From Methanosarcina barkeri str. Wiesmoor (GTDB lineage: Archaea > Halobacteriota > Methanosarcinia > Methanosarcinales > Methanosarcinaceae), in NCBI RefSeq assembly GCF_000969985.1, contig NZ_CP009526.1:372001-436000 (forward strand): 64,000 nt of DNA. Reading direction: 5' to 3'. Within the stretch, counting starts at the first letter, position 1. Each line of letters opens with the position of its first letter. The notes under the pieces were generated by a model, which worked only from the letters and a program-made list of their open reading frames with translations, was not told where the DNA came from and made no database searches. The translations under genes were made by a program, and so were the position numbers. Below, in pieces: positions 1 through 64,000 of the stretch.

Positions 1-165
1 ATTTCAAAGCTAGAAATTGATAGCTACATACCTTCAAATTGACTCTTTAGGCGAAAATTAAGAAAGCATAAGTTAAAATGGACTGTCTTACATAATAAGT
101 AAAAGCGTTGAAATTATTCAATGTAATTCATTCATCACATTTCAGTAACTTTGGGAAAGGGGGAT

Positions 166-866
166 ATGAATATTATCAAAAATAGTTTACCTGAGGGTGG
201 ATTCCATATTGTCAAGGTTTCAAATGTCAGGAAAAGCTATGTACTTGGAAGTCTGGAAATTCCCACGCTCTCAGACATCAATCTCAAAACTGAGAGAGGA
301 GAACTTCTGGATATAGCTCAATCAGGCTCAGAAAAAAGTACTCTTGTGAACCTTATAGATTGCCGTAACAGGATTACTGAAGGTCAAGTTCTTGTAAGGG
401 GTCATGACCTCAATAAAATAGACCAAGAGCTTGCCCTCCTTTGGGAAACTGAAATTTGTTTCGTTTTTCAGACCTTAAATTTTGTTCCGCGCCTGACTGC
501 TTTTGAGAATGTTTTGCTCCCAACCTTTGCTAATTCGAGAAGCAATATTGCTCCAACGAAGCATGCAAGGGAACTTCTTGAAGTTATGGAACTTCGTAAC
601 CGCATGCATCACAAACCAGGAAAACTTTCAGGAGGTCAGTCCCAGAGGGTTTCAATTGCACCGCATATTAATGATCCTGTAATCTTTCTTGCGAATGAAC
701 CGACTGGAAAACCTTAACTCCAAAATAAGAGCCAAAATCCTTTGTATATTTATGGATTTTGATAAAGAAAGTAGAACAAATAGTAATCGTTGCACATGAC
801 ACTGAGATTGCAAAATATGCTAACAGAGTTATCCTGGTAAAAGATGGAATAATTCAATACAATTGA
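166..866 (+). pseudogene. Decayed MacB-type ABC transporter ATPase
   Basis: This is a broken copy of the lipoprotein/macrolide-export type ABC ATPase that is intact at 3652-4518. The ATG at 166 follows a good Shine-Dalgarno (AAAGGGGGAT). The Walker A glycine/lysine loop reads AQSGSEKST instead of GPSGSGKST, and the Walker B aspartate is Asn (FLANEPTG), so catalysis would be lost even without the frameshifts. The signature LSGGQSQRV is preserved. An extra A near position 710 shifts the frame and gives a stop at 715-717. After a second shift the C-terminal H-loop region (IVIVAHDTEIAKYANRV) continues in another frame to a TGA at 864-866. It lies just ahead of a secreted protein and a permease, so that module must borrow another ATPase, most simply the one at 3652. 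Confidence 0.85.
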
Positions 867-878
867 AGGTGCAAGTAT

Positions 879-2120
879 ATGGAAATGATTAAGAAGATTA
901 CTGTAGCAACTATTTCTTCCTTGCTTTTGATTTCCTTGCTTTTTGCAGTTCCTGCCTCTGCAGCTGTTGGGGGAGCCAATCTAAAAGTTACAATAGTCGA
1001 AACAAATCCCTATCCTGCAAAAATAGGAGAATACCTGACTTTAACTGTCCAGGTGGAAAACATCGGCGGGGATAAAGCTGACAATGTTGACATCGAAGTT
1101 GTACCTCAATATCCTTTCTCTCTTGATTCAGAGACAAATGCCCTACAGAATGTTGGAGTCCTCAGTCCTGGCAGGACTGCTACAAAGGAATTTTACCTTT
1201 TTGTAGACAAAAATGCGCAGAAAGGAGTACGTTCCATTGACATCAGAACAAAAACCGGTAAAAACAGCCCCTGGAGTGAGAAAAGCTTTGACATACGAAT
1301 AGGCACTGAAACATTTAACAGCAAAGGTACAGTTGAACTTAAGGAATTTGTTTCGGACCCAGAGGTTTTCATGCCCGGAGACAGAGGTACTGTCACTGTA
1401 ACTCTGAAGAATACTGCAAGTAATCCTACTGTCACTATTGATGGAAGCGACTTTGATACAAATGCTCGAATTCAGGCTGCGGTTTTGAGACCTTTATCTG
1501 ATGGGATTATCGTTCTTGATGCTCCTTACGGAGATATGGGCCTTCTGGGACCAGGAGATAGCATCAAACTGACTTTTAATGTTAAAGTTGCAGAAGACAC
1601 TCCAGAAGGGACTCACAACTTTGAACTTGCAATAGAGGGAAACTCCTTCGATTACAACAGCAGAAAGAATATTCCTCTCAAGGTAGATTCTTCAAACATA
1701 AGAGTGATTCCTTCAAAAGAACTTCAACTGACAAATGGTGAATCTACAATTGAGTTCGATGTAGCGAACACTCATCCTAATGAGTTTAGCTCGGTTAGTA
1801 TAAAACCTGAGGCTGAGGGCATCACCTTCTACCCTGCAGAATATTTCATAGGGCCAATGAATCCGGACGAACTTTTTACGATTGAATTTAATGCCGTTGC
1901 AGACGATCCATGGGGTGCCAGTAAGGAAGGGGGGATAAACATGAGCCTCACTGCAAACTACAACAACGGAATCAACAGACACGCAAATACTGTAGGAGAC
2001 CTGAAATTTATAAACACTTTAGAGTCACCCGAGTCTAATTCAACAGCCGTACTGGCAGGGGGACTTATTATAATCTCTGTTCCTGCAGCTTTCTTGTTCT
2101 ACAGAAGAAGAAAACAATAA
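879..2120 (+). CDS. COG1361-type secreted S-layer-like protein, membrane anchored
   Basis: 413 aa. The N-terminal signal peptide ends around ASAAVGGA. The body has repeated CARDB/NEW3-like beta-sandwich segments (LTVQVENIGGDKADNV, VTVTLKNTASNP, FNVKVAEDTPEG). A single C-terminal membrane helix is followed by the basic tail YRRRKQ, so most of the protein is outside the cell. COG1361 proteins are common in Methanosarcina next to MacB-like ABC systems. A periplasm-equivalent adaptor or substrate role is inferred, not shown. It is almost identical to 4568-5824 through residue ~330, and the two diverge in the C-terminal membrane segment. It sits 12 bp after the ATPase pseudogene and 42 bp before the permease start, consistent with one operon. 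Confidence 0.8.
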   Translation: MEMIKKITVATISSLLLISLLFAVPASAAVGGANLKVTIVETNPYPAKIGEYLTLTVQVENIGGDKADNVDIEVVPQYPFSLDSETNALQNVGVLSPGRTATKEFYLFVDKNAQKGVRSIDIRTKTGKNSPWSEKSFDIRIGTETFNSKGTVELKEFVSDPEVFMPGDRGTVTVTLKNTASNPTVTIDGSDFDTNARIQAAVLRPLSDGIIVLDAPYGDMGLLGPGDSIKLTFNVKVAEDTPEGTHNFELAIEGNSFDYNSRKNIPLKVDSSNIRVIPSKELQLTNGESTIEFDVANTHPNEFSSVSIKPEAEGITFYPAEYFIGPMNPDELFTIEFNAVADDPWGASKEGGINMSLTANYNNGINRHANTVGDLKFINTLESPESNSTAVLAGGLIIISVPAAFLFYRRRKQ

Positions 2121-2161
2121 TTAAAGAAAGGTTAGCTGACATCATATTTGTGGGGGAAAAT

Positions 2162-3376
2162 ATGATAAAATTTGCACAGGCGGCTCGTATAGCAGCTGGA
2201 AGTATAGGTAGTGCTAAGCTGAGGTCTGCACTTACAACACTGGGGATAGTAATTGGCATAGCTGCAGTAGTTGTTAACGCATCTCTAGGTGCCAGTTTTA
2301 ACCAGTTTTTTACTGATGAGATCTCTTCTGTAGGCTCTAATTTTATTATCGCAGCTAGCGAGCAGCCAAATCTCTTTTTTGATAACGAGTACAATCTAAT
2401 GAAGAATACTCCGGGAATTTCCGGGGTATCTCCAAGAAAATCAATGAGTGGAGATCTCACATATCTTTCTGAAACTAAAAATGTGAATATTGCAGGAGTT
2501 AATAAAGATTTTCAGGAAATCCAGGGACTGCAAATGGAAGAGGGCACTTTCCTGACGGACAAGGATAGCGCTGCGGCTGTACTTGGATATGATATTGCAA
2601 ATGAGGAGTTCAGTAGGAATATCTCCCACAGGAGCACTGTAGAGATCGCTTTTCGGCAGGAAAACGGTACGGTTGTAAAGAAGAGTTTTAAGGTAAAAGG
2701 AATATTGAAAAATTCCAAGCCAACTGTTGTGAGTGAGGACAGTGACTATGATCTGACTGTTTTCATTCCCGTTTCTACAATGAATGAAATGATCGGGGAA
2801 AAAGACTATGGAGCTTTCCTTGCGATGGCAGACAGTCCTGAAAAAATTCGTGATATTTCAGATGACGTGGATAGCAGATTAGCCAGGAACTTCGGAGTCC
2901 CGGAAAGAGATATTGATGATGAGGATTTAAAACCTTATTACGTCTTTAATCAGGAAGAGGTTCTGGAGCAGACTGGAAAAATAGGAGACGCTTTGAGTTC
3001 TTTCCTGCTCGTTCTTGCTCTAATATCTCTCTTTGTGGGATCGATAGGAATTATGAATATTATGCTTGTGACAGTAACTGAAAGAACCAGAGAAATCGGG
3101 ATAATGAAATCTGTAGGCTATAGCAATTCCAATATTCTATCACTTTTCTTGCTGGAATCTGTAATGGTCAGTTCCTTTGGGGGACTTGTAGGTACTGTTA
3201 TCGGTGGTTTGGGAGCTTACGCTCTTGAAATTACCCTTAAGCTTCCTCCTGTTTTCCCCTTAGCATTGATTGAAATAGGGATTGCAGTTTCGGTTCTTGT
3301 TGGGGTAACTGCTGGTCTTTATCCTGCAAGAAAAGCTGCACGCATGAATCCTGTGGATGCTTTAAGATATGAATGA
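2162..3376 (+). CDS. MacB/FtsX-family ABC transporter permease
   Basis: 404 aa from ATG 2162, which is 5 nt after GGGGG; the GTG at 2150 is a less likely start. The architecture is MacB-like: one N-terminal helix (ALTTLGIVIGIAAVVV), a ~230-residue extracytoplasmic MacB_PCD domain, then three C-terminal helices of the FtsX domain containing the conserved GSIGIMNIMLVTVTERTREI segment and ending PARKAARMNPVDALRYE. These permeases act as mechanotransmitters with a cognate ATPase rather than as classical channels. The neighbouring ATPase upstream is dead and the intact one lies 276 bp downstream, so both modules probably share ATPase 3652-4518. A terminator follows the gene. Confidence 0.88.
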   Translation: MIKFAQAARIAAGSIGSAKLRSALTTLGIVIGIAAVVVNASLGASFNQFFTDEISSVGSNFIIAASEQPNLFFDNEYNLMKNTPGISGVSPRKSMSGDLTYLSETKNVNIAGVNKDFQEIQGLQMEEGTFLTDKDSAAAVLGYDIANEEFSRNISHRSTVEIAFRQENGTVVKKSFKVKGILKNSKPTVVSEDSDYDLTVFIPVSTMNEMIGEKDYGAFLAMADSPEKIRDISDDVDSRLARNFGVPERDIDDEDLKPYYVFNQEEVLEQTGKIGDALSSFLLVLALISLFVGSIGIMNIMLVTVTERTREIGIMKSVGYSNSNILSLFLLESVMVSSFGGLVGTVIGGLGAYALEITLKLPPVFPLALIEIGIAVSVLVGVTAGLYPARKAARMNPVDALRYE

Positions 3377-3390
3377 GCCATCCCTTGAAT

Positions 3391-3425
3391 AGGGTCACTC
3401 TATCTGGAGAATGGCCCTTTTCTTT
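3391..3425 (+). terminator. Hairpin plus T-run after the permease
   Basis: An 11-bp stem (AGGGTCACTCT at 3391-3401 against AGAATGGCCCT at 3408-3418, with one wobble and one mismatch) is followed by TTTTCTTTTT. It separates the first export module from the second. Confidence 0.6.
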
Positions 3426-3651
3426 TTCAACGCTTTCTACTTGATTAGCTCAATTGAATATTGATTGACTAAAAATAGTTTCAAAATAACTCATAACGAG
3501 TAGCTCAATGGATTCGCTTAACGAATATAGCATACTGGAAAATCACTCTATTATTAACATTTAAAACATAAAAATCAGAGTAAGACATATTGTATGGAAT
3601 CCATAATACCTAAAAGTTAAATTGAGCATTTGAAAAAACAGAGGAGTAGAT

Positions 3652-4518
3652 ATGGAAACGAAGATTTCGATTAAAGACGTTTCTGCTCCCAGGAACTTAC
3701 TCTTGGAGACAGAAACCGAAAATCCCACACTTGAAGTAGAACTGCCCTCTGGAGAAGGCCTCGTTAATTCAAACGAAGAATCGTTTAAATGTAAATTGGG
3801 CCGTTCAAGATATCTACAGAGTGACGAAACACATAGGACAGCAGCTTCCGTGATTGAAGTTATTGATGTCAAAAAGAGCTATACTCTTGGAGATCTGGAG
3901 ATTCCAATCCTTCATGATATAAACCTTAAAGTGCGGGAGGGAGAATTCCTTGCCATAATGGGGCCCTCTGGCTCAGGGAAGAGCACACTTATGAATCTTA
4001 TAGGTTTTCTTGATAGACCTACAGAAGGGACAATCATAATTAAAGGTCTGGATATCAATAAACTATCTGACAAGGAAGTTGCCAGGCTCAGAGGGTTAGA
4101 AATTGGTTTTATTTTTCAGACATTCAATCTGATTCCCAGGCTTACAGCTCTTGAAAATGTTGAGCTTCCCACCTATGCTAACACAAGGAGTGGAGTCAAT
4201 ACTCATGAAAGAGCAAAGGGATTACTTAAACTCGTGGGTCTGGAGGATCGAATGCACCACAAGCCCGGTGAGCTTTCAGGTGGTCAATCCCAGAGAGTTG
4301 CTATTGCCAGAGCTCTTATCAATGACCCTGCGATCCTCCTTGCAGATGAGCCCACTGGAAATCTGGACTCGAAGACAGGCTGTGAAATTCTAAATATATT
4401 TAGAAGACTCAACGACGACGGAAGAACAATTGTAATGATTACTCATGATCCGGAAATTGCAGGATATGCAGACAGGATAGTGCTCGTAAAGGATGGGATA
4501 GTTCAGAATACGGAATGA
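3652..4518 (+). CDS. MacB-type ABC transporter ATP-binding protein
   Basis: 288 aa, with start preceded by GAGGAG. All nucleotide-binding motifs are intact: Walker A GPSGSGKST, Q-loop (FIFQTFNLIPRLT), signature LSGGQSQRVAIARAL, Walker B ILLADEPTGNLDS and the H-loop MITHDPE. This is the LolD/MacB subfamily. The unusual part is a ~65-residue N-terminal extension before the ABC domain (which begins near VIEVIDVKKSY). It is rich in Glu/Ser, with no domain I recognise and no counterpart in the decayed copy at 166-866. The gene is followed after 49 bp by a second COG1361 protein but no second permease, so it probably serves the permease at 2162-3376. Confidence 0.9.
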   Translation: METKISIKDVSAPRNLLLETETENPTLEVELPSGEGLVNSNEESFKCKLGRSRYLQSDETHRTAASVIEVIDVKKSYTLGDLEIPILHDINLKVREGEFLAIMGPSGSGKSTLMNLIGFLDRPTEGTIIIKGLDINKLSDKEVARLRGLEIGFIFQTFNLIPRLTALENVELPTYANTRSGVNTHERAKGLLKLVGLEDRMHHKPGELSGGQSQRVAIARALINDPAILLADEPTGNLDSKTGCEILNIFRRLNDDGRTIVMITHDPEIAGYADRIVLVKDGIVQNTE

Positions 4519-4567
4519 TCTTGGTGTTATATTTCAAAACTTAAGCTAATCGGGGTGTGGAATTAGA

Positions 4568-5824
4568 ATGACAAAAATCAAAAATTCACTTGTCCTTCTT
4601 GTATTATCTTTACTTTTAGTTTCCTCGTTTTTTGTAGCTCCTGCCTCTGCAGCTGTTGGGGGAGCCAATCTGAAAGTTACAATAGTCGAAACAAATCCCT
4701 ATCCTGCAAAAATAGGAGAATACCTGAATCTGACTGTTCAGGTGGAAAACGTAGGTGGAGATAAAGCTGACAATGTTGACATCGAAGTTGTGCCTCAATA
4801 TCCTTTTTCTCTTGATTCAGAGACAAATGCCCTACAGAATGTTGGAGTCCTCAGTCCTGGCAGGACTGCTACGAAGGAGTTTTACCTTTTCGTAGACAAA
4901 AATGCGCAGAAAGGAGTACGTTCCATTGACATCAGAACAAAAACCGGTAAAAACAGCCCCTGGAGTGAGAAAAGCTTTGATATACGAATAGGCACTGAAA
5001 CATTTAACAGCAAAGGTACAGTTGAACTTAAGGAAGTTGCTTCGGACCCAGAGGTTTTCATGCCCGGAGACAGGGGTACTGTCACTGTAACTCTTACGAA
5101 CACTGCAAGTAATCCTACTGTCACTATTGATGGAAGCGACTTTGATACAAATGCTCGAATTCAGGCTGCGGTTTTGAGACCTTTATCTGATGGGATAATC
5201 GTTCTTGATGCTCCCTATGAAGATATGGGTATTCTAGGGCCTGGAGATAGTATCAAACTGACTTTCAATGTTAAAGTTGCAGAAGACGCTCCAGAAGGAA
5301 CTCATAACCTTGAACTTGCAATAGAGGGTAACTCCTTCGATTACAACAGCAGAAAGAATATTCCTCTCAAGGTAGATTCTTCAAATGTCAAGGTAATTCC
5401 CTCAAAAGAGCTCCATATAGTAAATAGCGAGTCTACCCTTGAGTTCGATGTAGCCAATACTCATCCGAACGAGTTTAGTTCTGTAAGCATAAAACCTGAA
5501 GCTAAAGGCGTCATATTTTACCCCGCTGAGTATTTCATAGGGCCAATGAATCAAGACGAGCTTTTTACTATTGAATTTAATGCGGTAACAGACGATTTAT
5601 CCGATGCAAAAAGGAACCCCTACGAACCTATAAATCTAACACTTTCAGCAAATTACGGCAACGGAATAAATAAGCATGAAAATATAGTAAGCAATATGTA
5701 TATTCAGTCCATCGAGGAAACTCAAGACGGGAGTCCGGGAATACTTGCCCCAGGATTACTACTTGTTATCATCGCCGTTGCAGGTATGCTAGTTTACAGA
5801 AAGAAGAAACAGAACCGAAAATGA
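4568..5824 (+). CDS. COG1361-type secreted S-layer-like protein (paralogue)
   Basis: 418 aa with signal peptide (LLVSSFFVAPASA), CARDB-like beta-sandwich repeats, and a C-terminal helix plus basic tail (VYRKKKQNRK). The DNA between about 4641 and 5480 is nearly identical to 951-1790, including most synonymous positions, which suggests recent duplication or gene conversion. The last ~80 codons differ. It is the last gene of the second module and has no permease after it. Function is inferred from context only. Confidence 0.8.
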   Translation: MTKIKNSLVLLVLSLLLVSSFFVAPASAAVGGANLKVTIVETNPYPAKIGEYLNLTVQVENVGGDKADNVDIEVVPQYPFSLDSETNALQNVGVLSPGRTATKEFYLFVDKNAQKGVRSIDIRTKTGKNSPWSEKSFDIRIGTETFNSKGTVELKEVASDPEVFMPGDRGTVTVTLTNTASNPTVTIDGSDFDTNARIQAAVLRPLSDGIIVLDAPYEDMGILGPGDSIKLTFNVKVAEDAPEGTHNLELAIEGNSFDYNSRKNIPLKVDSSNVKVIPSKELHIVNSESTLEFDVANTHPNEFSSVSIKPEAKGVIFYPAEYFIGPMNQDELFTIEFNAVTDDLSDAKRNPYEPINLTLSANYGNGINKHENIVSNMYIQSIEETQDGSPGILAPGLLLVIIAVAGMLVYRKKKQNRK

Positions 5825-6030
5825 ACATTTAGGGAAACAAAAGCTCCTAGAAATTAATAGTCTAACATTTTTGAAAAAATTATGTATTGAAAGTTATATA
5901 GGTAGTGCAACTCAGACAGATTTCCTGAAACATATAGAGCAGTTTCAGGCTGCACTCAACCTTTTTGCTTCTCTCTGGATTAAGTGTGCAAACGATTACC
6001 ATTTTTGGTTTTAGCCAATCTCCTTTCAAA
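5825..6030. other. Convergent intergenic spacer
   Basis: About 200 bp between the convergent COG1361 gene and the histidine kinase. I see no gene and no strong hairpin. Confidence 0.5.
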
Positions 6031-7368
6031 TTAATTCCTTCCATTTAGTGGAAGAGTAAAGATAAATGTGCTGCCTTTTCCTCCTTTTGATTCCACCCAG
6101 ATTTTTCCTCCGTGAATATCTATGAAGTTTTTAGCAATATAAAGCCCAAGCCCAGTTCCACCGTACCCACTGGTTGTGGAAAGATCTGCCTGAATGAAAG
6201 GCATAAGCATCCTTTCATGATCTTCTTTTGACAACCCTATTCCGCTATCCGACACTTTAATCTCGAGCATTCCTTCTTTTTTGAGGGCACTTACAGTAAC
6301 CTTTTTCTTTTCAGGAGTGAGTTTTATAGCGTTATTCATTAGACTGTACAGAATCTGTCTCAGCTTTGTCCTGTCAGCCCGGATGTTCTCAAGAGAAGCA
6401 TCGACCTTTATTTCTATACTGACTTTCTTACTTGAGGCAAATGAGAGAAGACTCATTCTTACCTCTCCTAAAAGGCTAGCAATATCTACATCTTCATAGT
6501 TAAGGTTCTTTTCTCCGGCTTCGAGCCTTGATATATCAAGTAGATTACTGATAATTTCCAGAAGGTTCTTTCCGCTTATGAGAATATTACTTACATATTT
6601 TGATTGCCTCGTGTTCAGGGACCCAAAAGCCCCTTCCAGCAGCAAATCGGAGAAACCTATTACCGAGTTAAGGGGAGTCCGAAGTTCATGGTTCATGTTA
6701 ACTATCAGCCCGTTTTTAGCCCAGTTTGAGGCGTCTATATCTTTTTTTGCTTTGAGAAATTCATTTTTCAGCTCTATTTTTTCTTCCAGGCTTCTCAAAC
6801 TCTCCAATTTCCCTTTTCTTTTGGTAAAAACGTTGCTTTCTTCCATTAATTCGAGCAGAACTCTACCTGAAAGTTCTTCGAGAGGAATGGTATAGAGAAA
6901 TGTGATGCTTTTATTCTTTTCCAAAGCCATTATTTCGATTGCCTTACCACACGTCTCAAGGCAGGGTTTAAGAGAATTTCCGGCGTTTTTAATCTCAAAA
7001 TTTGTTCTAAATCCTGAAAATCCTCCCGAAAGGGTTTTTCTATATCCCTTTTCTGCGAGTTCTGTTACTGTTGACGCAAGAAGAGTAAGATCTTCCGGGA
7101 GCGGATTAGCCGGCAGAAATTCCAACTGAGAGGAAGTGAGATAAGGTTCGACGTCCACTCCTACCTTCATAAGTTCATTTTTTGCCTCTTCAGCGGCCAG
7201 TTTATCCGGGGAAACCCATAAGCAATATTCTCCCCCTTCAAGTCCTTCCTTAAAATAGGTAACAAGTAGTTCTATCAATCCTTTGGTGTCCTCATACACG
7301 GCAGAGATCTGGTGACTCTGCGGAACTTTTAAAGAAGGTCCGGAGTCTTCAGCAATATTTTTCCTCAA
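6031..7368 (-). CDS. MEDS-domain sensor histidine kinase
   Basis: 445 aa. It starts with TTG (7368), with AGGGG 7 nt upstream. Residues ~15-185 match the MEDS domain (methanogen/methylotroph DcmR sensory domain), including GGEYCLWVSP near 45-54. A coiled-coil linker (~185-215) leads to HisKA with the phospho-acceptor His227 in NHELRTPLN. The HATPase domain follows, with N-box (LMNNAIKLTP), G1 (DSGIGLS) and G2 (GYGGTGLGLYIAKNF). There is no signal peptide or membrane helix, so it is a cytoplasmic sensor. No response regulator is adjacent, which is common for Methanosarcina orphan kinases. The sensed molecule is unknown; MEDS domains are found with one-carbon metabolism regulators. Confidence 0.9.
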   Translation of the reverse strand: MRKNIAEDSGPSLKVPQSHQISAVYEDTKGLIELLVTYFKEGLEGGEYCLWVSPDKLAAEEAKNELMKVGVDVEPYLTSSQLEFLPANPLPEDLTLLASTVTELAEKGYRKTLSGGFSGFRTNFEIKNAGNSLKPCLETCGKAIEIMALEKNKSITFLYTIPLEELSGRVLLELMEESNVFTKRKGKLESLRSLEEKIELKNEFLKAKKDIDASNWAKNGLIVNMNHELRTPLNSVIGFSDLLLEGAFGSLNTRQSKYVSNILISGKNLLEIISNLLDISRLEAGEKNLNYEDVDIASLLGEVRMSLLSFASSKKVSIEIKVDASLENIRADRTKLRQILYSLMNNAIKLTPEKKKVTVSALKKEGMLEIKVSDSGIGLSKEDHERMLMPFIQADLSTTSGYGGTGLGLYIAKNFIDIHGGKIWVESKGGKGSTFIFTLPLNGRN

Positions 7369-8029
7369 AATCTTTCCCCTCCATATTCTAATTGCGTTTC
7401 AAGTATTATGCAACTGGGCTTGAATAGGGTATGAGATAGAGTCTAAAGAGACTAATTTTAATGTTCAGCAATTTCAGTCAACTTAAGCACTTTAAATAAT
7501 TTGAATAATTCAGGGCAACACAATCCTCGATCTAAACTTATAACACTTATACATACTCTTCATTTTTTATATGTATATTGCTAGCATATATAAGAAATAT
7601 CCGCGTTTATAATGTTCTTTTAAAAGCAGTTTATCATATATCCTGGAATTAATATTTACTGAAGTTTCGGAAATCTTAAAAAAGAAACCATACAAAATGG
7701 AACCGTACGAAACACTTTTTAACTATAACTATTCGTAAACGTATTCTGTATTTTCCTACTGTATCTGAAAATTGAAGCTAGGATTATGTGAAGTTTCAAA
7801 GAGAGTTACGGCATCAAGAGTGGAGACTTCTCTGCAATAATTTTTGTATTCAAATTTATGTAGGGAATTTTTCTCTGAATAATTATGTCCTAATTTATAT
7901 ATTGATAAAAACCGGAATACTAATTATCTACCTTAAAAATAATTGAAAATAGGATTTTCGATTTAATTTTTCCGGCAGAATTTGGTACTATTAATTTAAG
8001 CCGGTGGTAAGATTGATCTGCGCAGCTTT
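7369..8029. other. Long AT-rich divergent spacer
   Basis: About 660 bp between divergently transcribed genes. TATA-like stretches occur at 7567-7594 (imperfect dyad around TTGCTAGCATATATAAG) and at 7891-7906 (AATTTATATATTGAT). The latter could serve the flavin reductase gene with a ~120-nt leader. No RNA gene or supported ORF. Confidence 0.4.
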
Positions 8030-8044
8030 AAGGAGGACTAAAGT

Positions 8045-8650
8045 ACGGAGACTGGAGAGAAAAAGGCTATTGGAGCCAGAAATTTTCTTTACCCCATGCC
8101 CACTACCCTCGTAGGGGCTTGTGTAAACGGAAAGCCGAATTACCTGACAGTCGCTTTTTGCGGAGTCGTACAGGCAAGCCCTCCCATGATTGCGGTGACC
8201 CTTGGGAAAATACACCATACAAATGAAGGAATAAGGGAAAACCAGTGCTTTAGTGTAAATATTCCTTCCAGGTATATGGTGGAGTCTACGGACTACTGCG
8301 GTATAGTCTCCGGAAAAAGAATAGATAAATCCGAAATTTTCGAAACCTTCTATGGAAAACTTGAAAGAGCTCCGATGATCCGGGAATGTCCTGTGAATCT
8401 TGAGTGCAAGCTTATAGACATTCTGGATTTCGGAGGCGCGAGTGAAGTTTTCATAGGGGAGATTGTTGAAAGTTATGCAGAGGAAAGGTATCTTTGTAAT
8501 GAAATCCCTGATATAGAGAAGATTGAGCCTATAGTTTTTTCTATGTATGATAATAATTACTGGGGAATAGGTGAACACCTAGGCAAAGCCTGGTCTATCG
8601 GGAAAAATTTTGCTGAAGGCGGTAACGAAAAAAAAAGCTGGAAACGCTGA
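8045..8650 (+). CDS. Flavin reductase-like (flavoredoxin family) FMN-binding protein, probable ACG start
   Basis: About 202 aa. The FMN-binding split-barrel fold is recognised from GACVNGKPNYLTVAFCG, the SPPMIAVTLGK strand and the CFSVNIPS segment. Proteins of this family carry ~17 residues before the first ATG-encoded Met (8096), including a conserved GARNFLYP-type strand that is encoded here upstream of that ATG. In this frame the only codons after the in-frame TAA (8039-8041) are non-ATG. A perfect Shine-Dalgarno AAGGAGG (8030-8036) lies 8 nt before an in-frame ACG at 8045. I infer an ACG start, either functional or a recent ATG-to-ACG mutation. If translation began at 8096 the protein would lack its first strand. 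It probably transfers electrons via FMN; the partner is unknown. Confidence 0.78.
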   Translation, partial: TETGEKKAIGARNFLYPMPTTLVGACVNGKPNYLTVAFCGVVQASPPMIAVTLGKIHHTNEGIRENQCFSVNIPSRYMVESTDYCGIVSGKRIDKSEIFETFYGKLERAPMIRECPVNLECKLIDILDFGGASEVFIGEIVESYAEERYLCNEIPDIEKIEPIVFSMYDNNYWGIGEHLGKAWSIGKNFAEGGNEKKSWKR

Positions 8651-8816
8651 ACGAAAGGAAGATAAATCACGTTATAGGTATGACTGGAAGAAAATAAGTA
8701 AAAACGCATAACTCTATAATTAGATAACTCTATAATTAGTCTTTTATCAGAAAGGCTGTTGAGAACATTCTCTTCAGCTCAGAGGTTCTTAATTAATGGG
8801 GAAAGGGGGATTACAC

Positions 8817-9548
8817 ATGAAAATAACAGTATTCAGCGGGAGCCATAAGGGCAGGGAAGGAAACACTCTAATTATGGTAGAGGAATTCCTGAAAGGAGCA
8901 GAAGAAGCTGGGGCAGAAACCGAAAACATTTTTCTGATCGAAAAAAGAATTGGATATTGCAGGGGAAAATTCGAGTGCTGGCTTAAGACCCCTGGAATTT
9001 GCACAATAAAGGATGATATGGATGATCTGCTTCCCAAATTTGTGGCTTCAGATATCGCAGTATTCGCATGTCCCGTCTATTTCGATAATATCCCGGCTGT
9101 TATGAAAAACTTCATAGATAGACTTGCTCCTGTGCTTGTGCCTCATTTTGAAGAAGACAAAATGGGAGAGTACAGGCATGCAAAACGCTATGAAAAGCTT
9201 CCAAAAATTGCCGTGATATCAAACGCCGGGTTGCCGAGCCAGACAAACTTTGAGGTTGAAAGCCTTTTTTTCAAGCGGCTTGCAAGAACTTTTCACACTG
9301 AGCTCATTGCTGAAATTTATAGAGGAGAAGGAGAAATCTTCAGAGGCAAAAACAATATCATGCTAAAACCTCTCCTGGGAAAGTATAAAAAAGCCCTCAG
9401 ATATGCAGGAAGAGAACTTGTAGAGAACCAGACACTCTCAGAAAAAACCATTAGGGAACTTGAAAAACCAATTGTGCCTGAAAGTCTGTACATAAAATTC
9501 GGGAACGAAGAATGGGACCGGCTGTGCGAGGAAAATAAGGTTAATTGA
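8817..9548 (+). CDS. Flavodoxin-fold NADPH-dependent FMN reductase / iron-sulfur flavoprotein-like protein
   Basis: 243 aa from ATG 8817, which is preceded by AAAGGGGGA; the ATG at 8796 is poorly placed. The N-terminus ITVFSGSHKGREGNT is the FMN phosphate loop of the flavodoxin-like superfamily, and residues after CTIKDDM match the family signature. The cysteine cluster that ligates [4Fe-4S] in Isf-type proteins is reduced: only CRGKFEC and GIC are present, so cluster binding is doubtful. FPVYF-like ACPVYFDNIPAVMK lines the flavin site. It follows the flavoredoxin gene by 166 bp. A redox role is inferred. Confidence 0.82.
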   Translation: MKITVFSGSHKGREGNTLIMVEEFLKGAEEAGAETENIFLIEKRIGYCRGKFECWLKTPGICTIKDDMDDLLPKFVASDIAVFACPVYFDNIPAVMKNFIDRLAPVLVPHFEEDKMGEYRHAKRYEKLPKIAVISNAGLPSQTNFEVESLFFKRLARTFHTELIAEIYRGEGEIFRGKNNIMLKPLLGKYKKALRYAGRELVENQTLSEKTIRELEKPIVPESLYIKFGNEEWDRLCEENKVN

Positions 9549-9609
9549 ACAGTGCTGCAAAGACATGAAGAAATTGCAGACTTATGGATAATAAAAATAG
9601 ATTAAAAAC

Positions 9610-9630
9610 AAGCCTTTTTTGAAAAGGCTT
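9610..9630. terminator. Bidirectional hairpin between convergent genes
   Basis: AAGCCTTTT at 9610-9618 is exactly complementary to AAAAGGCTT at 9622-9630 with a 3-nt loop. The run of T/A on both strands suits a terminator for both flanking genes. It is also part of the repeated element at 9616-9688. Confidence 0.5.
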
Positions 9631-9808
9631 GAGCGAAAATCCAGAAACACGATATTGTTGACGTGATCAGCTGGTGCAAAGGTTGCGTTTGAGTTTGAGG
9701 AATTTATTCCCAAACCCTATCGGCGTGATCACAACCCTTTTCAAAAAAGGCTTGACCGAAAAACCAGCAATAATATGGTTGGCGTGATCAACCGGCGCAA
9801 CGGTTGTT
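9616..9808. repeat. Diverged direct repeat of ~70 bp (two copies)
   Basis: Copies at about 9619-9686 and 9742-9806 share AAAAGGCTTGA-CGAAAA-CCAG, then GTGATCA, then GCAAAGGTTG or GCAACGGTTG. A short third copy of the core (GAAAAGGCTTGAGCGAAAAA) is at 60668-60687. The function is unknown; it looks like a dispersed intergenic repeat. Confidence 0.6.
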
Positions 9809-9841
9809 ACAAAAACCTTCTGGTGTTCTTTCTAGCTGCTA

Positions 9842-11596
9842 TTACTTAGTCTCCAAACCGCCTTCCACAAGGTCTTCCAGGCTGTGTTCCATGTAAGGGG
9901 CATTGCTCCTGTTGATCAGTTCCTGACAGACTTCTGCCGGCTCTCCGTCCATTGCAAGGGCTCCGTTATCAATCAATATAGTCCTGTGAGCAACTTCCCT
10001 AACAAAGTCCATGTGGTGGCTTACAAGCGCAATGGTCGTACCAAAGCGTTCGTTGATTCTTTTTAAAGAATTTGTGACATCCCTGAGAGTTACAGGGTCA
10101 AGGTCTCCGAAGGGCTCATCAAGCATAAGATACTCGGGAGAAGTTGCAAGGCTTAAGGCGATGAAAGCCCTGACATGCTCACCCCCGCTGATCTGGTAAG
10201 GAGTTTTGTCAAGAATTTCCATTGGCAGGTCAAGGGCTTCAAACACTGGCCTTGCATAGGCATCAACATCAGTTATTGGGATCGTCGGAAAGAGATCAAA
10301 ATAGATTGTGTCATTCAGGTTGAGTTCCCGCAGAGCTGTTTCTTTCTCTTCTTCTGGCATGTCAGGCAGACGGTATATAGTATCAAGGGTCTCATCCGAC
10401 ATCCCCATTTCCCTGGCTTTACTCCTTGCGTGTTCAATTGCACCTTGCTTTTTCATGCTTAACCTGAACCGAATCTGTTCCCTTACCGTGGAGTTCACAG
10501 ACATCGAGAATTCCTGGTTCATAATACTCATGATCCTACGGAGTTCCATGCGTTTTTCGCTATACCTGGTGACGTCTACCCAGTCTCCGTTGCAGAGATA
10601 TTCGACAGTTCCGCTCTTTGGCTTTACAAGCCCTTCCATGAGTTTCATAAGGGTTGTTTTCCCAGCTCCCGAGGATCCAATAAAAGCAAGAATTTCTCCT
10701 CTGTAAATATCGAGAGAAAAATCTTTGATATTCAGGACTTCTCCCATCCTGATGAGAGAATAGCGTTTTGAAATATCCTTAACCTTGATGCAGACCTCTT
10801 TCTTCTCGGGTTCCGCAAGCTTTTCCTTTGGCTTCATATCCCTGAGGAAATTTTTAAGTACCAGAGATGTTTCTCCATCGGCTGCAATTTTCCCGTTTTC
10901 AAGAAAGATCAGCCTATCGGCAAGATAAGCGTGAATTTCCGGGAGGTGAGAAACTACTATAATTGGAATGTTCAACTTCTTTTTCAGGCTCTTTATTACA
11001 TCAAGAACTTCCTGTTTTGTATCCGGCCCGGTCATTGTAACAGGTTCATCGAGAAGAAGGATTCTCGGCTTTGCGGCAAGCTGCCTTGCCATTACAACTC
11101 TCTGTTTTTCCCCTCCGCTCAGAAAATTGGTGGAATGAAGCGCCTTATCCTCCAGGCCCACGAGTTTTAGATACTCCATTGCTTCTTTAAACAACTCGTC
11201 GTAATCATTATCTACACTGTGCGGAAGATATTCATTTCGTGGAAGGGATTCATACCCAACTCGGAGGTAGTTTAGCTTTCTTATAACATTTTCAATCGCA
11301 GGCCCGTTCCAAAGCCCGAAGTTTCGCTGTAGGTGTATTGCGCTTACGCTCTTCAGAAATTTTTCTCCTTCAATCCCTGAAGCAGGCGTTATAATTTTTC
11401 CATCTACTTCCACAGTTCCCTCCTGAAAGGGCTCAACTCCCCGGATGATGCGCAACAATGTCGATTTTCCGCTTCCACTTCGACCTGTTATCCCGAGGAT
11501 TTCTCCATCCTCCACCGTGAAGTCAATATGGTCCAGCACTCTTATCTTTTCAGAACGTACCTCATAATCTTTAACCAGGTTGGAAACTCTGAGCAT
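9842..11596 (-). CDS. atwA: Methyl-CoM reductase activation component A2 (AtwA), tandem ABC ATPase
   Basis: About 584 aa from ATG 11596; AAAAGGT lies 6 nt before it, whereas the ATG at 11602 abuts the Shine-Dalgarno. Two ABC ATPase domains are fused: domain 1 with Walker [10 protein letters not shown], signature [14 protein letters not shown] and Walker [10 protein letters not shown]; domain 2 with Walker [10 protein letters not shown], signature [10 protein letters not shown] and Walker [13 protein letters not shown]. There is no membrane domain. The domain order, length and the unusual spacing insert in domain 2 are those of component A2, which supplies ATP for reductive activation of F430 in methyl-coenzyme M reductase. 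It is a cytoplasmic housekeeping gene of methanogenesis and stands alone here. Confidence 0.9.
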
Positions 11597-11602
11597 AATC
11601 AT

Positions 11603-12166
11603 ACCTTTTAGTGTTAATCGTAAGTTAATGCCTGACCCGAAATCTGTCCTGCAATTCTACCAATTGCACGTGATAACTTACCTTTTCCACTGCAATTTTC
11701 GGATGCTTTTGCGCCAGTATAATTTATAATAAAATAGGAATCAGATATTACCTTATAACTATTTATTACAATCGGCTGCTGTGATTTAACTTGAACAGTC
11801 TCAAAAAGTAAGTAGAATAACTCAAAACTTTCTGCAACATGTCCCAAATCAATTTAGAGCTAAAGAGCTTTGCAGTATGAAAGAGTTACTCAATGCTTGA
11901 TTTCATTGATTTTGATCTAAAAAAGTCTGATTAATCAAGTACACAAACTTTATTTTTTTTGTTTGTTAAAGAAAAACTGCACTTCAGAAAAAGTAACCTG
12001 AAAAAATAAGTAATTTAAAAGAATAGAAAAACTAAATAAGTTTTAAATAAATACCAAATAAATATTAAATAATTATTACATAAATATCAAATAAATATTA
12101 GATAAATATTAAATAAGTCATTTCATACTTAACAGCAGGCAGCACATCTAGAATCATGATAAGGAT
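11603..12166. other. AT-rich spacer with degenerate short repeats
   Basis: About 560 bp without a supported gene. Between 12046 and 12118 the sequence is a degenerate ~12-bp repeat of the AATAAATATTA type. Confidence 0.4.
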
Positions 12167-12910
12167 TCATCTTTTTATGGCTGACACAAGCTCAGCTACT
12201 TTTGCAGTAACGTCCCTTACTTCTTCAAGAACGGTACCGGTAACTATCATATCCGCACCTGCCGACGCACAGAGTTTTGCAGCCTCTGCGTCTCTAATTC
12301 CACCGCCAACAATGAGTTTGTTTTCCCCTAGAACTTTCTTGACAGCTCCTATCATCTCAGGGTTAATAGGCTTGTCAGCTCCAGACCCGGCTTCAAGGTA
12401 AGTATAATGCATGCCGAGGTATTTGCCTGCAAGGGCATATACTGCAGCAAGTTCAGGTTTCTTTCTGGGGATCAGTTTAGCGTCCCCTACCCAACCAACA
12501 GTCCCTCCGGGTTCAACTATAAGGTATGCCATGGAGATAGGTTCTATCTGGCTCTGGTATACAAGCGGAGCTCCCATAACCTGGTTTGTGATCACATACC
12601 CTAGATCTCTCGAGTTCAGAAGACTCATGAAAAATACGGCATCTGCATACCTGCTAAGCCCGGCTGAACTTCCCGGAAAAAGAATGGTTGGGACATCTAC
12701 CTTTTCTTTTATCTTTATGACGGTTTCATCAAGCAGGGTTCCCGACGCTCCGGTTGAACCCCCTATCATGATGGCATCGGTGCCTCCCTTGACTGCTGCA
12801 AGGGCGATTTCAGCGGCTCGTTCAGGCGTTTGGGAAGCGGGATCGATAAGGGTAAGATGAACTTTTCCTTCCTGATCAATGATTTTCTGAAGGTGTGCTT
12901 CCACCTGCAA
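12167..12910 (-). CDS. Geranylgeranylglyceryl phosphate synthase
   Basis: 247 aa. A TIM-barrel prenyltransferase makes the first ether bond of archaeal lipids by joining geranylgeranyl-PP to sn-glycerol-1-phosphate. Diagnostic segments are HLTLIDPASQTPE near the N-terminus, IMIGGSTGASG, YLEAGSGADKPI, and the phosphate-binding IVGGGIRDAEAA plus GADMIVTGTVLEE. The start appears to be TTG at 12910; GTG at 12904 is an alternative. The GGGAG inside the end of the upstream L40e gene serves as ribosome binding site. Only 6 bp separate the two genes, so they are cotranscribed. The enzyme is membrane-associated or cytosolic. Confidence 0.93.
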   Translation of the reverse strand: MQVEAHLQKIIDQEGKVHLTLIDPASQTPERAAEIALAAVKGGTDAIMIGGSTGASGTLLDETVIKIKEKVDVPTILFPGSSAGLSRYADAVFFMSLLNSRDLGYVITNQVMGAPLVYQSQIEPISMAYLIVEPGGTVGWVGDAKLIPRKKPELAAVYALAGKYLGMHYTYLEAGSGADKPINPEMIGAVKKVLGENKLIVGGGIRDAEAAKLCASAGADMIVTGTVLEEVRDVTAKVAELVSAIKR

Positions 12911-12916
12911 AAAAGA

Positions 12917-13078
<162 letters not shown>

Positions 13079-13360
13079 CTATTATTTTTCAATATTGATA
13101 AGGTATATAGCCCGCTTAATGGATGTTAAGGGATATAACGTTTTTCATCAAAAAAGTCCGTCTTTTATTGAGTTTGTAAGCTTCCTTTCTTTTATTTTTA
13201 GGATAATCATCGCTTTTCTTATCCTGCTAACTCAAAGCTTATTTATTGCTTACGTTGTTTATTCTCTGCCCTGTGGCTTAACCAAGTTGAGGCTATAATT
13301 AAGTTGACATTGGATTGTGTCAAAGTTAACATTGAAATTATATAACGATGATAATTATTT

Positions 13361-13466
13361 ACAGATAAAATCGTTATTTACAACTAAAATCGTTATTTAA
13401 AGCTAAAATCGTTATTTAAAGCTAAAATCGTTATTTAAAGCTAAAATCGTTATTTAAAGCTAAAAC
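13361..13466. repeat. 19-bp tandem repeat upstream of purB
   Basis: Five to six head-to-tail copies of ATCGTTATTTAAAGCTAAA (the first copies read TTACAACTAAA). The copies abut without spacers, so this is not a CRISPR array. It lies ~85 bp before purB, between purB and the divergent L40e operon. Confidence 0.85.
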
Positions 13467-13549
13467 CCTCAGGCTTTAAGTATAACTCCATGGTTAATTT
13501 AACCTTTTAGGGTTTATTTAATTTCTTTGTCTTATAAATGGTGATTTAT

Positions 13550-14896
13550 GTGTTGATTCATCCTATAGACTACCGGTATGGTACAGCAGAAATGAAACAT
13601 GTGTGGAGCCAGGAAAACAGACTTAATAAGCTCCTTCAAGTCGAGGCAGCCCTTGCCCGCGCCGAAGCGGATATGGGTTTGATCCCCGCAGATTCGGCTG
13701 AGATTATATCTGAAAGTATCTCTTCCGTAAAAGCTGAGAGGGTTGACGAAATTGAAGCCGAGATCCATCATGATATGATGGCTGTGGTTACTGCGATCTC
13801 TGAACAGTGCAGAGATGACGCTGGAAAATGGGTACATTTCGGAGCCACTTCAAACGATATTCTAGATACGGCAACAGCTCTCCAGATTAAGGATGCAATC
13901 GACCTTATGGAAGATAAACTCAAAACGTTACTAGGAGTTCTGCTTGACAAGGCCGAAGCCCACAAGAATACGGTCTGCTGCGGAAGAACACATGGACAGA
14001 TAGGGGTTCCGACAACATACGGACTGCGTTTTGCTATATGGGCTTCGGAGATTTCAAGGCATCTGGAACGTCTCCATCAACTCACTCCAAGAGCAACTGT
14101 AGGGCAGATGACAGGTGCAGTTGGGACCCAGGCTGCTTTTGGAAAATCCGGGATTCTTATCCAGAAACTTACAATGCAGTACCTTGGAATCGGGGCTGTG
14201 GATGTTTCCAACCAGATAATTCAGAGGGATAGGCACGCTGAATTTGTAATGTGGATGGCAAACACAGTCACGACTCTGGATAAGATAGGCATAGAAATCA
14301 GGACTCTCCAGCGCAGTGAAATTGCCGAGATTGAGGAAAGTTTTGGAAAAAAGCAGGTAGGATCATCTACTATGCCCCATAAACGCAATCCTATAAAGTC
14401 TGAGCAGATGTGCGGGCTTGCAAGAATTGTAAGGGCCATGGTCGAGCCCGAACTCCTTAACAATACCCTGTGGGATGAAAGAGATCTGACCAACTCTTCT
14501 TCCGAGCGGGTAGTTTTCCCTGAAGCCTGTGTGCTTACGGACCACATCCTCAAGATAGGAATAAATGTAATTGAACACCTGAGATTCTATCCTGAAAATA
14601 TCCGGAGAAATCTGGAATTGCTAAGGGGCCTTAATATGGGAGAGGCTGTGATGATTGAGCTCGCAAAAAGAGGAGTAGGCAGGCAGGAAGCCCATGAGCT
14701 CGTAAGGACTGCAGCAATGAAAGCCCACGATACAGGACAACATTTCAAAAATGTACTTCTGGAAACTCCTGACATTGCAAGATATTTAACTGCTACATAT
14801 ATCGAGAATCTTGTAAATCCCGATAAATATATAGGGACTGCAGTGGAACAAGTTGAAGTACTTGTCGCAAAACTTCGTGAGGCTTATTCCCTCTAA
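13550..14896 (+). CDS. purB: Adenylosuccinate lyase
   Basis: 448 aa from GTG 13550 (reading M-L-I-H-P-I-D-Y-R-Y-G), with GGTGA 5 nt upstream. Orthologues begin at this LIHPIDYRYG segment, so the ATG at 13538 is probably not used. The fumarase/aspartase superfamily signature GSSTMPHKRNP is present near residue 275, as are the TSNDI and GRTHGQIGVPTT active-site regions. It releases fumarate from SAICAR and adenylosuccinate in purine synthesis. Monocistronic. Confidence 0.93.
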   Translation: MLIHPIDYRYGTAEMKHVWSQENRLNKLLQVEAALARAEADMGLIPADSAEIISESISSVKAERVDEIEAEIHHDMMAVVTAISEQCRDDAGKWVHFGATSNDILDTATALQIKDAIDLMEDKLKTLLGVLLDKAEAHKNTVCCGRTHGQIGVPTTYGLRFAIWASEISRHLERLHQLTPRATVGQMTGAVGTQAAFGKSGILIQKLTMQYLGIGAVDVSNQIIQRDRHAEFVMWMANTVTTLDKIGIEIRTLQRSEIAEIEESFGKKQVGSSTMPHKRNPIKSEQMCGLARIVRAMVEPELLNNTLWDERDLTNSSSERVVFPEACVLTDHILKIGINVIEHLRFYPENIRRNLELLRGLNMGEAVMIELAKRGVGRQEAHELVRTAAMKAHDTGQHFKNVLLETPDIARYLTATYIENLVNPDKYIGTAVEQVEVLVAKLREAYSL

Positions 14897-15107
14897 CTTA
14901 GTCCCTCCAACATTTTTTAATTTTTCAATTTTAAAATAGGTTGCAGGGTATTATTTTCTCCAGCCAGAACGATCTCTTTTTATTTCCGAAGATCTCTTCT
15001 TATTTCCAATGATCTTCTTTAGTATGTATACGCTGCTTATTGACCTAAATTTTTAGATTTCATTGGGGATTTTAGAAGTTGCCTGACCAGAGATTCTGAA
15101 CCATTTT

Positions 15108-16733
15108 TTATTCCTGCAGCTTCTGTTTGAAAATTTCTAGATTTTCCCAGTTAAATTTTTCCGGAGGGCAAGCTCGGATACATTTCTGGCAATGGGCACC
15201 TTCACATAAGTCAGTGCTTATCATAATTCTGTTTTCTTCGTCAATTGATATGGCGCCAGTTGGACAGACTTTAATACACTTTTTGCACTCGGGGCAATCG
15301 ACAACCATAGTCATGTAGGTTCCGACTCTTTCAAGTACATGAAGTCCTTCTTCTCCAAGAACTGGAATATCTCTCTCCACACGTTTATCGATGATGGGAT
15401 TCTGTATCGGGTCTCCTAGGCCTGGAAGCTCTTTCTTTTTGAGATATTTCTTGAACATTTTAAAGGGCATACCTTCTTCCCAGTACGCAAGTTCAAGAAC
15501 ATACACGTCCCGGAATTCCGGAGCAGTCGCAAACATTATGTGTGTGCCTATTATCTGACTTGCAATGTCCTGAAGCTCCCACAATCTCTTTTCCGACAGC
15601 AAGATTTCACGGGCGACTGCAAGTGAAGTGTTTCCAAGCTGAGAGATCTTTCCTGTTGCATACGGAATCAAACCAATTTTCTGGGCTTTTGCCGCATCCA
15701 TATATGTACCGGCAGCACCTGCCATATAAGCCGTATCAATGTCTGCCATTTCGATACCTGCGGTCGAACAGAGCGTAATATGCCCTGCGCGAATTGCGCC
15801 TATAGCTTTTCCGGCTTCCTTCAGGTCTTTTTCAGAGAAATCCATTCGGTTTTGCAAATGAATAAGCTCATCCGGAGTTTTAATTTTTGGGAGCTCTATA
15901 AGGCCATGTTCAATTCCTTTTTCTATCAGAGCTATGACCCCGGTACCTGTGATTCCTTTGGCTTTGATCTGACCTTCCTCAAGGATTTCTCCGGTTGCCG
16001 GATCTATTATATCTCCGAGAACCGGTTTCATTTCTTCACTCAGGACGTAGTTCCTTAATCCCCCATTCTCGAGTTCAAAATCTGATATGACGTAAGGAGA
16101 CGCAAGGTTTCCATGTTTTATCTGCTGTCCTTCAAGGGCAGGGCCAGCAGCTGCAGATCCCGTATAAATAATATCCTTCACTTTGAGAGCCATCTCTGCA
16201 TTTGTTCCGTAGTCCGTGGCAATTGAAATTTCGTCGCTATCGAGCATTCCGGATTTTATTATCAGGGCAAGGGCATCGGCCCCAACTTCATGTTTTATTG
16301 CAGGAGGAACTACGATTTCACAGTCATATTCATCAAGCTCGGGAATTTCGCTGCTATGTACGATTCTCGCGCTTCTGTCCTGCTCCTGTATATTGTACTT
16401 CTTTTTCTTCCGTTCTCCTGCATAGGCCAGATCTTCAATGTTTATCCCCTGAAAGATGGATAGCTGAATTGGGTTTCCACATATTGAAAGCCTTTCAAGT
16501 TCTTCGCATTTCACATCAAGAGCCTGGAATAGGTTCTTTACTGCATTTATAGAAAGTCCATGTGCGAGATCCTGGCCATAGTGGATTGCGAAATCCATAT
16601 GATCCATTACATTCGCTCCAGGAAGAGGATTCCTCAAAGTTATCACTGTTCTTCGGATCTCTTCTGTATCAAGATCGATTTTTTGAGCTCGATATCCACT
16701 TGTTCCAAGGTCAATTGCAACTCCACATCTCAT
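15108..16733 (-). CDS. ramA: RamA-family reductive activator of corrinoid methyltransferase proteins
   Basis: About 541 aa from ATG 16733, which follows GGGGA by 6 nt; orthologues start at this MRCGVAIDLGTSG segment. The N-terminal and central part is the ASKHA-like domain (IDLGTSGYRAQ; GTNAEMALK; TGTGVIALIEKGIEHG; AGAAGTYMD). The C-terminus has two cysteine clusters, CPECKKCIKVCP and CEGAHCQKCIRACP, for two [4Fe-4S] centres. RamA reduces Co(II) corrinoid proteins to Co(I) with ATP, reactivating methylamine and other methyltransferases. No methyltransferase gene is adjacent, so the exact corrinoid partner cannot be read from context. It could be a paralogue serving another methyl substrate. 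Confidence 0.82.
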   Translation of the reverse strand: MRCGVAIDLGTSGYRAQKIDLDTEEIRRTVITLRNPLPGANVMDHMDFAIHYGQDLAHGLSINAVKNLFQALDVKCEELERLSICGNPIQLSIFQGINIEDLAYAGERKKKKYNIQEQDRSARIVHSSEIPELDEYDCEIVVPPAIKHEVGADALALIIKSGMLDSDEISIATDYGTNAEMALKVKDIIYTGSAAAGPALEGQQIKHGNLASPYVISDFELENGGLRNYVLSEEMKPVLGDIIDPATGEILEEGQIKAKGITGTGVIALIEKGIEHGLIELPKIKTPDELIHLQNRMDFSEKDLKEAGKAIGAIRAGHITLCSTAGIEMADIDTAYMAGAAGTYMDAAKAQKIGLIPYATGKISQLGNTSLAVAREILLSEKRLWELQDIASQIIGTHIMFATAPEFRDVYVLELAYWEEGMPFKMFKKYLKKKELPGLGDPIQNPIIDKRVERDIPVLGEEGLHVLERVGTYMTMVVDCPECKKCIKVCPTGAISIDEENRIMISTDLCEGAHCQKCIRACPPEKFNWENLEIFKQKLQE

Positions 16734-16936
16734 AGAAATTCCCCAAATTTTCCCCATTTTACCGATACTTTGGTGTGCTATATAGCTGTTTCAGATTTAT
16801 TTACATATTATTTTGAAAAATAACGTATAAATAAATAGGGTGATTTATTCCTCCCTACATACTTTAAGCTCCTTTTTTTAAGCCCCCCTGAATTTATCTT
16901 AATACATTTCCAAGCAGCTTAAAAAATAGTCTCACT

Positions 16937-16975
16937 CAATAGTCTTACCCTTTTTGCTTTTTTTACGGACTATTG
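16937..16975. promoter_or_regulatory. Inverted repeat in the spacer before 7S RNA and ramA
   Basis: CAATAGTC (16937-16944) and GACTATTG (16968-16975) form a perfect 8-bp dyad around a T-rich loop. It could be an operator or the terminator of a short transcript; no further support. Confidence 0.3.
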
Positions 16976-17029
16976 AACATTCATGTCCCATTATGAAAAA
17001 CAGATATCGGGAGGGATATGACTGGCATA

Positions 17030-17042
17030 TCTTTATATATTA
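17030..17042 (+). promoter_or_regulatory. TATA box of the 7S RNA gene
   Basis: TCTTTATATATTA is centred ~25 nt before the 5' end of the SRP RNA, the usual archaeal spacing. Confidence 0.6.
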
Positions 17043-17060
17043 CAAGTGACTTTGTATAGC

Positions 17061-17375
17061 TGATGAGCTAGTCCGGGTAGCCCGGCGTTACCTGTAACCC
17101 GAGATCGCCGATACGCGGGGGACGAAGCCAAGGGAAGATGCGTCGAAGGGACTCCAGCCTGGAATCTCAACGGAGAAGCCCCGTCCTGCTTGGATGGTGC
17201 AGGTATGCGGGTTTGCTGGAGAGCAGGTCTTCATACCATAACTGCGGAAACCGGTCGAGGCCCGGAAGGGAGCAGACTTACTGTGGGCAACTATCGCTTG
17301 CGGGGCTGCGGGGTGGAGAAGAGGTCCCAGTCTCCTGGTATCTCCAAGATTCAACGACCCGAGGCGTGCTCATCG
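17061..17375 (+). ncRNA. Signal recognition particle 7S RNA
   Basis: About 315 nt. The ends pair (GATGAGC 17062-17068 with GCTCATC 17368-17374). The SRP54-binding domain IV consensus GGTCGAGGCCCGGAAGGGAG is present near 17252-17271. The 5' part (GTCCGGGTAGCCCGGC, GTTACCTGTAACCC) fits the archaeal Alu-domain hairpins. GC content is far above the surroundings. The RNA is the scaffold for SRP19 and SRP54 in cotranslational targeting. End points are accurate to a few nucleotides. Confidence 0.95.
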
Positions 17376-17512
17376 CTTAATATATCAGGTGATTCAGTTT
17401 TATAGCATAACTATTATACTTCGTGTAAAATAGTCCCTGTGAAACCATTCCCCTGGAAAAGATTAAATACATAAAATGCGTTTAAGGGGACGCGCTTCTT
17501 GAAGTCCTTTGT

Positions 17513-17597
17513 GACGAGATAGCCAAGCCCGGTATGGCGCGGGATTGCTAATCCCGTGATGCTCTGCGTCCCGGGGGTTCGAGTCCCCCTCTCGTCG
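17513..17597 (+). tRNA. tRNA-Ser(GCT)
   Basis: The acceptor stem GACGAGA pairs with TCTCGTC and is followed by discriminator G. The anticodon stem CGGGA/TCCCG holds loop TTGCTAA with anticodon GCT at 17547-17549. The long class II variable arm (GATGCTCTGCGTC) identifies tRNA-Ser, and the T-arm is GGGGGTTCGAGTCCCCC. The 3' CCA is not encoded. It decodes AGC/AGU codons. Confidence 0.97.
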
Positions 17598-17696
17598 TTA
17601 TTTTTTAATTTATTCTGAGTTTAATTTATTCTGAGTCTCGTTTTTGGATGTTATCTAAATTTTCGACCCTAATACTGATTTTCAGATCTACTTGGT

Positions 17697-17826
17697 GAGC
17701 CTATCCCAAAAGCCGCTTTACTCTTAATCATTGGGAATTCTCAGAATTATTTTCATGATCATGAGCTTGATTGATTATTCAAAATACAAGGTCCAAGAAG
17801 CAAATTTCAAGTTTTGGGATGACCTC
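17697..17826. mobile_element. MITE, 130 bp, GAGCCTATCC family, copy 1
   Basis: Terminal inverted repeats GAGCCTATCCCAAAA and TTTTGGGATGACCTC are flanked by the target duplication GGT on both sides (17694-17696, 17827-17829). Internally it is the reverse complement of the copy at 50733-50863 with moderate divergence. No coding capacity. The ends resemble those of the dead transposon at 24954-25809. Confidence 0.85.
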
Positions 17827-17944
17827 GGTAAATAAGCCTCTGATTCAGAAACAAATTTTAAACTTTCAATGAAATTTTTGACATAGATTCTGACTATTCT
17901 TCACCCTCTCTCTTTTTTAAGATCAAAACATAACTCTTAAAAGC

Positions 17945-18576
17945 ATGACAAAAATCATAGTAAATAGAAGACTTTTTCTTGCGGTAATTATTCTTACAAT
18001 TATTTTTCTTCTTTTTATATTCTGGACTTCAAGGCGGCACATAGCGAGAACAAAGCTGATTCTACAGTAAGTCCCTATTCCACAGGCAACTCTAAAATTG
18101 ACTTTTCAGGCAGGATTTTCCCCTATATAGAAGGAGATTACTACTTTTTGAAAGCCCTTTGAAAATCTTGAGATAGAACTGGAAAAAGCAGGAGTGGAGG
18201 TATCAATAGCCAACGAAGTTAAGAACAGATATAATTCTCAAGCTCTCCTAATTCTCAAGCTCTCCTAATTAATATCAGTAAACATGACGGAGTCTATACG
18301 CCTGTTTATGCCCTTTCAAATCTGAATATCTTTTTCTTCTATACCTCAACTGGGGGAGACGTAAAATATTTTGATCAATTTAAAGAAGGAGCTGTAATGG
18401 TAACCTTCGTAAACAGTAGCTTTCGAGAAGTAGAAACGTTAATAAGTGGGGATGTGGAATTGAAGGACTCCACAAAAGGCCTGATCTCACAAAAAGCCTA
18501 TATAGATTGCGTAACAGCCCAAGCTGCAAAGAAAATTACCACCAGTCTTGAGCAGAATACTCAAGAACTTCTTTAA
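17945..18576 (+). pseudogene. Frameshifted membrane-anchored protein of unknown function
   Basis: The ATG at 17945 opens a signal-anchor helix (LFLAVIILTIIFLLFIFW) that stops after 43 codons. Coding continues in other frames: SKIDFSGRIFPYIEGDYYF, then ELEKAGVEVSIANEVKNRY, then GVYTPVYALSNLNIFFFY through YIDCVTAQAAKKI to a TAA at 18574-18576. At 18235-18268 a 17-nt block (ATTCTCAAGCTCTCCTA) is tandemly duplicated, which by itself shifts the frame. Restored, it would be about 205 residues with one N-terminal membrane helix and an outside domain. Family not recognised. Confidence 0.7.
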
Positions 18577-18680
18577 TCAAAACACTCAACACTACGGAGT
18601 TTCGAAAACAAAATCAAATAAGTTTTTTGGCTGAATGGACTGTTTCTCCTGTCAATTTCCTGTTTCTTTCAGTTTTTGCT

Positions 18681-19658
18681 TTAGTTTATCCTTTGTTTTG
18701 ACCTGTTATTCTTAAGTATTTTGCACCAGATGTTCATGTCTTCAAATCCGTTTCCAATCTTGCAGTTGTTAACTAGCCTGCCTGTGTAAGCATAGCCAAG
18801 AGAAGCAAAAGCTGTGTTTATTCCTGGAGATGAAGCCCTACATAGAGTATAGGAGCTTTTGAAGCCTCTATTTGAAAGTTCTTTTTCCAGGGCTTTGATA
18901 AGCTCTTTTATCAATCCTTTTCCCCTCTCGGAAGGAATTGTCAGACAGTCGGTTATTTCGGCACACTTATTTGTTAGATCCATTTCTGCCGAAGCAAGGC
19001 TCAAGATTGTTCCTTGCTTTTCCACAAGGAAATAGAGAACATTGGAGTCCATAGTTTTTAGAAGATAACTTTTCATGTGCAAAGGAGTGGGATAAAACTT
19101 AAACTCCTGCCTGTAAAGAGTTGCCATTGCTGAGGCATCAGCCTGGACTGCAGGTTTGAGCCTGTACTCTTCTGGAAGCCCGATATTCTTTCTTTGTTTT
19201 CTTATGTTCTCATTTTTTCGTGAGCCATCCTGTTTATTCAGTTTTCTTCGGGGCGCCATTACTTTTCTGAGACAGTTTTCAATTATCCGGTCTTCTTTCC
19301 CTTTATTAGAAGAAATTCCTCTGGAGGTTTCAGGGTAACTTGAGAAAACATGGCAGTCTTTTCCTGCATAGTATCCATTGATAGTCCCTTCCTCTACATA
19401 TCCACAGGTTTCAAGCTCTTTTATGTTTTCCAGAGGCACATATACGATTATCTTCCCAATTTTTTCTACTTTGGCAACGATTTTGAGAACTCCTGAAATT
19501 TTCTCAAAAATCCCGGTAAAATTCATAACTTTTATTCTGCTGTTGTAGTAATCAATTACAAGCTCAGCTCTTGATTCGTCAATCTCCAGATTAATCTTTT
19601 TCCAGTATCCCGCCAGTTCTTCTTTAATTTCAAGAATAAAGGGAAGGTTTTTTTCCAT
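18681..19658 (-). CDS. ablB: Beta-lysine N6-acetyltransferase
   Basis: 325 aa. The C-terminal half (~165-320) is a GNAT domain with the acetyl-CoA loop segment PSERGKGLIKELI; the N-terminal half is the AblB/YodP-specific region (NGYYAGKDCHVFSSYPETSRG). It acetylates beta-lysine made by the adjacent aminomutase to give the osmolyte N-epsilon-acetyl-beta-lysine. It lies 75 bp downstream of ablA on the same strand, as in other methanogens. Pairing with ablA makes the assignment firm. The abl operon is salt-induced in Methanosarcina (known). Confidence 0.92.
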   Translation of the reverse strand: MEKNLPFILEIKEELAGYWKKINLEIDESRAELVIDYYNSRIKVMNFTGIFEKISGVLKIVAKVEKIGKIIVYVPLENIKELETCGYVEEGTINGYYAGKDCHVFSSYPETSRGISSNKGKEDRIIENCLRKVMAPRRKLNKQDGSRKNENIRKQRKNIGLPEEYRLKPAVQADASAMATLYRQEFKFYPTPLHMKSYLLKTMDSNVLYFLVEKQGTILSLASAEMDLTNKCAEITDCLTIPSERGKGLIKELIKALEKELSNRGFKSSYTLCRASSPGINTAFASLGYAYTGRLVNNCKIGNGFEDMNIWCKILKNNRSKQRIN

Positions 19659-19733
19659 ATTTTTTCCTCCTTACGTTTTTAAAGTTTTTTTACTTGAGGA
19701 GATTTTCCTGGTTTATTTCCTTCACTCTTTTCT

Positions 19734-20993
19734 TTAGAAACGCTTTTTTCTTTCGAGGCTTTCGGGCTCGAGAGCGATTATGTCATTATCTTCGTCATAT
19801 AGTTTTGCAATGCCCGTTTCACTTTTAAGCCCTGGCTGCTTATCGCAGATTGAACAGGCTTGCTGGCATTCCCAGGAATAAGCTTCAGGTTCTGGGTACA
19901 TACAGATCACCCCTTCGTAATTTCTAAGGACGACTCCTGTGTCCGAGCTTGAGATCAGGTAATTAGGACCTACAGGAATTTTTCCTCCTCCTCCAGGGGC
20001 ATCAATAACAAAAGTCGGAACTGCAAGGCCCGATGTATGTCCTCTAAGCATCTCAATGATCTCTATTCCCCTCGAAACTGGGGTCCTAAAATGCTCCAGC
20101 CCAAAGGAAAGGTCGCACTGATAGAGGTAGTAGGGTCTTGTTTTTATCTTCAGGAGTTCGTGGCAAAGTTTTTTAATTATCATCGGGCAGTCATTAACTC
20201 CCCTGAGGAGTACGGACTGATTACCAAGAGGAACTCCGGCTTTTGCTAGCATTCTCATTGCTTTTTTAGCTTCCGGGGTAATCTCTTTTGGGTGATTGAA
20301 ATGGGTATTAAGCCAGACTGAAGGATATTTTTCAAGAATTTCACATAATTCAGGAGTTATGCGCTGAGGGAGGGTTACAGGAACCCTTGAACCTAACCTT
20401 ACTATTTCCACGTGAGGAATGTCAAAGAGCTCACCCAGGAGCCAATCTAGTCTTTCATCGGAAACGAGCAGGGCATCCCCTCCCGAAAGCAGTACATCCC
20501 TTATTTCAGAATGTTCTCTAATATACTCGATCCCTTCTCTAATTGCCTTTTCAGAATAGTCGTACTCTCTGTTGCCAACCCTTCGCTTGCGGGTACAGTG
20601 TCTGCAATACATTCCGCAGCGGTTTGAAATGAGGAAAAGCACCCTGTCAGGATATCTGTGGGTTATACAGCTCTCTTCGGAAGGTGAATCCCTATCCTCA
20701 CATAGGGGATCTTCGAGTTCCCAGGAAGATTTTTTAAGTTCGGCTGAACTGGGTACAGCCTGCATTCGGATGGGACAGTTAGGATCTTTCGGATCGATAA
20801 GAGAAGCATAGTAAGGAGATATCGCCATGGGAAAAACTTCAAGAGCTTTTTTTATATCTTCTTTCTCAGGCTCTGATAACTTAATCAATTTTTCAAGTTC
20901 TTCTACGGTCTCAATTCTATGCCTATACTGCCATTTCCAGTCTGAAAATTCTTCCTCAGATGCATTAAAATAGTTCATAATCTTAGATTTCAC
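19734..20993 (-). CDS. ablA: L-lysine 2,3-aminomutase
   Basis: 419 aa with GTG start; GAGGT lies 6 nt upstream. It is a radical SAM enzyme with CGMYCRHC (Cys126, Cys130, Cys133), followed by TRKRRVG and the GGDALL segment typical of lysine 2,3-aminomutases. The C-terminus contains [11 protein letters not shown] and a cysteine group [11 protein letters not shown] that probably binds zinc or supports dimerisation. It uses PLP and SAM to convert L-alpha-lysine to beta-lysine, the first step to the compatible solute. A dyad-flanked TATA-like site lies ~150 bp upstream (21137-21168). Confidence 0.94.
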
Positions 20994-21932
20994 ATTTAAA
21001 CCTCAATGAAAGCTGAATGAAACATTATAGAACAGACTTTCAGAGTACAATAAAATGAACCCTGTTCTAGGAAATTAAATCCCTCTTTTTTCAGCTTATT
21101 TAGAAAAAATATGTCTTAAATTTAACAATATTCATATTAAACAAATCTTTTAAATACCTTTTGTTTAATAGAGTTTTAAAAGTCCTTTTTTTTTAGAAAT
21201 AACCTTAAAAATACCTTTTTATAATAGGTTTTTTTTGATTTTACACTTTCTAATTGTTTGATTTTCTTTTAAAAATTCATTTTTTTTAGGATTTCTTTTT
21301 TTCCTTCTTTTAAAAAGGGTATATATGTATAAAAAGACAGAAAAGAAATTGATTCTTTATTTAGCAGTTTCAGGAAAGTAACAGGATCTTCAGAGAGGGA
21401 TAAAGGCTAGAGTAAATTTTTAACTTTTTAATAGACTTTGTTTTAAGCTATGAAGGCTAAAAGTGATTTTTAAATCCCCGTATGCTTATTTATATCTTAT
21501 TTATCCAAATATATTCCATATAATTCTTTGATTTTCTAAAATATGTCATGTTTTCAAAATGTCTACCATGCTCTTTTATTTGTTAAGGTAGCTAATTTAT
21601 CCCATTTTCCGCAGTAAATTTTCGTAAATTCATATTTTTACTGCTATCGATTTTCAATCAAACGTGTATTTATTGGACTTTTATGCAGTAGGTAAAAGCA
21701 ACGATGTGGTGTATTTAGAGGCAAAAAACGATATCATTCAATTTTCACCAAATGCCACTAAAAATCTAAATTATTTACACCTGTTCCAAAAACGTTATCA
21801 GAAAAACTATTGATCTTCAAAAAATACTGCGAAATGTGGGTTTATTTCTCAATATTATTTGATATGTTACTATTTTTTCTCAAAGGCTCAGGTCAATGAA
21901 ATTTATATTAGTTAATAAATCATTATATATTG
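20994..21932. other. Long divergent regulatory spacer between abl operon and antiporter
   Basis: About 940 bp, very AT-rich with many oligo-T tracts (21180-21320). No coding signal. It must hold promoters for both osmoadaptation units; apart from the dyad at 21137-21168, a TATA-like CATTATATATTG lies directly before the antiporter start. Confidence 0.5.
21137..21168 (-). promoter_or_regulatory. Perfect dyad straddling a TATA-like box upstream of ablA
   Basis: TTAAACAAA (21137-21145) and TTTGTTTAA (21160-21168) are exact inverted copies enclosing TCTTTTAAATACCT. Read toward ablA this contains a TTTAAAAG TATA-like box, giving a predicted start near 21122 and a ~130-nt leader. The layout suits a repressor or activator site controlling the abl operon. 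Inferred. Confidence 0.4.
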
Positions 21933-23924
21933 ATGACCGATAATCTTCTAACCGACCTCCTGATCATTTTCGGGCTTTCTATTCCTGTAGTGTTTACTTT
22001 TTCCAGATTGAAGATAGCTCCACTGATTGGCTTTCTGCTTGCAGGTATTCTTGCCGGACCTTTCGGTTTTGGATTTATTAGAGAAATAGAAAACATCGAA
22101 CTTTTGGCTGAAATTGGAGTCGTGCTCCTGCTTTTTACCATAGGTATTGAGTTTTCAATGCGCGACCTTTTACAGCTTCGCAGAATTGTAATTTTTGGAG
22201 GCGGCTTGCAGCTTTCGATAACTTCAGTCATCGTTGCTCTTATACTCCTCTGGCTTGGACATTCCAGAGAAACTTCGATTTTCCTTGGGCTTTTAGTAGC
22301 ATTAAGCAGCACTGCAATTGTACTTAAACTCTTACAGGAAAAAGGAGAAATTTATAGCCTTCACGGGCGAACTTCCTTAGGAATACTGATTTTTCAGGAT
22401 ATCGCTGCAGTGATAATTATTCTCTTAATTCCGGTTCTCGCAGGCACACCAGGGACTGAAAAGTCCTTTTTAGAACTTATCCTGCAAGGCTTCGGGCTCA
22501 TAGTATTCACCTTTCTAAGCGCCAGGTATGTTGTTCCTTTCATTATGTACCATGTGGCAAAGACACGGAATAATGAGCTTTTTCTCCTGAGTGTTGTAGT
22601 AATAGGACTTTCTGTAGCCTGGCTGACTTCTATGGTTGGGCTATCTCTAGCACTGGGAGCTTTTCTTGCTGGCTTGATTATCTCGGAATCTGAATATTCG
22701 GTTCAGGCTCTAGGGAATTTAATACCATTCAGGGACATGTTCATGAGTATTTTTTTCATCTCAATAGGGATGCTACTTGATCTCAATATATTAAGAGAAC
22801 ATCTTCTCTTGATCTTGGCTGCTACCCTGGCTGTGCTGTTCCTGAAGGTCCTGGTAAACAGCTTGAGCACCTTTCTCATAGGTTTTCCTTTGAATACAAT
22901 GATTCTGGTTGGATTTTCCCTTTCACAGGTAGGGGAATTTTCCTTTATTGTTGCAAAAGTAGGTCTTGCAAGTGGATTAATCTCCTCTCTTATATATCAG
23001 GAATTTCTGAATGTGGTAGTGCTTTCTATGGTACTTACTCCTCTTTTTATGAGTATAGGGTATCGAACTACGGTTTTTGCCGAGTTCTTACCTCTCCCTC
23101 CTGTATTAAAGCGAGGTTGGTACAGTAAATTTAAAGAAAGCGGGCCTGAAGAAAAACCTGAAAATCATGTGATTATAGTAGGATTTGGGATAAACGGTAA
23201 GAATGTCGTGACCGCCGCAAAGGAAACTTCAATTCCTTACATAGTAATTGATATGAATCCTGAAGTCGTAAGGATAGAGAAACAGAGGGAAGAGCATATT
23301 TTTTATGGTGATGCTGCTCAAAATGCTGTCCTGGAACATGCAGGCATCCGGACTGCGAAATCGTTTGTCGTGACTGCAGGTGATCCTCCGAGTGCTAAAC
23401 GAATAATTGAAACTGCCCGGAGGTTGAATCCGGAAATCCACATCATTGCCAGAACACATTTCCTGCGTGAGCTGGATAAATTTTATGATTTTGGGGCAGA
23501 TGAGGTAATTTCTGATGAGTTTGAAAGCTCAATAGAGCTTTTCACAAGGGTACTTCACAGATACCTGGTTCCCAGCAGTGAAATTGATTCCCTGACTTCA
23601 ACATTACGTGCCGACCATTATAAGATGCTTCGAAGTCCTGGCATTCCCAGGAAAAAATTCTGCGACCTAGCTCTCGATTTTGCAGATGTAGAAATCCGGA
23701 GTATCAGGGTAGGGAAATTTTCAAAATCAGCAGGAATGACTCTTGGGGAACTGAATCTTCGGAAGAATTATGGAGTGTCTGCACTTGCAATTTCACGTAG
23801 TCATAGAATCATTCCCGGACCGGAAGCTGGAACTATAATTCTTGCGGATGACATTCTGCTTGTGATCAGCCCTCCGAAAAACATCGATGTGGTTAGAAAG
23901 CTTTTCGAGGATAGTAAGGAATAA
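21933..23924 (+). CDS. KefB/CPA2-type cation:proton antiporter with TrkA domains
   Basis: 663 aa. About 12 membrane helices in residues ~1-385 form a Na+/H+-exchanger domain (LIGFLLAGILAGPFGFG; FLGLLVALSSTAIVLKLL). The cytosolic tail has a TrkA-N/RCK domain (HVIIVGFGINGKNVV, with acidic IDMNPEVV) and a TrkA-C domain at the end (GELNLRKNYGVSALAI). RCK domains bind NAD(H) or adenine nucleotides and gate K+ flux. The first ATG is 21933; there is no Shine-Dalgarno and a TATA-like stretch is close, so the message may be leaderless or short-leadered. Divergent from ablAB, it is probably part of the response to osmotic shifts. Confidence 0.9.
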   Translation: MTDNLLTDLLIIFGLSIPVVFTFSRLKIAPLIGFLLAGILAGPFGFGFIREIENIELLAEIGVVLLLFTIGIEFSMRDLLQLRRIVIFGGGLQLSITSVIVALILLWLGHSRETSIFLGLLVALSSTAIVLKLLQEKGEIYSLHGRTSLGILIFQDIAAVIIILLIPVLAGTPGTEKSFLELILQGFGLIVFTFLSARYVVPFIMYHVAKTRNNELFLLSVVVIGLSVAWLTSMVGLSLALGAFLAGLIISESEYSVQALGNLIPFRDMFMSIFFISIGMLLDLNILREHLLLILAATLAVLFLKVLVNSLSTFLIGFPLNTMILVGFSLSQVGEFSFIVAKVGLASGLISSLIYQEFLNVVVLSMVLTPLFMSIGYRTTVFAEFLPLPPVLKRGWYSKFKESGPEEKPENHVIIVGFGINGKNVVTAAKETSIPYIVIDMNPEVVRIEKQREEHIFYGDAAQNAVLEHAGIRTAKSFVVTAGDPPSAKRIIETARRLNPEIHIIARTHFLRELDKFYDFGADEVISDEFESSIELFTRVLHRYLVPSSEIDSLTSTLRADHYKMLRSPGIPRKKFCDLALDFADVEIRSIRVGKFSKSAGMTLGELNLRKNYGVSALAISRSHRIIPGPEAGTIILADDILLVISPPKNIDVVRKLFEDSKE

Positions 23925-24202
23925 TCATTCCTATTCCTATTTTTTTAATATTGGTTATAAAAATCCTCAAGTCTTTAATCGAGAAATAAGCGTTAACTCT
24001 TATGCTTATACACTTGCCTTCTTAGTTGATACACCAATTGCTGTTAAATGAGGAACTAGTTGCTGTTAAAAGGGATCACCTATGAATTTCTTTCTGTAAT
24101 TACAGGGCAAATCATGAGCCATAATCTTAAAACAGTAAGCTAGATGAATAAGTAGAGCAGTGATAGTAAAACAGTGACTTATATTAAGGGAGAGTGAATT
24201 GA
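23925..24202. other. Spacer after the antiporter
   Basis: About 280 bp of AT-rich sequence. Short in-frame fragments can be read but no gene is supported. Confidence 0.4.
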
Positions 24203-24292
24203 TGAAAAACTTCTTGAGGAACTTAACCAAAAAATAACTTGAAGATGTAAAGAAGCATATTATAGTTATGGGTAGCCTGCTCATTATATAAG
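24203..24292 (+). pseudogene. Possible decayed antitoxin
   Basis: After GGGAGAG, an ATG at 24203 opens MKNFLRNLTKK, then a TAA, then LEDVKKHIIVMGSLLII in the same frame. The pattern resembles small helical antitoxins that precede RelE toxins. It is followed by a 40-bp tandem duplication. Weakly supported. Confidence 0.3.
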
Positions 24293-24372
24293 AAATATTA
24301 AGTGCCCAGAAGTTTGAAAATGACGAAAGAAAAAATATTAAGCGCCCAGAAGTTTGAAAACGAGAAAATAAA
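24293..24372. repeat. 40-bp tandem duplication
   Basis: AAATATTAAG-GCCCAGAAG followed by TTTGAAAA occurs at 24293 and again at 24333 with two or three differences. The 40-nt period breaks any reading frame between the antitoxin remnant and the toxin. Confidence 0.75.
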
Positions 24373-24401
24373 AAAATTAGTATTTTTTAACAAAGTTGAA
24401 G

Positions 24402-24674
24402 ATGCGAGGCTCTAAAGTGTTTGAAGTCCTTCTTGACATTACTGCCCAAGATTTTTTGAAAGCGGCAGACAAAATGACTTACTCCAGAGTTAAAGAAATT
24501 CTTGACGAGCTTGCACTCGATCCAGTCCCACTGCGAGCAAAAAGAATAATTGAGAGTAAGGAAAAGCTTTTCAGACTGCGGTCCAGGCATATAAGACTGC
24601 TTTATAGAATTAATTATGAGGATCAAACCCTGGTAGTTATAATGATTGAGCCTTTAAATCGTATGTATCGTTGA
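24402..24674 (+). CDS. RelE/ParE-family toxin-like protein
   Basis: 90 aa from ATG 24402 (the TTG at 24396 is an alternative). The sequence has the RelE fold pattern: FEVLLDITAQDFLKAAD, then a helix pair, the basic strand AKRIIESKEKLFRLRSRHIRLLY, and a C-terminal strand VVIMIEPLNRMYR. Arg residues in the central strands and the C-terminal Tyr/Arg fit mRNA-interferase-type members. No intact antitoxin is adjacent; a decayed one may lie at 24203. There is no clear ribosome binding site, so expression is uncertain. Confidence 0.65.
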   Translation: MRGSKVFEVLLDITAQDFLKAADKMTYSRVKEILDELALDPVPLRAKRIIESKEKLFRLRSRHIRLLYRINYEDQTLVVIMIEPLNRMYR

Positions 24675-24953
24675 AGAGAGTAAGGGTTTAAACTCTATAG
24701 CCATTAAGTACTACAGCAGGAAATTAGAAAAAGTATGATCAGGCTAATACAAAATATAATTTCAACTTGTCTTATGAAATTATCTTTCATAGTTAGTAAT
24801 ATGCAAGACTAGTATAAATTATTTATTCAAGTTTGCCTCTTAACGTATGTGACTTTTCTGTAAACTGGATAAATCCTTTAAATTTTAATTTGCGTTTTCT
24901 ATTTTTAGATTATGTGTAATATATAACACGACAGTTTTGACTATATATTATGT
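24675..24953. other. Spacer before the IS5-type element
   Basis: About 280 bp, AT-rich, no recognisable feature. Confidence 0.4.
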
Positions 24954-25809
24954 GGGCCTATCCTAACAGTAATATTATGTTGAAATTATAAATTTACTTC
25001 TATGTCATTTCGTGACATCGATGGCGTTCTATGGAACTCCATAGAACCTTATCTTCCTCCACAGAAACCACATACAGGAAGGTCGCGTGCAAATATGAGG
25101 AAGTTAATGAACGGTATTTTTTACGTTGTTATGACTGGTTGTACGTGGAAAGACGTTCCCAGGAGATATGGGTCTAAGTCAACAGTGCATAGATTCCTTC
25201 TATATCTTTGTGAACATGGCATCTATCAGAAGATTTTCAATGAGCTTTTAAACAAAGGTTACGACTTGAAGAAAATAGATTTTTCTCATTGCTTTACTGA
25301 TACAAAGGATATTCCGGCTAAAAAGGGGAAATATCGGCTACGATGGACACAAAAAAATAAAAGGAATAAAAATAAGCGTTTTAGTAGATTTACAGGTTTT
25401 ACCTCTCTCGATTATCATTAAATGATTCTACACTTTAGATTCTACACTTTATATACCTACACTTAAAAATTTCAATATAAAAAGACTTATAGGAAGGCCT
25501 GTTAACAGGCTTTCCAAAGTAACAGCTGATGCAATGTATGATACAGCTAAAATTAGAAAATATAACAGGAGAAGATGAATAAAGTCCAATATATCAGTAA
25601 ATAAAATAAACAGGATGAACAATAAGAGAGTACGACTAATAAAGGTAAACCAGGAAGAATACAAAAAGAAAAGCATAGTAGAAAGGTTTTTTATCTGGAG
25701 AGAGTTATGCAAGAAAGTATTGCCAAGATATGAAATTAAAGAGACATCATATTTAGGAGTTTTAATGGTAGCAGTAATATTGGATTAAATGAACTTTTGG
25801 GATAGGCTC
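24954..25809 (+). mobile_element. Dead IS5-type insertion sequence
   Basis: It is bounded by GGGCCTATCC on the left and TTTTGGGATAGGCTC on the right, the same ends as the ~131-bp MITEs at 17697, 47182 and 50733. It encloses a disrupted transposase. I do not see a clean target duplication. About 856 bp remain. Confidence 0.75.
25002..25788 (+). pseudogene. IS5-family transposase, frameshifted and internally deleted
   Basis: The first 140 codons are intact and match the IS5-family N-terminal domain (FRDIDGVLWNSIEPYLPP; GIFYVVMTGCTWKDVPRRYG). Reading stops at 25419-25421. After a deletion covering most of the catalytic core, fragments VTADAMYDTAKIRKYNRRR and, further on, IVERFFIWRELCKKVLPRYE with TSYLGVLMVAVILD give the typical C-terminus, ending at 25788. 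The DDE triad is not recoverable, so it cannot move itself. It may be the source of the related MITE ends. Confidence 0.85.
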
Positions 25810-26286
25810 AATGTGGGATCCAGGTCAGAAAGAATACCTGGGATGACAGGGTAAAAGCTGGTTCTTCCAGTAAAAGATACCAATTTTCAAGAGACTATGC
25901 TGTAAATATCGACCTTATTGCTCCTGCAAACTGTCAGAGCAATACAGAGACAAGAAATGTGAAGAGATTAACTCTTTGAGCCATACTAAACTTGGAGGTT
26001 GTTTTCTACTCCAATAGTTATTGATATTGGAATTGGAAAGAAAATTTAAGTTTTTGCTACTGCTTTTTACAGCATTTTTGCAAACACATGCTGTCGGAAG
26101 AAAATTCAAATCACACTAAGAAATTTATTTCTTTTATAATTAGCTTTAATGAGCTTTATATATATGAGATTAGAAATATATTCAACGAATTGGGGATGAA
26201 CACACAAATATTTTCAAAGATAATTCAATTTACTATATATATTTACTTATATTCCAACAGTTTCATCTTTTCTATAATATTAAGAA
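25810..26286. other. Spacer between the dead IS and glnA
   Basis: About 480 bp. At 25840-25990 one frame reads SSSKRYQFSRDYAVNIDLIA and APANCQSNTETRN, perhaps a remnant of a lost gene, but no family is recognised. The rest is AT-rich. Confidence 0.35.
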
Positions 26287-26321
26287 AATTATATATATAA
26301 TTACCTAGGTATAAGGATACC
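26287..26321 (+). promoter_or_regulatory. glnA promoter with candidate NrpR-like operator
   Basis: A 16-bp palindromic TATA region (AATTATATATATAATT, 26287-26302) is followed by GGTA-TAAGGA-TACC at 26308-26321, an inverted repeat with a 6-nt centre. Its position near the expected transcription start suits a repressor. The pattern matches the GGxA-N6-TxCC type of site bound by the archaeal nitrogen repressor NrpR. The assignment is by pattern and context. Confidence 0.55.
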
Positions 26322-26349
26322 GAATGCCTAGTTAGGATGGGAAATCAAA

Positions 26350-27693
26350 ATGGTGCAGATAAAGAAGTGTATTACCAAAGAAGATGTGTTAGAAGCTGTA
26401 AAAGAGAGAGACGTGAAGTTTATCCGGACCCAGTTTACGGATACACTCGGCATCATCAAAAGCTGGGCAATCCCTGTTGAACAGTTAGAAGAAGCCTTCG
26501 AAAACGGGGTAATGTTTGATGGGTCTTCGATCCAGGGCTTTACAAAGATTGAAGAATCCGACATGAAACTTGTGCTTGACCCTTCTACTTTCAGAATCCT
26601 TCCCTGGAGACCTACAACTGGCGCAGTAGCCAGGATTCTTGGCGATGTGTATCTTCCTAACGGTCGACCGTTTGAGGGAGACCCCAGATATGTTCTTAAG
26701 AGCGCAATCGAAGAAGCCAAAAAAATGGGGTACTCAATGAATGTAGGTCCTGAACTGGAATTCTTCCTCTTCAAACTTGACGCAAACGGAAATCCGACCA
26801 CAGAACTTACTGATCATGGGGGATACTTCGATTTCTCTCCCCTTGACCGTGCACAGGATGTACGTAGAGATATTGACTATACCCTCGAACGTATGGGCTT
26901 CCAGATCGAAGCTTCTCATCACGAAGTTGCACCTTCTCAGCATGAGATTGACTTTAGATTCGGTGACGTGCTGAGTACCGCGGACAATGTTATAACTTTC
27001 AAATATGTTGTAAAATCAATTGCATATCACAAAGGATATTATGCTACCTTTATGCCAAAACCTCTCTTTGGTGTAAATGGCTCAGGGATGCATACCAATC
27101 AATCTCTTTTCAAGGGAGATAATAATGTATTCTACGATCCAGAGAGTGCAGACCAGCTTTCTCAAGAAGCAATGTACTATATTGGTGGTCTGTTAAATCA
27201 TATTATAGAATTTGCAGCCGTTACAAATCCGGTTGTTAACTCCTATAAGAGAATTGTACCTGGGTATGAAGCACCGGTTTACCTTACCTGGTCTGCAAAG
27301 AACAGAAGTTCCCTTATCCGCATTCCTGAAACCCGTGGCAATGGGACAAGAGTTGAACTAAGATGCCCAGATCCATCGTGTAATCCGTACCTTGCCTTTG
27401 CCCTGATGCTCAGATCTGGACTTGACGGTATAAAGAACAAGATCGATCCAGGAGAGCCGACTAACACGAATATTTTCCACCTTACGGAAAAAGAAAGAGA
27501 GGGAAAAGGTATTCGCTCCCTACCTGCAGACCTTAAAGGTGCAATTGATGAAATGAAAGGCAGCAAATTCGTAAAAGAAGTACTAGGAGAACACGTTTTC
27601 AATCATTACCTCTGTGCTAAAGAGATGGAATGGGATGAATACAAAGCAATTGTTCATCCCTGGGAACTTGAAAAATATTTGCATATGCTGTAA
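26350..27693 (+). CDS. glnA: Glutamine synthetase, type I-alpha
   Basis: 447 aa with GGATGG upstream of the ATG. Glutamine synthetase signatures include FDGSSIQGF near residue 56, the metal-binding NVGPELEFFLF, the ATP site motif KPLFGVNGSGMHTNQSL and the glutamate-binding region IRIPETRGNGTRVE. The C-terminus lacks the NLYDLPP adenylylation tyrosine site (here NIFHLTEKE), typical of the I-alpha form, so control is by feedback, GlnK-type proteins or transcription. It makes glutamine from glutamate, ammonia and ATP. It works with the glutamate synthase operon 0.8 kb downstream. Confidence 0.96.
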   Translation: MVQIKKCITKEDVLEAVKERDVKFIRTQFTDTLGIIKSWAIPVEQLEEAFENGVMFDGSSIQGFTKIEESDMKLVLDPSTFRILPWRPTTGAVARILGDVYLPNGRPFEGDPRYVLKSAIEEAKKMGYSMNVGPELEFFLFKLDANGNPTTELTDHGGYFDFSPLDRAQDVRRDIDYTLERMGFQIEASHHEVAPSQHEIDFRFGDVLSTADNVITFKYVVKSIAYHKGYYATFMPKPLFGVNGSGMHTNQSLFKGDNNVFYDPESADQLSQEAMYYIGGLLNHIIEFAAVTNPVVNSYKRIVPGYEAPVYLTWSAKNRSSLIRIPETRGNGTRVELRCPDPSCNPYLAFALMLRSGLDGIKNKIDPGEPTNTNIFHLTEKEREGKGIRSLPADLKGAIDEMKGSKFVKEVLGEHVFNHYLCAKEMEWDEYKAIVHPWELEKYLHML

Positions 27694-27795
27694 GCACCCC
27701 GGAAATCCTAAAACCCATGTAGATAAAAATCCATGTAGATACCCAAAAATTTACTGCGATAAAATCGTGGCAGAATTAATAATTTGTTAGAAGAG

Positions 27796-27844
27796 ACACA
27801 CTCCTCTCGGGAAGTGTGTTCTCATTTTATAAAATAACTTCCCG
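27796..27844 (+). terminator. Overlapping alternative hairpins after glnA
   Basis: Stem 1 is ACACACT (27796-27802) with AGTGTGT (27813-27819). Stem 2 is CGGGAAGT (27808-27815) with ACTTCCCG (27837-27844), and its left arm overlaps stem 1. The two cannot form at the same time. It lies ~100 bp after the glnA stop; termination or processing is likely. Confidence 0.45.
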
Positions 27845-28201
27845 AAATAATAAAATATTTTTCATTGAATTTACTGGTCAGAACATTAAAATTTTTTTAA
27901 TATTCTTTGAAATTAATGCCTGAATTGAACATTGATATAAAAATGCTTCCCTTCTGAAAACTCTATTATTCAAGAACACTACTTTTTTCAAAGAAATTCA
28001 ATCGTATAGAAATTTAATCTATATACACTAAGGTAAACGGTATAGAAACCCCTAAGACGACAGTGGAGGGTCTATTAAAAAAGAATATTCTATGATAAAA
28101 ATACAGAGGGCTTTAAAATAAAAGTGCAAACGAAAAAAATTAAACGGTTAAACCGGTGTGCTTTCTAGCAGTACCTCAATAACTTTTAATCGGAAAAAGA
28201 A
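27845..28201. other. AT-rich spacer after glnA
   Basis: About 360 bp before the glutamate synthase promoter region. No gene or RNA recognised. Confidence 0.4.
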
Positions 28202-28236
28202 ACATATATATATCGTCAAATAGGTACTAAATTACT
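28202..28236 (+). promoter_or_regulatory. Candidate glutamate synthase promoter and NrpR-like site
   Basis: A TATA box (ACATATATATATC, 28202-28214) is followed by GGTA-CTAAAT-TACT at 28223-28236, one base short of the inverted repeat seen before glnA. If used, the mRNA has a ~270-nt leader before the first gene. Pattern-based. Confidence 0.4.
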
Positions 28237-28508
28237 TATTTCCCCTAGTGGTGACCTTCTCGATGTATGATAAAAGTAGAACCATATGTGGAAGCGTTGC
28301 TATATATTCACATTAATTAAATAATTTACATGGAACAAACTTAGTTAAATATCCATAAATTATGGAAATTGATAATAAGTTACCCCGAAATCCAGTTTAT
28401 CAGCTGGCAAGTTTTTTGAACTAATTCTCAAAAATGAGCCACGGAAATAATTCAGAAAATTATTGGTGAATATTACATTCATTCCTATCCATTTTTAGAG
28501 TGATCAAA

Positions 28509-29561
28509 ATGTGTGGAATAATAGGCTTTATAGACCGAACAAAGTCCAGAATGGACGGGTCGAGCATAAAAGCCGCCCTCAGCCTCATGAATGAAAGAGG
28601 CAGTGGAGACGGGGCAGGCTATGCCGCATATGGAATTTATCCGGAATATGCAGACTACTATGCTCTTCATGTTTTCTTTGACGATCTAGGTGAACCAAAA
28701 AAGAAGGTAGACGAACTCCTCCAGCAATCGGGAGAAATTGTTCACCAGGAAGAAATCCCGACCACCCCCCAGCCGGGCATAAAGAAAGTACACATTCCAT
28801 GGAGATATTTCTTTAAGCCCTCAGAAGACCTGATGTCTGGGAAAATGGCTTCTGAAAAAGATGTTGTCACTTACCTAGTCATGGAAGTAAACTCCAATGT
28901 AAAAGGAGCTACAATCTTTTCCTCCGGGAAAAATATGGGAGTCTTCAAAGCTTCCGGCTGGCCTGAAGATGTGGCAAACTTTTACAGAATTGAAGATTAC
29001 AAGGGATATATTTGGCTTGGTCACAACCGTTATCCCACAAACTCTCCGGGTTGGTGGGGAGGCGCCCATCCTTTCAACCTGCTTAACTGGTCAGTAGTGC
29101 ATAACGGAGAAATTACCTCATATGGCACAAACCAGCGTTATGTTGAAGGATACGGATACAAGTGCTCCCTGTTTACTGATACGGAGGTTGTAGCCTATTT
29201 GTTTGACCTGCTTGGAAGACAGCATGGGCTTTCATATGAAATGGTTGTCAAGGCTCTTGCCCCTCCTTTCTGGGACGATATTGATCGGATGCCTGCAAAA
29301 GAAGCAGAGTTGAACAAAGCAGTTCGCCTTACTTATGGATCTGCCCTCATGAATGGACCTTTTGCAATCGTAGTCGGGACAGAGAATGGTATTGTTGGTT
29401 TTACTGACAGGATTAAACTGCGTCCTCTCGTAGTTGGTGAGAATGGAAACCGGCTTTACATATCCAGCGAAGAATCAGCAATAAGAGTACTTGACCCCGA
29501 AGTTAAGAAAGTATACACACCCAGGGCAGGAGAACCAATTATAGGGAGGTTTATTGAATGA
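28509..29561 (+). CDS. Glutamate synthase, glutaminase (GATase class II) subunit
   Basis: 350 aa. The start is placed at ATG 28509 so that Cys follows Met (MCGIIGFIDR). Class II amidotransferases need this N-terminal Cys as nucleophile, and the GTG at 28500 would bury it. Glutamine-binding segments GHNRYPTNSPGWWGGAHPF and VVHNGEITSYGTN are present. It hydrolyses glutamine and channels ammonia to the FMN subunit encoded next, with a 4-bp overlap. In bacteria this is one domain of a large GltB; here, as in many archaea, it is a separate subunit. Confidence 0.92.
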   Translation: MCGIIGFIDRTKSRMDGSSIKAALSLMNERGSGDGAGYAAYGIYPEYADYYALHVFFDDLGEPKKKVDELLQQSGEIVHQEEIPTTPQPGIKKVHIPWRYFFKPSEDLMSGKMASEKDVVTYLVMEVNSNVKGATIFSSGKNMGVFKASGWPEDVANFYRIEDYKGYIWLGHNRYPTNSPGWWGGAHPFNLLNWSVVHNGEITSYGTNQRYVEGYGYKCSLFTDTEVVAYLFDLLGRQHGLSYEMVVKALAPPFWDDIDRMPAKEAELNKAVRLTYGSALMNGPFAIVVGTENGIVGFTDRIKLRPLVVGENGNRLYISSEESAIRVLDPEVKKVYTPRAGEPIIGRFIE

Positions 29562-31069
29562 CTCTTGGAAGTGTGCCCTCAAAATTTAAGGTCAGTATTG
29601 ACCGTGACCAATGCATGGACTGCGGGCGCTGTATTGAAAACTGTTCTTATGGCGTGTACAGGAGAGAAGGCGACAAAATTCTGATCGAATCCAGAAAATG
29701 TACAGGCTGCCTTCGCTGTGTTGCCATGTGCCCAAGGGATGCAATTACGCTTACAGAGAAACCTATAGATTACCGCAGCCACCCCCTCTGGACCAGAGAA
29801 GTCAGAGAGGATATTATTAAACAGGCTCGCAGTGGCAAGATTATCCTTTCAGGAATGGGAAACGCCAGGGATTTGCCAGTTGTCTATGACCGCCTTCTCC
29901 TTGACGCCTGCCAGGTTACAAACCCGAGCATTGACCCCCTGAGAGAACCAATGGAACTCAGGACTTACATTGGAAAGAAGCCATCCAAACTCAACTTCAG
30001 AAAGACCGAAAGTGGTGACGTAGAGCTCGAAACAAAGCTTGCTCCAAATCTTAAGCTTAATACTCCTATTATGATCGGACATATGAGTTTTGGAGCTATT
30101 AGCCTTAACGCCCAACTCAGTATGGCAAAAGCCGTAACAGAGCTCGGAACCTATATGGGAACAGGAGAGGGAGGGCTGCACAGAGACCTCTACCCTTACC
30201 AGGACCACATGGTTGTCCAGGTTGCTTCAGGCCGTTTCGGTGTAAATATTGATTACCTTGAAAGAGGCGCGGCCATTGAGATCAAGATTGGTCAAGGAGC
30301 AAAACCGGGTATAGGTGGACACCTGCCTGGAGAAAAAGTAAATGAGGAAGTCTCAAGGACCCGTATGATCCCTGTTGGCAGTGATGCTATTAGCCCAGCT
30401 CCTCACCATGATATTTACAGTATTGAAGATCTTGTTCAGCTTATTAGAAGCCTGAAAGAAGCAACCGAATGGAAGAAACCGGTCTTTGTTAAGATTGCAG
30501 CCGTGCATAACGTGGCTCCAATTGCTGCTGGTATCGCCCGCTCCTCTGCAGATGCAGTAGTAATTGACGGATTCCGCGGTGGGACCGGAGCTGCTCCCAA
30601 AGTATTCAGAGACAATGTTGGAATTCCAATTGAAGTTGCAATCGCGAGCGTTGATCAGAAACTCAGGGAACAGGGCGTAAGAAACGAGATATCAATTATT
30701 GCAAGCGGCGGAATAAGGAGCAGCGCAGACCTTGCAAAGTCAATTGCTCTCGGAGCAGATGCTGTTAATATCGGGACTGCTGCCCTTGTTGCTCTGGGCT
30801 GCAGAGTCTGTGGCAATTGTTATAGAAACCTTTGTCCCTGGGGTATTGCTACCCAGCGTCCAGAGCTTGTGAGCAGGCTTGATCCTGAGAGAGGGGCAGT
30901 TCAGGTCTCAAATCTTATTAAGGGTTGGACTTACGAACTCAGTGAACTTATGGGTGCTGCAGGAATCAACAGTATAGAAAGCCTGCGTGGCAATAGAGAT
31001 CGTCTGCGTGGGTATATGCTGGATGAAGAAATGCTTAAAATCCTTGACGTATTGCCAGCAGGAGCCTGA
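29558..31069 (+). CDS. Glutamate synthase, FMN-binding central subunit with ferredoxin domain
   Basis: 503 aa. The N-terminus has two [4Fe-4S] motifs (CMDCGRCIENC near 18-28, CTGCLRCVAMC near 48-58). The rest is the GltS FMN barrel (HMSFGAISLNAQLSMAKA; GTGEGGLHRDLYP; KIGQGAKPGIGGHLPG; DGFRGGTGAAPK), with a cysteine cluster (CRVCGNCYRNLCPWG) in the position of the [3Fe-4S] site. It condenses ammonia with 2-oxoglutarate and reduces the imine to glutamate at FMN. Electrons probably enter through its own Fe-S clusters from the FrhB-like subunit downstream. Confidence 0.93.
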   Translation: MTLGSVPSKFKVSIDRDQCMDCGRCIENCSYGVYRREGDKILIESRKCTGCLRCVAMCPRDAITLTEKPIDYRSHPLWTREVREDIIKQARSGKIILSGMGNARDLPVVYDRLLLDACQVTNPSIDPLREPMELRTYIGKKPSKLNFRKTESGDVELETKLAPNLKLNTPIMIGHMSFGAISLNAQLSMAKAVTELGTYMGTGEGGLHRDLYPYQDHMVVQVASGRFGVNIDYLERGAAIEIKIGQGAKPGIGGHLPGEKVNEEVSRTRMIPVGSDAISPAPHHDIYSIEDLVQLIRSLKEATEWKKPVFVKIAAVHNVAPIAAGIARSSADAVVIDGFRGGTGAAPKVFRDNVGIPIEVAIASVDQKLREQGVRNEISIIASGGIRSSADLAKSIALGADAVNIGTAALVALGCRVCGNCYRNLCPWGIATQRPELVSRLDPERGAVQVSNLIKGWTYELSELMGAAGINSIESLRGNRDRLRGYMLDEEMLKILDVLPAGA

Positions 31070-31074
31070 TTGAT

Positions 31075-31818
31075 ATGAAGACGGTAAAAATTGATGCCAG
31101 AGGTATGCACTACACCCCCTTAAACCAGAAAATCAGGGCTGCGGTTGCGGATGGAGCAGAGGAAATCATACTCGACAATATACTCGGGCAGCGCTTTATA
31201 GGAGATGGGCTTAGAGGCAATGTCCGCATCATAGTCAATGGGGTTCCAGGAGGAGATCTGGGAATGTTCATGAGCGGGCCGACCTGTATTGTACATGGGA
31301 ATGCCGAACATGCTCCGGGCAACACAATGGATAAAGGAATGCTCGTGATTCATGGAAGTGCAGGAGATGCAGTTGCCCACAGCATGCGAGGAGGAAAAGT
31401 CTTTATAAAGAATAATATTGGCTACCGTGGCGGCATCCACATGAAACAGTACGACGTGGAAGCCAGACCTATTCTTGTTGTAGGTGGCACAGCCCACTCC
31501 TTCCTCGGAGAGTATATGGCAGGTGGCCTGGTGCTCGTGCTTGGTATTGGCAAGGATAAAGCCATGACAGATAGGGGTATCGGAAGCGGAATCCACGGTG
31601 GAGAAATTATTCTCCGTGGGGAAGTGGACGATTTCTTACTTGGAGTAGGAGCCAAGAAATTCAAGTTTACCGAAAGTGATCTTGAACGTATTGCCCCAAC
31701 TATAAAGAATTTCTGCGAGCAGTTCGGATATGATCCTGCGGAGTTCCTGGACACCAACTACACAAAGATCGGACCTGCAAGCAGCCGGCCTTTCGCAAGC
31801 AAATATGTATGGGAGTGA
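31075..31818 (+). CDS. Glutamate synthase, GXGXG (alpha-helix/beta-helix) subunit
   Basis: 247 aa made of repeated right-handed beta-helix turns typical of the GltB C-terminal GXGXG domain, shared with FwdC/FmdC: GDGLRGNVRIIVNG, GDLGMFMSGPT, MRGGKVFIKNNIGYRGG, GIGSGIHGGEIILRG. In glutamate synthase this domain is structural and helps form the ammonia tunnel. It lies 5 bp after the FMN subunit and 6 bp before the FrhB-like gene. The tunnel role is from the family; placement in this complex is by operon context. Confidence 0.9.
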   Translation: MKTVKIDARGMHYTPLNQKIRAAVADGAEEIILDNILGQRFIGDGLRGNVRIIVNGVPGGDLGMFMSGPTCIVHGNAEHAPGNTMDKGMLVIHGSAGDAVAHSMRGGKVFIKNNIGYRGGIHMKQYDVEARPILVVGGTAHSFLGEYMAGGLVLVLGIGKDKAMTDRGIGSGIHGGEIILRGEVDDFLLGVGAKKFKFTESDLERIAPTIKNFCEQFGYDPAEFLDTNYTKIGPASSRPFASKYVWE

Positions 31819-31824
31819 TCAGAA

Positions 31825-32859
31825 ATGGCAGAACAGAAACCAATTAGCAAAAGTTACCTTGACCTTAAGTCGAAAGTCTGGGACGAAGGTCTTTGCTCAG
31901 GCTGCGGGGCCTGCATTGCAGTCTGCCCTGCTGATGCTCTATACTTCGAAACAGGCGGCGATTCCACACATCCGAAGAGCAATAATTACTGCAAAGCTGC
32001 GGTTGACGATGTTCCATGCGGAGCCTGTTACGAGGTTTGTCCGAGACTCGAAGAACAGCCTTCAAGCCTTCTCGGAGATTACCTTGAAATTACTGCTGGA
32101 AAAGCCGAGTTTGATATTCCGAAAAAGCAGAGTGGAGGAGCAGTAACAGCAATTCTTGCAAACGCCCTGGATACAGGCCTTGTAGATGCTGTAGTTACGG
32201 TTACGGAAGATCCCTGGACCCTCAAGCCTCACTCAATGGTAATAACCAAAAGTGAAGCTCTTGTCGGTCAGGCAGGAAGCCGTTACAACTGGTGGGTTCC
32301 TCTTGTTTATTCCCTTAAGGAAGCGGTTGTAAACAGGAAGTACAGGAACATTGCAGTCGTTGGAGTCCCCTGCGTAGTTCAAGCAGTTCGCAAAATGCTT
32401 GAAACCGACAACCAACTTGTGGGCCCATACAAAAAATCCATTCGCTTTGTCATGGGGCTTTTCTGCACGGAAAGTTTCGACTACGAAAAACTTATTGCAG
32501 GCAAGCTGAAAAGCGAGTACGCTCTCGAACCCATGAAGGTTTGCCGCATTGACGTTAAGGGCAAGCTCGAAATCACCCTCGATGACGGTACACAGTATGT
32601 AATTCCCCTTACCGAACTTGAGGATACTACTCGCCCAGGCTGCAGTGTCTGTACGGACTTTACCGCTCTCAAGGCTGATATTTCAGCCGGCTCAGTTGGA
32701 AGCCCTGACGGCTACACCACTCTTGTTGTCCGTACTATTGTAGGACAGCACATTCTTGAAAGCGCAGTTGCTAACAAGAAATTGAGCGTTGGCGGTGAAG
32801 TAAACTTAGGGATCATTGAAAAGCTTGCAAAAAAGAAGCTTGCAAGAAAACCGGAATGA
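31825..32859 (+). CDS. FrhB-family F420-binding iron-sulfur subunit, probable electron donor of glutamate synthase
   Basis: 344 aa. The N-terminus has CSGCGACIAVCPADA and CGACYEVCP iron-sulfur motifs. The remainder is the FrhB/FdhB coenzyme F420 domain (QSGGAVTAILANALD; GQAGSRYNWW; VVGVPCVVQAVRKM; GLFCTESFDYEKL; CSVCTDFTALKADISAGSVGS), which carries FAD and a further cluster in relatives such as FrhB and FpoF. It replaces the NADPH-binding small subunit of bacterial glutamate synthase, so the complex is predicted to oxidise F420H2. GGGAGTGATC precedes the start. Last gene of the operon; a terminator follows at 32880. Confidence 0.88.
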   Translation: MAEQKPISKSYLDLKSKVWDEGLCSGCGACIAVCPADALYFETGGDSTHPKSNNYCKAAVDDVPCGACYEVCPRLEEQPSSLLGDYLEITAGKAEFDIPKKQSGGAVTAILANALDTGLVDAVVTVTEDPWTLKPHSMVITKSEALVGQAGSRYNWWVPLVYSLKEAVVNRKYRNIAVVGVPCVVQAVRKMLETDNQLVGPYKKSIRFVMGLFCTESFDYEKLIAGKLKSEYALEPMKVCRIDVKGKLEITLDDGTQYVIPLTELEDTTRPGCSVCTDFTALKADISAGSVGSPDGYTTLVVRTIVGQHILESAVANKKLSVGGEVNLGIIEKLAKKKLARKPE

Positions 32860-32879
32860 AACTACTTCAAAATATTTTT

Positions 32880-32912
32880 AGATGGAGCTAACAAACTCCA
32901 TCTATCTTTTTT
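32880..32912 (+). terminator. Terminator of the glutamate synthase operon
   Basis: A perfect 8-bp stem, AGATGGAG (32880-32887) with CTCCATCT (32896-32903), is followed by ATCTTTTTT. Confidence 0.75.
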
Positions 32913-32954
32913 ATGTTCTTTATTTGCAAACCTGGATTATGTTTATAATCATTC

Positions 32955-33165
32955 CCCAGGGGATTTACTATTTGAGGTAATTTCCATAACCGTTTCAAGT
33001 ATTATCCCTTCTTCTTCGTCAACTAGGAAATCTACTTTTCTGACTGTATCCTCAAAGCCGGAGCGCACCCGGGTTCGGCGTAACCTTCAGGAGTTGGATG
33101 ACAGGAATAAACCACGCCTACAATCGTTGCTCCTTCCCGGATGATAACATGGACAAAAGGAAAAA
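32955..33165 (-). pseudogene. Small frameshifted gene remnant of unknown family
   Basis: Reading leftward, FVHVIIREGATIVGVVYS continues as CHPTPEGYAEPGC. After a shift of frame near 33060 it continues FEDTVRKVDFLVDEEEGI and ILETVMEITSNSKSPGE to a TGA at about 32955. The continuity of protein-like sequence across two frames indicates a decayed gene of at least 70 codons. Family not recognised. Confidence 0.45.
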
Positions 33166-33202
33166 AGTTTCAAAGCGAAATCATTTCAGAACAAAACACC
33201 TT

Positions 33203-33613
33203 TTAAACAACAATTGTCCCTATAATTATCGGAGTCTCATTATCCCAATATAGATGTATAGTAGCGGTGCTCCAGCGATTCAGAGATACTGAAGTTGTTT
33301 CCTCTGCAGAACCGGTGTCTAATATAATTCTAAATGTATACTCTTTCGATTCAAAAGAACTTCTCAGATTAGACGGTTTTTCTTTTGATACTGATTCGTT
33401 TGGATGAAGTTTGTATGATTCTTTGAATACAGAGTCATTATCAGAATCCAATATTTCAACAGATATTTCATGGGTCCTGACATCATAATTTGTTAATTCA
33501 AAAAAATTAGGTAAAGCCGTACCGCCCAGAAGAAATATCAATGCATAATAACCCACAATTGCAATTATAGGTATGATCAGCAAGATGAGAAGTATTTTTC
33601 TGGTATTTTGCAT
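33203..33613 (-). CDS. Hypothetical membrane-anchored protein
   Basis: 136 aa. An N-terminal membrane helix (residues ~6-30, ILLILLIIPIIAIVGYYALI) is followed by a ~105-residue outside domain predicted to be beta-rich (EISVEILDSDNDSV; YTFRIILDTGSAEETTSV). There are no cysteines, so no lipobox. Family not recognised. GAGGAATTT precedes the start as a weak ribosome binding site. It stands alone between a remnant and a long spacer. Confidence 0.6.
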   Translation of the reverse strand: MQNTRKILLILLIIPIIAIVGYYALIFLLGGTALPNFFELTNYDVRTHEISVEILDSDNDSVFKESYKLHPNESVSKEKPSNLRSSFESKEYTFRIILDTGSAEETTSVSLNRWSTATIHLYWDNETPIIIGTIVV

Positions 33614-33976
33614 TTGAAATTCCTCTATAACAGAAGGAGATTAGTAAATCTCCTTTTTAGCCAGTATTCGTTTTGTGGATAATTTTTGTTACTCTGTGAA
33701 TATACTCCTGTTGATTTCTCGGATACTATTGATTGGCAATTTTGTAGTACGATCAATCAACATTTTTATACCGAGACTATCCCAAACCAATTTTATTCCC
33801 ATCTCAATAAGAATTTCAGAACCTTTTCCAAAATAAGGGACTTTAATTATTATTTGAAAGTGAATATTTTTGAGTCGAATATTGAATTTTGGGATTTGCT
33901 CATGTAGAACTGAAGACTCAGTTGTATATGCCATTATTTACTGTATTTCCACAGGATTCTTTGCTGTCATGTAGAT

Positions 33977-34150
33977 TACTCCTGTTCGTTTTCCAGGAGG
34001 CAAGAATCGAATTTTTAAGTACCATTAAAATCAGTATGTTCCTGCCTCCGGGAACGACGAGGTTCAAATTCACTCTGGGACATCCATTTAAACCCCCACA
34101 AACTACTTTTGATTAACTGTTTATATGTTTTATGACCAGATCATCAAACA
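33977..34150 (+). repeat. Shared upstream region, copy 1
   Basis: This stretch resembles 39871-40080 (before the secreted protein gene at 40197); its last third resembles 42326-42420 (before the chimeric peptidase gene). An inverted repeat GGAGGCA ... TGCCTCC (33996-34002, 34043-34049) is kept in the second copy as GGAGGC ... GCCTCT. It lies ~220 bp before the M28 gene. It may be a conserved leader or promoter region of these secreted-protein genes. Confidence 0.55.
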
Positions 34151-34373
34151 ATCAAGATATACATTTAAAATGTGACAATTTTTTCAGGTATTATTACATT
34201 ATATGACTGATTGTTTGATACTCTGGAGAGAAATTATAAATAAACATAAAAAAATAGCATCATACTGACCCTTTCCGTATGCAAATTTCAGCCTGTCTGG
34301 TGGATGTAACATAACGTTGATTACTAATTATTTGTTGATTTGGAAGGATTAATGAAGAGGGGTTTGGAGATAC

Positions 34374-36080
34374 ATGATTGATATTAAAAATATTACACAT
34401 TACATATTTTCACATACATATCTTATAATTTTTTTAATATTATTAGTACCTTCCTCAACAGCTATTGCACTCTCTAATAACATATCTTCCGATTTCAATA
34501 TTCATTATAATAACACGTCAGTTACGCTTGATGTTTCAGAGACAGGGCTTGAAAACTCAACCCGAACAATATCTTCCTTTGGGGAAAGAAAAATAGGAAG
34601 TCAGAACGCTGCAGAAGCCTCTCTATTTATAAAAGAGGAGATGGAAAAGGCAGGCCTGCAGGTTTCTCTGGACAATTTTTCCGCGCGGGTACGTACACGG
34701 GACTTCAATTACTGGAATGTAAGCGGCACAAACGTAGTGGGGATTAAAGAGGGAAACGACCTTAAAGACGAGATAATTCTTGTAACCGCTCATTATGATT
34801 CAAGAATAATTGTACGTCCAGAATCAGGTTTACGAGATATTTTTGATTCTGAGATAAGAAAGCCCTATCTCTGGCCAGTCTGGTCCGATACTTACGTTTG
34901 CGAATCGGCCAACGGAACCGGAGCGGATGACAATGCCGGAGGGGTGGCTTGTATGCTTGAACTTGCAAGGGTCTTGCAGAATGAGTCTTTTGACAGGACA
35001 ATATATTTCATTGCTTTTTCCGGAGAAGAATACAATCTTCTTGGCAGCCAGGCCTGGGTTGAAGCCCATTCTGAGTTGGAAAATGATATTGTTGCAGTTA
35101 TTAATGTGGATTCTATAGGAAACGAGCCTCTCTACATAGAATATCTTCCCCAGAATGCCTGGCTTAAATCCGTTCTTGAAAACGAGACAAGAGACCTAGG
35201 GATCGAAATTCAATGTGAAATTCCGGATTATTCAAGCTTTATTCATCCTTTAATCGGAGGAGATCATGAAATATTCTGGGAAAGTGATATCCCTGCAGTT
35301 GCAATTTGCCATCACAACGATAGAAACTTCCACAAGTTAAGTGATACAATTGACAATGTTGATTTTTCGGTTGTCAGGAATGCAAGTGTTCTGACTGCCA
35401 AAAGTCTCATCTATCTGGCTAGTCCTGACGAAAATCAGGGTCCTTTTGTCAATATTTCCAATTCACACGTTTCTGGAGACTCTCTTAAACTTATCTATAA
35501 AGTATCTGACCCAGAGGCTACTATTAATATCTTTTTTGACAATCAGAACCTGGGAAATCTCCAATCAGGCAGGAATTTTTCACTTCCGGAAGGAGAACAT
35601 ACTATCAAAGTTTTTGCAACCGACTGTTATGGAAACAGAGGCTCTGATAGTATAAATATTGTAAATGAGAAAAACCAAAATAGAAGTTTTGAGCCTCCAA
35701 GTCAGGATAAAAAATACTGCGGTAATTATATAATTGGGTACCCAAAAAATTTTGTGGACTCAAATAGAACTCTTTATTTTTATCTGGATAATTTTGGGCC
35801 TCTGTATCCAGGGAATCTTTTGATTCTTACTCCAGGAAGTCATAACCTAAAAATATGGTCAGAAAATGAAAACGGAACTGTGTTTATGGAGAATGAAATT
35901 TCTGATTTTAGAAAATACTCTATGGAAATGATTGAGATAAATAATCCGATTGCTGATCGTAAAAATCCTCTTCTTTTCCTTTCATGTTTATTTGCAATTT
36001 TGGCTATTGTTGCGTTTTATGGGAAGCGGATAAAAAGAAAATTATTGAATCTAAAAGGTTCTAAAGATAAATATAAATAA
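34374..36080 (+). CDS. Secreted, membrane-anchored M28-family metallopeptidase
   Basis: 568 aa. The N-terminal signal sequence is ~12-34. The M28 Zn-peptidase domain is ~55-345, with ligands and catalytic residues visible: His140 and Asp142 (TAHYDSR), Asp185/186 (GADDNAGG), Glu218-Glu219 (FSGEEYN), Asp in AVINVDSIGN and His in CHHNDRNFHKLSD. After it come two Ig-like beta domains (DPEATINIFFDNQNLG), and a C-terminal membrane helix (LLFLSCLFAILAIVAF) precedes a basic tail. The enzyme would act as an aminopeptidase or related peptidase on the outer face of the membrane. A close paralogue is at 42535-44310. Confidence 0.9.
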   Translation: MIDIKNITHYIFSHTYLIIFLILLVPSSTAIALSNNISSDFNIHYNNTSVTLDVSETGLENSTRTISSFGERKIGSQNAAEASLFIKEEMEKAGLQVSLDNFSARVRTRDFNYWNVSGTNVVGIKEGNDLKDEIILVTAHYDSRIIVRPESGLRDIFDSEIRKPYLWPVWSDTYVCESANGTGADDNAGGVACMLELARVLQNESFDRTIYFIAFSGEEYNLLGSQAWVEAHSELENDIVAVINVDSIGNEPLYIEYLPQNAWLKSVLENETRDLGIEIQCEIPDYSSFIHPLIGGDHEIFWESDIPAVAICHHNDRNFHKLSDTIDNVDFSVVRNASVLTAKSLIYLASPDENQGPFVNISNSHVSGDSLKLIYKVSDPEATINIFFDNQNLGNLQSGRNFSLPEGEHTIKVFATDCYGNRGSDSINIVNEKNQNRSFEPPSQDKKYCGNYIIGYPKNFVDSNRTLYFYLDNFGPLYPGNLLILTPGSHNLKIWSENENGTVFMENEISDFRKYSMEMIEINNPIADRKNPLLFLSCLFAILAIVAFYGKRIKRKLLNLKGSKDKYK

Positions 36081-36242
36081 AGGCGAGATCAGGTTAAAAC
36101 GATCTATTGGGTGATGATTGTCTTTTTTAATAGATGTCTGGTGCGAGTGAAACAAATGTCTAAGGATTTCTATTAATTATTACAGTTGTTCACAGTTACT
36201 TTTTTCTCATGAATGCAAATGTTCCAAATATGATGATAACTC
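36081..36242. other. Spacer after the M28 peptidase gene
   Basis: About 160 bp, no feature recognised; mobile elements begin at 36243. Confidence 0.4.
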
Positions 36243-36515
36243 CTAGATTCGGCAGGTCGACATTTCATTTTGATACTTTTTATTGATGGTGATTTTAAAA
36301 TAATGATCCTTTATTGTGTGCAGTTGTGAGGTTTACATATGATCCAAACATAATCTCTCATACTAAACTTTAATGGAAAAATGGTCAGTGTTTATATGTG
36401 TCGTGGGGGTTGAGCTATACGTCAACCAGCTTTAAATCTAATGTATATTTATCAAATGTTCAAAAACGATATCAAGAAAAATATTCAAATTTCTTATGTC
36501 GCCTGCCGAATCTAG
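36243..36515. mobile_element. CTAG-flanked MITE-like element, copy 1 (273 bp)
   Basis: The ends are inverted repeats CTAGATTCGGCAGGTCGA and GTCGCCTGCCGAATCTAG. The whole interior is the reverse complement of 50375-50643 with scattered differences. There is no coding capacity. CTAG at both ends is either part of the repeat or a 4-bp target duplication; being palindromic, it cannot be told apart here. It is joined directly to the next element. Confidence 0.85.
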
Positions 36516-36780
36516 TGCATTGATTCCAAAGTATGTCAGGTATGAATTTTTTGAAAATCACTGAAAGCACGGAAGACACGGAAATAAGTAGTAAAGGCGT
36601 GTTTCTTCTGTGCTTTTAGTGTTTTCCGTGTTTTCCGTGGTTGCAATATCCAAATCGAATCCTCTGCAATCGATTGCGTTTTCCGTGTTACAGAATTCCA
36701 TGTGACTTTAAAATAATATTTGCGTCATAAGCTGTGATTATTTTCTTATTATGTATGTATTTGAGAATCGATGCACTAGG
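36512..36780. mobile_element. CACGGAA-rich element, copy 1 (269 bp)
   Basis: Ends CTAGTGCATTGATTCC and GAGAATCGATGCACTAGG are inverted repeats. The interior carries GGAAGACACGGAAATAAGTAG and a complementary CTGTGCTTTTAG/CCGTG arm that can fold into a long hairpin. It matches 60765-61096. The right end abuts the stop codon of the ABC ATPase gene at 36781, so it sits in the 3' flank of that gene. Confidence 0.8.
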
Positions 36781-37713
36781 TTAAAGTTTTATTCCAGTGG
36801 CATTAAAAAATACGTCTTCTAATGAAAGAGAATTTTCTATAAGTTTTAAAACCTGACCTCCGCTTTCAACAATTAATCTATTAATTTCCGGTTTGACGTC
36901 TGTTTTGGAATTTACGAAAATGTCTAGAGTATTTTTTGCTTTCAATTCGGTTTTTATAACAAACTCTAGACTCTCAATTAAAGAAATCATCTCGGAAGAG
37001 AGATTGTAGACCCCAATCGTAATAACTCCATTTGACTCAAGGTGGCGGATCTTTTCAATTGTACTTTCAGCGATAAGCTTGCCTTTATCCAGAATTCCTA
37101 CATAGGTACAAATCTCCTGTATTTCCAGAAGATTATGGGATGAAAGAAATATCGTGATCCCATTGTTATTGCATTCAAAAAGAATTTGTCGGATTTGCCG
37201 GATTCCAACAGGGTCGAGACCATTAGTAGGCTCATCAAGAATCAGTACTTTTGGGCTATTCAAAAGAGCCTGTGCAATTCCTAGTCGTGTTTTCATGCCA
37301 TGGGAAAAATAGCCTACTTTTTTGAACATCTCATTTCCAAGCCCAACCTGGTTCAGTAAAATCCTTGATTGTTCCAGGCTTTCTTTTTTACTCAGGCCTT
37401 TTAATCTCCCGTAATATACCATATGGTTTAAGGCTGTCCGTTCATCATAAAAGCCTGAATCCTGCGGTACCAGGCCCAGAATCTGTTTAACTTTTCCTGA
37501 TTCGGAAGACAGGTCCATACCATAAACAAAAATTTGTCCTTGCGTGGGTATTGAAAGCCCTGAAAGTAATTTTATTGTAGTTGTTTTTCCGGCACCATTC
37601 TGGCCCAAAAAGCCATAAATACTTCCTTTTTCTACATTCAAGGAAAGACTTTCTAGAACTAAGCGAGAGCCGTATTTTTTGGACAGGTTTTTGGTAGAAA
37701 TAGCTGCAGTAAT
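36781..37713 (-). CDS. ABC-2 type transporter ATP-binding protein, probable ATT start
   Basis: About 310 aa. Motifs: Walker A GQNGAGKTT, Q-loop LVPQDSGFYDE, a signature-equivalent YFSHGMKTRLGIAQAL (F-S-H-G instead of L-S-G-G), Walker B VLILDEPTNGLDP and H-loop LSSHNLLE. The open frame runs upstream of the first TTG/ATG-type codon: ISTKNLSKKYGSRLVLESLS is the normal N-terminal strand of this family and must be translated. The frame's plausible start is ATT at 37713-37711, 8 nt after AAAAGGAGGG. It overlaps the stop of the permease gene as TAATT, where TAATG would be the usual coupled arrangement. Partner of the permease at 37713-38462. Confidence 0.87.
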   Translation of the reverse strand: MTAAISTKNLSKKYGSRLVLESLSLNVEKGSIYGFLGQNGAGKTTTIKLLSGLSIPTQGQIFVYGMDLSSESGKVKQILGLVPQDSGFYDERTALNHMVYYGRLKGLSKKESLEQSRILLNQVGLGNEMFKKVGYFSHGMKTRLGIAQALLNSPKVLILDEPTNGLDPVGIRQIRQILFECNNNGITIFLSSHNLLEIQEICTYVGILDKGKLIAESTIEKIRHLESNGVITIGVYNLSSEMISLIESLEFVIKTELKAKNTLDIFVNSKTDVKPEINRLIVESGGQVLKLIENSLSLEDVFFNATGIKL

Positions 37714-38462
37714 TAGAAATCCCTCCTTTTAATAGCTACCAAACTCATGGACAAAAAAACCAGTATGTACAGGAACATTGAAAACAGGCTTTCAAAAACC
37801 GCAAGGTATCCAGCTTCAACCGGGAAGCCTTTCATGAACTCCATATTTTTAATCCCGTAAAAAAAAGGAGTGATATATTTTAGATAACTTTCATTTCCCT
37901 GTGAAATAAAAAATATCAAAATTCCAAGAAAAACTACAGACATTGTAAACGAAATTTTATTGTTTGCAGACAGTGTTGAGATAAATAAAAAAATACTTAT
38001 GAAGCACCCAAGGTAAAGGCTTGAAGAAATCCAGAACAAAAAGACGTTTTCTAACTGAAAAGAATTACCTGCAGAATATTGATATATCAGGTTTATAAGT
38101 GCAATTCCAGTGGAAACGATGATAAATACCAGAAATAGAAAGAAAAACTTTCCTAAGATAAAAGATGATCTGTGGACTTTGGAGATAATATATCTCACCG
38201 ACCCGGTTTCAGTTTCACTGCTTACGATATCAAAAGATGCTATCAAAGTCATAAAAGGTCCGACAGACAACACCACCAGATATGAAATTGAAGTATATGG
38301 GACGCCTTCTGAATTTGAAAATAAAAAGGATATAGAAGTACCATAGTGCAATGCCAGGAAACAAAGAAAAATAAAAATTCCGCCAAAAAGCCATACATAT
38401 CTACTTTTTGAACCCCTAAATGTTTCATCTTCCCCAATAACCTGTACTTCATAAAAATTCAT
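37713..38462 (-). CDS. ABC-2 type transporter permease
   Basis: 249 aa with about six membrane helices (FGGIFIFLCFLALHY; ISYLVVLSVGPFMTLIASF; FFFLFLVFIIVSTGIALI; LYLGCFISIFLFISTL; MSVVFLGILIFFIS; LFSMFLYILVFLSMSLVA). The SSETETGSVRYIISKVHRSSF cytoplasmic loop is the ATPase coupling segment of NosY/ABC2-type permeases. It overlaps the upstream gene by 4 bp (ATGA) and the ATPase by 1 bp. Substrate unknown. Confidence 0.87.
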   Translation of the reverse strand: MNFYEVQVIGEDETFRGSKSRYVWLFGGIFIFLCFLALHYGTSISFLFSNSEGVPYTSISYLVVLSVGPFMTLIASFDIVSSETETGSVRYIISKVHRSSFILGKFFFLFLVFIIVSTGIALINLIYQYSAGNSFQLENVFLFWISSSLYLGCFISIFLFISTLSANNKISFTMSVVFLGILIFFISQGNESYLKYITPFFYGIKNMEFMKGFPVEAGYLAVFESLFSMFLYILVFLSMSLVAIKRRDF

Positions 38463-38833
38463 AATCCTTCATCCTGTTTATTCCTGCTTAGGTTGGAAGC
38501 AATAAATGCTCCAAAGAACCCGATTATTGAATAGAAAAAAATCATAATGAGCACAAAGCCGATGAGAGCAGACAAAGCTATACCCCCATATTGTAACGCA
38601 AGCTTTCCATCGGAGGTAAACAAAAATACTAAAATCCAGCCAATCAGATTATACATAAATATTGTAAAAAAAGCATACTTCTCCGAGCCCTTGCCTATAG
38701 TTTTACCAATCAATGTCCCTACAATAACTGCACCTATAATTCCTCCGTATGTTGGATCAAGCCCTAAAAATTCAAAAAATCCGAATAATACAAGCCCAAT
38801 CAGTATCCCTATAAACAATAAATTTCCGGTCTT
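38459..38833 (-). CDS. Small polytopic membrane protein (DUF5518-like)
   Basis: 124 aa from the ATG at 38833 (MKTGNLLFIGILIGL), preceded by GGGATGTGAG. A longer form from 38929 would start inside the preceding gene. It has four predicted helices with Gly-rich segments (GGIIGAVIVGTLIGKTIG) and a C-terminal basic tail. The pattern resembles the DUF5518-type small archaeal membrane proteins, but I am not certain of the family. It is translationally coupled to the ABC permease, so it may be an accessory subunit. Confidence 0.7.
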   Translation of the reverse strand, partial: KTGNLLFIGILIGLVLFGFFEFLGLDPTYGGIIGAVIVGTLIGKTIGKGSEKYAFFTIFMYNLIGWILVFLFTSDGKLALQYGGIALSALIGFVLIMIFFYSIIGFFGAFIASNLSRNKQDEGL

Positions 38834-38919
38834 CATAATCTCACATCCCAATAAATATGCCGCTAGCGTCACCATAAGGCAACGATCCATCGAGTATACT
38901 TTTAGAAACTGATACTTTG

Positions 38920-39597
38920 TTAAAACCATGAAAATAACGAATTGTCCTTTCCTTTTTTATTTTCCGGCTTTAAGCTATCAACTTTCCCTTCTCCGTTAGC
39001 CATATAATAAGACTCAGCAATCAATTTCTTTAGTTTTGGTGCTTCTTTAGCTAGATTCGTTGTGTTCCTGACTCCATAATAAACTATGAAATAATCATCT
39101 CTCCCTTTAAGGAAAGGTTTCTCGTACACTAGAAAGTATCCTGAAGTTTCTGGACTCTTATACCCTGTTGCATTAAAAGCGTAAGGACTATAAATGGGGC
39201 TCCAGACGTTTTCAGTTTCACGCCTTTCAATTACTTCTTGAAGTTCTTCACTAATATTCAGTTCCTGATAGAACACATTACCGTTTTCTTCCAGATAACG
39301 ATAAAGTGTATCTTCTCCTTTTAAGAATTCAGATTCATCGTCAAAGTACCAAACATTTATTAATTCTTCTTCAGAATAGTTTCCTGCATTACAGTAAGGA
39401 GAAATCTTTGGAAAAAGTGATGTGCAGCCCTGTTCATTTCCTTGCCAGGCTCCTGGAATGTACCATCCTGGCATACCCTCTGAGGGAGGCAGTCCTGGGC
39501 CAATTGGAATAACGTCGAAAATAAGCCATAATCCAAGGAGAGCAATTATCAAAAACACTAAAAGGGCTATCTTTTTATTCAGTTTCTTGTAAAACAT
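38920..39597 (-). CDS. Hypothetical membrane-anchored protein of the ABC-2 operon
   Basis: 225 aa from the ATG at 39597 (MFYKKLNKKIALLVFLIIAL). The ATG at 39648 overlaps a decayed gene end and is less likely. One N-terminal helix (~8-30) is followed by an outside domain rich in Tyr, Trp and Glu, including GMPGWYIPGAWQGNEQGC and RYLEENGNVFYQELN. It has two cysteines that could pair. Family not recognised. First gene of the four-gene ABC-2 operon, so perhaps a substrate-binding or immunity-type component; that is only a guess from position. Confidence 0.65.
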   Translation of the reverse strand: MFYKKLNKKIALLVFLIIALLGLWLIFDVIPIGPGLPPSEGMPGWYIPGAWQGNEQGCTSLFPKISPYCNAGNYSEEELINVWYFDDESEFLKGEDTLYRYLEENGNVFYQELNISEELQEVIERRETENVWSPIYSPYAFNATGYKSPETSGYFLVYEKPFLKGRDDYFIVYYGVRNTTNLAKEAPKLKKLIAESYYMANGEGKVDSLKPENKKGKDNSLFSWF

Positions 39598-39632
39598 TTG
39601 CCTGTTCCAATTAAAGAAAATATGATGGGTGA

Positions 39633-39815
39633 TTAAGGTCTCACCCATGTTGCCATAGCTCCAGTCCAGCTCCCAAACGCTAAGTAGTGTACATTACTTG
39701 TGTCCCATGTATCATGTAAGTATACGTAATCTTGATTTCCATCATAATATCCTATTCAGGTTACATTATGATCGCCATATGGCTGAGTGTAACTATTACC
39801 TGTCCCACCATTTAG
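39633..39815 (-). pseudogene. C-terminal fragment of a secreted C39/papain-like peptidase
   Basis: Leftward reading gives GTGNSYTQPYGDHNVT, a TGA, then IGYYDGNQDYVYLHDTWDTS and NVHYLAFGSWTGAMATWVRP before a TAA. The GDHxVT..GYYDG...HDTW pattern holds the catalytic His/Asp region of Methanosarcina C39-like secreted peptidases. A TGA replaces the codon after T, probably Cys or Trp. The N-terminal half is missing. Confidence 0.65.
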
Positions 39816-39870
39816 CATGCTGAGCACGAAATATTACACCGATTCCAATTTTTTTTCTTAACCATTTGTC

Positions 39871-40190
39871 TTACTCCTGTTTATTTTTCAGGAGGCCTAA
39901 CCAGGTAAACTTTTTAAGTGCCTTCAAAACTAACATTTCCTTGCCTCTGGGCACGTGGAGTTCAGGTGAACCTGGAAAGTCTGTTTGAACTCCACTGGAC
40001 ATCTTTTTAAATGTTAATTTTTTGATAGGAATTTTCTTTTATAACTAATTTGTGACCAAATCATCCAACTGAAAGTATACCCAAACTTAAATTTGAGTTC
40101 TTTTAAAATTTATAGAGCTATTTGCTATATAATTGAATGATTTTTCCATAAAATTTAAGTAAACTCTTTTGGCACGTATTAACAGGAGAA
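39871..40190 (+). repeat. Shared upstream region, copy 2
   Basis: It is homologous to 33977-34150 over its first ~200 bp. From ~39990 to the start codon at 40197 it is homologous to 42327-42534 (for example TTTGTGACCAAATCATCCAACTG occurs in both). It holds GGAGGC and GCCTCTGG as a separated inverted repeat. A promoter for the gene at 40197 must lie in it. Confidence 0.6.
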
Positions 40191-40196
40191 TTTAAA

Positions 40197-40658
40197 ATGT
40201 CAAGAAAAATATTATTCATTATATTGATAGCCCTGCTTTTTTTATCCGCAACTACCGCGACAGCAGCTGAAAATGTGGAAAAAGTGAAAACCTCAAGCAA
40301 CTATACTGTAGTCTCCTCCCCTAGTACTGAAATTGGACTCGCTGACAAAGATATAGGTATTCTGACAGTCTATGATACCATATTTCAGGGAGAGACAAAC
40401 GTACATGAGAAAAAAGTTAGCAGTGGTTTAAATCTTCTAGTTGTGGATCTTAACTGGAGAGATTCGACTGATTCACTAAGGCTCAGGATATATACTCCTA
40501 GCGGCTCATTGCTAGGTTCTTATTATGATAATGCTGATGGAGCAGTTAGCGGTAGGATTCACCTGTATATTAAAAATTCAAATGGAATTGAAGCGGGAAC
40601 CTGGAAATATCAAGTATACGGGTATAGAGTGGCCGGAAAAGAAGGTTATACGATCTGA
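40197..40658 (+). CDS. Secreted beta-sandwich (PPC-like) protein, copy A
   Basis: 153 aa. Signal peptide ~1-24 (ILFIILIALLFLSATTATAAE), a short Ser/Thr-rich linker, then a ~95-residue beta-sandwich of the pre-peptidase C-terminal type (GLNLLVVDLNWRDSTDSLRL, IYTPSGSLLGSYYDN, GTWKYQVYGYRVAGKE). No catalytic residues, so a binding or structural role is likely. ACAGGAG precedes the ATG. The membrane regulator gene follows 36 bp downstream, and the pair is duplicated at 42535-45714. Confidence 0.75.
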   Translation: MSRKILFIILIALLFLSATTATAAENVEKVKTSSNYTVVSSPSTEIGLADKDIGILTVYDTIFQGETNVHEKKVSSGLNLLVVDLNWRDSTDSLRLRIYTPSGSLLGSYYDNADGAVSGRIHLYIKNSNGIEAGTWKYQVYGYRVAGKEGYTI

Positions 40659-40694
40659 ATTTGATAACGAAATTACTCAAATTATAGACCAGCT

Positions 40695-41423
40695 ATGTGG
40701 AAGGTAATGTTACTTTTTATTCTGGTTCTGAGTGCCGCAGTAGGTATAACCAGTGCAGATACCGGAGGATATACCGTTGGTCCCTGCCCACCCGAAGAGG
40801 AGCTCAAAAAATTGGGTGATACCGTTGACATGAGCGGGGCGGACAGGACTCTTACCTTCTGGGAATTTCCCTTGTCATTCAAGGTAGCTTATATATTGGG
40901 ATACCTGGCTGCTTTCATTTCCTTATTCAAGCTGGCTCCCATAATTCTTGGTCAGATAAGGAGTCTAAGTAAAAATGTTACTCAAAAGAAAATTATTTGT
41001 TATGTGCTGAGGAAGCCAGGGTGTACGCCATCTGAAATTTCAAGAAACCTGAAAATTAGCCTGGGATCTATAAGGTATCAGATCAAAGCACTCAAAGCCG
41101 AAGAAGAGTTGACTTTAACGAAGGAAGGAAAGTTCACAAGAGTCTTTCAAAATTCCAATGTTTTCACAAACAACGATAAAACAATAATCTCACATCTTAA
41201 AGGCAGTACAAGAAAACAAATACTCCTTAATATTCTGGAAAATCCTGAAATTACAAATCAGGAAATCTCAGAAAAACTGAATTTAGACAAAAGCACTACA
41301 CACTGGCATATAAAAAAATTAAGGGAGGATAATATTATTTTCTCCGAAGTAGAAGGCAAGTTTACAAAATATTTTGTGAACCCGTCTGTGGAGCCGGAGT
41401 TGTTGAAATGGCTCAAAATATAA
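40695..41423 (+). CDS. Membrane-bound double winged-helix regulator, copy A
   Basis: 242 aa. An N-terminal signal (LLFILVLSAAVGITSA) is followed by a ~45-residue outside segment (GGYTVGPCPPEEELKKLG) and one membrane helix (VAYILGYLAAFISLF). Two cytoplasmic winged-helix domains follow (CTPSEISRNLKISLGSIRYQ and NQEISEKLNLDKSTTHWHIK). The topology places sensing outside and DNA binding inside in one chain. It follows the secreted protein gene by 36 bp, which suggests that protein or its ligand as the signal; this is inference. The second wHTH domain is almost base-for-base identical to copy B. Confidence 0.82.
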   Translation: MWKVMLLFILVLSAAVGITSADTGGYTVGPCPPEEELKKLGDTVDMSGADRTLTFWEFPLSFKVAYILGYLAAFISLFKLAPIILGQIRSLSKNVTQKKIICYVLRKPGCTPSEISRNLKISLGSIRYQIKALKAEEELTLTKEGKFTRVFQNSNVFTNNDKTIISHLKGSTRKQILLNILENPEITNQEISEKLNLDKSTTHWHIKKLREDNIIFSEVEGKFTKYFVNPSVEPELLKWLKI

Positions 41424-41504
41424 ACTTCGAACAGTTTTATTTCAATGTCAGTTTTCTATTAATCGATTAAACATTAGCTTTATACAAGACTTAATTATTC
41501 AAAA

Positions 41505-41660
41505 CACAGGAATAAGTCCCGGATTTTCTCCTGTAATAAACTATCCACCTTTAGAAGTTACTATAAAGTATTTTCAATTCCTACCATTCCTATATTTTCA
41601 ATTCCTTTTTGGGTTCGAGAGCAAATATCATTCCTTCCTGGAGAGGTTCATTGTAATCCT
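41505..41660 (-). pseudogene. Duplicated 3' tail of the M24 peptidase gene
   Basis: Reading leftward, [27 protein letters not shown] and GENPGLIP match the last ~45 codons of the peptidase at 45897-47090, with single-base deletions breaking the frame. It sits in the same place relative to regulator copy A as the full gene does relative to copy B. It marks the edge of a segmental duplication. Confidence 0.8.
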
Positions 41661-41679
41661 TCTTATTACTATGGGAGCG

Positions 41680-41730
41680 CAGAGGGTCACGAATACTCTG
41701 ACCTTTAGGTCGGGGATGAAGTGAACACTC
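41680..41730 (+). mobile_element. IS200/IS605-type end hairpin
   Basis: GAATACTCTGACCTTTAGGTCGGGGATGAAGT has the short GACC-TTTA-GGTC stem and downstream GGGGATGAAGT typical of the right end/reRNA tail of archaeal TnpB-bearing elements. No tnpB remains upstream, so this is a solo end next to the tnpA unit. Identification is by resemblance only. Confidence 0.45.
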
Positions 41731-41844
41731 GCTGGCTGTTTTATATTCACATAACTGTCTCAATCATCAGTTCTTTGTAAAATAAAGTTTTTTTGGCACC
41801 ATAACCACAGGTGGTGCCAGCCACCTATGGCTAGAATGTGATAC

Positions 41845-42327
41845 ATGTTGGAACTACGTAGTTTTAGCCATGGCTATGGTCAGATTACCTACCACATCGT
41901 GTTGGTACCTAAATATCGATACAGTATATTCTACAACAAGCGGATTAAAAAGGATTGCGAGTTGATCCTCAGCAGTATTTGCATGGAAAAAGGCTACAAA
42001 ATTCATGCAATGGAAGTTGTAGATGATCATGTTCACTTGTTTCTAGAGTTCCATCCAAGTACTTCTCTATCAGAGGTAATTCAATACTTGAAAGGAGGAA
42101 GTTCTTACATACTTTTCAAGCTTCATCCTGAAATGAGAAAACAGTATTGGAGTGGAAGTCTATGGTCAAGTGGAAAGTTCTATCGATCTGTTGGGAATGT
42201 AACTGCTGACACAATCAAGCATTATATTAAGGAATCGCAGAGAATAGCGAAAACAGAAGCTCAATCACATAGGTTAAAGAAATCCGGGCAAGGTGGAGTT
42301 CGAATAAACCTTCCAGAGAGAATTTGA
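41845..42327 (+). CDS. tnpA: IS200/IS605-family Y1 (HUH) transposase TnpA
   Basis: 160 aa. The HUH motif is DDHVHLFLEF (His62, His64) and the catalytic Tyr is Tyr127 in TIKHYIKES. The N-terminus ITYHIVLVPKYRYSIF is typical of the family. It nicks and joins single-stranded ends of the element. A short GGCACC/GGTGCC hairpin at 41794-41817 lies just upstream, like a left end. The gene's 3' end merges directly into the duplicated leader that precedes the chimeric peptidase, so the right end appears lost. No tnpB is linked. Confidence 0.9.
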   Translation: MLELRSFSHGYGQITYHIVLVPKYRYSIFYNKRIKKDCELILSSICMEKGYKIHAMEVVDDHVHLFLEFHPSTSLSEVIQYLKGGSSYILFKLHPEMRKQYWSGSLWSSGKFYRSVGNVTADTIKHYIKESQRIAKTEAQSHRLKKSGQGGVRINLPERI

Positions 42328-42534
42328 GCTCCACTGAATATCTTTTTAAATGTTCATATTTTTCTAGGAACTTACTCTTATAATTAATTTGTGACCAAAT
42401 CATCCAACTGAAAATATAATTAAATCTAAAATTAGATTGTTTTAAGATTTACAAAGCTATTGTGCTGATAATTGGACTATTTTGCCATAAAATTTAAGTA
42501 AACTCTATTAATACGTGTTATCTGAGAATTAACA

Positions 42535-44310
42535 ATGTCAAGCAGGATACTTTTCATTACACTGGCAACTTTACTTTTTCTATCTTCCTTTACGGCAGCA
42601 ACAATTGAAAATCTAGACGAAAGGGAACCATCAAGCAACTATACAGTAACACCGTCATTTGATACTGAAATCGGGCCAGTTAACAAGAATGTAGACGCCC
42701 TGGCGGCCTACAGTTTTGATTCCAACATGCAACATAACAACACATCTATATCTTTTGATGTTTCTCAAACCAGGCTTGAAAACTCAACTCGAATTATATC
42801 TTCTTTTGGAGAACGAAAAATTGGAAGTAAAAACGCTGCTGAAGCTTCCCTATTTATAAAAGATGAAATGGAAAAAGCAGGCCTGCAGGTTTCTCTGGAC
42901 AATTTTTCCGCGAGGGTACGTACACGTGACTTCAATTACTGGAATGTAAGCGGCACAAACGTAGTGGGGATTAAAGAGGGAAAAGCTCTTAAAGACGAGA
43001 TTATTCTCGTAACCGCGCATTATGATTCAAGAATAATTGTACATCCAGAATCAGGTTTGAAGGATATTTTTGATTCTGAGATAAGAAAGCCCTATCTCTG
43101 GCCAGTCTGGTCCGACACCTATATTTGTGAATCGGCCAACGGAACCGGAGCGGATGACAATGCCGGAGGGGTGGCCTGTATGCTTGAACTTGCAAGGGTC
43201 TTGCAGAATGAGTCTTTTGACAGGACAATATATTTCATTGCTTTTTCCGGAGAAGAATACAATCTTCTCGGCAGCCAGGCCTGGGTAGAAGCCCATCCTG
43301 AGTTGAAAGATGATATCGTTGCAGTTATTAATGTGGATTCTATAGGAAACGAGCCTCTTTACGTAGAATATCTTCCCCAGAATGCCTGGCTTAAATCCGT
43401 TCTTGAAAACGAGGCAAGGGACTTAGGGATCAAAATTCAATGTGACATTCCGGATTACTCAAACTTTATTCATCCTTTAATCGGAGGAGATCATGAAATC
43501 TTCTGGGAAAGTGATATTCCTGCAGTAGCAATTTGTCATCACAACGGTAGAAACTTCCACAAGTTAAGTGATACAGTTGACAATATAGATTTTTCGATCG
43601 TCAGGAATGTAAGTGTTCTTACTGCCAAAAGTCTCATCTATCTGGCTAGTCCTTACGAGAATCAGGCTCCATTTGTTAATGTTTCCAATCCAGAGGTCTC
43701 TGGAGCCTCATTTGAACTCCTCTATAATGTATCTGACCCAGAGGCTACTATTGACATCTTCTTTGACAACCAGAGCCTGGGAAATCTCCAATCAGGCAGG
43801 AACTTTTCACTTCCTGAAGGAAAACATACTATCAAAGTTCTTGCAACCGACTGTTATGGAAACAGAGGCTCTGATAGCATAAACATTGTAAATGAGGAAA
43901 AGCAGAACAGAAGTTTTGAGCTTTCCGACCAAGAAATAAAGTATTGCGGCGGGAAATATATAATCGGGTATCCAGAAAATTCTGTGGACTCAAACAGGAC
44001 TCTTTATTATTACCTAGATGGTTTCGGGCCTCTGGATACGGGAGGTTTTTTAGTTCTTACCCCGTGTAGTCACAATCTAAAAATATGGTCTGAAGATGAA
44101 AATGGGGTCCTCTTCATGGAAAATGAAACCTCTGACTTTAATAAATACTCTATGGAAATGATTGAGATAAATAATCCGATTGCTGATCGTAAAAATCCTC
44201 TTCTTTTCCTTTCATGTTTATTTGCAATTTTGGCTGTTATTGCGTTTTATGAGAAGCTAATTAAAAAGAGTTTTCTAGGTCAGAAGGATTCTGAAGTTAA
44301 GAAGAAATAA
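42535..44310 (+). CDS. Chimeric M28-family metallopeptidase with borrowed signal region
   Basis: 591 aa. Residues ~1-62 (ILFITLATLLFLSS; SSNYTVTPSFDTEIGPVNKN) are homologous to the N-terminus of the secreted protein at 40197, not to peptidase 34374. From HNNTSISFDVSQ on, it is ~85 percent identical by eye to peptidase 34374-36080. Zn and catalytic motifs are intact (TAHYDSR, GADDNAGG, FSGEEYN, CHHNGRNFHKLSD), as are the beta domains and C-terminal helix. The upstream 200 bp also match the 40197 leader. The peptidase therefore uses the promoter and signal peptide of another gene whose remainder lies at 44658-44954. Confidence 0.88.
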   Translation: MSSRILFITLATLLFLSSFTAATIENLDEREPSSNYTVTPSFDTEIGPVNKNVDALAAYSFDSNMQHNNTSISFDVSQTRLENSTRIISSFGERKIGSKNAAEASLFIKDEMEKAGLQVSLDNFSARVRTRDFNYWNVSGTNVVGIKEGKALKDEIILVTAHYDSRIIVHPESGLKDIFDSEIRKPYLWPVWSDTYICESANGTGADDNAGGVACMLELARVLQNESFDRTIYFIAFSGEEYNLLGSQAWVEAHPELKDDIVAVINVDSIGNEPLYVEYLPQNAWLKSVLENEARDLGIKIQCDIPDYSNFIHPLIGGDHEIFWESDIPAVAICHHNGRNFHKLSDTVDNIDFSIVRNVSVLTAKSLIYLASPYENQAPFVNVSNPEVSGASFELLYNVSDPEATIDIFFDNQSLGNLQSGRNFSLPEGKHTIKVLATDCYGNRGSDSINIVNEEKQNRSFELSDQEIKYCGGKYIIGYPENSVDSNRTLYYYLDGFGPLDTGGFLVLTPCSHNLKIWSEDENGVLFMENETSDFNKYSMEMIEINNPIADRKNPLLFLSCLFAILAVIAFYEKLIKKSFLGQKDSEVKKK

Positions 44311-44659
44311 TTGTGCTATTGGGGTCTCTTCCAAACACATTTATGTTCCCACCCACATTAACTGTATTAGCACCGAGGTCTTTTTCGATAGATACAATTA
44401 TATACCACTCACCGGGGGAGACATTTTTAGATGAGACATCTAAGTATTTTTCGAATTGATGGAAAGTGTCGTTTGCGACAGGTTGATCATTCTTATCATA
44501 TAATGTTAGGTGAACATTTCCGTAATCATTCGAATCAAACTCATTGATAAGAAGGCGGACTTCAATATTACTTGCACCCGCCACTACGGGAAAATCCTGT
44601 CTGTATTTTTCAGTATGAGGGCCGAGATCCTTATTTACGTTTTCTGAATACAGAAGCAT
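44297..44659 (-). CDS. PPC-like beta-sandwich fragment without signal peptide
   Basis: 120 aa, antisense to its neighbours. It reads as a beta-sandwich domain (DFPVVAGASNIEVRLLIN; NVHLTLYDKNDQPVANDTF; VSPGEWYIIVSIEKD) but has no signal peptide and no ribosome binding site. It ends within 14 bp of the peptidase stop. It is best seen as an inverted fragment of another secreted-protein gene carried in with the peptidase. Expression doubtful. Confidence 0.45.
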   Translation of the reverse strand: MLLYSENVNKDLGPHTEKYRQDFPVVAGASNIEVRLLINEFDSNDYGNVHLTLYDKNDQPVANDTFHQFEKYLDVSSKNVSPGEWYIIVSIEKDLGANTVNVGGNINVFGRDPNSTIISS

Positions 44660-44954
44660 GACAGTTTATGATTCCGTCAGTCAGGGAGAAACAAATCTGC
44701 ATGGAAAATACGTAGGTAGTGGTCTTACCCTTCTGGCTGTAGATCTTAATTGGGGAGATTCAACAGACTCTCTTCGGCTTAAAATATATACTCCTAGTGG
44801 CTCAGCGCTAGGTTCTTACTATGATAACACTGATGGAGTTGTTGACGGGAGAATTCGCCTGAATATTCAAAATTCAAATGGAATTGAACCGGGAACTTGG
44901 AAGTATGAAGTATATGGGTACAGGGTGACCGGAAAAGAAGATTATACAATCTGA
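44658..44954 (+). pseudogene. Detached C-terminal part of secreted beta-sandwich protein, copy B
   Basis: The 98 codons from TVYDSVSQGETN to GYRVTGKEDYTI match residues ~57-153 of the protein at 40197. The signal peptide and linker of this copy are at 42535-42717, at the front of the chimeric peptidase. About 1.94 kb has been inserted between the two halves. The ATG at 44658 could start translation but gives an unexported fragment. Confidence 0.75.
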
Positions 44955-44988
44955 ATTCTCAAACATGATTACTCAATTTATCGCTGCT

Positions 44989-45714
44989 ATGTGGAAGATA
45001 GGATTACTTTTTATTCTGGTTCTGAGTACCCTAGGTACTACGAGTGCAGACACCGGAGGATATACCGTTGGTCCCTGCCTACCCGATGAAGAACTTGAAA
45101 AATTGGGCGATACTGTTGACATGAGCGGTGCTGACGTAACGTACTCATTCTGGGAATTTCCTTTGTCAATCAAAATCGCTTACATAATCGGGTATTTGAC
45201 TGTTTTCTTTTCCTTTTTCAAACTGGCTCCCATAATTCTTGGTCAGATAAGGAGCCTAAGTAAAAATGTCAACAAAAAGAGAATTATTAATTATGTGCTG
45301 AATGAGCCTGGGTGTACGCCATCCGAAATTTCAAGAAACCTGAAAATTAGCCTGGGATCTATAAGATATCAGATCAAAGCACTCAAAGCTGAAGATAAAT
45401 TGATCTTAACGAATGAAGGAAAGTTCACAAGAGTCTTTCAAAATTCCAATGTTTTCACAAACAACGATAAAACAATAATCTCACATCTTAAAGGCAGTAC
45501 AAGAAAACAAATACTCCTTAATATTCTGGAAAATCCTGAAATTACAAACCAGGAAATCTCAGAAAAACTGAATTTAGACAAAAGCACTACTCACTGGCAT
45601 ATAAAAAAATTAAGGGAAGACGATGTCATTTTCTCTGAAGTAGAAGGCAAGTTTACAAAATATTTTGTGAATCCAGCTGTGGAGCCGGAGTTGCTGAAAT
45701 GGCTCAAATACTGA
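44989..45714 (+). CDS. Membrane-bound double winged-helix regulator, copy B
   Basis: 241 aa from ATG 44989, aligned with copy A (MWKIGLLFILVLS); the ATG at 44965 would add 8 residues. Same layout as copy A: signal or first helix, outside segment GGYTVGPCLPDEELEKLG with one Cys, membrane helix IAYIIGYLTVFFSFF, two winged-helix domains. DNA from about 45423 to 45550 is identical to 41133-41260, apart from single changes, suggesting gene conversion that keeps the DNA-recognition domain the same. Both copies should bind the same sites. Confidence 0.82.
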   Translation: MWKIGLLFILVLSTLGTTSADTGGYTVGPCLPDEELEKLGDTVDMSGADVTYSFWEFPLSIKIAYIIGYLTVFFSFFKLAPIILGQIRSLSKNVNKKRIINYVLNEPGCTPSEISRNLKISLGSIRYQIKALKAEDKLILTNEGKFTRVFQNSNVFTNNDKTIISHLKGSTRKQILLNILENPEITNQEISEKLNLDKSTTHWHIKKLREDDVIFSEVEGKFTKYFVNPAVEPELLKWLKY

Positions 45715-45896
45715 AACAGCTCAAACATAAACTTTGAGCAGCCTTTTCTTAATGTTTGAAAAAAAGAAAAAAACTAGATAGCTGCAAGGAATACATTAAT
45801 TATCTAGTTCGTGTTGATTTGTAAAGAGTGTGACTCCTCGTTTTGTCAGTTTTCTATGAATTGATTAAACCTTGGCTTTATAAAGGACTTTATTAA

Positions 45897-47090
45897 TCAA
45901 AACATTTGAATCAATCCAGGATTATCTCCTGTAATACACTCTCCACCTTTAGCAGTTACTATAAATGTATTTTCAATTCCTACCATTCCAATGTTTTCAA
46001 TTCCTTTTTTAGGTTCGAGAGCAAATACCATTCCTTCCTGGAGTGGCTCATCAAATCCTTCAGCAATCACAGGTGTTTCGTCGATTAGTAACCCAACCGC
46101 ATGGCCTATGAATTTAACTTTGCGGTTGCCAAAACCCATGAAATTCTGCAGAAATTCCGAATCGAGCTTATTCATTATGGTGGTGTAGATCTCCGAGGGT
46201 ATGGCACCTGGTTTTAACATTGAAGCAGCTTCGTTCTGTATTTCCACACATTTATTATGGGCATCTATGGCGTATTGTGGAAGCGAAGAACCAAACATAT
46301 ATGTGGTAGTTTTATCCGTGTTATAGCCTTCAACACCGCATCCGATATCAATGAATACCAGATCTCCTTTTTTCAGTTTTCTATCACGGCTTCCGATAAG
46401 GGGAACTGCAGGGCTCATCCCGTAAATTCCGCCAGGCCCGTTAAAGTAGGAAGGATAAATCGAGCTTTCACCGAAGCAAACATTTCCCAGGACCATCTCG
46501 GTATCGAACATTCCAAAACGGCATAATCCGTGATGTCCTTCTTCAACCATAACTGAATATAGTTCGGTTGATAGGTCTACTTCACTCATTCCTTCCTTTA
46601 GCATTTCGGGTACAAGATCTTCCAGTACATGCTGGTGAATCCTTCCAGCTTCTCTTGTTAGCGAGAGTTCATATTCGCTTTTTACTGCTCTGACAGCGCA
46701 AATTTGAGCGTCAGCAGATTTGACATTCTTAAAAGGGAAGTATTTTTGAAATCTCTGGTACAAAGCTAGAGGAACAACTTCGGTTTCAAGGTATACTGTG
46801 TTCGAAAGCCCACTTATACTCTTTGCGGCATCACGGAAACTGTTCATAGGTTTTATATTTGGAAATAAAGACTCATCCAGGGCTCTTTCGTAGCTGCGAC
46901 GTACCCAGAAAGTTGCTTCTCCATGCTTGGGGATAATCAGCATTCCATCTTGCATCGTACCTGTAAAATAATAAAGATTTATTTTGCTAAAAATAACAGT
47001 TATCTCCCATTGGGGATTTGAGATATCCATTCGTTTTCTAAAATTTCTCATCCGGTTTTTCAATTCGGTTAAGGGTACTTTTTTAATCAT
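45897..47090 (-). CDS. M24-family Xaa-Pro peptidase-like protein
   Basis: 397 aa. An N-terminal creatinase-like domain (~1-150) is followed by the pita-bread catalytic domain. Metal ligands are in place: the two Asp in [19 protein letters not shown], His in [12 protein letters not shown], Glu in [10 protein letters not shown] and Glu in [10 protein letters not shown]. It removes N-terminal residues before proline or is a dipeptidase of this fold. No signal peptide, so cytoplasmic. It is convergent with regulator copy B. Its last ~150 bp are duplicated at 41505-41660. Confidence 0.88.
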
Positions 47091-47181
47091 GTAGATTCCT
47101 TTACTAATTATCTGTTATCAATTAAGAGATATCACTTGCATTAGTGAATATGGCAAGAATTTATGAGCAAATATAGATAGT

Positions 47182-47313
47182 GAGCCTATCCCGAAACTCA
47201 GAATTTGATTTTTTTGAATCTTGTATTTGGAACAATCAATTGAATACCTAATCACTAAAATAATCCCAAAAGCTCACGATGATTTAGAATAAAATAGGTT
47301 TTGGGATAGGCTC
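47182..47313. mobile_element. MITE, 132 bp, GAGCCTATCC family, copy 2
   Basis: Ends GAGCCTATCCCGAAAC and GGTTTTGGGATAGGCTC are inverted repeats, flanked by target duplication AGT (47179-47181, 47314-47316). Same orientation as copy 3 at 50733. Confidence 0.87.
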
Positions 47314-47419
47314 AGTAAATATATGCAATAATTTTTGTTTTTTATAACAAAATTATATTTCTCTCAGTGTTTTTTTTATAAATATATTTCTTGCAATGAT
47401 TTCTTAAAAGATAAAAAGT

Positions 47420-47531
47420 AACTTTAGGGCTAGTTAACTTTAGAGCTAGTTAACTTTAGAGCTAGTTAACTTTAGGGCTAGTTAACTTTAGAGCTAGTTA
47501 ACTTTAGGGCTAGTTAACTTTAGGGCTGGTG
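47420..47531. repeat. Seven tandem 16-bp repeats before the DUF2284 gene
   Basis: Units AACTTTAGGGCTAGTT and AACTTTAGAGCTAGTT alternate without spacers. The joints form AGTTAACT palindromes within CTAGTTAACTTTAG, so each period offers a dyad. It ends ~100 bp before the next start codon. Confidence 0.9.
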
Positions 47532-47634
47532 AGATCTTAATTCGTTTCTCAAAATGGAATAAATAATTGGAAAGAAAACAAATTAGGACGAAACAAGAAA
47601 TAGAAACAAAAGGGTTTTTTGAAAAGGGGCTATC

Positions 47635-48174
47635 ATGTTAGGAAAATTTGAAGATCTTGTTGAAAAGGCTTCAGGGTTGGGGCTCAAGGCTTACCTTGTG
47701 GATGCAGAAAACATTCCGGTTGAAAACAGGATTGCTCTGAAATGTGCTTACGGCTGCAGAGGTTATGGAAAAAGATTGAGCTGTCCACCTAATATTATAT
47801 CGGTTGAGGAGTTTAGAAAAATCATCGGAGAGTACAGTAGTGCGCTTCTACTTATCGATGAACGCGATACTTCACAGGTGTCAGATATCCTTGAGGTCTG
47901 GGGAGAAATTCGTAAGGACTCCTTCCATAAAATGTTAGAGCTTGAGCAGGAAGCTTTCAGGGAAGGCTTTACTTTTGCGCATCTCCTTAGGCCCGGCTCA
48001 TGCAATGAATGCGATGTCTGTAATCTTGAAAAATGCATAAAACCAGAATTGAGGCGTTTTGCACCTGAGGCTGTAGGAATAAACCTCCTGAAGACAATGG
48101 AAAAGGCAGGAATTGTACTTGAGTTCTGCAAACCTGAGAAAACGATATGTGTAGGAGTCTTACTGCTTGAATGA
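47635..48174 (+). CDS. DUF2284 cysteine-rich metal-binding protein
   Basis: 179 aa with AAGGGGC before the ATG. The DUF2284 pattern is clear: CAYGCRGYGKRLSCPPN near 42-58 and CNECDVCNLEKC near 122-133, with HLLRPGSC between. The eight-plus cysteines are likely to hold iron-sulfur or zinc sites. Members are common in anaerobes and are described as predicted metal-binding proteins; no reaction is known to me. Monocistronic, preceded by the 16-bp repeat array. Confidence 0.85.
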   Translation: MLGKFEDLVEKASGLGLKAYLVDAENIPVENRIALKCAYGCRGYGKRLSCPPNIISVEEFRKIIGEYSSALLLIDERDTSQVSDILEVWGEIRKDSFHKMLELEQEAFREGFTFAHLLRPGSCNECDVCNLEKCIKPELRRFAPEAVGINLLKTMEKAGIVLEFCKPEKTICVGVLLLE

Positions 48175-48476
48175 AAAATTCAAGCAAAAATAAACTACGC
48201 TCATTCCAAAATCTTTGCAATGTCTGTTCCGAGTTTATTCTGAGTGTTAAAATATTAAAAGAAATATTAAATGAGAAAAGCGAAATTAATAAAAGAGTTT
48301 AACTTTATAGTTCTAGAGAAATATCCAGATTAATGAAAGTAATTATTAAAGTTTGGAATCGCTATGCATAATATTCTAATTTAATTAGCGATCTTAATTT
48401 AATTAACAAAGACAGAAAGTACATTACTTCCTGATATATTTTATGGAAAATCTAGCAAACTGGAGGTTTTTTCAAA
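48175..48476. other. Spacer between DUF2284 gene and npdG
   Basis: About 300 bp, AT-rich; no gene. The npdG Shine-Dalgarno GGAGG is at 48462-48466. Confidence 0.5.
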
Positions 48477-49184
48477 TTGATTTCTGAAAAGTTAAAAATA
48501 GCTGTTTTAGGAGGAACTGGCAATATAGGAGAGGGCATGGTGCTCAGGCTGGCCCTTCAAAACCTTATGGCTGAAGGCGTAAAGAACGAAGTAATTATAG
48601 GGTCCAGATCCAAGGAAGCTGCCAATGAAGCCGCAAAAAAAGCCATCTCCGAACTTGAAAACTGCGGGTTTGATACGTCTAGGATAACTATCACAGGAAA
48701 CAGTAACTATGAAGCTGCGCAGGCAGCCGAAGTAATAATTCTTACTATTCGTTTTGACTACATTTTGCCTTTGCTGCATGAGATTCGTGAGGCTCTTGAA
48801 GACAAGATTCTGATTACTCCTGTAGTCCCGATGGTAAAGGAAGGAGACCTTTTTGTATATAAACCTCCCGAGGAAGGTTCAGCCGCTCTTGCAATTCAGA
48901 AAAATGTTCCGGCTTCTACAAAAGTTGTTGCAGCTTTCCACAACATCCCGGCAAGAAAATTGAGGGATATTGTTAAGTGTAAAGCTGTATACCATGCGCT
49001 GGTATGTAGCGATGATGCCGAAGCAAAGAAGCTGGTCATTAAACTTACAGATCATATGGGATGCATGAAACCCCTGGATGGAGGCCCTCTTAAGCAGGCA
49101 AATACTATGGAATCGCTTACACCACTGCTGATCAACCTTGCAAAACTTAACGGATTTAAAGATCTCGGGATAAATTTCTCCTAA
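48477..49184 (+). CDS. npdG: F420H2:NADP oxidoreductase
   Basis: 235 aa with TTG start; GGAGG lies 10 nt upstream. The N-terminal Rossmann motif is IAVLGGTGNIGEGM, with the NADP phosphate site following in IIGSRSKEAA. The F420 site region is ILTIRFDYILPLLHEI, and the C-terminus contains NIPARKL and DGGPLKQANTMESLTPLLINL, all typical of NpdG/Fno. It transfers hydride between F420H2 and NADP+, supplying NADPH for biosynthesis. Monocistronic. Confidence 0.93.
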   Translation: MISEKLKIAVLGGTGNIGEGMVLRLALQNLMAEGVKNEVIIGSRSKEAANEAAKKAISELENCGFDTSRITITGNSNYEAAQAAEVIILTIRFDYILPLLHEIREALEDKILITPVVPMVKEGDLFVYKPPEEGSAALAIQKNVPASTKVVAAFHNIPARKLRDIVKCKAVYHALVCSDDAEAKKLVIKLTDHMGCMKPLDGGPLKQANTMESLTPLLINLAKLNGFKDLGINFS

Positions 49185-49298
49185 AAATCTCGGATAAAAA
49201 GAGCCGGAAGAACATCGATCAAAAAAATATTGCAAAAAACATGTTTTATCCCGAAATTATTTCGCGTTAACTATGTTATTTGTAATCCCTTATCTTTT

Positions 49299-50207
49299 GT
49301 GAAACTTGACAGGAAAAAGATCCATTGGATCATTGCTCAAAAGTTGAAAGGGGAATCCTCCTATACGATAGCTGAGATCCTCTGGATCCCAGCTCGCCGA
49401 TTTCAGCAGATCTATAAAGAATACGTTGAAACTGTGGCCAGCTCCCCAAGTTGGCAATAATCTTGGAAGACCAAAGAAGCCATTATCCTCTGACGAAAAG
49501 GAATTGATTGATCGAACTTATTTAGATTACAAGTTTGGAGCCTGTGACCTTGAGATTTTCATGAAAGGCAAATATACTCGTAAGATATCTCTTAACAGAA
49601 TCCATAAATATCTACTCAGCATGAACCTTGTCGGTGAGAACCGAAAAAAGAAACTGAGACGAAAATGGTACAGATATAACATGAACACAGCATGTCTGCT
49701 GCACGCATCGATTGGCACGAAAACCCCAGATTAGGCTTGCAGGTCTGTGCCATTCTTGATGAGTCACCAAAAATGAATTGCAGGTGGAGAATATGTTCAT
49801 GTAACATGGAGAACACCATTAAAGTGATTGATGAACTTGTCAGTGAGTACTGTGACATATGCCTTTTAAGGAAATTATCGTGGAAGTGAATTCAGAGTTC
49901 ACAGGATCAATAAAGATGGTTCATAGAATAGTGTTTAACTCTAAGACGCATTGAATAACCTGGAATTAAACCAATACTTGCAAGGGTAAGACATCCTCAG
50001 ACAAACGGAAAATAGAGAAATAGTTCTATACATATTAAAGGTTTAGAGGAGAGTTTGAGTTTTTCGAATAATTCATACAGTGGTTGTAACAAGAGGCTTC
50101 ATGGAGCCTTGAAACTTGAACAGTTAGAATCATCACAAAGTATATTCTGGAATAGATTACCGGCTGAGGTAATATTCAGAATAAGAGTGAAATTGGTTGA
50201 GTTGTGA
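49299..50207 (+). pseudogene. Decayed DDE integrase-core transposase
   Basis: Protein-like stretches run through several frames: WIIAQKLKGESSYTIAEIL (helix-turn-helix), NLGRPKKPLSSDEKELIDR, ISLNRIHKYLLSMNLVGENR, ARIDWHENPRLGLQVCAILD, then remnants of the DDE core and FRGEFEFFE, ending RLPAEVIFRIRVKLVEL at a TGA (50205-50207). This is the order of an IS481-like integrase-core transposase. At least four frameshifts and many stops. No element ends identified. Confidence 0.8.
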
Positions 50208-50374
50208 AAATATATAAAAAGAAAAAAGTTTCAAAGTGTAATTATTTCAGGATAAAACATATAATTTGTTAAAATTTCGTTCTTTGTTAAAATAAATAAT
50301 CCTCACAAATCTTATCTCTATGTTTTTATCTTCAATCATAGGATTCTATTTCGACCTCACTGTTTTCGTAAATC
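50208..50374. other. Spacer with a short shared repeat
   Basis: GAAAAAAGTTTCAAAG followed by TATTTCAGGATAAAACA (50221-50259) matches 33160-33198 (GTTTCAAAGCGAAATCATTT). No gene seen. Confidence 0.4.
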
Positions 50375-50643
50375 CTAGATTCGGCAGGTCGATATAAGGA
50401 ATTTAAATATTTTTCTTGATATCGTTTTTGAACATTTGATAAATTTACATTAAATATAAAACTGGTTAACGTGTGGCTTAACTCCTATATATAAATACTG
50501 AATCATTTTTCCATTAAAGTTTAGTATGAGAGATTATGCTTGGATCATATGTAAATCTCACAACTGCACACAATAAGGAATCATCATTTTAAAATCGCCA
50601 TCAGCAAAAAATCGAAAATGAAATGTCGACCTGCCGAATCTAG
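50375..50643. mobile_element. CTAG-flanked MITE-like element, copy 2 (269 bp)
   Basis: Ends CTAGATTCGGCAGGTCGA and GTCGACCTGCCGAATCTAG. The element is inverted relative to 36243-36515 and clearly homologous along its length. Non-coding. Confidence 0.85.
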
Positions 50644-50732
50644 GCTAATATATTCATATTATTAATTAAATAATTCGTAGAACTTAATTCAAAGCCGTCA
50701 CATAATGAAGTCACACAATAAATGTATTAGTT

Positions 50733-50863
50733 GAGCTCATCCCAAAACTTGAAATTTGCTTCTTAGGCTTTGTATTTCGAACAATCAATAAAGCTCAAGA
50801 TCATGAAAACAACTTTGAAAAATTTCCAACGATTACTAATAAAGTGTCTTTTGGGATAGGCTC
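50733..50863. mobile_element. MITE, 131 bp, GAGCCTATCC family, copy 3
   Basis: Ends GAGCTCATCCCAAAAC and TCTTTTGGGATAGGCTC, flanked by target duplication GTT (50730-50732, 50864-50866). Confidence 0.87.
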
Positions 50864-50901
50864 GTTATTAATTCATACCACTGGACTCTTTGTATTACTA
50901 T

Positions 50902-50985
50902 TAATAAACATTAATAATACTACTAATAAACATTAATAATACTACTAATAAACATTAATAATACTACTAATAAACATTAGCAATA
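50902..50985. repeat. 22-bp tandem repeats before the methyltransferase operon
   Basis: Three full and one partial copies of TAATAAACATTAATAATACTAC. The core TAATAAACATTAATA is near-palindromic. The array ends ~40 bp before the start codon and just upstream of the TATA-like TTTATATTTT (50996-51005). Confidence 0.85.
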
Positions 50986-50995
50986 AAGTGAATTA

Positions 50996-51005
50996 TTTAT
51001 ATTTT
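50996..51005 (+). promoter_or_regulatory. TATA-like box of the methyltransferase/transporter operon
   Basis: TTTATATTTT lies ~25 nt upstream of the ATG at 51025 and no Shine-Dalgarno is present, so transcription should begin at or very near the start codon (leaderless message). Confidence 0.5.
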
Positions 51006-51024
51006 TTTATTATTATAACGCCCC

Positions 51025-51786
51025 ATGACTCTTGAAAACAAACAAATCAAAGAACTCATTACAAGCAAATGGGACGAATCTTCAGCTACCTATGACACAC
51101 AGCATGGGCACAAAGTGAAAAGTCTTGAGGAAGCTGATGCTTGGAAGTCAATGTTCAAAAAGATCATTCCAGAAGGAAAACTTGATGTTCTGGATGTAGG
51201 TTGTGGAACCGGTGAGTTAAGCGTTCTTTTTGCAGAGATGGGACATAACGTCACAGGTCTTGATCTTTCCGAGAAAATGATGGAAAAAGGACGCCTAAAA
51301 TCCATGTCCCAGGGGCTATCCATTAAATTTCTTAAAGGCGATGCCGAAAATCCTCCTTTTGATGAAAAAAACTTCGACGTGGTAATAACTCGCCACCTTC
51401 TGTGGACTCTCCCCAACCCGAAAACAGCTGTAAAGAACTGGAACAGAGTCCTTAGAGATGGAGGTTATGCCATAATCGTCGACGGGATCTGGGACGACGG
51501 TTCTCTAAACACCCGAGTCAGACGTTTTATAAGCAGTCTTGGAATTCTTATTTTTGAGCAGGCAAATCCATGGAAAGGAAACTATTCTAAAGAACTGGCA
51601 GCTTCGCTTCCCAATGCCAGCGGCACTTCACTGGAAGAGTCTAGACAATATCTTAAGAATGCCGGATTTTCAAAAATCGATGCCTATGACATATCTCATA
51701 TCAGGAAAATACAGAAGCAATATATGTCTTTCTGGAAACGAATCGGGTACAACTACGATTATTACATGCTCTACGGTGAAAAGTAA
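51025..51786 (+). CDS. Class I SAM-dependent methyltransferase, first gene of importer operon
   Basis: 253 aa. SAM-binding motif I is VLDVGCGTGELSVLF near residue 56, with acidic residue after strand 2 (VTGLDLSEKM) and motif FDVVITRHLLWTLPNP for the later strands. The sequence resembles the type 11/UbiE-like group of small-molecule methyltransferases. It has no Shine-Dalgarno and is probably leaderless. It is followed after 19 bp by the substrate-binding lipoprotein, so it is likely to be cotranscribed with the importer. A role in modifying a metal chelator or the imported compound is a guess from this linkage. Confidence 0.85.
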   Translation: MTLENKQIKELITSKWDESSATYDTQHGHKVKSLEEADAWKSMFKKIIPEGKLDVLDVGCGTGELSVLFAEMGHNVTGLDLSEKMMEKGRLKSMSQGLSIKFLKGDAENPPFDEKNFDVVITRHLLWTLPNPKTAVKNWNRVLRDGGYAIIVDGIWDDGSLNTRVRRFISSLGILIFEQANPWKGNYSKELAASLPNASGTSLEESRQYLKNAGFSKIDAYDISHIRKIQKQYMSFWKRIGYNYDYYMLYGEK

Positions 51787-51805
51787 ATTTAAAAGAGGAG
51801 GGAAT

Positions 51806-53380
51806 ATGTACAGAAAGAAAGCAGGCTCATTTTTGCTTATGGCTGTGCTTATGGTAGTCACAATGGCAATTTCGGGTTGTCTCGATTCAGGTAAAGCCGA
51901 TATAAGTAATGAAAGTGACGTTAAGGAACTGACAATTGGGGAAATGTGGGACATAGAATCTATTGATCCAGCTGAAGACATGAAGGTAATATGTGAAAAA
52001 GCTCTGGTTGTGGAAACTCTTGTGACAACAAATGAGGATTTTTCACTGGCACCAGGTCTTGCAACATCATGGCAGCAGCTTGACAATAATACATGGGAAT
52101 TCAATCTAAGGAAGGATGTCAAGTTCCATGATGGAACCAATATGACTGCAAAAGATGTAAAATTCTCGTTGGATAGAGCCATTAGCAGGAATGTCAATGT
52201 TGCATCAATGTTGAATGTAAAATCTATAGAAGTAAAAGATAACTATACTCTGCTCATAAAAACAGCCAACTTCAATTCGATACTTCCAGCTGTACTTCAC
52301 TATCCCTGCACTGCAATAATAAACAGGAATTCGGTAGATGAAAACGGGAACCTGGTAAAACCCATAGGCACCGGCCCGTATATGTTCGAGTCATTTGACG
52401 AGCAGACCAATGTACTTACAGTTGTTAAGAATAAGAATTGGTGGGGAGGGAAGGTAGGCCTTGATAGAATGGTAATCAAAGGTATGCCAGATCCCAACAC
52501 AAGAGCAATAGCAATAGAAAGCGGAGAGATCGATTTTACAGTAGATGTACCATACAGTGAAACCGACAGGATTGATGCTCTTGAGGATATTAATGTAGAA
52601 AAACACGTGGAACCCAGAGTTTATAAGATAGACGTAAATCTCGCAAAGGACAAGTTAAAAGATACCAGAGTCAGGCAGGCGATCTCTTATGCAATTGACA
52701 GGGATAGCATTGTAAAAAATGTACTCTATAATGTAGGCGAACCTGCAGCCGGACCTTTCCTTCCTAACATGGTCTGGGCTAACAAAGACCTTGAACCCTA
52801 CAAGCAGGACTATAAAAAAGCAGATTCACTTCTGACTGAAGCAGGCTGGATTGACACCGATGGAGATGGGATAAGAGAGAAAGATGGTCAGAAGCTGGAA
52901 CTTAATCTCATGACATTTTCAACAAGGCCCGGACTTCCCCCAATGGCAGAGGCTATTGCAGCACAGCTAAGTAAAATCGGCATAAAAGTGACACCTGAAG
53001 TGCTGGAATACGGTAATATTCTTGAGAGGCAAAAAGAAGGAAACTGGGATCTGAGTCTTGCACCATTTGCCATCGCAATGGTGCCTGATCCTGAATTTGT
53101 CCTCACTAACTGGTACAGCACAAATGGTACAGACAATAAGCCAGGATACTCAAATCCTGAAGTCGATAAACTCATAGAAGAAGCAAACGGCATCACCAAT
53201 CAGGAAGAGAGATATGCGAAATTCAACGAGGTTGAAAAAATAGTATACGAAGAACAGCCAATGATCCTTGTGGCTTATTATGGTTGTGCTATCGTTAAGA
53301 AAGATAAGGTAAAGGGTTACACCTTTGACCCAACAGCTCACGACTACCGCATTAATGCCGGGATGTATATTGAGAAATAA
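51806..53380 (+). CDS. Family 5 substrate-binding lipoprotein (nickel/oligopeptide type)
   Basis: 524 aa from ATG 51806 with GAGGAGGG upstream. The lipoprotein signal ends in a lipobox, MAISGC. The mature part is SBP_bac_5: LAPGLATSWQQLDNNTWEFNLRK is split across the conserved N-lobe, followed by KFHDGTNMTAKDVKFSLDRA, GTGPYMFESFDE, RQAISYAIDRDSIVKNVLY and a C-terminal YYGCAIVKKDKVKGY. Family members bind peptides, nickel complexes or other small ligands. The substrate cannot be told from sequence. A hairpin terminator follows before the permease gene. Confidence 0.9.
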   Translation: MYRKKAGSFLLMAVLMVVTMAISGCLDSGKADISNESDVKELTIGEMWDIESIDPAEDMKVICEKALVVETLVTTNEDFSLAPGLATSWQQLDNNTWEFNLRKDVKFHDGTNMTAKDVKFSLDRAISRNVNVASMLNVKSIEVKDNYTLLIKTANFNSILPAVLHYPCTAIINRNSVDENGNLVKPIGTGPYMFESFDEQTNVLTVVKNKNWWGGKVGLDRMVIKGMPDPNTRAIAIESGEIDFTVDVPYSETDRIDALEDINVEKHVEPRVYKIDVNLAKDKLKDTRVRQAISYAIDRDSIVKNVLYNVGEPAAGPFLPNMVWANKDLEPYKQDYKKADSLLTEAGWIDTDGDGIREKDGQKLELNLMTFSTRPGLPPMAEAIAAQLSKIGIKVTPEVLEYGNILERQKEGNWDLSLAPFAIAMVPDPEFVLTNWYSTNGTDNKPGYSNPEVDKLIEEANGITNQEERYAKFNEVEKIVYEEQPMILVAYYGCAIVKKDKVKGYTFDPTAHDYRINAGMYIEK

Positions 53381-53395
53381 ACTCTATTTTGAAAT

Positions 53396-53423
53396 GACCG
53401 GTAATACCGGTCTTCTTTTTTTC
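53396..53423 (+). terminator. Internal operon terminator after the binding protein
   Basis: GACCGGT (53396-53402) and ACCGGTC (53406-53412) form a perfect 7-bp hairpin with a 3-nt loop, followed by TTCTTTTTTTC. The permease Shine-Dalgarno AGGAGGG follows at once. Partial termination here would keep the binding protein in excess of the membrane subunits. Confidence 0.65.
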
Positions 53424-53434
53424 AGGAGGGATAT

Positions 53435-54379
53435 ATGCACAGGTATTTACTAAAACGATTTGCATCCATGCTGATCACACTTGTTGTGGCGTGTGCACTG
53501 ACATTTTTCTTGATGCATATGATACCTGGAGAAACTACAGAGATAATTCTCAAACATACTTTTATAGGTCTTGAAGAAACAGCTACAGAAGAGCAATTGA
53601 TGCAATTTTCAGAAAAATATAACCTCAATGACCCTCTATACATTCAGTTTTTCGAATGGTTGAAAAACTTTCTGTTAAACGGTGACATCGGTACTTCTTA
53701 TGTATATCATAAACCTGTGATATATCTTCTGAAACTGCGTCTGCCGGCAACAATCCTTCTGGCGACATCAAGTATGTTGATAACTGTTGTTTTAGGTATA
53801 AGCCTGGGAGTGTATTCTGCCTTGAAACAGAATAAGTTGTCAGATCATATTCTCAGGTTTATCAGCCTTTTTGGAGTTTCGATGCCAGGATTCTGGATCG
53901 GCCTGCTTCTTATCCTTCTCTTCTCAGTCAAGCTCAAACTGATACCTGCAACGGATTATGGTAGTCTGGAGAATCTCTTCCTGCCAGCCCTTGCGCTCTC
54001 ATCACATTCGATAGCATCGGTGATGAGGATTACACGAACAAGCATGCTTGAGACACTTGGTCAGGATTACATCAAATTTGCCGTAGCTAAGGGACTTTCT
54101 ACAAGAACTATAGTCTTAAGGCATGCGATGAAAAATGCTCTGCTACCAGTGATAACAGTTCTTGGCTTTCAGATGGGGCATTTGCTTGGTGGTTCCATTG
54201 TTATAGAACAGGTATTTACATGGCCTGGAATAGGCAGTCTCCTTGTCAATTCGATATCTGCTCGTGACATTCCTGTTGTGCAGGGTTGCGTAATGTGTAT
54301 AGTGGCAATGTTTCTTATGATAAATTTCCTGGTGGATATCTTCTATACGTATCTGGATGCAAGAATAAAATATGATTAA
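53435..54379 (+). CDS. Nickel/oligopeptide ABC importer permease (NikB/DppB-like)
   Basis: 314 aa; AGGAGGG precedes the ATG. The first helix is LITLVVACALTFFLMHMIPG, and the BPD_transp_1 domain ends with the EAA-like loop ILRHAMKNALLPVITVLG. Six membrane helices. It pairs with the next permease to form the channel. Operon second permease begins 9 bp after its stop. Confidence 0.92.
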   Translation: MHRYLLKRFASMLITLVVACALTFFLMHMIPGETTEIILKHTFIGLEETATEEQLMQFSEKYNLNDPLYIQFFEWLKNFLLNGDIGTSYVYHKPVIYLLKLRLPATILLATSSMLITVVLGISLGVYSALKQNKLSDHILRFISLFGVSMPGFWIGLLLILLFSVKLKLIPATDYGSLENLFLPALALSSHSIASVMRITRTSMLETLGQDYIKFAVAKGLSTRTIVLRHAMKNALLPVITVLGFQMGHLLGGSIVIEQVFTWPGIGSLLVNSISARDIPVVQGCVMCIVAMFLMINFLVDIFYTYLDARIKYD

Positions 54380-54388
54380 AACGTGGTT

Positions 54389-55267
54389 ATGATGAAAAAT
54401 ATAAAAATTCCTGACAGCATCATCAGTGAAGAACACATACAGATGATCTTCAGGAGAAAGGACATGCTGATTGCCCTTATCCTTCTTTTTTCTCTAATGT
54501 CAATATCCCTAATTGCTCCATGGATCGTCCCATCTGATCCCAATGAGGCAAATCTTACAAACAAAAATCTTGGTCCTTCATCAGAACACTTACTTGGCAC
54601 CGACTATCTAGGACGTGATATGTTGAGCCGAATAATGATTGGGGCCCATACATCCCTATTGATATCATTTGGTGTTGTTTTGATATCTCTTGTGTCTGGC
54701 GTTTTTCTGGGATGCATGGCAGGTTACTATGAAGGCTATGTGGATGAGGTGATCTCGAGACTTATAGACATATTCCTTGCATTTCCGGGGATTATTTTTG
54801 TCCTGACAGTAATGAGTATGCTTGGCACTGGTGTCATGAATATCATAATTGCGCTTTCAATTGTTCAGTGGGCAGGTTACGCCCGACTGATGCGGGGACA
54901 GGTAATTTCAGTTAAAAAGAACGAATATGTGCTTTCAGCAAAGATGATAGGTGTAGGAGATCTCAGGGTACTATTAAGGCACATCGTTCCCAATTCTATA
55001 GCTCCCATCCTTGTCCTTGCGACAATTGACATTGGGCATGTCATTCTCTCCATATCTGCCCTGAGTTTTTTGGGTATTGGGCTTCCTGCCGATATCCCCG
55101 AATGGGGTGCCATGCTGAGTGCAGGAAAAGCCTATATGAGGACAGCGCCGTTCCAGACAATTTTCCCTGGAATGGCGATAACGACTTTTGTGGTTATTTT
55201 CAGCATACTTGGCGATGGAATGCGAGATATTCTGGATCCTCAGGACAAAGGTGGTGATATGTATTGA
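54389..55267 (+). CDS. Nickel/oligopeptide ABC importer permease (NikC/DppC-like)
   Basis: 292 aa from ATG 54389 (GTG 54383 and ATG 54392 are alternatives). It contains the OppC N-terminal segment and the LLGTDYLGRDMLSRIMIGAH signature of this subfamily, then the BPD_transp_1 domain with coupling loop LRHIVPNSIAPILVLA and the SFLGIGLPADIPEWGAML end motif. Forms the channel with the 53435 product. Confidence 0.92.
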   Translation: MMKNIKIPDSIISEEHIQMIFRRKDMLIALILLFSLMSISLIAPWIVPSDPNEANLTNKNLGPSSEHLLGTDYLGRDMLSRIMIGAHTSLLISFGVVLISLVSGVFLGCMAGYYEGYVDEVISRLIDIFLAFPGIIFVLTVMSMLGTGVMNIIIALSIVQWAGYARLMRGQVISVKKNEYVLSAKMIGVGDLRVLLRHIVPNSIAPILVLATIDIGHVILSISALSFLGIGLPADIPEWGAMLSAGKAYMRTAPFQTIFPGMAITTFVVIFSILGDGMRDILDPQDKGGDMY

Positions 55268-55269
55268 AC

Positions 55270-56208
55270 ATGTCGGGAAATATTCTTGAAATTCGTGACC
55301 TTGATGTCTTTTTTGAAACCAATGAAGGATATGTGAAAGCCGTGAACAAGGTTTCACTGAATATTAAAAAAGGAGAATGCATTGGGATTATCGGGGAAAC
55401 AGGTTCTGGCAAGTCTGTTGTAGGGCAATCTGTGCTGCGTTTGCTTGCAAACAATGCCCATGTAAGCGGGAGTATATATTTCCATGGTATGGATCTGCTG
55501 GAAATGGACATAAAGGAAATAAAAAATATAAGAGGTAAGGAAATTTCACTGATACCCCAAAATCCTGCAAAATCCCTGAATCCTGTTCTGAAAAATGGAA
55601 AACAGGTTATTGAAGTTTTTGATAACAAAAATATTACTTTTCCAGAGAAACGGGAAAAAATTATCTCAATAATGAAACAATTACTTTTCAAAAATGTTAA
55701 TCACGTATGCAATTCGTATCCACACCAGCTTTCAGGGGGCATGAAGCAAAGGCTTCTGGCTGCAATTGCTCTCTGTTCAGATCCTGAGCTGCTCATAGCT
55801 GACGAACCAACAAAAGGACTGGACCCGGATTCTGTAGATAAGGTCTGTGAATTGTTCATGCATATAAAGTCAGACCATAAAAGAACGATGCTGATAATCA
55901 CGCATGATCTTGATTTTGCTCTCAGTATATGCGACCTAATAGCTGTTATGTATTCAGGGGAGATCGTTGAGGTGAATAGGGCGAAAAAGATTATCAATTC
56001 TCCTTCACACCCATACACACAGGGACTTGTCAATGCTCTTCCACGCAATGGACTTGTACCTCTTCCAGGGCAGAGTCCAAGCAGAATATTCCTGCCGACG
56101 GGATGTTTCTTTAGCCAGCGATGTAAATTTAATTCAGCTTCATGTGTAAGTGAGCATCCTCTTCTAAGAGAATTTGAGGGAGGCGTGGTCAGATGTCACA
56201 TGTACTGA
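55270..56208 (+). CDS. Nickel/oligopeptide ABC importer ATPase (NikD/DppD-like)
   Basis: 312 aa from ATG 55270; a TTG at 55264 overlapping the permease stop is a possible earlier start. Walker A GETGSGKSVV, signature LSGGMKQRLLAAIAL, Walker B LLIADEPTKGLDP, H-loop IITHDLDFAL. The C-terminal oligopeptide-transporter domain has HPYTQGLVNALPR and the cysteine-bearing GCFFSQRCKF motif, which in relatives holds an iron-sulfur or metal site. The last 16 bp overlap the next gene. Confidence 0.92.
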   Translation: MSGNILEIRDLDVFFETNEGYVKAVNKVSLNIKKGECIGIIGETGSGKSVVGQSVLRLLANNAHVSGSIYFHGMDLLEMDIKEIKNIRGKEISLIPQNPAKSLNPVLKNGKQVIEVFDNKNITFPEKREKIISIMKQLLFKNVNHVCNSYPHQLSGGMKQRLLAAIALCSDPELLIADEPTKGLDPDSVDKVCELFMHIKSDHKRTMLIITHDLDFALSICDLIAVMYSGEIVEVNRAKKIINSPSHPYTQGLVNALPRNGLVPLPGQSPSRIFLPTGCFFSQRCKFNSASCVSEHPLLREFEGGVVRCHMY

Positions 56209-56885
56209 GTGTAAAATCTCTGTCTAAGTCATTCGATTCCAATGAAATAATCAGAGACATTAACTTCTCCATTTCAAAAGGAGAAACTCTTGGGCTGTTT
56301 GGCAAAAGCGGCTCAGGGAAGACCACAATCGGCAAGTGTATCACAGGTCTTGAAAAACCTAGTTCAGGCAATATTATATTCAAAGATAAGGATATTTCAG
56401 ACAGAAAGAATAAAAATATATCAATTTTACTCCCCAAAATACAAATGATTTTCCAGCATCCTGAAACATCACTGAACCCCAGGATGAAGGGATTTGAAAG
56501 CATAGCAGAGCCGCTGAGAATTCACTCAAATCTTACAAAAGATACACTTTCTGAAAAAATAACTGAACTCACAGAGCTTGTAGGCCTTAATATGGAGCAC
56601 CTTCAGCGTTACCCTGCCCAACTTAGCGGGGGAGAAATACAGCGCATAGTGCTTGCAAGAATACTTTCCGTTAAACCGGAATTGATCGTTGCAGACGAGC
56701 CAACTTCAATGCTGGACGTTTCGGTACAGGCCCAGATACTACGCCTTATGCAGAAGATTCAGAAGGAGGAAGGAGTTTCCTATCTGCTTGTATCACATGA
56801 CATTGAAGTTCTGCACCATGTCTGCCATAGGATAGCATATCTTGAGAATGGGACAATAGCGCGGATAGAAGAAGTGAATTTATAG
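56193..56885 (+). CDS. Nickel/oligopeptide ABC importer ATPase (NikE/DppF-like)
   Basis: 230 aa. Walker A GKSGSGKTT, Q-loop MIFQHPETSLNPRM, signature LSGGEIQRIVLARIL, Walker B LIVADEPTSMLDVS, H-loop LVSHDIEVL. It is shorter than DppF because it lacks the C-terminal oligopeptide domain, as in NikE. GAGGGAGG lies ahead of the start inside the previous gene. Last gene of the operon. Confidence 0.92.
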   Translation: MSHVLSVKSLSKSFDSNEIIRDINFSISKGETLGLFGKSGSGKTTIGKCITGLEKPSSGNIIFKDKDISDRKNKNISILLPKIQMIFQHPETSLNPRMKGFESIAEPLRIHSNLTKDTLSEKITELTELVGLNMEHLQRYPAQLSGGEIQRIVLARILSVKPELIVADEPTSMLDVSVQAQILRLMQKIQKEEGVSYLLVSHDIEVLHHVCHRIAYLENGTIARIEEVNL

Positions 56886-57258
56886 AATAATTGTATCCTT
56901 TTCAAATTCAATGGAGACTTTTCCAATTCGAAAAAAGTGCAACAATTTTATCACACAGTTATAACGTTGAATGCATCGCTTGAAGTTGTTTCTTAAACTT
57001 AGTTAAATTTTTAAATTTTCAGCAAAAACATGAAATTTACTTTTACCCATACAATTCGAAGAGGATACATATTTTTCACTAATACTAAAATATAAATTTT
57101 TTGAAAATTTAATGAGTATATATTCTAAAATATGTTTTTACAATACTTCACACAAAAAAACCATATGGTATTTTATTTTGTAGACACAATAATTTACATG
57201 TCTGAATTCCATATACAGTACAAAGGTAATTAAATATACAAAGTCAATTATTTTTCGA
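56886..57258. other. AT-rich spacer after the importer operon
   Basis: About 370 bp, strongly AT-rich, no feature recognised. Confidence 0.4.
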
Positions 57259-57447
57259 AGGTTCTGTGGGAAGTTTTCCGTTCCTGCAGCAAGCTAGCGG
57301 GATATCTGACTGAAATAAAGTCAAAAAATACGGTTAGTTTCATCCCTGAAGGAATTGTATCTCCGTCTTCAACAATTTTTCCAGCAAGTACTCCTAATCT
57401 GTAATTACCCTTGATCTGGATTTTAATCCCGAATGATTTAGCTCATG
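57259..57447 (-). pseudogene. Possible gene remnant
   Basis: Leftward reading gives KSFGIKIQIKGNYRLGVLAG, KIVEDGDTIPSGMKLTVFFD and FISVRYPASLLQERKTSHRT before a TAA. It has protein-like composition, but no start codon and a stop just upstream. Family not recognised; may be the 3' end of a lost gene. Confidence 0.35.
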
Positions 57448-57688
57448 TTAAATATCATAAGAATAATACAAATGTATAATAAAGAATTCTTTAGTAAAGG
57501 ATTCAACTGAGGATTCGACTGAAAACTCTCTGAATAAATCCGTTCGAATTAGGTTATCATTTGAAATTAGAAACTCTGCCTATCAGCATCCTGACTTAAA
57601 GGCAGCGTTTCATCCTGACCTTCTTCTTTCGGTTACGCTTATTTTTTTAAAATGGAAGAACCAATATAAAATCAGACAGTGAACCTGT

Positions 57689-58174
57689 ATGAGTGAAGAA
57701 TTGCCAAAAGTGTTAAAGGATGCAGGGCTTGACTTATTTTCCTGCATGCAGTGTGGCATATGCACAGGGAGTTGTCCTTCAGGACGGCACACCGGGCTCA
57801 ATACGCGAAGAATTCTTCGGGACGCACGCAAGAACAGAGCTACTGTTCTATCAGATGATGCCCTATGGCTCTGTACAACCTGCTACACCTGCCAGGAACG
57901 CTGCCCGCGCGATATACCAATTACTGATGCTCTCCTTGAGCTCAGGAGACTTGCAGTAAAACAAGGTTTCATGCTTCCAGAGCACAGGAAAGTATCGGAA
58001 ATGGTCATGGAATTCGGGCATTCAGTCCCTCTGGATGAAGAAACAAAGAAAAAGAGGGAAGAACTCGGGCTTGATCCCATACCTAATACCGTCCAGAAGT
58101 ATCCTGAAGCCCTTCAAGAAGTAAGGAATCTTCTTAAAGCATGCAAATTTGACGAGCTAACGGCTGAAACATAA
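57689..58174 (+). CDS. hdrC: CoB-CoM heterodisulfide reductase subunit C
   Basis: 161 aa. Two [4Fe-4S] motifs of ferredoxin type: CMQCGICTGSCP (Cys19, 22, 25, 29) and CTTCYTCQERCP (Cys62, 65, 68, 72). It passes electrons from HdrA to the catalytic HdrB. It is followed 11 bp later by hdrB. No hdrA is adjacent, as known for the soluble hdrC1B1 pair in Methanosarcina, where HdrA is encoded elsewhere. Confidence 0.93.
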   Translation: MSEELPKVLKDAGLDLFSCMQCGICTGSCPSGRHTGLNTRRILRDARKNRATVLSDDALWLCTTCYTCQERCPRDIPITDALLELRRLAVKQGFMLPEHRKVSEMVMEFGHSVPLDEETKKKREELGLDPIPNTVQKYPEALQEVRNLLKACKFDELTAET

Positions 58175-58185
58175 GGAGGCAGAAT

Positions 58186-59088
58186 ATGGAAAAACTATCG
58201 CTATTTCTTGGATGCATCATACCCAATCGTTATCCAGGTATTGAAAACGCAACTAAACTCTGCCTGCAGAAACTTGATATAGACGTATCCGACCTGCCAG
58301 GAGCTTCCTGCTGCCCTGCTCCAGGAGTTTTCAAGTCCTTTGATAAAGCAACCTGGCTTGCTCTTGCCAGCCGGAATATAGTTCTTTCTGAAAAGATGGG
58401 TAGAGATGTGCTTACAGTCTGCAATGGTTGTTACGGCTCTCTGGCAGATGCTAATTTGGAACTGAAAAAAGATCCTGAGTTGAAGGAGCGCACGAATAAT
58501 TGCCTTAAAGAAATCGGCATGGAATTCAAAGGCACTGCCGAGGTTAGGCACATAATTGAATATTTATATAAAGAATTTGGGCCTGAGAAGCTCAAGGAAC
58601 ATGTCACAACCCAGCTTGACCTTAAAGTGGCACTACACTACGGATGTCATCTTATCAAGCCTTCAAGGGATAGAAATCTTGGAGAAACGGAGGCGCCGGT
58701 TTTCTTTGACGAACTCGTTGAAGCCATAGGTGCAAAAAGCGTAGACTATACCGACAAGATGATGTGCTGTGGGGCTGGAGGGGGAGTACGTTCAGGGCAT
58801 ACTACCGAATCCCTAGAGATGCTTGAGCACAAACTTGCCTGTATTCGGCAAGCAGGAGTGGACTGTATTGTTAATGCATGTCCTTTCTGCCACCTGCAAT
58901 TTGATAGGGGGCAGATCGCAGTCAATGAAAAATTCGGAATGGATTATTCGATCCCTGTCCTTCACTATTCTCAGCTACTTGGCCTTGCTCTTGGTTTTTC
59001 TCCATATGAACTGGGAATAGAACAAAATGCAGTTCAGAATGTCGAGTTTCTTGCAAAAATCTATGAGATCAGTGCAGGTTTAAAATGA
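58186..59088 (+). CDS. hdrB: CoB-CoM heterodisulfide reductase subunit B
   Basis: 300 aa with AAGGAGG before the ATG. Two CCG domains: Cys10, then SCCPAPGVF and CNGCYGSL in the first half; HYGCH, MCCGAGGG and CPFCHLQF in the second. These ligate the non-cubane [4Fe-4S] clusters that reduce CoM-S-S-CoB. Cytoplasmic. With hdrC and a distant hdrA it forms a soluble heterodisulfide reductase distinct from the membrane HdrDE of Methanosarcina. Confidence 0.94.
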   Translation: MEKLSLFLGCIIPNRYPGIENATKLCLQKLDIDVSDLPGASCCPAPGVFKSFDKATWLALASRNIVLSEKMGRDVLTVCNGCYGSLADANLELKKDPELKERTNNCLKEIGMEFKGTAEVRHIIEYLYKEFGPEKLKEHVTTQLDLKVALHYGCHLIKPSRDRNLGETEAPVFFDELVEAIGAKSVDYTDKMMCCGAGGGVRSGHTTESLEMLEHKLACIRQAGVDCIVNACPFCHLQFDRGQIAVNEKFGMDYSIPVLHYSQLLGLALGFSPYELGIEQNAVQNVEFLAKIYEISAGLK

Positions 59089-59248
59089 AAGTCAGGAAAA
59101 AAATACTCAAGAAAAAAGTTCCAACTAAAAGGTGAAGGACGAATACAGGAAAGAAGACATTTTCATTTTTTATGCCGAAATCAAAGATTTTGTCATTTGC
59201 AGTTTTATCTTCCATGACTTTTCTTTCATAATTTTTTCTTCCATGATT

Positions 59249-59466
59249 TTATCTTTCCTCTTGCATGTACCAGAGACACTTCTGTCTCCATTTGCAGGTC
59301 CCGCAGACTTCATTAATGTCGGATGGATTAGCTAGTTGTGAATTGATTAAACTGAAGTTATCTTTCCTCTTGCATGTACCAGAGACACTTCTGTCTCCAT
59401 TTGCAGGTCCCGCAGACTTCATTAATGTCGGATGGATTAGCTAGTTGTGAATTGATTAAACTGAAG
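59249..59466. repeat. Perfect 109-bp tandem duplication at the 3' end of the DUF1284 gene
   Basis: 59249-59357 and 59358-59466 are identical as read. The unit covers the last ~36 codons of the DUF1284 gene (from FSLINSQLANPS to the stop). The gene uses the inner copy and stays intact; the outer copy is now 3' flank. Confidence 0.95.
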
Positions 59467-59807
59467 GCTTTATCTGCCTCCATGATTGTTCCTTCTTTTA
59501 TCTTTAATTTCTCGATAACAACAAGATCCATACTCTTTAACCTGCCAGAGATAGGTGATTCCTGCACAGTGCATTCCCTTTTGCCTGGACAGGACTCACA
59601 GATTACATCACATTCGGATACCAGTTCCAGAGGTCTTGAAGGAAAAGCCTTAAGATCTGAAATTACGGCCTTCAAATTTGCCACAAAAATCGGGCTGTAC
59701 CCATAACCCTGAAAACCCTGAATGCAGCAAAGGTGATGAGCTCTGATCTTCAGGCATTTAGACCCTGTTTTAGAACCCGATCCAGATGTGTTCGATTTTT
59801 TGAGCAT
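59358..59807 (-). CDS. DUF1284 cysteine-rich protein
   Basis: 149 aa. Signature CLKIRAHHLCCIQGFQGYGYS near 23-43, then CDVICESCPGKREC and a C-terminal CGTCKWRQKC. The eight-plus cysteines suggest iron-sulfur binding (family described as predicted iron-sulfur binding). Function unknown. It is 64 bp downstream of the DUF1847 gene on the same strand and convergent with hdrB. The last 36 codons are duplicated in tandem. Confidence 0.85.
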   Translation of the reverse strand: MLKKSNTSGSGSKTGSKCLKIRAHHLCCIQGFQGYGYSPIFVANLKAVISDLKAFPSRPLELVSECDVICESCPGKRECTVQESPISGRLKSMDLVVIEKLKIKEGTIMEADKAFSLINSQLANPSDINEVCGTCKWRQKCLWYMQEER

Positions 59808-59871
59808 ATTTTTCTCCAGGATGTCAACTCACAGAACCAAAGAACTAATTCTAAAAATTAACTTTGAAAAC

Positions 59872-60405
59872 TCATTTTATAACATCAATTTCTGAATCAG
59901 CTAACTGGGGTAACTCCTCAATAGGCAGCGTTATTGAAGGAGCCTCAGAGTATTTTGCAAAGAGGATTTCATAGCCTGTTTTAAGCCCCAACATGATATT
60001 AAGATTCGTAAGGTCATCGTTCAGGAGTAGTGCCTGGCCGATAGGATTACAGACTGCTTCATACTCCAGATACTTGGATTTTTTAATTCCTAGGCTGGCT
60101 TTTTCGAAGCTACATACTTTACAGCAAACTGAAAACACTTCAAAATATCTTGAAAGAATGTCATAAACCAGCCTTGCTTCTCTCTCATACTCAATGCAGA
60201 AAGCAATTCCTATTTTTGTATACCCAAGACTTTTTGCATAAATAGCTATCTCTTCAAGTTTCGTCCTTTTCATGCTATCGGATTCGAGCCAGGCAGAAAT
60301 CTGAATTGCTTTAAGATCATCGCCTGTATACTCAAGTCCATATTTAATGACTGAACAATTTTTACCTTTCACGCAGTCCTTAATCCGGCATAAAGCGCAC
60401 TGCAC
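59872..60405 (-). CDS. DUF1847 cysteine-rich metal-binding protein
   Basis: 177 aa. The N-terminal CALCRIKDC and KGKNC, then CIEYEREARLVYDIL near 90 and CCKVCSF near 114, match DUF1847. Members are predicted metal-binding proteins of anaerobes. First gene of a two-gene unit with DUF1284; the start codon follows GGAGAAAAAAATG-like sequence. No reaction is known to me. Confidence 0.85.
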   Translation of the reverse strand: MQCALCRIKDCVKGKNCSVIKYGLEYTGDDLKAIQISAWLESDSMKRTKLEEIAIYAKSLGYTKIGIAFCIEYEREARLVYDILSRYFEVFSVCCKVCSFEKASLGIKKSKYLEYEAVCNPIGQALLLNDDLTNLNIMLGLKTGYEILFAKYSEAPSITLPIEELPQLADSEIDVIK

Positions 60406-60764
60406 ATTTTTTTCTCCCGGGGTTTTTACATGGATAGGGAATTATAGTCACAAATAAGCTGTGGAGGTATATATATTTCTATGAGGGATGTCTAAATATA
60501 TGGATAGAGTTCTAGGCAATAAGAAGGTAATATGGAAAAATTATCGTAAAATTATAAAATAAGACACTCAGTTTAATGATGAAGTTCATACTCTTATCTA
60601 TAACCTGCACAGATATTTTCTGTTGTTGCCTCTTTGAGGATATCTGTATCCCGGCAGCAAGACTTTTGAAAAGGCTTGAGCGAAAAAACTGATCTTTGAG
60701 GATATCTGCCTCTAAGAAGCTAAGTTTCTCTGACTTTGTCTTTGTGCCTACAAACTCTGAACCA
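60406..60764. other. Spacer with dispersed repeat core
   Basis: About 360 bp. GAAAAGGCTTGAGCGAAAAA at 60668-60687 repeats the motif found at 9621 and 9742. The rest shows no gene. Confidence 0.5.
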
Positions 60765-61096
60765 CCTGGTGTACTGATTCCAAAGTATGTCAAAAATGAC
60801 TTTTTGACAACCACGGAAAGCACGGAAGACACGGAAATAAGTAGTAAAGGCCGTGGTTCTTCCGTGCTTTCCGTGGTAGTAATATCCAGATTGAATCATT
60901 CTGCAACTGATTGCGTTTTCCGTGGTAGTAATATCCAGATTTAATCACTCTGCAACCGATTGCATTTTCCGTGTTACAGAATTCCATATGACTTTTAAAT
61001 AATATTTGCGTCGTCATGGAAGATAAAACTGCAAATGACAAAAATAAGCTGGAATTATTTTCTTATTATGTATCTATTGAGAATCGATGCACCAGG
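60765..61096. mobile_element. CACGGAA-rich element, copy 2 (332 bp)
   Basis: Ends CCTGGTGTACTGATTCC and GAGAATCGATGCACCAGG are inverted repeats. The interior folds into a long hairpin (CACGGAAAGCACGGAAGAC against TTCTTCCGTGCTTTCCGTGG, 60822-60883). A ~59-bp internal tandem duplication beginning TTCCGTGGTAGTAATATCCA makes it longer than copy 1 at 36512-36780. Confidence 0.85.
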
Positions 61097-61273
61097 ACTT
61101 AAATATGTGAAGAGCTTCATTGCCTCTTTTAGGTATGCATACTTTTATAAGAACTTCCTCTAAACTTGTAACATACAACTGGAATTTCACTCATTTGCAC
61201 ATAATTTTATATATTTTTCTGTTGGAAAAGAGAAATTGTTATATATTTATTCCGCAATGTGCATAAGTAACCT

Positions 61274-61612
61274 ATGAAAAAATGCAGAGGAAGACCAAAG
61301 TGCCCGAGGCGTGTTGAGCAAACGCCCGACATCACATATTTCAAGCCTAGAGGAGTCCCGTTGGCTGACCTTGCGGTTGTATCCATTACAGTAGAAGAGC
61401 TTGAGGCACTGAGACTTGTAGATGTTGAAGGCCTGAAGCAGGAAGATGCAGCCGTCAGAGTAGGAATCTCAAGGAGAGCTTTTTGGGAAGATCTAAAAGC
61501 CGCGAGAATGAAAATCGCCCTTGCCCTTAGCACAGGAAAAGCAATAGAGATAAAGGGCGGTAACTATATCAGCGCTGAGAGCGCTGACATTAATGAAGAT
61601 GCTGATACGTAA
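61274..61612 (+). CDS. DUF134 (UPF0251) DNA-binding protein
   Basis: 112 aa. The N-terminus [20 protein letters not shown] followed by helix-turn-helix [20 protein letters not shown] and [20 protein letters not shown] is the DUF134 signature. No Shine-Dalgarno; a TATA-like TTATATATTTATT lies ~28 nt before the ATG, so the message is likely leaderless. The Mrp ATPase gene follows after 54 bp. Inverted TGCACA/TGTGCA sites (61195, 61259) flank the promoter and may be its operator. A regulator of metal or Fe-S genes is inferred from position. Confidence 0.87.
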
Positions 61613-61666
61613 AAGAGAAATCTGAATACCGGGAAATAATACGGAAATTTTACACAGGCGATAAAA

Positions 61667-62509
61667 ATGACAGATAAGGTTCAACCACTTGAGGGCTTGT
61701 CGAAAAAGCCAGAAGAACCAAAAATAGTAGTCAACCTCAGGCGCATTAAGCGCAAGATCATGATTATGAGCGGAAAAGGAGGAGTAGGGAAAAGTACAGT
61801 TGCAGCAAATCTGGCTGCTGGGCTGGCCCTGCGAGGATACAAAGTTGGGCTTCTGGATTGTGATATTCATGGACCAACAATTCCTACGATTTTCGGTTTA
61901 GAGTCTCAAAGGCCCGATATTAATGAAGAAGGCATTCTTCCAATCTCGGTACTTCCCAACCTTTCTATGATGTCTATCGGTTTTCTGCTCGGAGACAAAG
62001 ATTCTCCTATAATCTGGAGAGGGCCTGCCAAAATGGGGGCAATCAAACAGTTCCTTGAAGACGTTGTCTGGGGAGTACTTGATTTCTTGATTATAGACTT
62101 GCCACCTGGCACAGGAGACGAACCCCTTAGTGTGGCTCAGCTCATTCCCAATTGCGACGGTTCAGTGCTTGTTACAACTCCACAGGATGTAGCCCTTATC
62201 AGTGTCCGAAAGTCAATAATCTTCTCTGAAAAACTTAACGTGCCTATCATAGGGCTTGTCGACAATATGCATGGGCTTATTTGCCCCCACTGCGGCAAGC
62301 CAATAGAAGTCTTCGGAACTGGAGGCGTGGAAAAAGCCTCAAAAGACTTCGATATTCCTATTCTTGCCAGCCTCCCTATTGAGCCAAAGGTTGCAGAAAT
62401 GGAAGATAAAGGCACTATTGTCCAGGGTCTGCTTGACCACAGTACGGAATGGCAGAATAACTTCGAAGCTGTTGTAACTGCAGTAGAAAAAACTCTGGAG
62501 GAAGAGTAA
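61667..62509 (+). CDS. Mrp/NBP35-family iron-sulfur cluster carrier ATPase
   Basis: 280 aa. The deviant Walker A is SGKGGVGKST (36-44). The family motifs LDCDIHGPTIPTIFG, RGPAKMGAIKQFLEDVVWG and DLPPGTGDEPLS are intact, and the CxxC near residue 206 is ICPHCGKP. It binds and transfers [4Fe-4S] clusters as a dimer bridged through the CxxC pair; cytoplasmic. It lies in one unit with DUF134. Confidence 0.93.
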   Translation: MTDKVQPLEGLSKKPEEPKIVVNLRRIKRKIMIMSGKGGVGKSTVAANLAAGLALRGYKVGLLDCDIHGPTIPTIFGLESQRPDINEEGILPISVLPNLSMMSIGFLLGDKDSPIIWRGPAKMGAIKQFLEDVVWGVLDFLIIDLPPGTGDEPLSVAQLIPNCDGSVLVTTPQDVALISVRKSIIFSEKLNVPIIGLVDNMHGLICPHCGKPIEVFGTGGVEKASKDFDIPILASLPIEPKVAEMEDKGTIVQGLLDHSTEWQNNFEAVVTAVEKTLEEE

Positions 62510-63057
62510 GGCGAAATAAAAAGGGGAAAGATTAACACGTTTCCCTGGTAATATATTTTTTTCTCGATTGGTTAGCCTCTCAATCTGCTAACCTTTCTTT
62601 AATAAGCTAAACAGCAAACCTGATCTTTTTTGGAGGAAACCTTCTTGCTTAAATCAACTGACTTTCCTTCAATCAATTAACTTTTTTTCAATCGGTAGAC
62701 TCGGTAATTGTAATTAGTCTTTTCAGATAGCTTTTCCCCTTTTAAGATCTCTTCTATCTTTCCTGTATATTTCATATTTTTTCTCATATTTACTTTTAAA
62801 ATTTAATCTAAATTTTTTTATATATTTTCAATAGACCAAAAGTCTCTTAAACTAGGCATATATTCTCTTCCCTTAGAGTTAATTATTTGAGATTTATCAA
62901 TAATTTTATTTCAGAATTCAAATTTTACAATCAGTAGAAAACGAAGGCTATCTTAAAATGAAGGTTATTCTTGAGAAGAGAAAATTATTATCATATAACA
63001 TAATTGCTAAATAATATGGAATATAATATAAAATAAAAAATTAACGTTGAGAACATC
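62510..63057. other. AT-rich spacer between mrp and thioredoxin-like gene
   Basis: About 550 bp; oligo-T runs just after the mrp stop (62549-62560) could act as terminators. No gene seen. Confidence 0.4.
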
Positions 63058-63675
63058 ATGAAGAAATTAGTTATATTATTGATCATGCTTGCAGCTGTAA
63101 TCTTTACTGCGGGCTGTACTGATGAGAACCAGGAAAATTCCACCGACATCCAGGCCGTTCAGGAGAGTAATGGCATTGTCGAAGCAAACGAATCTGAACA
63201 GACAAACCTTCAGGAAATCCAGGAAGAAAACGGCATTGTCGAAGCAAACGAGTCTAACACCACTGATCAGGAAACTCCGGAAGAAAGTAATGTTCTTGAA
63301 GTAACCTCTCTTGAACAGATAAATGCATCCCTTGAGCAGGGACCGGTTCTTGTGAAAATAGGATCTAAACACTGTGGGCCATGCCAGGCTATGAAGCCCA
63401 TGCTTGAAGAACTGGCAACAGAATACAGTGGGAAAGCTACTATTGCGTCTATAGATATAACCGAGAGTCCTGACCTTGAAGCTTATTTTGATATCGGATA
63501 CGTCCCTGACACCTCTTTGATCGTGGGTATTAAAGACGGGGACTATGTGTACATTCAAGAGGATGGAGCAGTCACTAAGGATAGATTCAAGGCTAGAATT
63601 CAAGGACAAATGGAAAAAGAGGTTTATGAGAATCGTATAAACCTTGCTCTTCTCCAAGAGGGGAAAAGTACATAA
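63058..63675 (+). CDS. Thioredoxin-fold lipoprotein
   Basis: 205 aa. The lipoprotein signal ends at lipobox FTAGC (Cys20). A Glu/Asn-rich linker (~21-80) contains two copies of the 8-residue GIVEANES preceded by ESN or EEN. The thioredoxin domain (~85-195) has active site HCGPC (Cys106, Cys109). It is anchored outside the membrane and would reduce disulfides with electrons delivered by the CcdA-type protein encoded next. Cytochrome c maturation or surface protein repair are the likely targets. Confidence 0.88.
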   Translation: MKKLVILLIMLAAVIFTAGCTDENQENSTDIQAVQESNGIVEANESEQTNLQEIQEENGIVEANESNTTDQETPEESNVLEVTSLEQINASLEQGPVLVKIGSKHCGPCQAMKPMLEELATEYSGKATIASIDITESPDLEAYFDIGYVPDTSLIVGIKDGDYVYIQEDGAVTKDRFKARIQGQMEKEVYENRINLALLQEGKST

Positions 63676-63803
63676 TTATAAAAATAAACTTAATAGATAC
63701 AACTAATTTCTAAATTCATTAAGTTCGAAGTTCAAACTTATGGTAAAACCCGGAGTTCCGGAAAAACTCTATCGTAAATAAACTATAAAAAGAAATTGTA
63801 ACC

Positions 63804-64000
63804 ATGGCTTATGAAGTTATTTCCCCCGTGGCTGCATTTGGAGCAGGAATTATCAGTGTCCTGTCCCCTTGCATCCTTCCTCTTCTGCCTGCTGTCCTGG
63901 CAACATCCGCAGGAAAAAACAGATTGAGACCCCTGGCAATAGTGCTTGGAGTCTCAATATCCTTTACCATAATGGGAGTGGCAACCTCTGCCTTTGGGGC
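63804..64000 (+). CDS. ccdA: CcdA-type thiol:disulfide membrane transporter, cut by window edge
   Basis: The first 65 codons are visible. The N-terminus reads SPVAAFGAGIISVLSPCILP, with the conserved S-P-C-I-L-P motif of the DsbD/CcdA transmembrane domain. A second helix begins LAIVLGVSISFTIMGVA. It moves electrons from cytosolic thioredoxin across the membrane, fitting the adjacent thioredoxin-like lipoprotein. The 128-bp gap between them has no terminator. The C-terminal part is outside the window. Confidence 0.9.
   Translation, partial: MAYEVISPVAAFGAGIISVLSPCILPLLPAVLATSAGKNRLRPLAIVLGVSISFTIMGVATSAFG

What the first reader, a model, noticed from the sequence alone, without database searches (positions are those of the whole stretch)
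17697..17826. MITE family (~131 bp) with clean 3-bp target duplications; three copies and a likely dead parent in one window
Copies at 17697-17826, 47182-47313 and 50733-50863 have GAGCCTATCC-type ends flanked by GGT, AGT and GTT duplications. The dead IS5-type element at 24954-25809 has the same ends, so it or a relative is the probable source of transposase.
Basis: seen in the sequence. Interest (0 to 1): 0.55.

Follow-up and report, generated by a model that had tools for sequence, protein, structure and literature searches.

The report
Jumping miniature repeats carrying a gene
A methane-producing archaeon carries about a hundred copies of a 130-base jumping repeat that makes no enzyme of its own, and twice in the same genome such a repeat has carried a neighbouring gene to a new place, an archaeal case of a kind of gene mobility reported mostly in bacteria.

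Summary
The three ~131-bp copies, their GAGCC-type ends and the GGT, AGT and GTT duplications are exactly as described. The genome (4.9 Mb; its nearest nameable relative is Methanosarcina barkeri MS) holds at least 102 such places. Of these, 91 keep both ends, and 69 of the 91 have an exact 3-bp target duplication (6.8 expected by chance). Each window copy has a precise empty site with one triplet in at least one relative. The element at 24954-25809 is a dead IS5-family relative; a copy with both transposase ORFs open and perfect ends lies elsewhere in the genome. IS5-associated Methanosarcina MITEs of this size are already in print (PMC3852290), so the MITE itself is ordinary. The unexpected part is outside the window. 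Two ~927-bp units, each made of a ~22-bp MITE end, an intact GNAT acetyltransferase gene and a full MITE, sit at different sites with their own outer duplications (ATT, ATC). Relatives have empty sites, and the gene's native, repeat-free locus survives in three of them but was not found in this genome. This is a mobile insertion cassette built from MITE ends, here in an archaeon. Transposition in trans is inferred, not tested.

The parts
17697..17826 (-). MITE copy M1, 130 bp, subfamily shared with copy M3
   Evidence: sequence; alignment; empty site in G003 with a single GGT
17694..17696 (.). GGT, left target-site duplication of M1
17827..17829 (.). GGT, right target-site duplication of M1
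47182..47313 (+). MITE copy M2, 132 bp, second subfamily (the subfamily that bounds the GNAT cassettes)
   Evidence: sequence; empty site with a single AGT in G003, G029, G004 and G027, 4 of 7 genomes searched
47179..47181 (.). AGT, left target-site duplication of M2
47314..47316 (.). AGT, right target-site duplication of M2
50733..50863 (+). MITE copy M3, 131 bp
   Evidence: sequence; empty site in G003 with a single GTT
50730..50732 (.). GTT, left target-site duplication of M3
50864..50866 (.). GTT, right target-site duplication of M3
24954..25809 (+). Dead IS5-family element (856 bp) with related ends; no target duplication directly outside the ends
   Evidence: 90.4% identical to clean copy L180
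25002..25421 (+). First transposase ORF of the dead element, open for 139 aa (PF13340); the second ORF is broken into pieces
   Evidence: ORF; Pfam E 3e-21; broken second ORF

Best explanation
The ~131-bp elements are non-autonomous MITEs. They are moved in trans by the DDE transposase of an IS5-family element of the 858-bp type that shares their 15-16-bp ends GAGCCTATCCCAAAA. The transposase is encoded in two ORFs that probably have to be fused by a -1 slip at an A6G4-6 run. Insertion duplicates 3 bp at AT-rich, weakly palindromic targets. Because recognition seems to need only the terminal ~22 bp, two MITE ends in proper orientation can carry the DNA between them. At a GNAT acetyltransferase locus, a full MITE on one side and a truncated MITE end on the other made a ~927-bp mobile insertion cassette that moved to two new sites. 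SHOWN: ends, 3-bp duplications, empty sites, identical passenger at two sites, native locus in relatives. INFERRED: transposase identity, frameshift, trans mobilisation, how the cassette formed.
For: MITE: exact 3-bp duplications in 69 of 91 copies against 6.8 expected; precise empty sites for all three window copies; four subfamilies of 38, 23, 23 and 6 copies among 94 full-length copies, with at least ten copies having a 100% identical partner. Parent: 857-858-bp copies with matching ends and 3-bp duplications in relatives (L158 AAT, L180 AAC, L156 AAA) and one degraded copy with a duplication in this genome (L101, TGT); seven near-identical copies in G006 and four in G029; ORF A and ORF B match positions 4-103 and 112-256 of one 258-position IS5 transposase model. 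Cassette: outer duplications ATT and ATC while the inner MITE has none; empty site for the first unit in 3 of 3 relatives and for the second in 2 of 3; first ~790 bp identical in both units; passenger corresponds to native sequence in G003, G029 and G004 up to the MITE border, with no MITE end within the stretches read there; the GNAT ORF is intact and nearly unchanged.
Against: No transposition was observed. L097, the copy with both ORFs open, lacks an exact duplication (ATA/AAA), and L098 is broken in ORF B, so no copy in this genome is proven active. MITE and IS share little beyond the ends. 22 of 91 MITEs lack an exact duplication, though 12 of these differ by one base. The empty site of the second cassette is anchored on only ~11 bp on its left, where another repeat adjoins. 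The two cassettes differ by small indels at the inner MITE junction.
Confidence: 0.9

Rival explanations
1. The MITEs are moved by a second IS5-family element of the genome, the L086 type (872 bp, ends GAGCCTATCCGAAAA, open 275-aa frame in a single ORF).
For: L086 is intact as a single frame and scores 265 bits to the IS5 transposase model. Its ends differ from the MITE ends at one or two positions.
Against: In the four copies with a matching duplication it is TTA or TAA (L086; L170, L171, L173), whereas the MITE duplications take 28 different triplets. MITE ends carry CCCAAAA, as in the 858-bp type.
Confidence: 0.07
2. The repeats are not mobile: they are structured intergenic repeats (RNA or regulatory) kept by function.
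For: Some copies fold well as RNA (M2 + strand z -4.9, the L106 copy z -6.1).
Against: Folding beyond the paired ends is not consistent (M1 z -0.4 as RNA and 0.2 as DNA). 3-bp duplications and precise empty sites show insertion.
Confidence: 0.02
3. The GNAT units are not transposed cassettes: two independent duplications of a chromosome segment happen to lie next to MITEs.
For: TSD-matched long pairs of ends also arise by chance: 10 of 55 outward pairs had matching triplets where ~4 are expected at the shuffled-flank rate.
Against: Both units start and stop at the same bases, each has its own outer triplet, the inner MITE lacks one, and relatives have empty sites.
Confidence: 0.04

Closest known systems
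Archaeal IS5-associated MITEs of Methanosarcina (table in PMC3852290: M. acetivorans, partner ISMma12, 140 bp, 24 copies, IR 16, DR 3; M. barkeri, partner ISMba19, 147 bp, 5 copies, IR 15)
   Same: Genus, IS family, size and end length, and for the ISMma12 entry the 3-bp duplication; MITE and IS alike only at the ends (section read).
   Different: Sequences are not given in the text read, so identity with those families was not tested; ~100 copies here.
Mobile insertion cassettes (MIC231 of Bacillus cereus; qnrD and qnrS2 cassettes; passages of PMC3913671 and PMC5444012)
   Same: A gene without a transposase between inverted ends, with target duplication.
   Different: Here one boundary is a complete MITE, the host is an archaeon, and the native source locus is visible in relatives.
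TIME-COMP and other MITE-bounded composites (start of abstract of PMC13367494 in a listing; integrons in PMC10969869, passages)
   Same: Genes carried between MITE copies, transposase supplied in trans.
   Different: Those are Tn3-type or bacterial; here one side is a ~22-bp MITE remnant and the ends are IS5-type.

Membership tests
MITE | Short (<~600 bp), no transposase ORF, terminal inverted repeats | tested here: met
   129-145 bp for 90 of 91 copies (one of 153), ends at least 11/15 on both sides
MITE | Multi-copy with target-site duplication | tested here: met
   at least 102 places; 69 of 91 exact 3-bp duplications
MITE | Empty sites in relatives | tested here: met
   M1 in 1, M2 in 4, M3 in 1 of 7 genomes searched
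MITE | Mobilised in trans by a related transposase | not testable with these tools
   inferred from shared ends and duplication length
IS5-family insertion sequence (presumed partner) | IS5-type DDE transposase | tested here: met
   PF13340 and PF01609; two halves of NF033580 in consecutive order, each under its whole-protein cut-off when scored alone (88.2 and 105.9 of 110)
IS5-family insertion sequence (presumed partner) | Same ends and 3-bp duplication as the MITE | tested here: met
   L156, L158, L180, L101
IS5-family insertion sequence (presumed partner) | Functional frameshift joining the two ORFs | not testable with these tools
   A6G4-6 run kept in 8 of 10 aligned copies, A5 in the dead window copy and L156
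Mobile insertion cassette (GNAT unit) | Passenger gene, no transposase, bracketed by IS-type inverted ends | tested here: met
   GNAT domain PF13420
Mobile insertion cassette (GNAT unit) | Target duplication around the whole unit and movement as a unit | tested here: met
   ATT and ATC; empty sites
Mobile insertion cassette (GNAT unit) | Mobilisation by a cognate transposase | not testable with these tools
   inferred
ArsN1 arsinothricin N-acetyltransferase (passenger gene) | Score above the curated NCBIfam cut-off | tested here: not met
   best model ArsN1b at 104.7 bits against a cut-off of 210; called only a GNAT acetyltransferase

The most novel reading that the evidence does not exclude
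In Methanosarcina these IS5-type MITE ends act as a gene-capture system that needs no transposase gene of its own. A full MITE plus a ~22-bp MITE remnant turned an acetyltransferase gene distantly related to antibiotic-inactivating enzymes into a transposing cassette. In this lineage the gene survives only in mobile form, its native locus having been lost. Further candidates (G000:C2:4452932-4454112 with a 132-codon ORF; 2049451-2052749, MITE plus intervening DNA plus IS) would make capture recurrent.
Probability: 0.3. Interest if true: 0.6.

Novelty: new member of a known kind. Interest (0 to 1): 0.38.

Why it matters
MITEs are usually treated as passive debris. Here an archaeal MITE family is shown by empty sites to have inserted recently, and its ends have carried a complete gene to two places, with the native source visible in close relatives. 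That gives an archaeal example of MITE-borne gene mobility with both the before and after states preserved. It also indicates that ~22 bp of end may be enough for recognition, which can be tested in genetically tractable Methanosarcina.

Tried and rejected
RNA or DNA hairpin function: folding is strong in some copies but not in M1. L086-type IS as partner: duplications differ. Systematic search for further cassettes in the 403,171 bases of G000 held: of 55 outward long pairs of ends not in MITE pairs, 10 had matching triplets. Of these, two are ISs (L101, L086), two are the GNAT units, one is a MITE with another IS inside (L116) and one is a 277-bp MITE variant. The remaining four (418411, 2049451, 2541424, 4452932) are about what chance gives and are not claimed. 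The named-genome scan for the GNAT gene gave 17 loci, 16 Clostridia or Bacillota and 1 Lokiarchaeota, none a Methanosarcina record; records close to the window's genome may be left out there.

Literature: nine searches of the held library. Papers opened: passages of PMC10969869, PMC3129680, PMC3852290 (plus one section), PMC3913671, PMC5444012 and PMC8211752. No archaeal mobile insertion cassette bounded by a MITE was seen in those listings and passages. Subscription papers on archaeal IS diversity are not held, so absence in print is not claimed.

Full report
WHAT IS THERE. The first is inverted relative to the third; the second belongs to another subfamily. The host genome (G000, 4,907,186 bases in two contigs) is unnamed. 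Its relative G003 carries a MITE on its small contig at practically the same coordinates as the hit in the M. barkeri MS plasmid NZ_CP009527, so G003 is taken to be M. barkeri MS.

COPY NUMBER AND DUPLICATIONS. Three searches with different subfamily members give 102 distinct MITE places, 94 of them 120-150 bp (merged). This is a lower bound, since only 40 of ~130 first-look candidates per search were scored. 91 of 102 keep both ends, and 69 of these 91 have an exact 3-bp duplication; shuffling right flanks among copies gives 6.8 on average and 16 at most. Of the 22 without one, 12 differ by a single base, and two of the 22 are the inner MITEs of the cassettes below. In the 69 clean sites, T stands 5 bases before the duplication in 74%, A at the mirror position in 84%, and A or T at the W positions between them (-4, -2, and their mirrors) in 90-100%, an AT-rich palindromic preference. 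In the genus set, 27 of 30 genomes match the cassette-plus-MITE query, mostly by its MITE part.

EMPTY SITES. Joining the flanks with one triplet kept, and searching the loci fetched from relatives, gave junction-spanning alignments with a single triplet for M1 in G003, for M2 in G003, G029, G004 and G027, and for M3 in G003, out of seven genomes searched. For the other genomes no junction-spanning alignment was obtained; they are untested, not filled.

THE PARTNER IS. The window element at 24954-25809 has a degraded left end, no duplication directly outside its ends, a first ORF of 139 aa (PF13340) and a second ORF broken into pieces. Clean copies are 857-858 bp: L180 in G029 (AAC duplication), L158 in G006 (AAT) and L156 in G013 (AAA). 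In this genome L101 (895 bp, broken ORFs) has a TGT duplication. L097 has perfect ends and both ORFs open, but ATA/AAA flanks; L098 has perfect ends but a broken second ORF. ORF A and ORF B match consecutive parts of the same IS5 transposase model and PF13340 and PF01609 respectively. The switch from ORF A to ORF B lies at an A6G4-6 run kept in 8 of 10 aligned copies. That this is a programmed -1 shift, and that the catalytic triad is split between the ORFs, is inference from the motifs FTD, DAMYD and VERFF and from recalled knowledge of IS5. A second, single-ORF IS5 element with ends GAGCCTATCCGAAAA duplicates TTA or TAA and is less likely to be the partner.

THE GNAT CASSETTES. At G000:C2:2224152-2225080 and 2847474-2848399 two units begin with the same ~22-bp MITE end, continue with ~775 bp holding a 165-codon GNAT acetyltransferase gene (intact; PF13420) on the opposite strand, and end with a complete MITE. 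The outer flanks are ATT/ATT and ATC/ATC, while the inner MITE has no duplication of its own. The two units are identical over their first ~790 bp; they differ by small indels at the inner junction, one substitution and a 3-bp insertion in the MITE. G003, G029 and G004 have an empty site for the first unit (3 of 3, with substitutions at the triplet in G003 and G029); G003 and G029 for the second (2 of 3), the latter anchored on only ~11 bp on the left because another repeat adjoins. The passenger equals, at 95-96% over its main 670-690-bp block, a native locus in G003, G029 and G004 that has no such ends within the stretches read. In G003 the homology stops at the MITE border. There the native sequence reads AAATGGATAAAG, so the left flank GAT of the inner MITE in the second unit fits an insertion at that place. 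The flanks of the native locus are 86-90% conserved in G029 and G004; in G000 only a 78% match, of a kind also present as a second copy in G003 and G029, was found for one flank and no long match for the other. So in this genome the gene was found only in mobile form. Against the native genes of G003, G029 and G004 the cassette has 4, 8 and 11 differences in synonymous codons and 3, 1 and 8 in nonsynonymous codons. The protein is nearest to the ArsN1 and phosphinothricin acetyltransferase models but far under their cut-offs, and its nearest named relatives are from Clostridia, 78% identical at best.

HOW IT LIKELY WORKS. The IS5 transposase binds the terminal inverted repeats of any element in the cell. 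MITEs supply both ends at ~130 bp spacing, and the cassette supplies them at ~927 bp. That a ~22-bp remnant serves as one end suggests little beyond the TIR is needed. The likely history is a MITE insertion beside the GNAT gene, truncation of a second MITE on the other side by deletion, movement of the whole, and loss of the donor locus. The order of events is inference.

NOVELTY. IS5-associated MITEs with 16-bp ends and 3-bp duplications are already listed for Methanosarcina (PMC3852290, section read), and mobile insertion cassettes and MITE-bounded composites are known in bacteria. The family is ordinary. The archaeal MITE-built cassette with preserved donor and empty sites is a new member of a known kind.

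Noticed in passing
L116:501-2108 (G000:C2:1094129-1095736): A 453-codon DDE transposase element (PF01609) sits inside a MITE with a 10-bp duplication AAATCACTAT, so the whole still has MITE outer ends and an ATT duplication.
   Followed up: partly
L112:501-1681 (G000:C2:4452932-4454112): Fragment of the partner IS, a 132-codon ORF that looks membrane-bound, and a MITE-like end, with outer TAT/TAT; a possible second cassette, but the match could be chance.
   Followed up: partly
G000:C2:2049451-2052749: A MITE without its own duplication and the L097 IS copy without its own duplication share the outer triplet AAA over 3.3 kb; a possible composite, could be chance.
   Followed up: no
window 49242-50260: About 1 kb that matches at ~84% a repeat present at least 19 times in G001; it looks like the remains of another IS just left of M3.
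   Followed up: no
window 50896-50979: 22-bp tandem repeat, 3.8 copies at 98%, starting 33 bases right of M3.
   Followed up: no
window 59249-59466: Perfect two-copy tandem duplication of 109 bp overlapping the 3' end of the ORF on the minus strand at 59358-59807.
   Followed up: no
window 17061-17375 and 17513-17597: Archaeal SRP RNA and a tRNA gene directly upstream of M1.
   Followed up: no
window 34374-36080 and 42535-44310, with 40695-41423 and 44965-45714: Two close paralogous pairs of a predicted secreted peptidase-like protein and a membrane-anchored regulator-like protein (named by eye), with an IS200-type transposase gene (PF01797) at 41845-42327 between them.
   Followed up: no
L153:865-1499: Another repeat whose end stretches recur many times in relatives adjoins the left side of the second GNAT cassette.
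   Followed up: no

Follow-up and report, generated by a model that had tools for sequence, protein, structure and literature searches.

A membrane-anchored M28 peptidase gene of Methanosarcina barkeri with the promoter and leader type of a neighbouring secreted-protein family

Background

The window analysed here is a 64-kb stretch within a 4.87-Mb contig of Methanosarcina barkeri str. Wiesmoor. It contains an M28 peptidase gene that begins like a secreted-protein (sec) gene and is followed, behind an antisense fragment, by the C-terminal end of a gene of that same secreted-protein family (sec2). The question raised by this arrangement is whether the peptidase gene was inserted into sec2 in this genome, as the initial annotation proposed, so that the first 62 codons of sec2 became the peptidase leader, or whether leader and remnant have separate origins. 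The evidence favours separate origins. A history of one old leader swap, a later and separate truncation of sec2, and an exchange between a second peptidase gene (34374) and sequence like that of genome G010 is given a probability of about 0.86.

Results

The chimeric gene and its surroundings

The features of the locus are as follows; other genomes compared are designated by G and a number.

34374..36080, plus strand: M28 paralogue with M28-type promoter and leader, itself recombinant (mosaic identity)
40197..40658, plus strand: sec1, intact secreted PPC-like protein gene (orthologues, weak PPC match)
41663..42291, plus strand: IS200-type element (Y1 transposase), right end lost (six other copies compared)
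42290..42425, plus strand: distal upstream region of the chimeric gene, sec2 type (45-nt windows, diagnostic sites)
42426..42534, plus strand: proximal promoter region, chimera type (diagnostic sites)
42535..42711, plus strand: codons 1-59 of the chimeric peptidase, a signal peptide and linker of sec type (match to the 40197 protein, chimera-leader clade)
42712..43911, plus strand: M28 peptidase body (PF04389; mostly 90-99% sliding identity to chimeras of other Methanosarcina)
43912..44310, plus strand: 3' part of the peptidase gene, divergent, with the membrane anchor at its end (identity drop)
44311..44657, minus strand: piece of a foreign-type secreted PPC-like gene, antisense and lacking its 5' end (match to an ORF of another genus)
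44658..44954, plus strand: sec2 remnant, C-terminal 98 codons of a secreted protein, without promoter or signal peptide (low dS to full-length sec2 of G003)
44965..45714, plus strand: hth2, the downstream partner of sec2, encoding two hydrophobic segments followed by two winged-HTH domains (Pfam HTH_24, HTH_5, HVO_0163_N)

The chimera, the fragment, and the sec2 tail are all confirmed, with similarities far above chance. The gene at 42535-44310 (plus strand) encodes 591 residues and combines a sec-type start with a complete membrane-anchored M28 peptidase. In protein comparisons the secreted protein of 40197 matches residues 1-59 (51% identity, E 1e-12), and the peptidase of 34374 matches residues 60-591 (85% identity, E 0). 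The initial annotation had assigned about 62 codons to the leader and the next 530 or so to the peptidase; the second match stands as proposed and so does the first, but the junction lies at about codon 59-61 (about 42711-42717). The upstream DNA at 42323-42520 is also 80% identical to that at 39984-40181. The peptidase does carry a promoter and a signal peptide of the secreted-protein family, as had been suggested.

It is scarcely conceivable that this structure is an assembly artefact. The region does contain repeated paralogous sequence, but with differences of 10-20% the paralogues are too far apart to mislead an assembler; the genome is in two contigs with 99.95% completeness, and other species show the chimera in independently assembled genomes.

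The M28 domain of the chimera (PF04389) scores 116 bits in Pfam against a curated cut-off of 21.3 (E 2e-33). The metal-site motifs TAHYDSR, GADDNAGG, FSGEEYN, INVDSIG, and HKLSDT are intact in both the chimera and 34374, and the key residues are kept in A1. From what is known of the M28 family, we take the H, D, E-E, D, and H of these motifs to be the metal ligands. Solved relatives were found by sequence search, and the predicted structure of the chimera itself (pLDDT 31.8) is too low in confidence for use. With dN/dS of 0.19-0.28 the body is under purifying selection which, together with the retained motifs, argues that the chimera is a functional enzyme. A signal-like hydrophobic segment at residues 1-19 and a C-terminal hydrophobic anchor at residues 554-572 indicate that the product is probably an ectopeptidase.

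The secreted-protein family to which the leader belongs is only faintly PPC-like. Both the secreted protein and the antisense fragment match the PPC domain (PF04151) at 16.8-17.2 bits, below the curated cut-off of 25.9. The predicted structure of the secreted protein is a beta-sandwich of modest confidence with weak likeness to PPC/subtilase C-terminal domains; a search of the model against the PDB gave no match at E ≤ 0.001, and the top-ranked TM values of about 0.2-0.3 are not meaningful. Orthologues of sec1 occur in G003, G012, and G030 (76-89%). The HTH proteins have two hydrophobic segments and two winged-HTH domains, and hth2 is a paralogue of hth1 at 40695 (87% match).

Several further observations concern these flanking genes. 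Behind hth1, at 41502-41655, lies a remnant of the 3' end of an M24 peptidase gene (compare 45897-47090), which marks an old duplication of sec-hth-peptidase; similar remnants are present in G003 and G004. An inverted repeat, GTGGAGTTC...GAGCTCCAC, with a TGCCTCCGGGCA motif forms a conserved element at 34010-34110, 39900-40000, and 42283-42330, that is, upstream of the sec gene, the chimera, and, in diverged form, the 34374 gene; it is found in relatives as well. An in-frame TAG occurs at one and the same position in the secreted-protein genes of G006 and of G008 (L081 8023-8481, L083 4829-5203). Methanosarcina can read TAG as pyrrolysine, and this codon may be either a pyrrolysine codon or just a shared stop.

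The leader and the sec2 remnant differ in age

The codons at 44658-44951 match residues 56-153 of the 40197 protein (77%), and to that extent the secreted protein resumes here as initially annotated; it is not, however, the rest of the gene that supplied the leader. The remnant is 94% identical in protein sequence to the sec2 of G003, with a dS of 0.09, whereas the dS between the chimera leader and the leader of the same G003 gene is 0.87. The two pieces are therefore not two halves of one gene. The dS between the chimera leader and the sec1 leader is 1.08, and the likeness of these two leaders is old, of earlier date than the close matches found in other parts of the locus. At 59 codons the chimera leader is short, and its dN/dS values (0.33-1.04) are noisy. 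G003 has no chimera at this locus, and the leader of its sec2 is interrupted by a stop codon. In the sec2 reading frame the ATG at 44658 is an internal Met codon, which G003 has as well. The reading frame of the remnant is still open, but it is probably a pseudogene, or nearly so, and too young for dN/dS to tell.

The tree of promoter plus leader gives the same picture. It separates a clade of chimeras (100/99) from a clade made up of the sec genes of the same group (98/99). Trees that place the window chimera with the sec2 orthologues (p-AU 3e-5), with the G003 sec2 alone (p-AU 1e-55), or with sec1 (p-AU 2e-5) are rejected.

The insertion of a peptidase gene into sec2 would explain why a sec-like leader stands on the left and a sec2 tail on the right, and also why the distal upstream DNA is of sec2 type. 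Nevertheless, it is very improbable. Five other species have members in the leader clade, from which the sec2 orthologues are excluded; the leader and the tail differ widely in dS to the same relative, as given above; and G030 has both a chimera and an intact sec gene. Such an insertion in this genome is rejected by the leader tree, the AU tests, and the dS contrast. The leader was not gained by splitting the gene whose tail lies at 44658, its clade being separate, older, and present in six species.

The chimera in other Methanosarcina species

Among the 31 genomes of the genus searched, full-length chimeras with the same leader are present in G004, G030, G012, and G026 (79-85% over the whole length), and that of G028 is 5'-truncated, with its first 14 or so codons replaced by other DNA. 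The chimera is thus old and common to six species, including that of the window. In G030 the gene order is chimera, intact sec, hth, and M24 peptidase, with a spacing of 517 bp between chimera and sec; the chimera leader is accordingly not the part that 44658-44954 has lost. Both G012 and G026 have the order chimera, a sec remnant decayed to about 120 bp, and hth. On the basis of these three genomes it is most likely that chimera and sec2 were neighbours and that sec2 has been lost in several lineages. G006 and G022 have sec-hth alone, without a chimera.

A single clade of the six chimeras, separate from 34374 and G010, is likewise recovered from the first 600 nt of the M28 body (100/99), and grouping the window chimera with 34374 is rejected (p-AU 8e-5). 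Placing 34374 on the chimera side in these 600 nt is not rejected (p-AU 0.23). The middle segment of the M28 gene rejects a single chimera clade; the trees differ between segments because the M28 copies exchange segments.

As a separate observation, a decayed sec gene in G002 (L084 7646-7950) has a short patch of chimera type in its leader, GAAAATTTAGACGAAAGAGAACC, which suggests conversion between chimera and sec leaders.

The peptidase gene at 34374 and the direction of the swap

Between about -250 and +250 the identity of 34374 to G010 is approximately 94%, and the remainder of the gene is mostly nearest to the chimeras. With a G010-like promoter and leader on a chimera-like body, 34374 is itself a recombinant mosaic and not simply an untouched source of the chimera. 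Its distal upstream DNA resembles that of the sec and chimera genes (up to 62%).

This recombined promoter and leader might suggest that the peptidase originally had the sec-type leader and that 34374 acquired its M28-type leader secondarily. This is improbable, since the M28-type N-terminus (SSD..IHYNNTSV) is common to 34374, G010, and the separate second M28 lineage of G004/G028, and sec-type leaders among the M28 genes are found on chimeras only. The distribution of the M28-type N-terminus indicates that it is the older state and that the sec-type leader is derived.

A third M28 copy in the same genome (L012 2278-6302; 73%) is followed, on its own strand, by a distant secreted-protein gene and by an HTH gene. 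M28, secreted-protein, and HTH genes therefore probably belong to one old neighbourhood.

G030 contains a decayed second chimera (L076 12624-13283) at a position matching that of the 34374 peptidase in the window; it has a chimera-type leader and a 34374-like C-terminal part.

Breakpoints and the truncation of sec2

Breaks were mapped at 42377-42434, at about 42711-42717, at about 43912, and at 44657/44658. To the left, the 45-nt windows of 42290-42425 are 98, 98, and 100% identical to the sec gene of G002, 93-98% to the sec2 of G003, and 71-98% to other chimeras. The diagnostic sites 42342 and 42377 are sec-type, and from 42434 to 42711 nearly all diagnostic sites are chimera-type; the change from sec2-type to chimera-type sequence thus falls between 42377 and 42434, some 100-160 bp before the ATG. 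The sec2-type DNA from 42290 to about 42425 suggests that the chimeric block probably recombined into the sec2 region here, rather than simply standing beside sec2. Of the initial picture, the position of the block between sec2-type flanks is upheld, but the leader is not sec2's own.

At about 43912 the identity of the peptidase gene falls abruptly, from 90-97% with its best relatives to no more than 85% with any known copy; the exception is some 75 nt within 43912-44310 that are 97% identical to the 34374 copy. A search of 112 genomes of the family for the source of this segment found no relative in other genera and no close donor within Methanosarcina.

The antisense fragment starts right behind the stop codon of the chimera. 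Its ORF (44297-44659) is real, weakly PPC-like (E 0.011), and has no signal sequence, in agreement with the inverted, signal-less fragment of the initial annotation. It has no match in the 30 other Methanosarcina genomes. Two genomes from a different genus of the family carry an intact ORF for a 172-aa secreted protein, to which the fragment is 80% identical in nucleotide sequence. The junction of the fragment with sec2, at 44657/44658, falls at about codon 56 of sec2 and shows no evident shared bases.

These junctions bear on how sec2 was truncated, and here a variant of the preferred reading, differing from it in this respect only, has a little less than an even chance. According to this variant, a ready-made chimera block (about 42425-44657), with the foreign fragment, took the place of the sec2 promoter and the first 55 or so sec2 codons in one event, by a homologous exchange on the left, in the shared promoter, and a non-homologous one on the right. 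The breakpoint between 42377 and 42434 and the right junction without evident shared bases both fit, and the same mechanism has been put forward for effector modules of Vibrio that leave 3' remnants behind (PMC5361080). On the other hand, the chimera already stands directly ahead of sec/hth in G030, G012, and G026, so that the neighbours may have come first and the truncation of sec2 later, and the second breakpoint at about 43912 needs another event.

The IS200-type element was considered as the agent of insertion and rejected, because its right end is missing and it is absent beside the chimeras of G004, G030, G012, and G026. It lies on the left side only. Its right end was lost at a 9-bp shared sequence, TCCGGGCAA (42283-42291), where it is joined to the sec2/chimera upstream DNA, whereas six other copies (97% identical) run past TCCGGGCAA into a different right end. 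The transposase frame (41663-42291) reads into the sec2/chimera upstream DNA and ends in GGVRINLPERI instead of RRINEF.

Discussion

Proposed history

Under the preferred reading, the promoter, signal peptide, and linker of about 35 residues of a sec gene would have replaced, in an ancestor of several Methanosarcina species, those of a neighbouring M28 gene, the part lost being the promoter and signal peptide of what is predicted to be a membrane-anchored M28 aminopeptidase. The in-frame join lies a few residues after the original signal peptide and thus leaves the mature enzyme, the metal site, and the C-terminal membrane anchor whole. Expression of the ectopeptidase would then likely be governed by the sec promoter, and its export would likely depend on the sec leader. 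Later, in this lineage, the promoter and first 55 or so codons of sec2 would have been replaced by the antisense foreign fragment of about 350 bp, with one junction presumably in homologous promoter or peptidase DNA and the other non-homologous, a route that may be described as homology-facilitated illegitimate recombination. As for 34374, its mosaic structure is observed, and its promoter-and-leader exchange may have brought in G010-like sequence.

A wider proposal is that promoter-and-signal cassettes are swapped repeatedly and adaptively between neighbouring surface-protein genes of Methanosarcina, the M28 gene having gained the sec cassette and 34374 having regained the M28 cassette. This is tentative, and on balance unlikely. 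If it were true, different regulators would control the copies of one ectopeptidase, and these regulators might be the membrane-bound HTH proteins whose genes lie next to those copies. Methanosarcina is genetically tractable, so that regulation by the swapped promoter is directly testable.

The locus documents well an archaeal swap of signal peptide and promoter, in which the donor family, the recipient family, the intermediates, and the breakpoints are all readable. It also illustrates that finding a chimera next to the remnant of a matching gene does not by itself imply a single insertion, because leader and remnant may differ in age, as they do here.

Comparison with known systems

In the open-licence literature, no earlier report was found of signal-peptide exchange in Methanosarcina or archaea, nor of terminal reassortment of a Sec-exported archaeal enzyme or archaeal ectopeptidase. 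The process is nevertheless a known sort of gene remodelling, of the terminal reassortment type. In terminal reassortment, as described in PMC5675462, the end of a gene that carries a secretion signal is fused to a different coding body, which yields a new exported protein in one step; it was described for type III/IV effectors of bacteria (Stavrinides et al. 2006, via the same source). The chimera is similar in that its N-terminal signal and upstream region come from one family and its body from another. It differs in having a Sec-type signal peptide, in an archaeon, and in the involvement of neighbouring genes, and also in that the body was already exported, so that only promoter and leader changed.

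In the displacement of Vibrio T6SS effectors by homology-facilitated illegitimate recombination, the older 3' sequence is left as a remnant (PMC5361080, PMC3240628). The locus appears to share with this system an end in homologous DNA and a non-homologous other end, and it likewise has a 3' remnant. Unlike in Vibrio, the route is suggested here by the junctions only, no immunity genes are involved, and the remnant is a truncated secreted-protein gene.

Like the M28 aminopeptidases (PF04389; YwaD, Vibrio leucyl aminopeptidase), the chimera has a complete M28 domain with all the expected metal-site motifs, but it has in addition a C-terminal extra region and a membrane anchor. Finally, the mosaic identity between copies, within and between genomes, is as in gene conversion and recombination among tandem paralogues, except that the exchange here also swaps non-homologous promoters and leaders.
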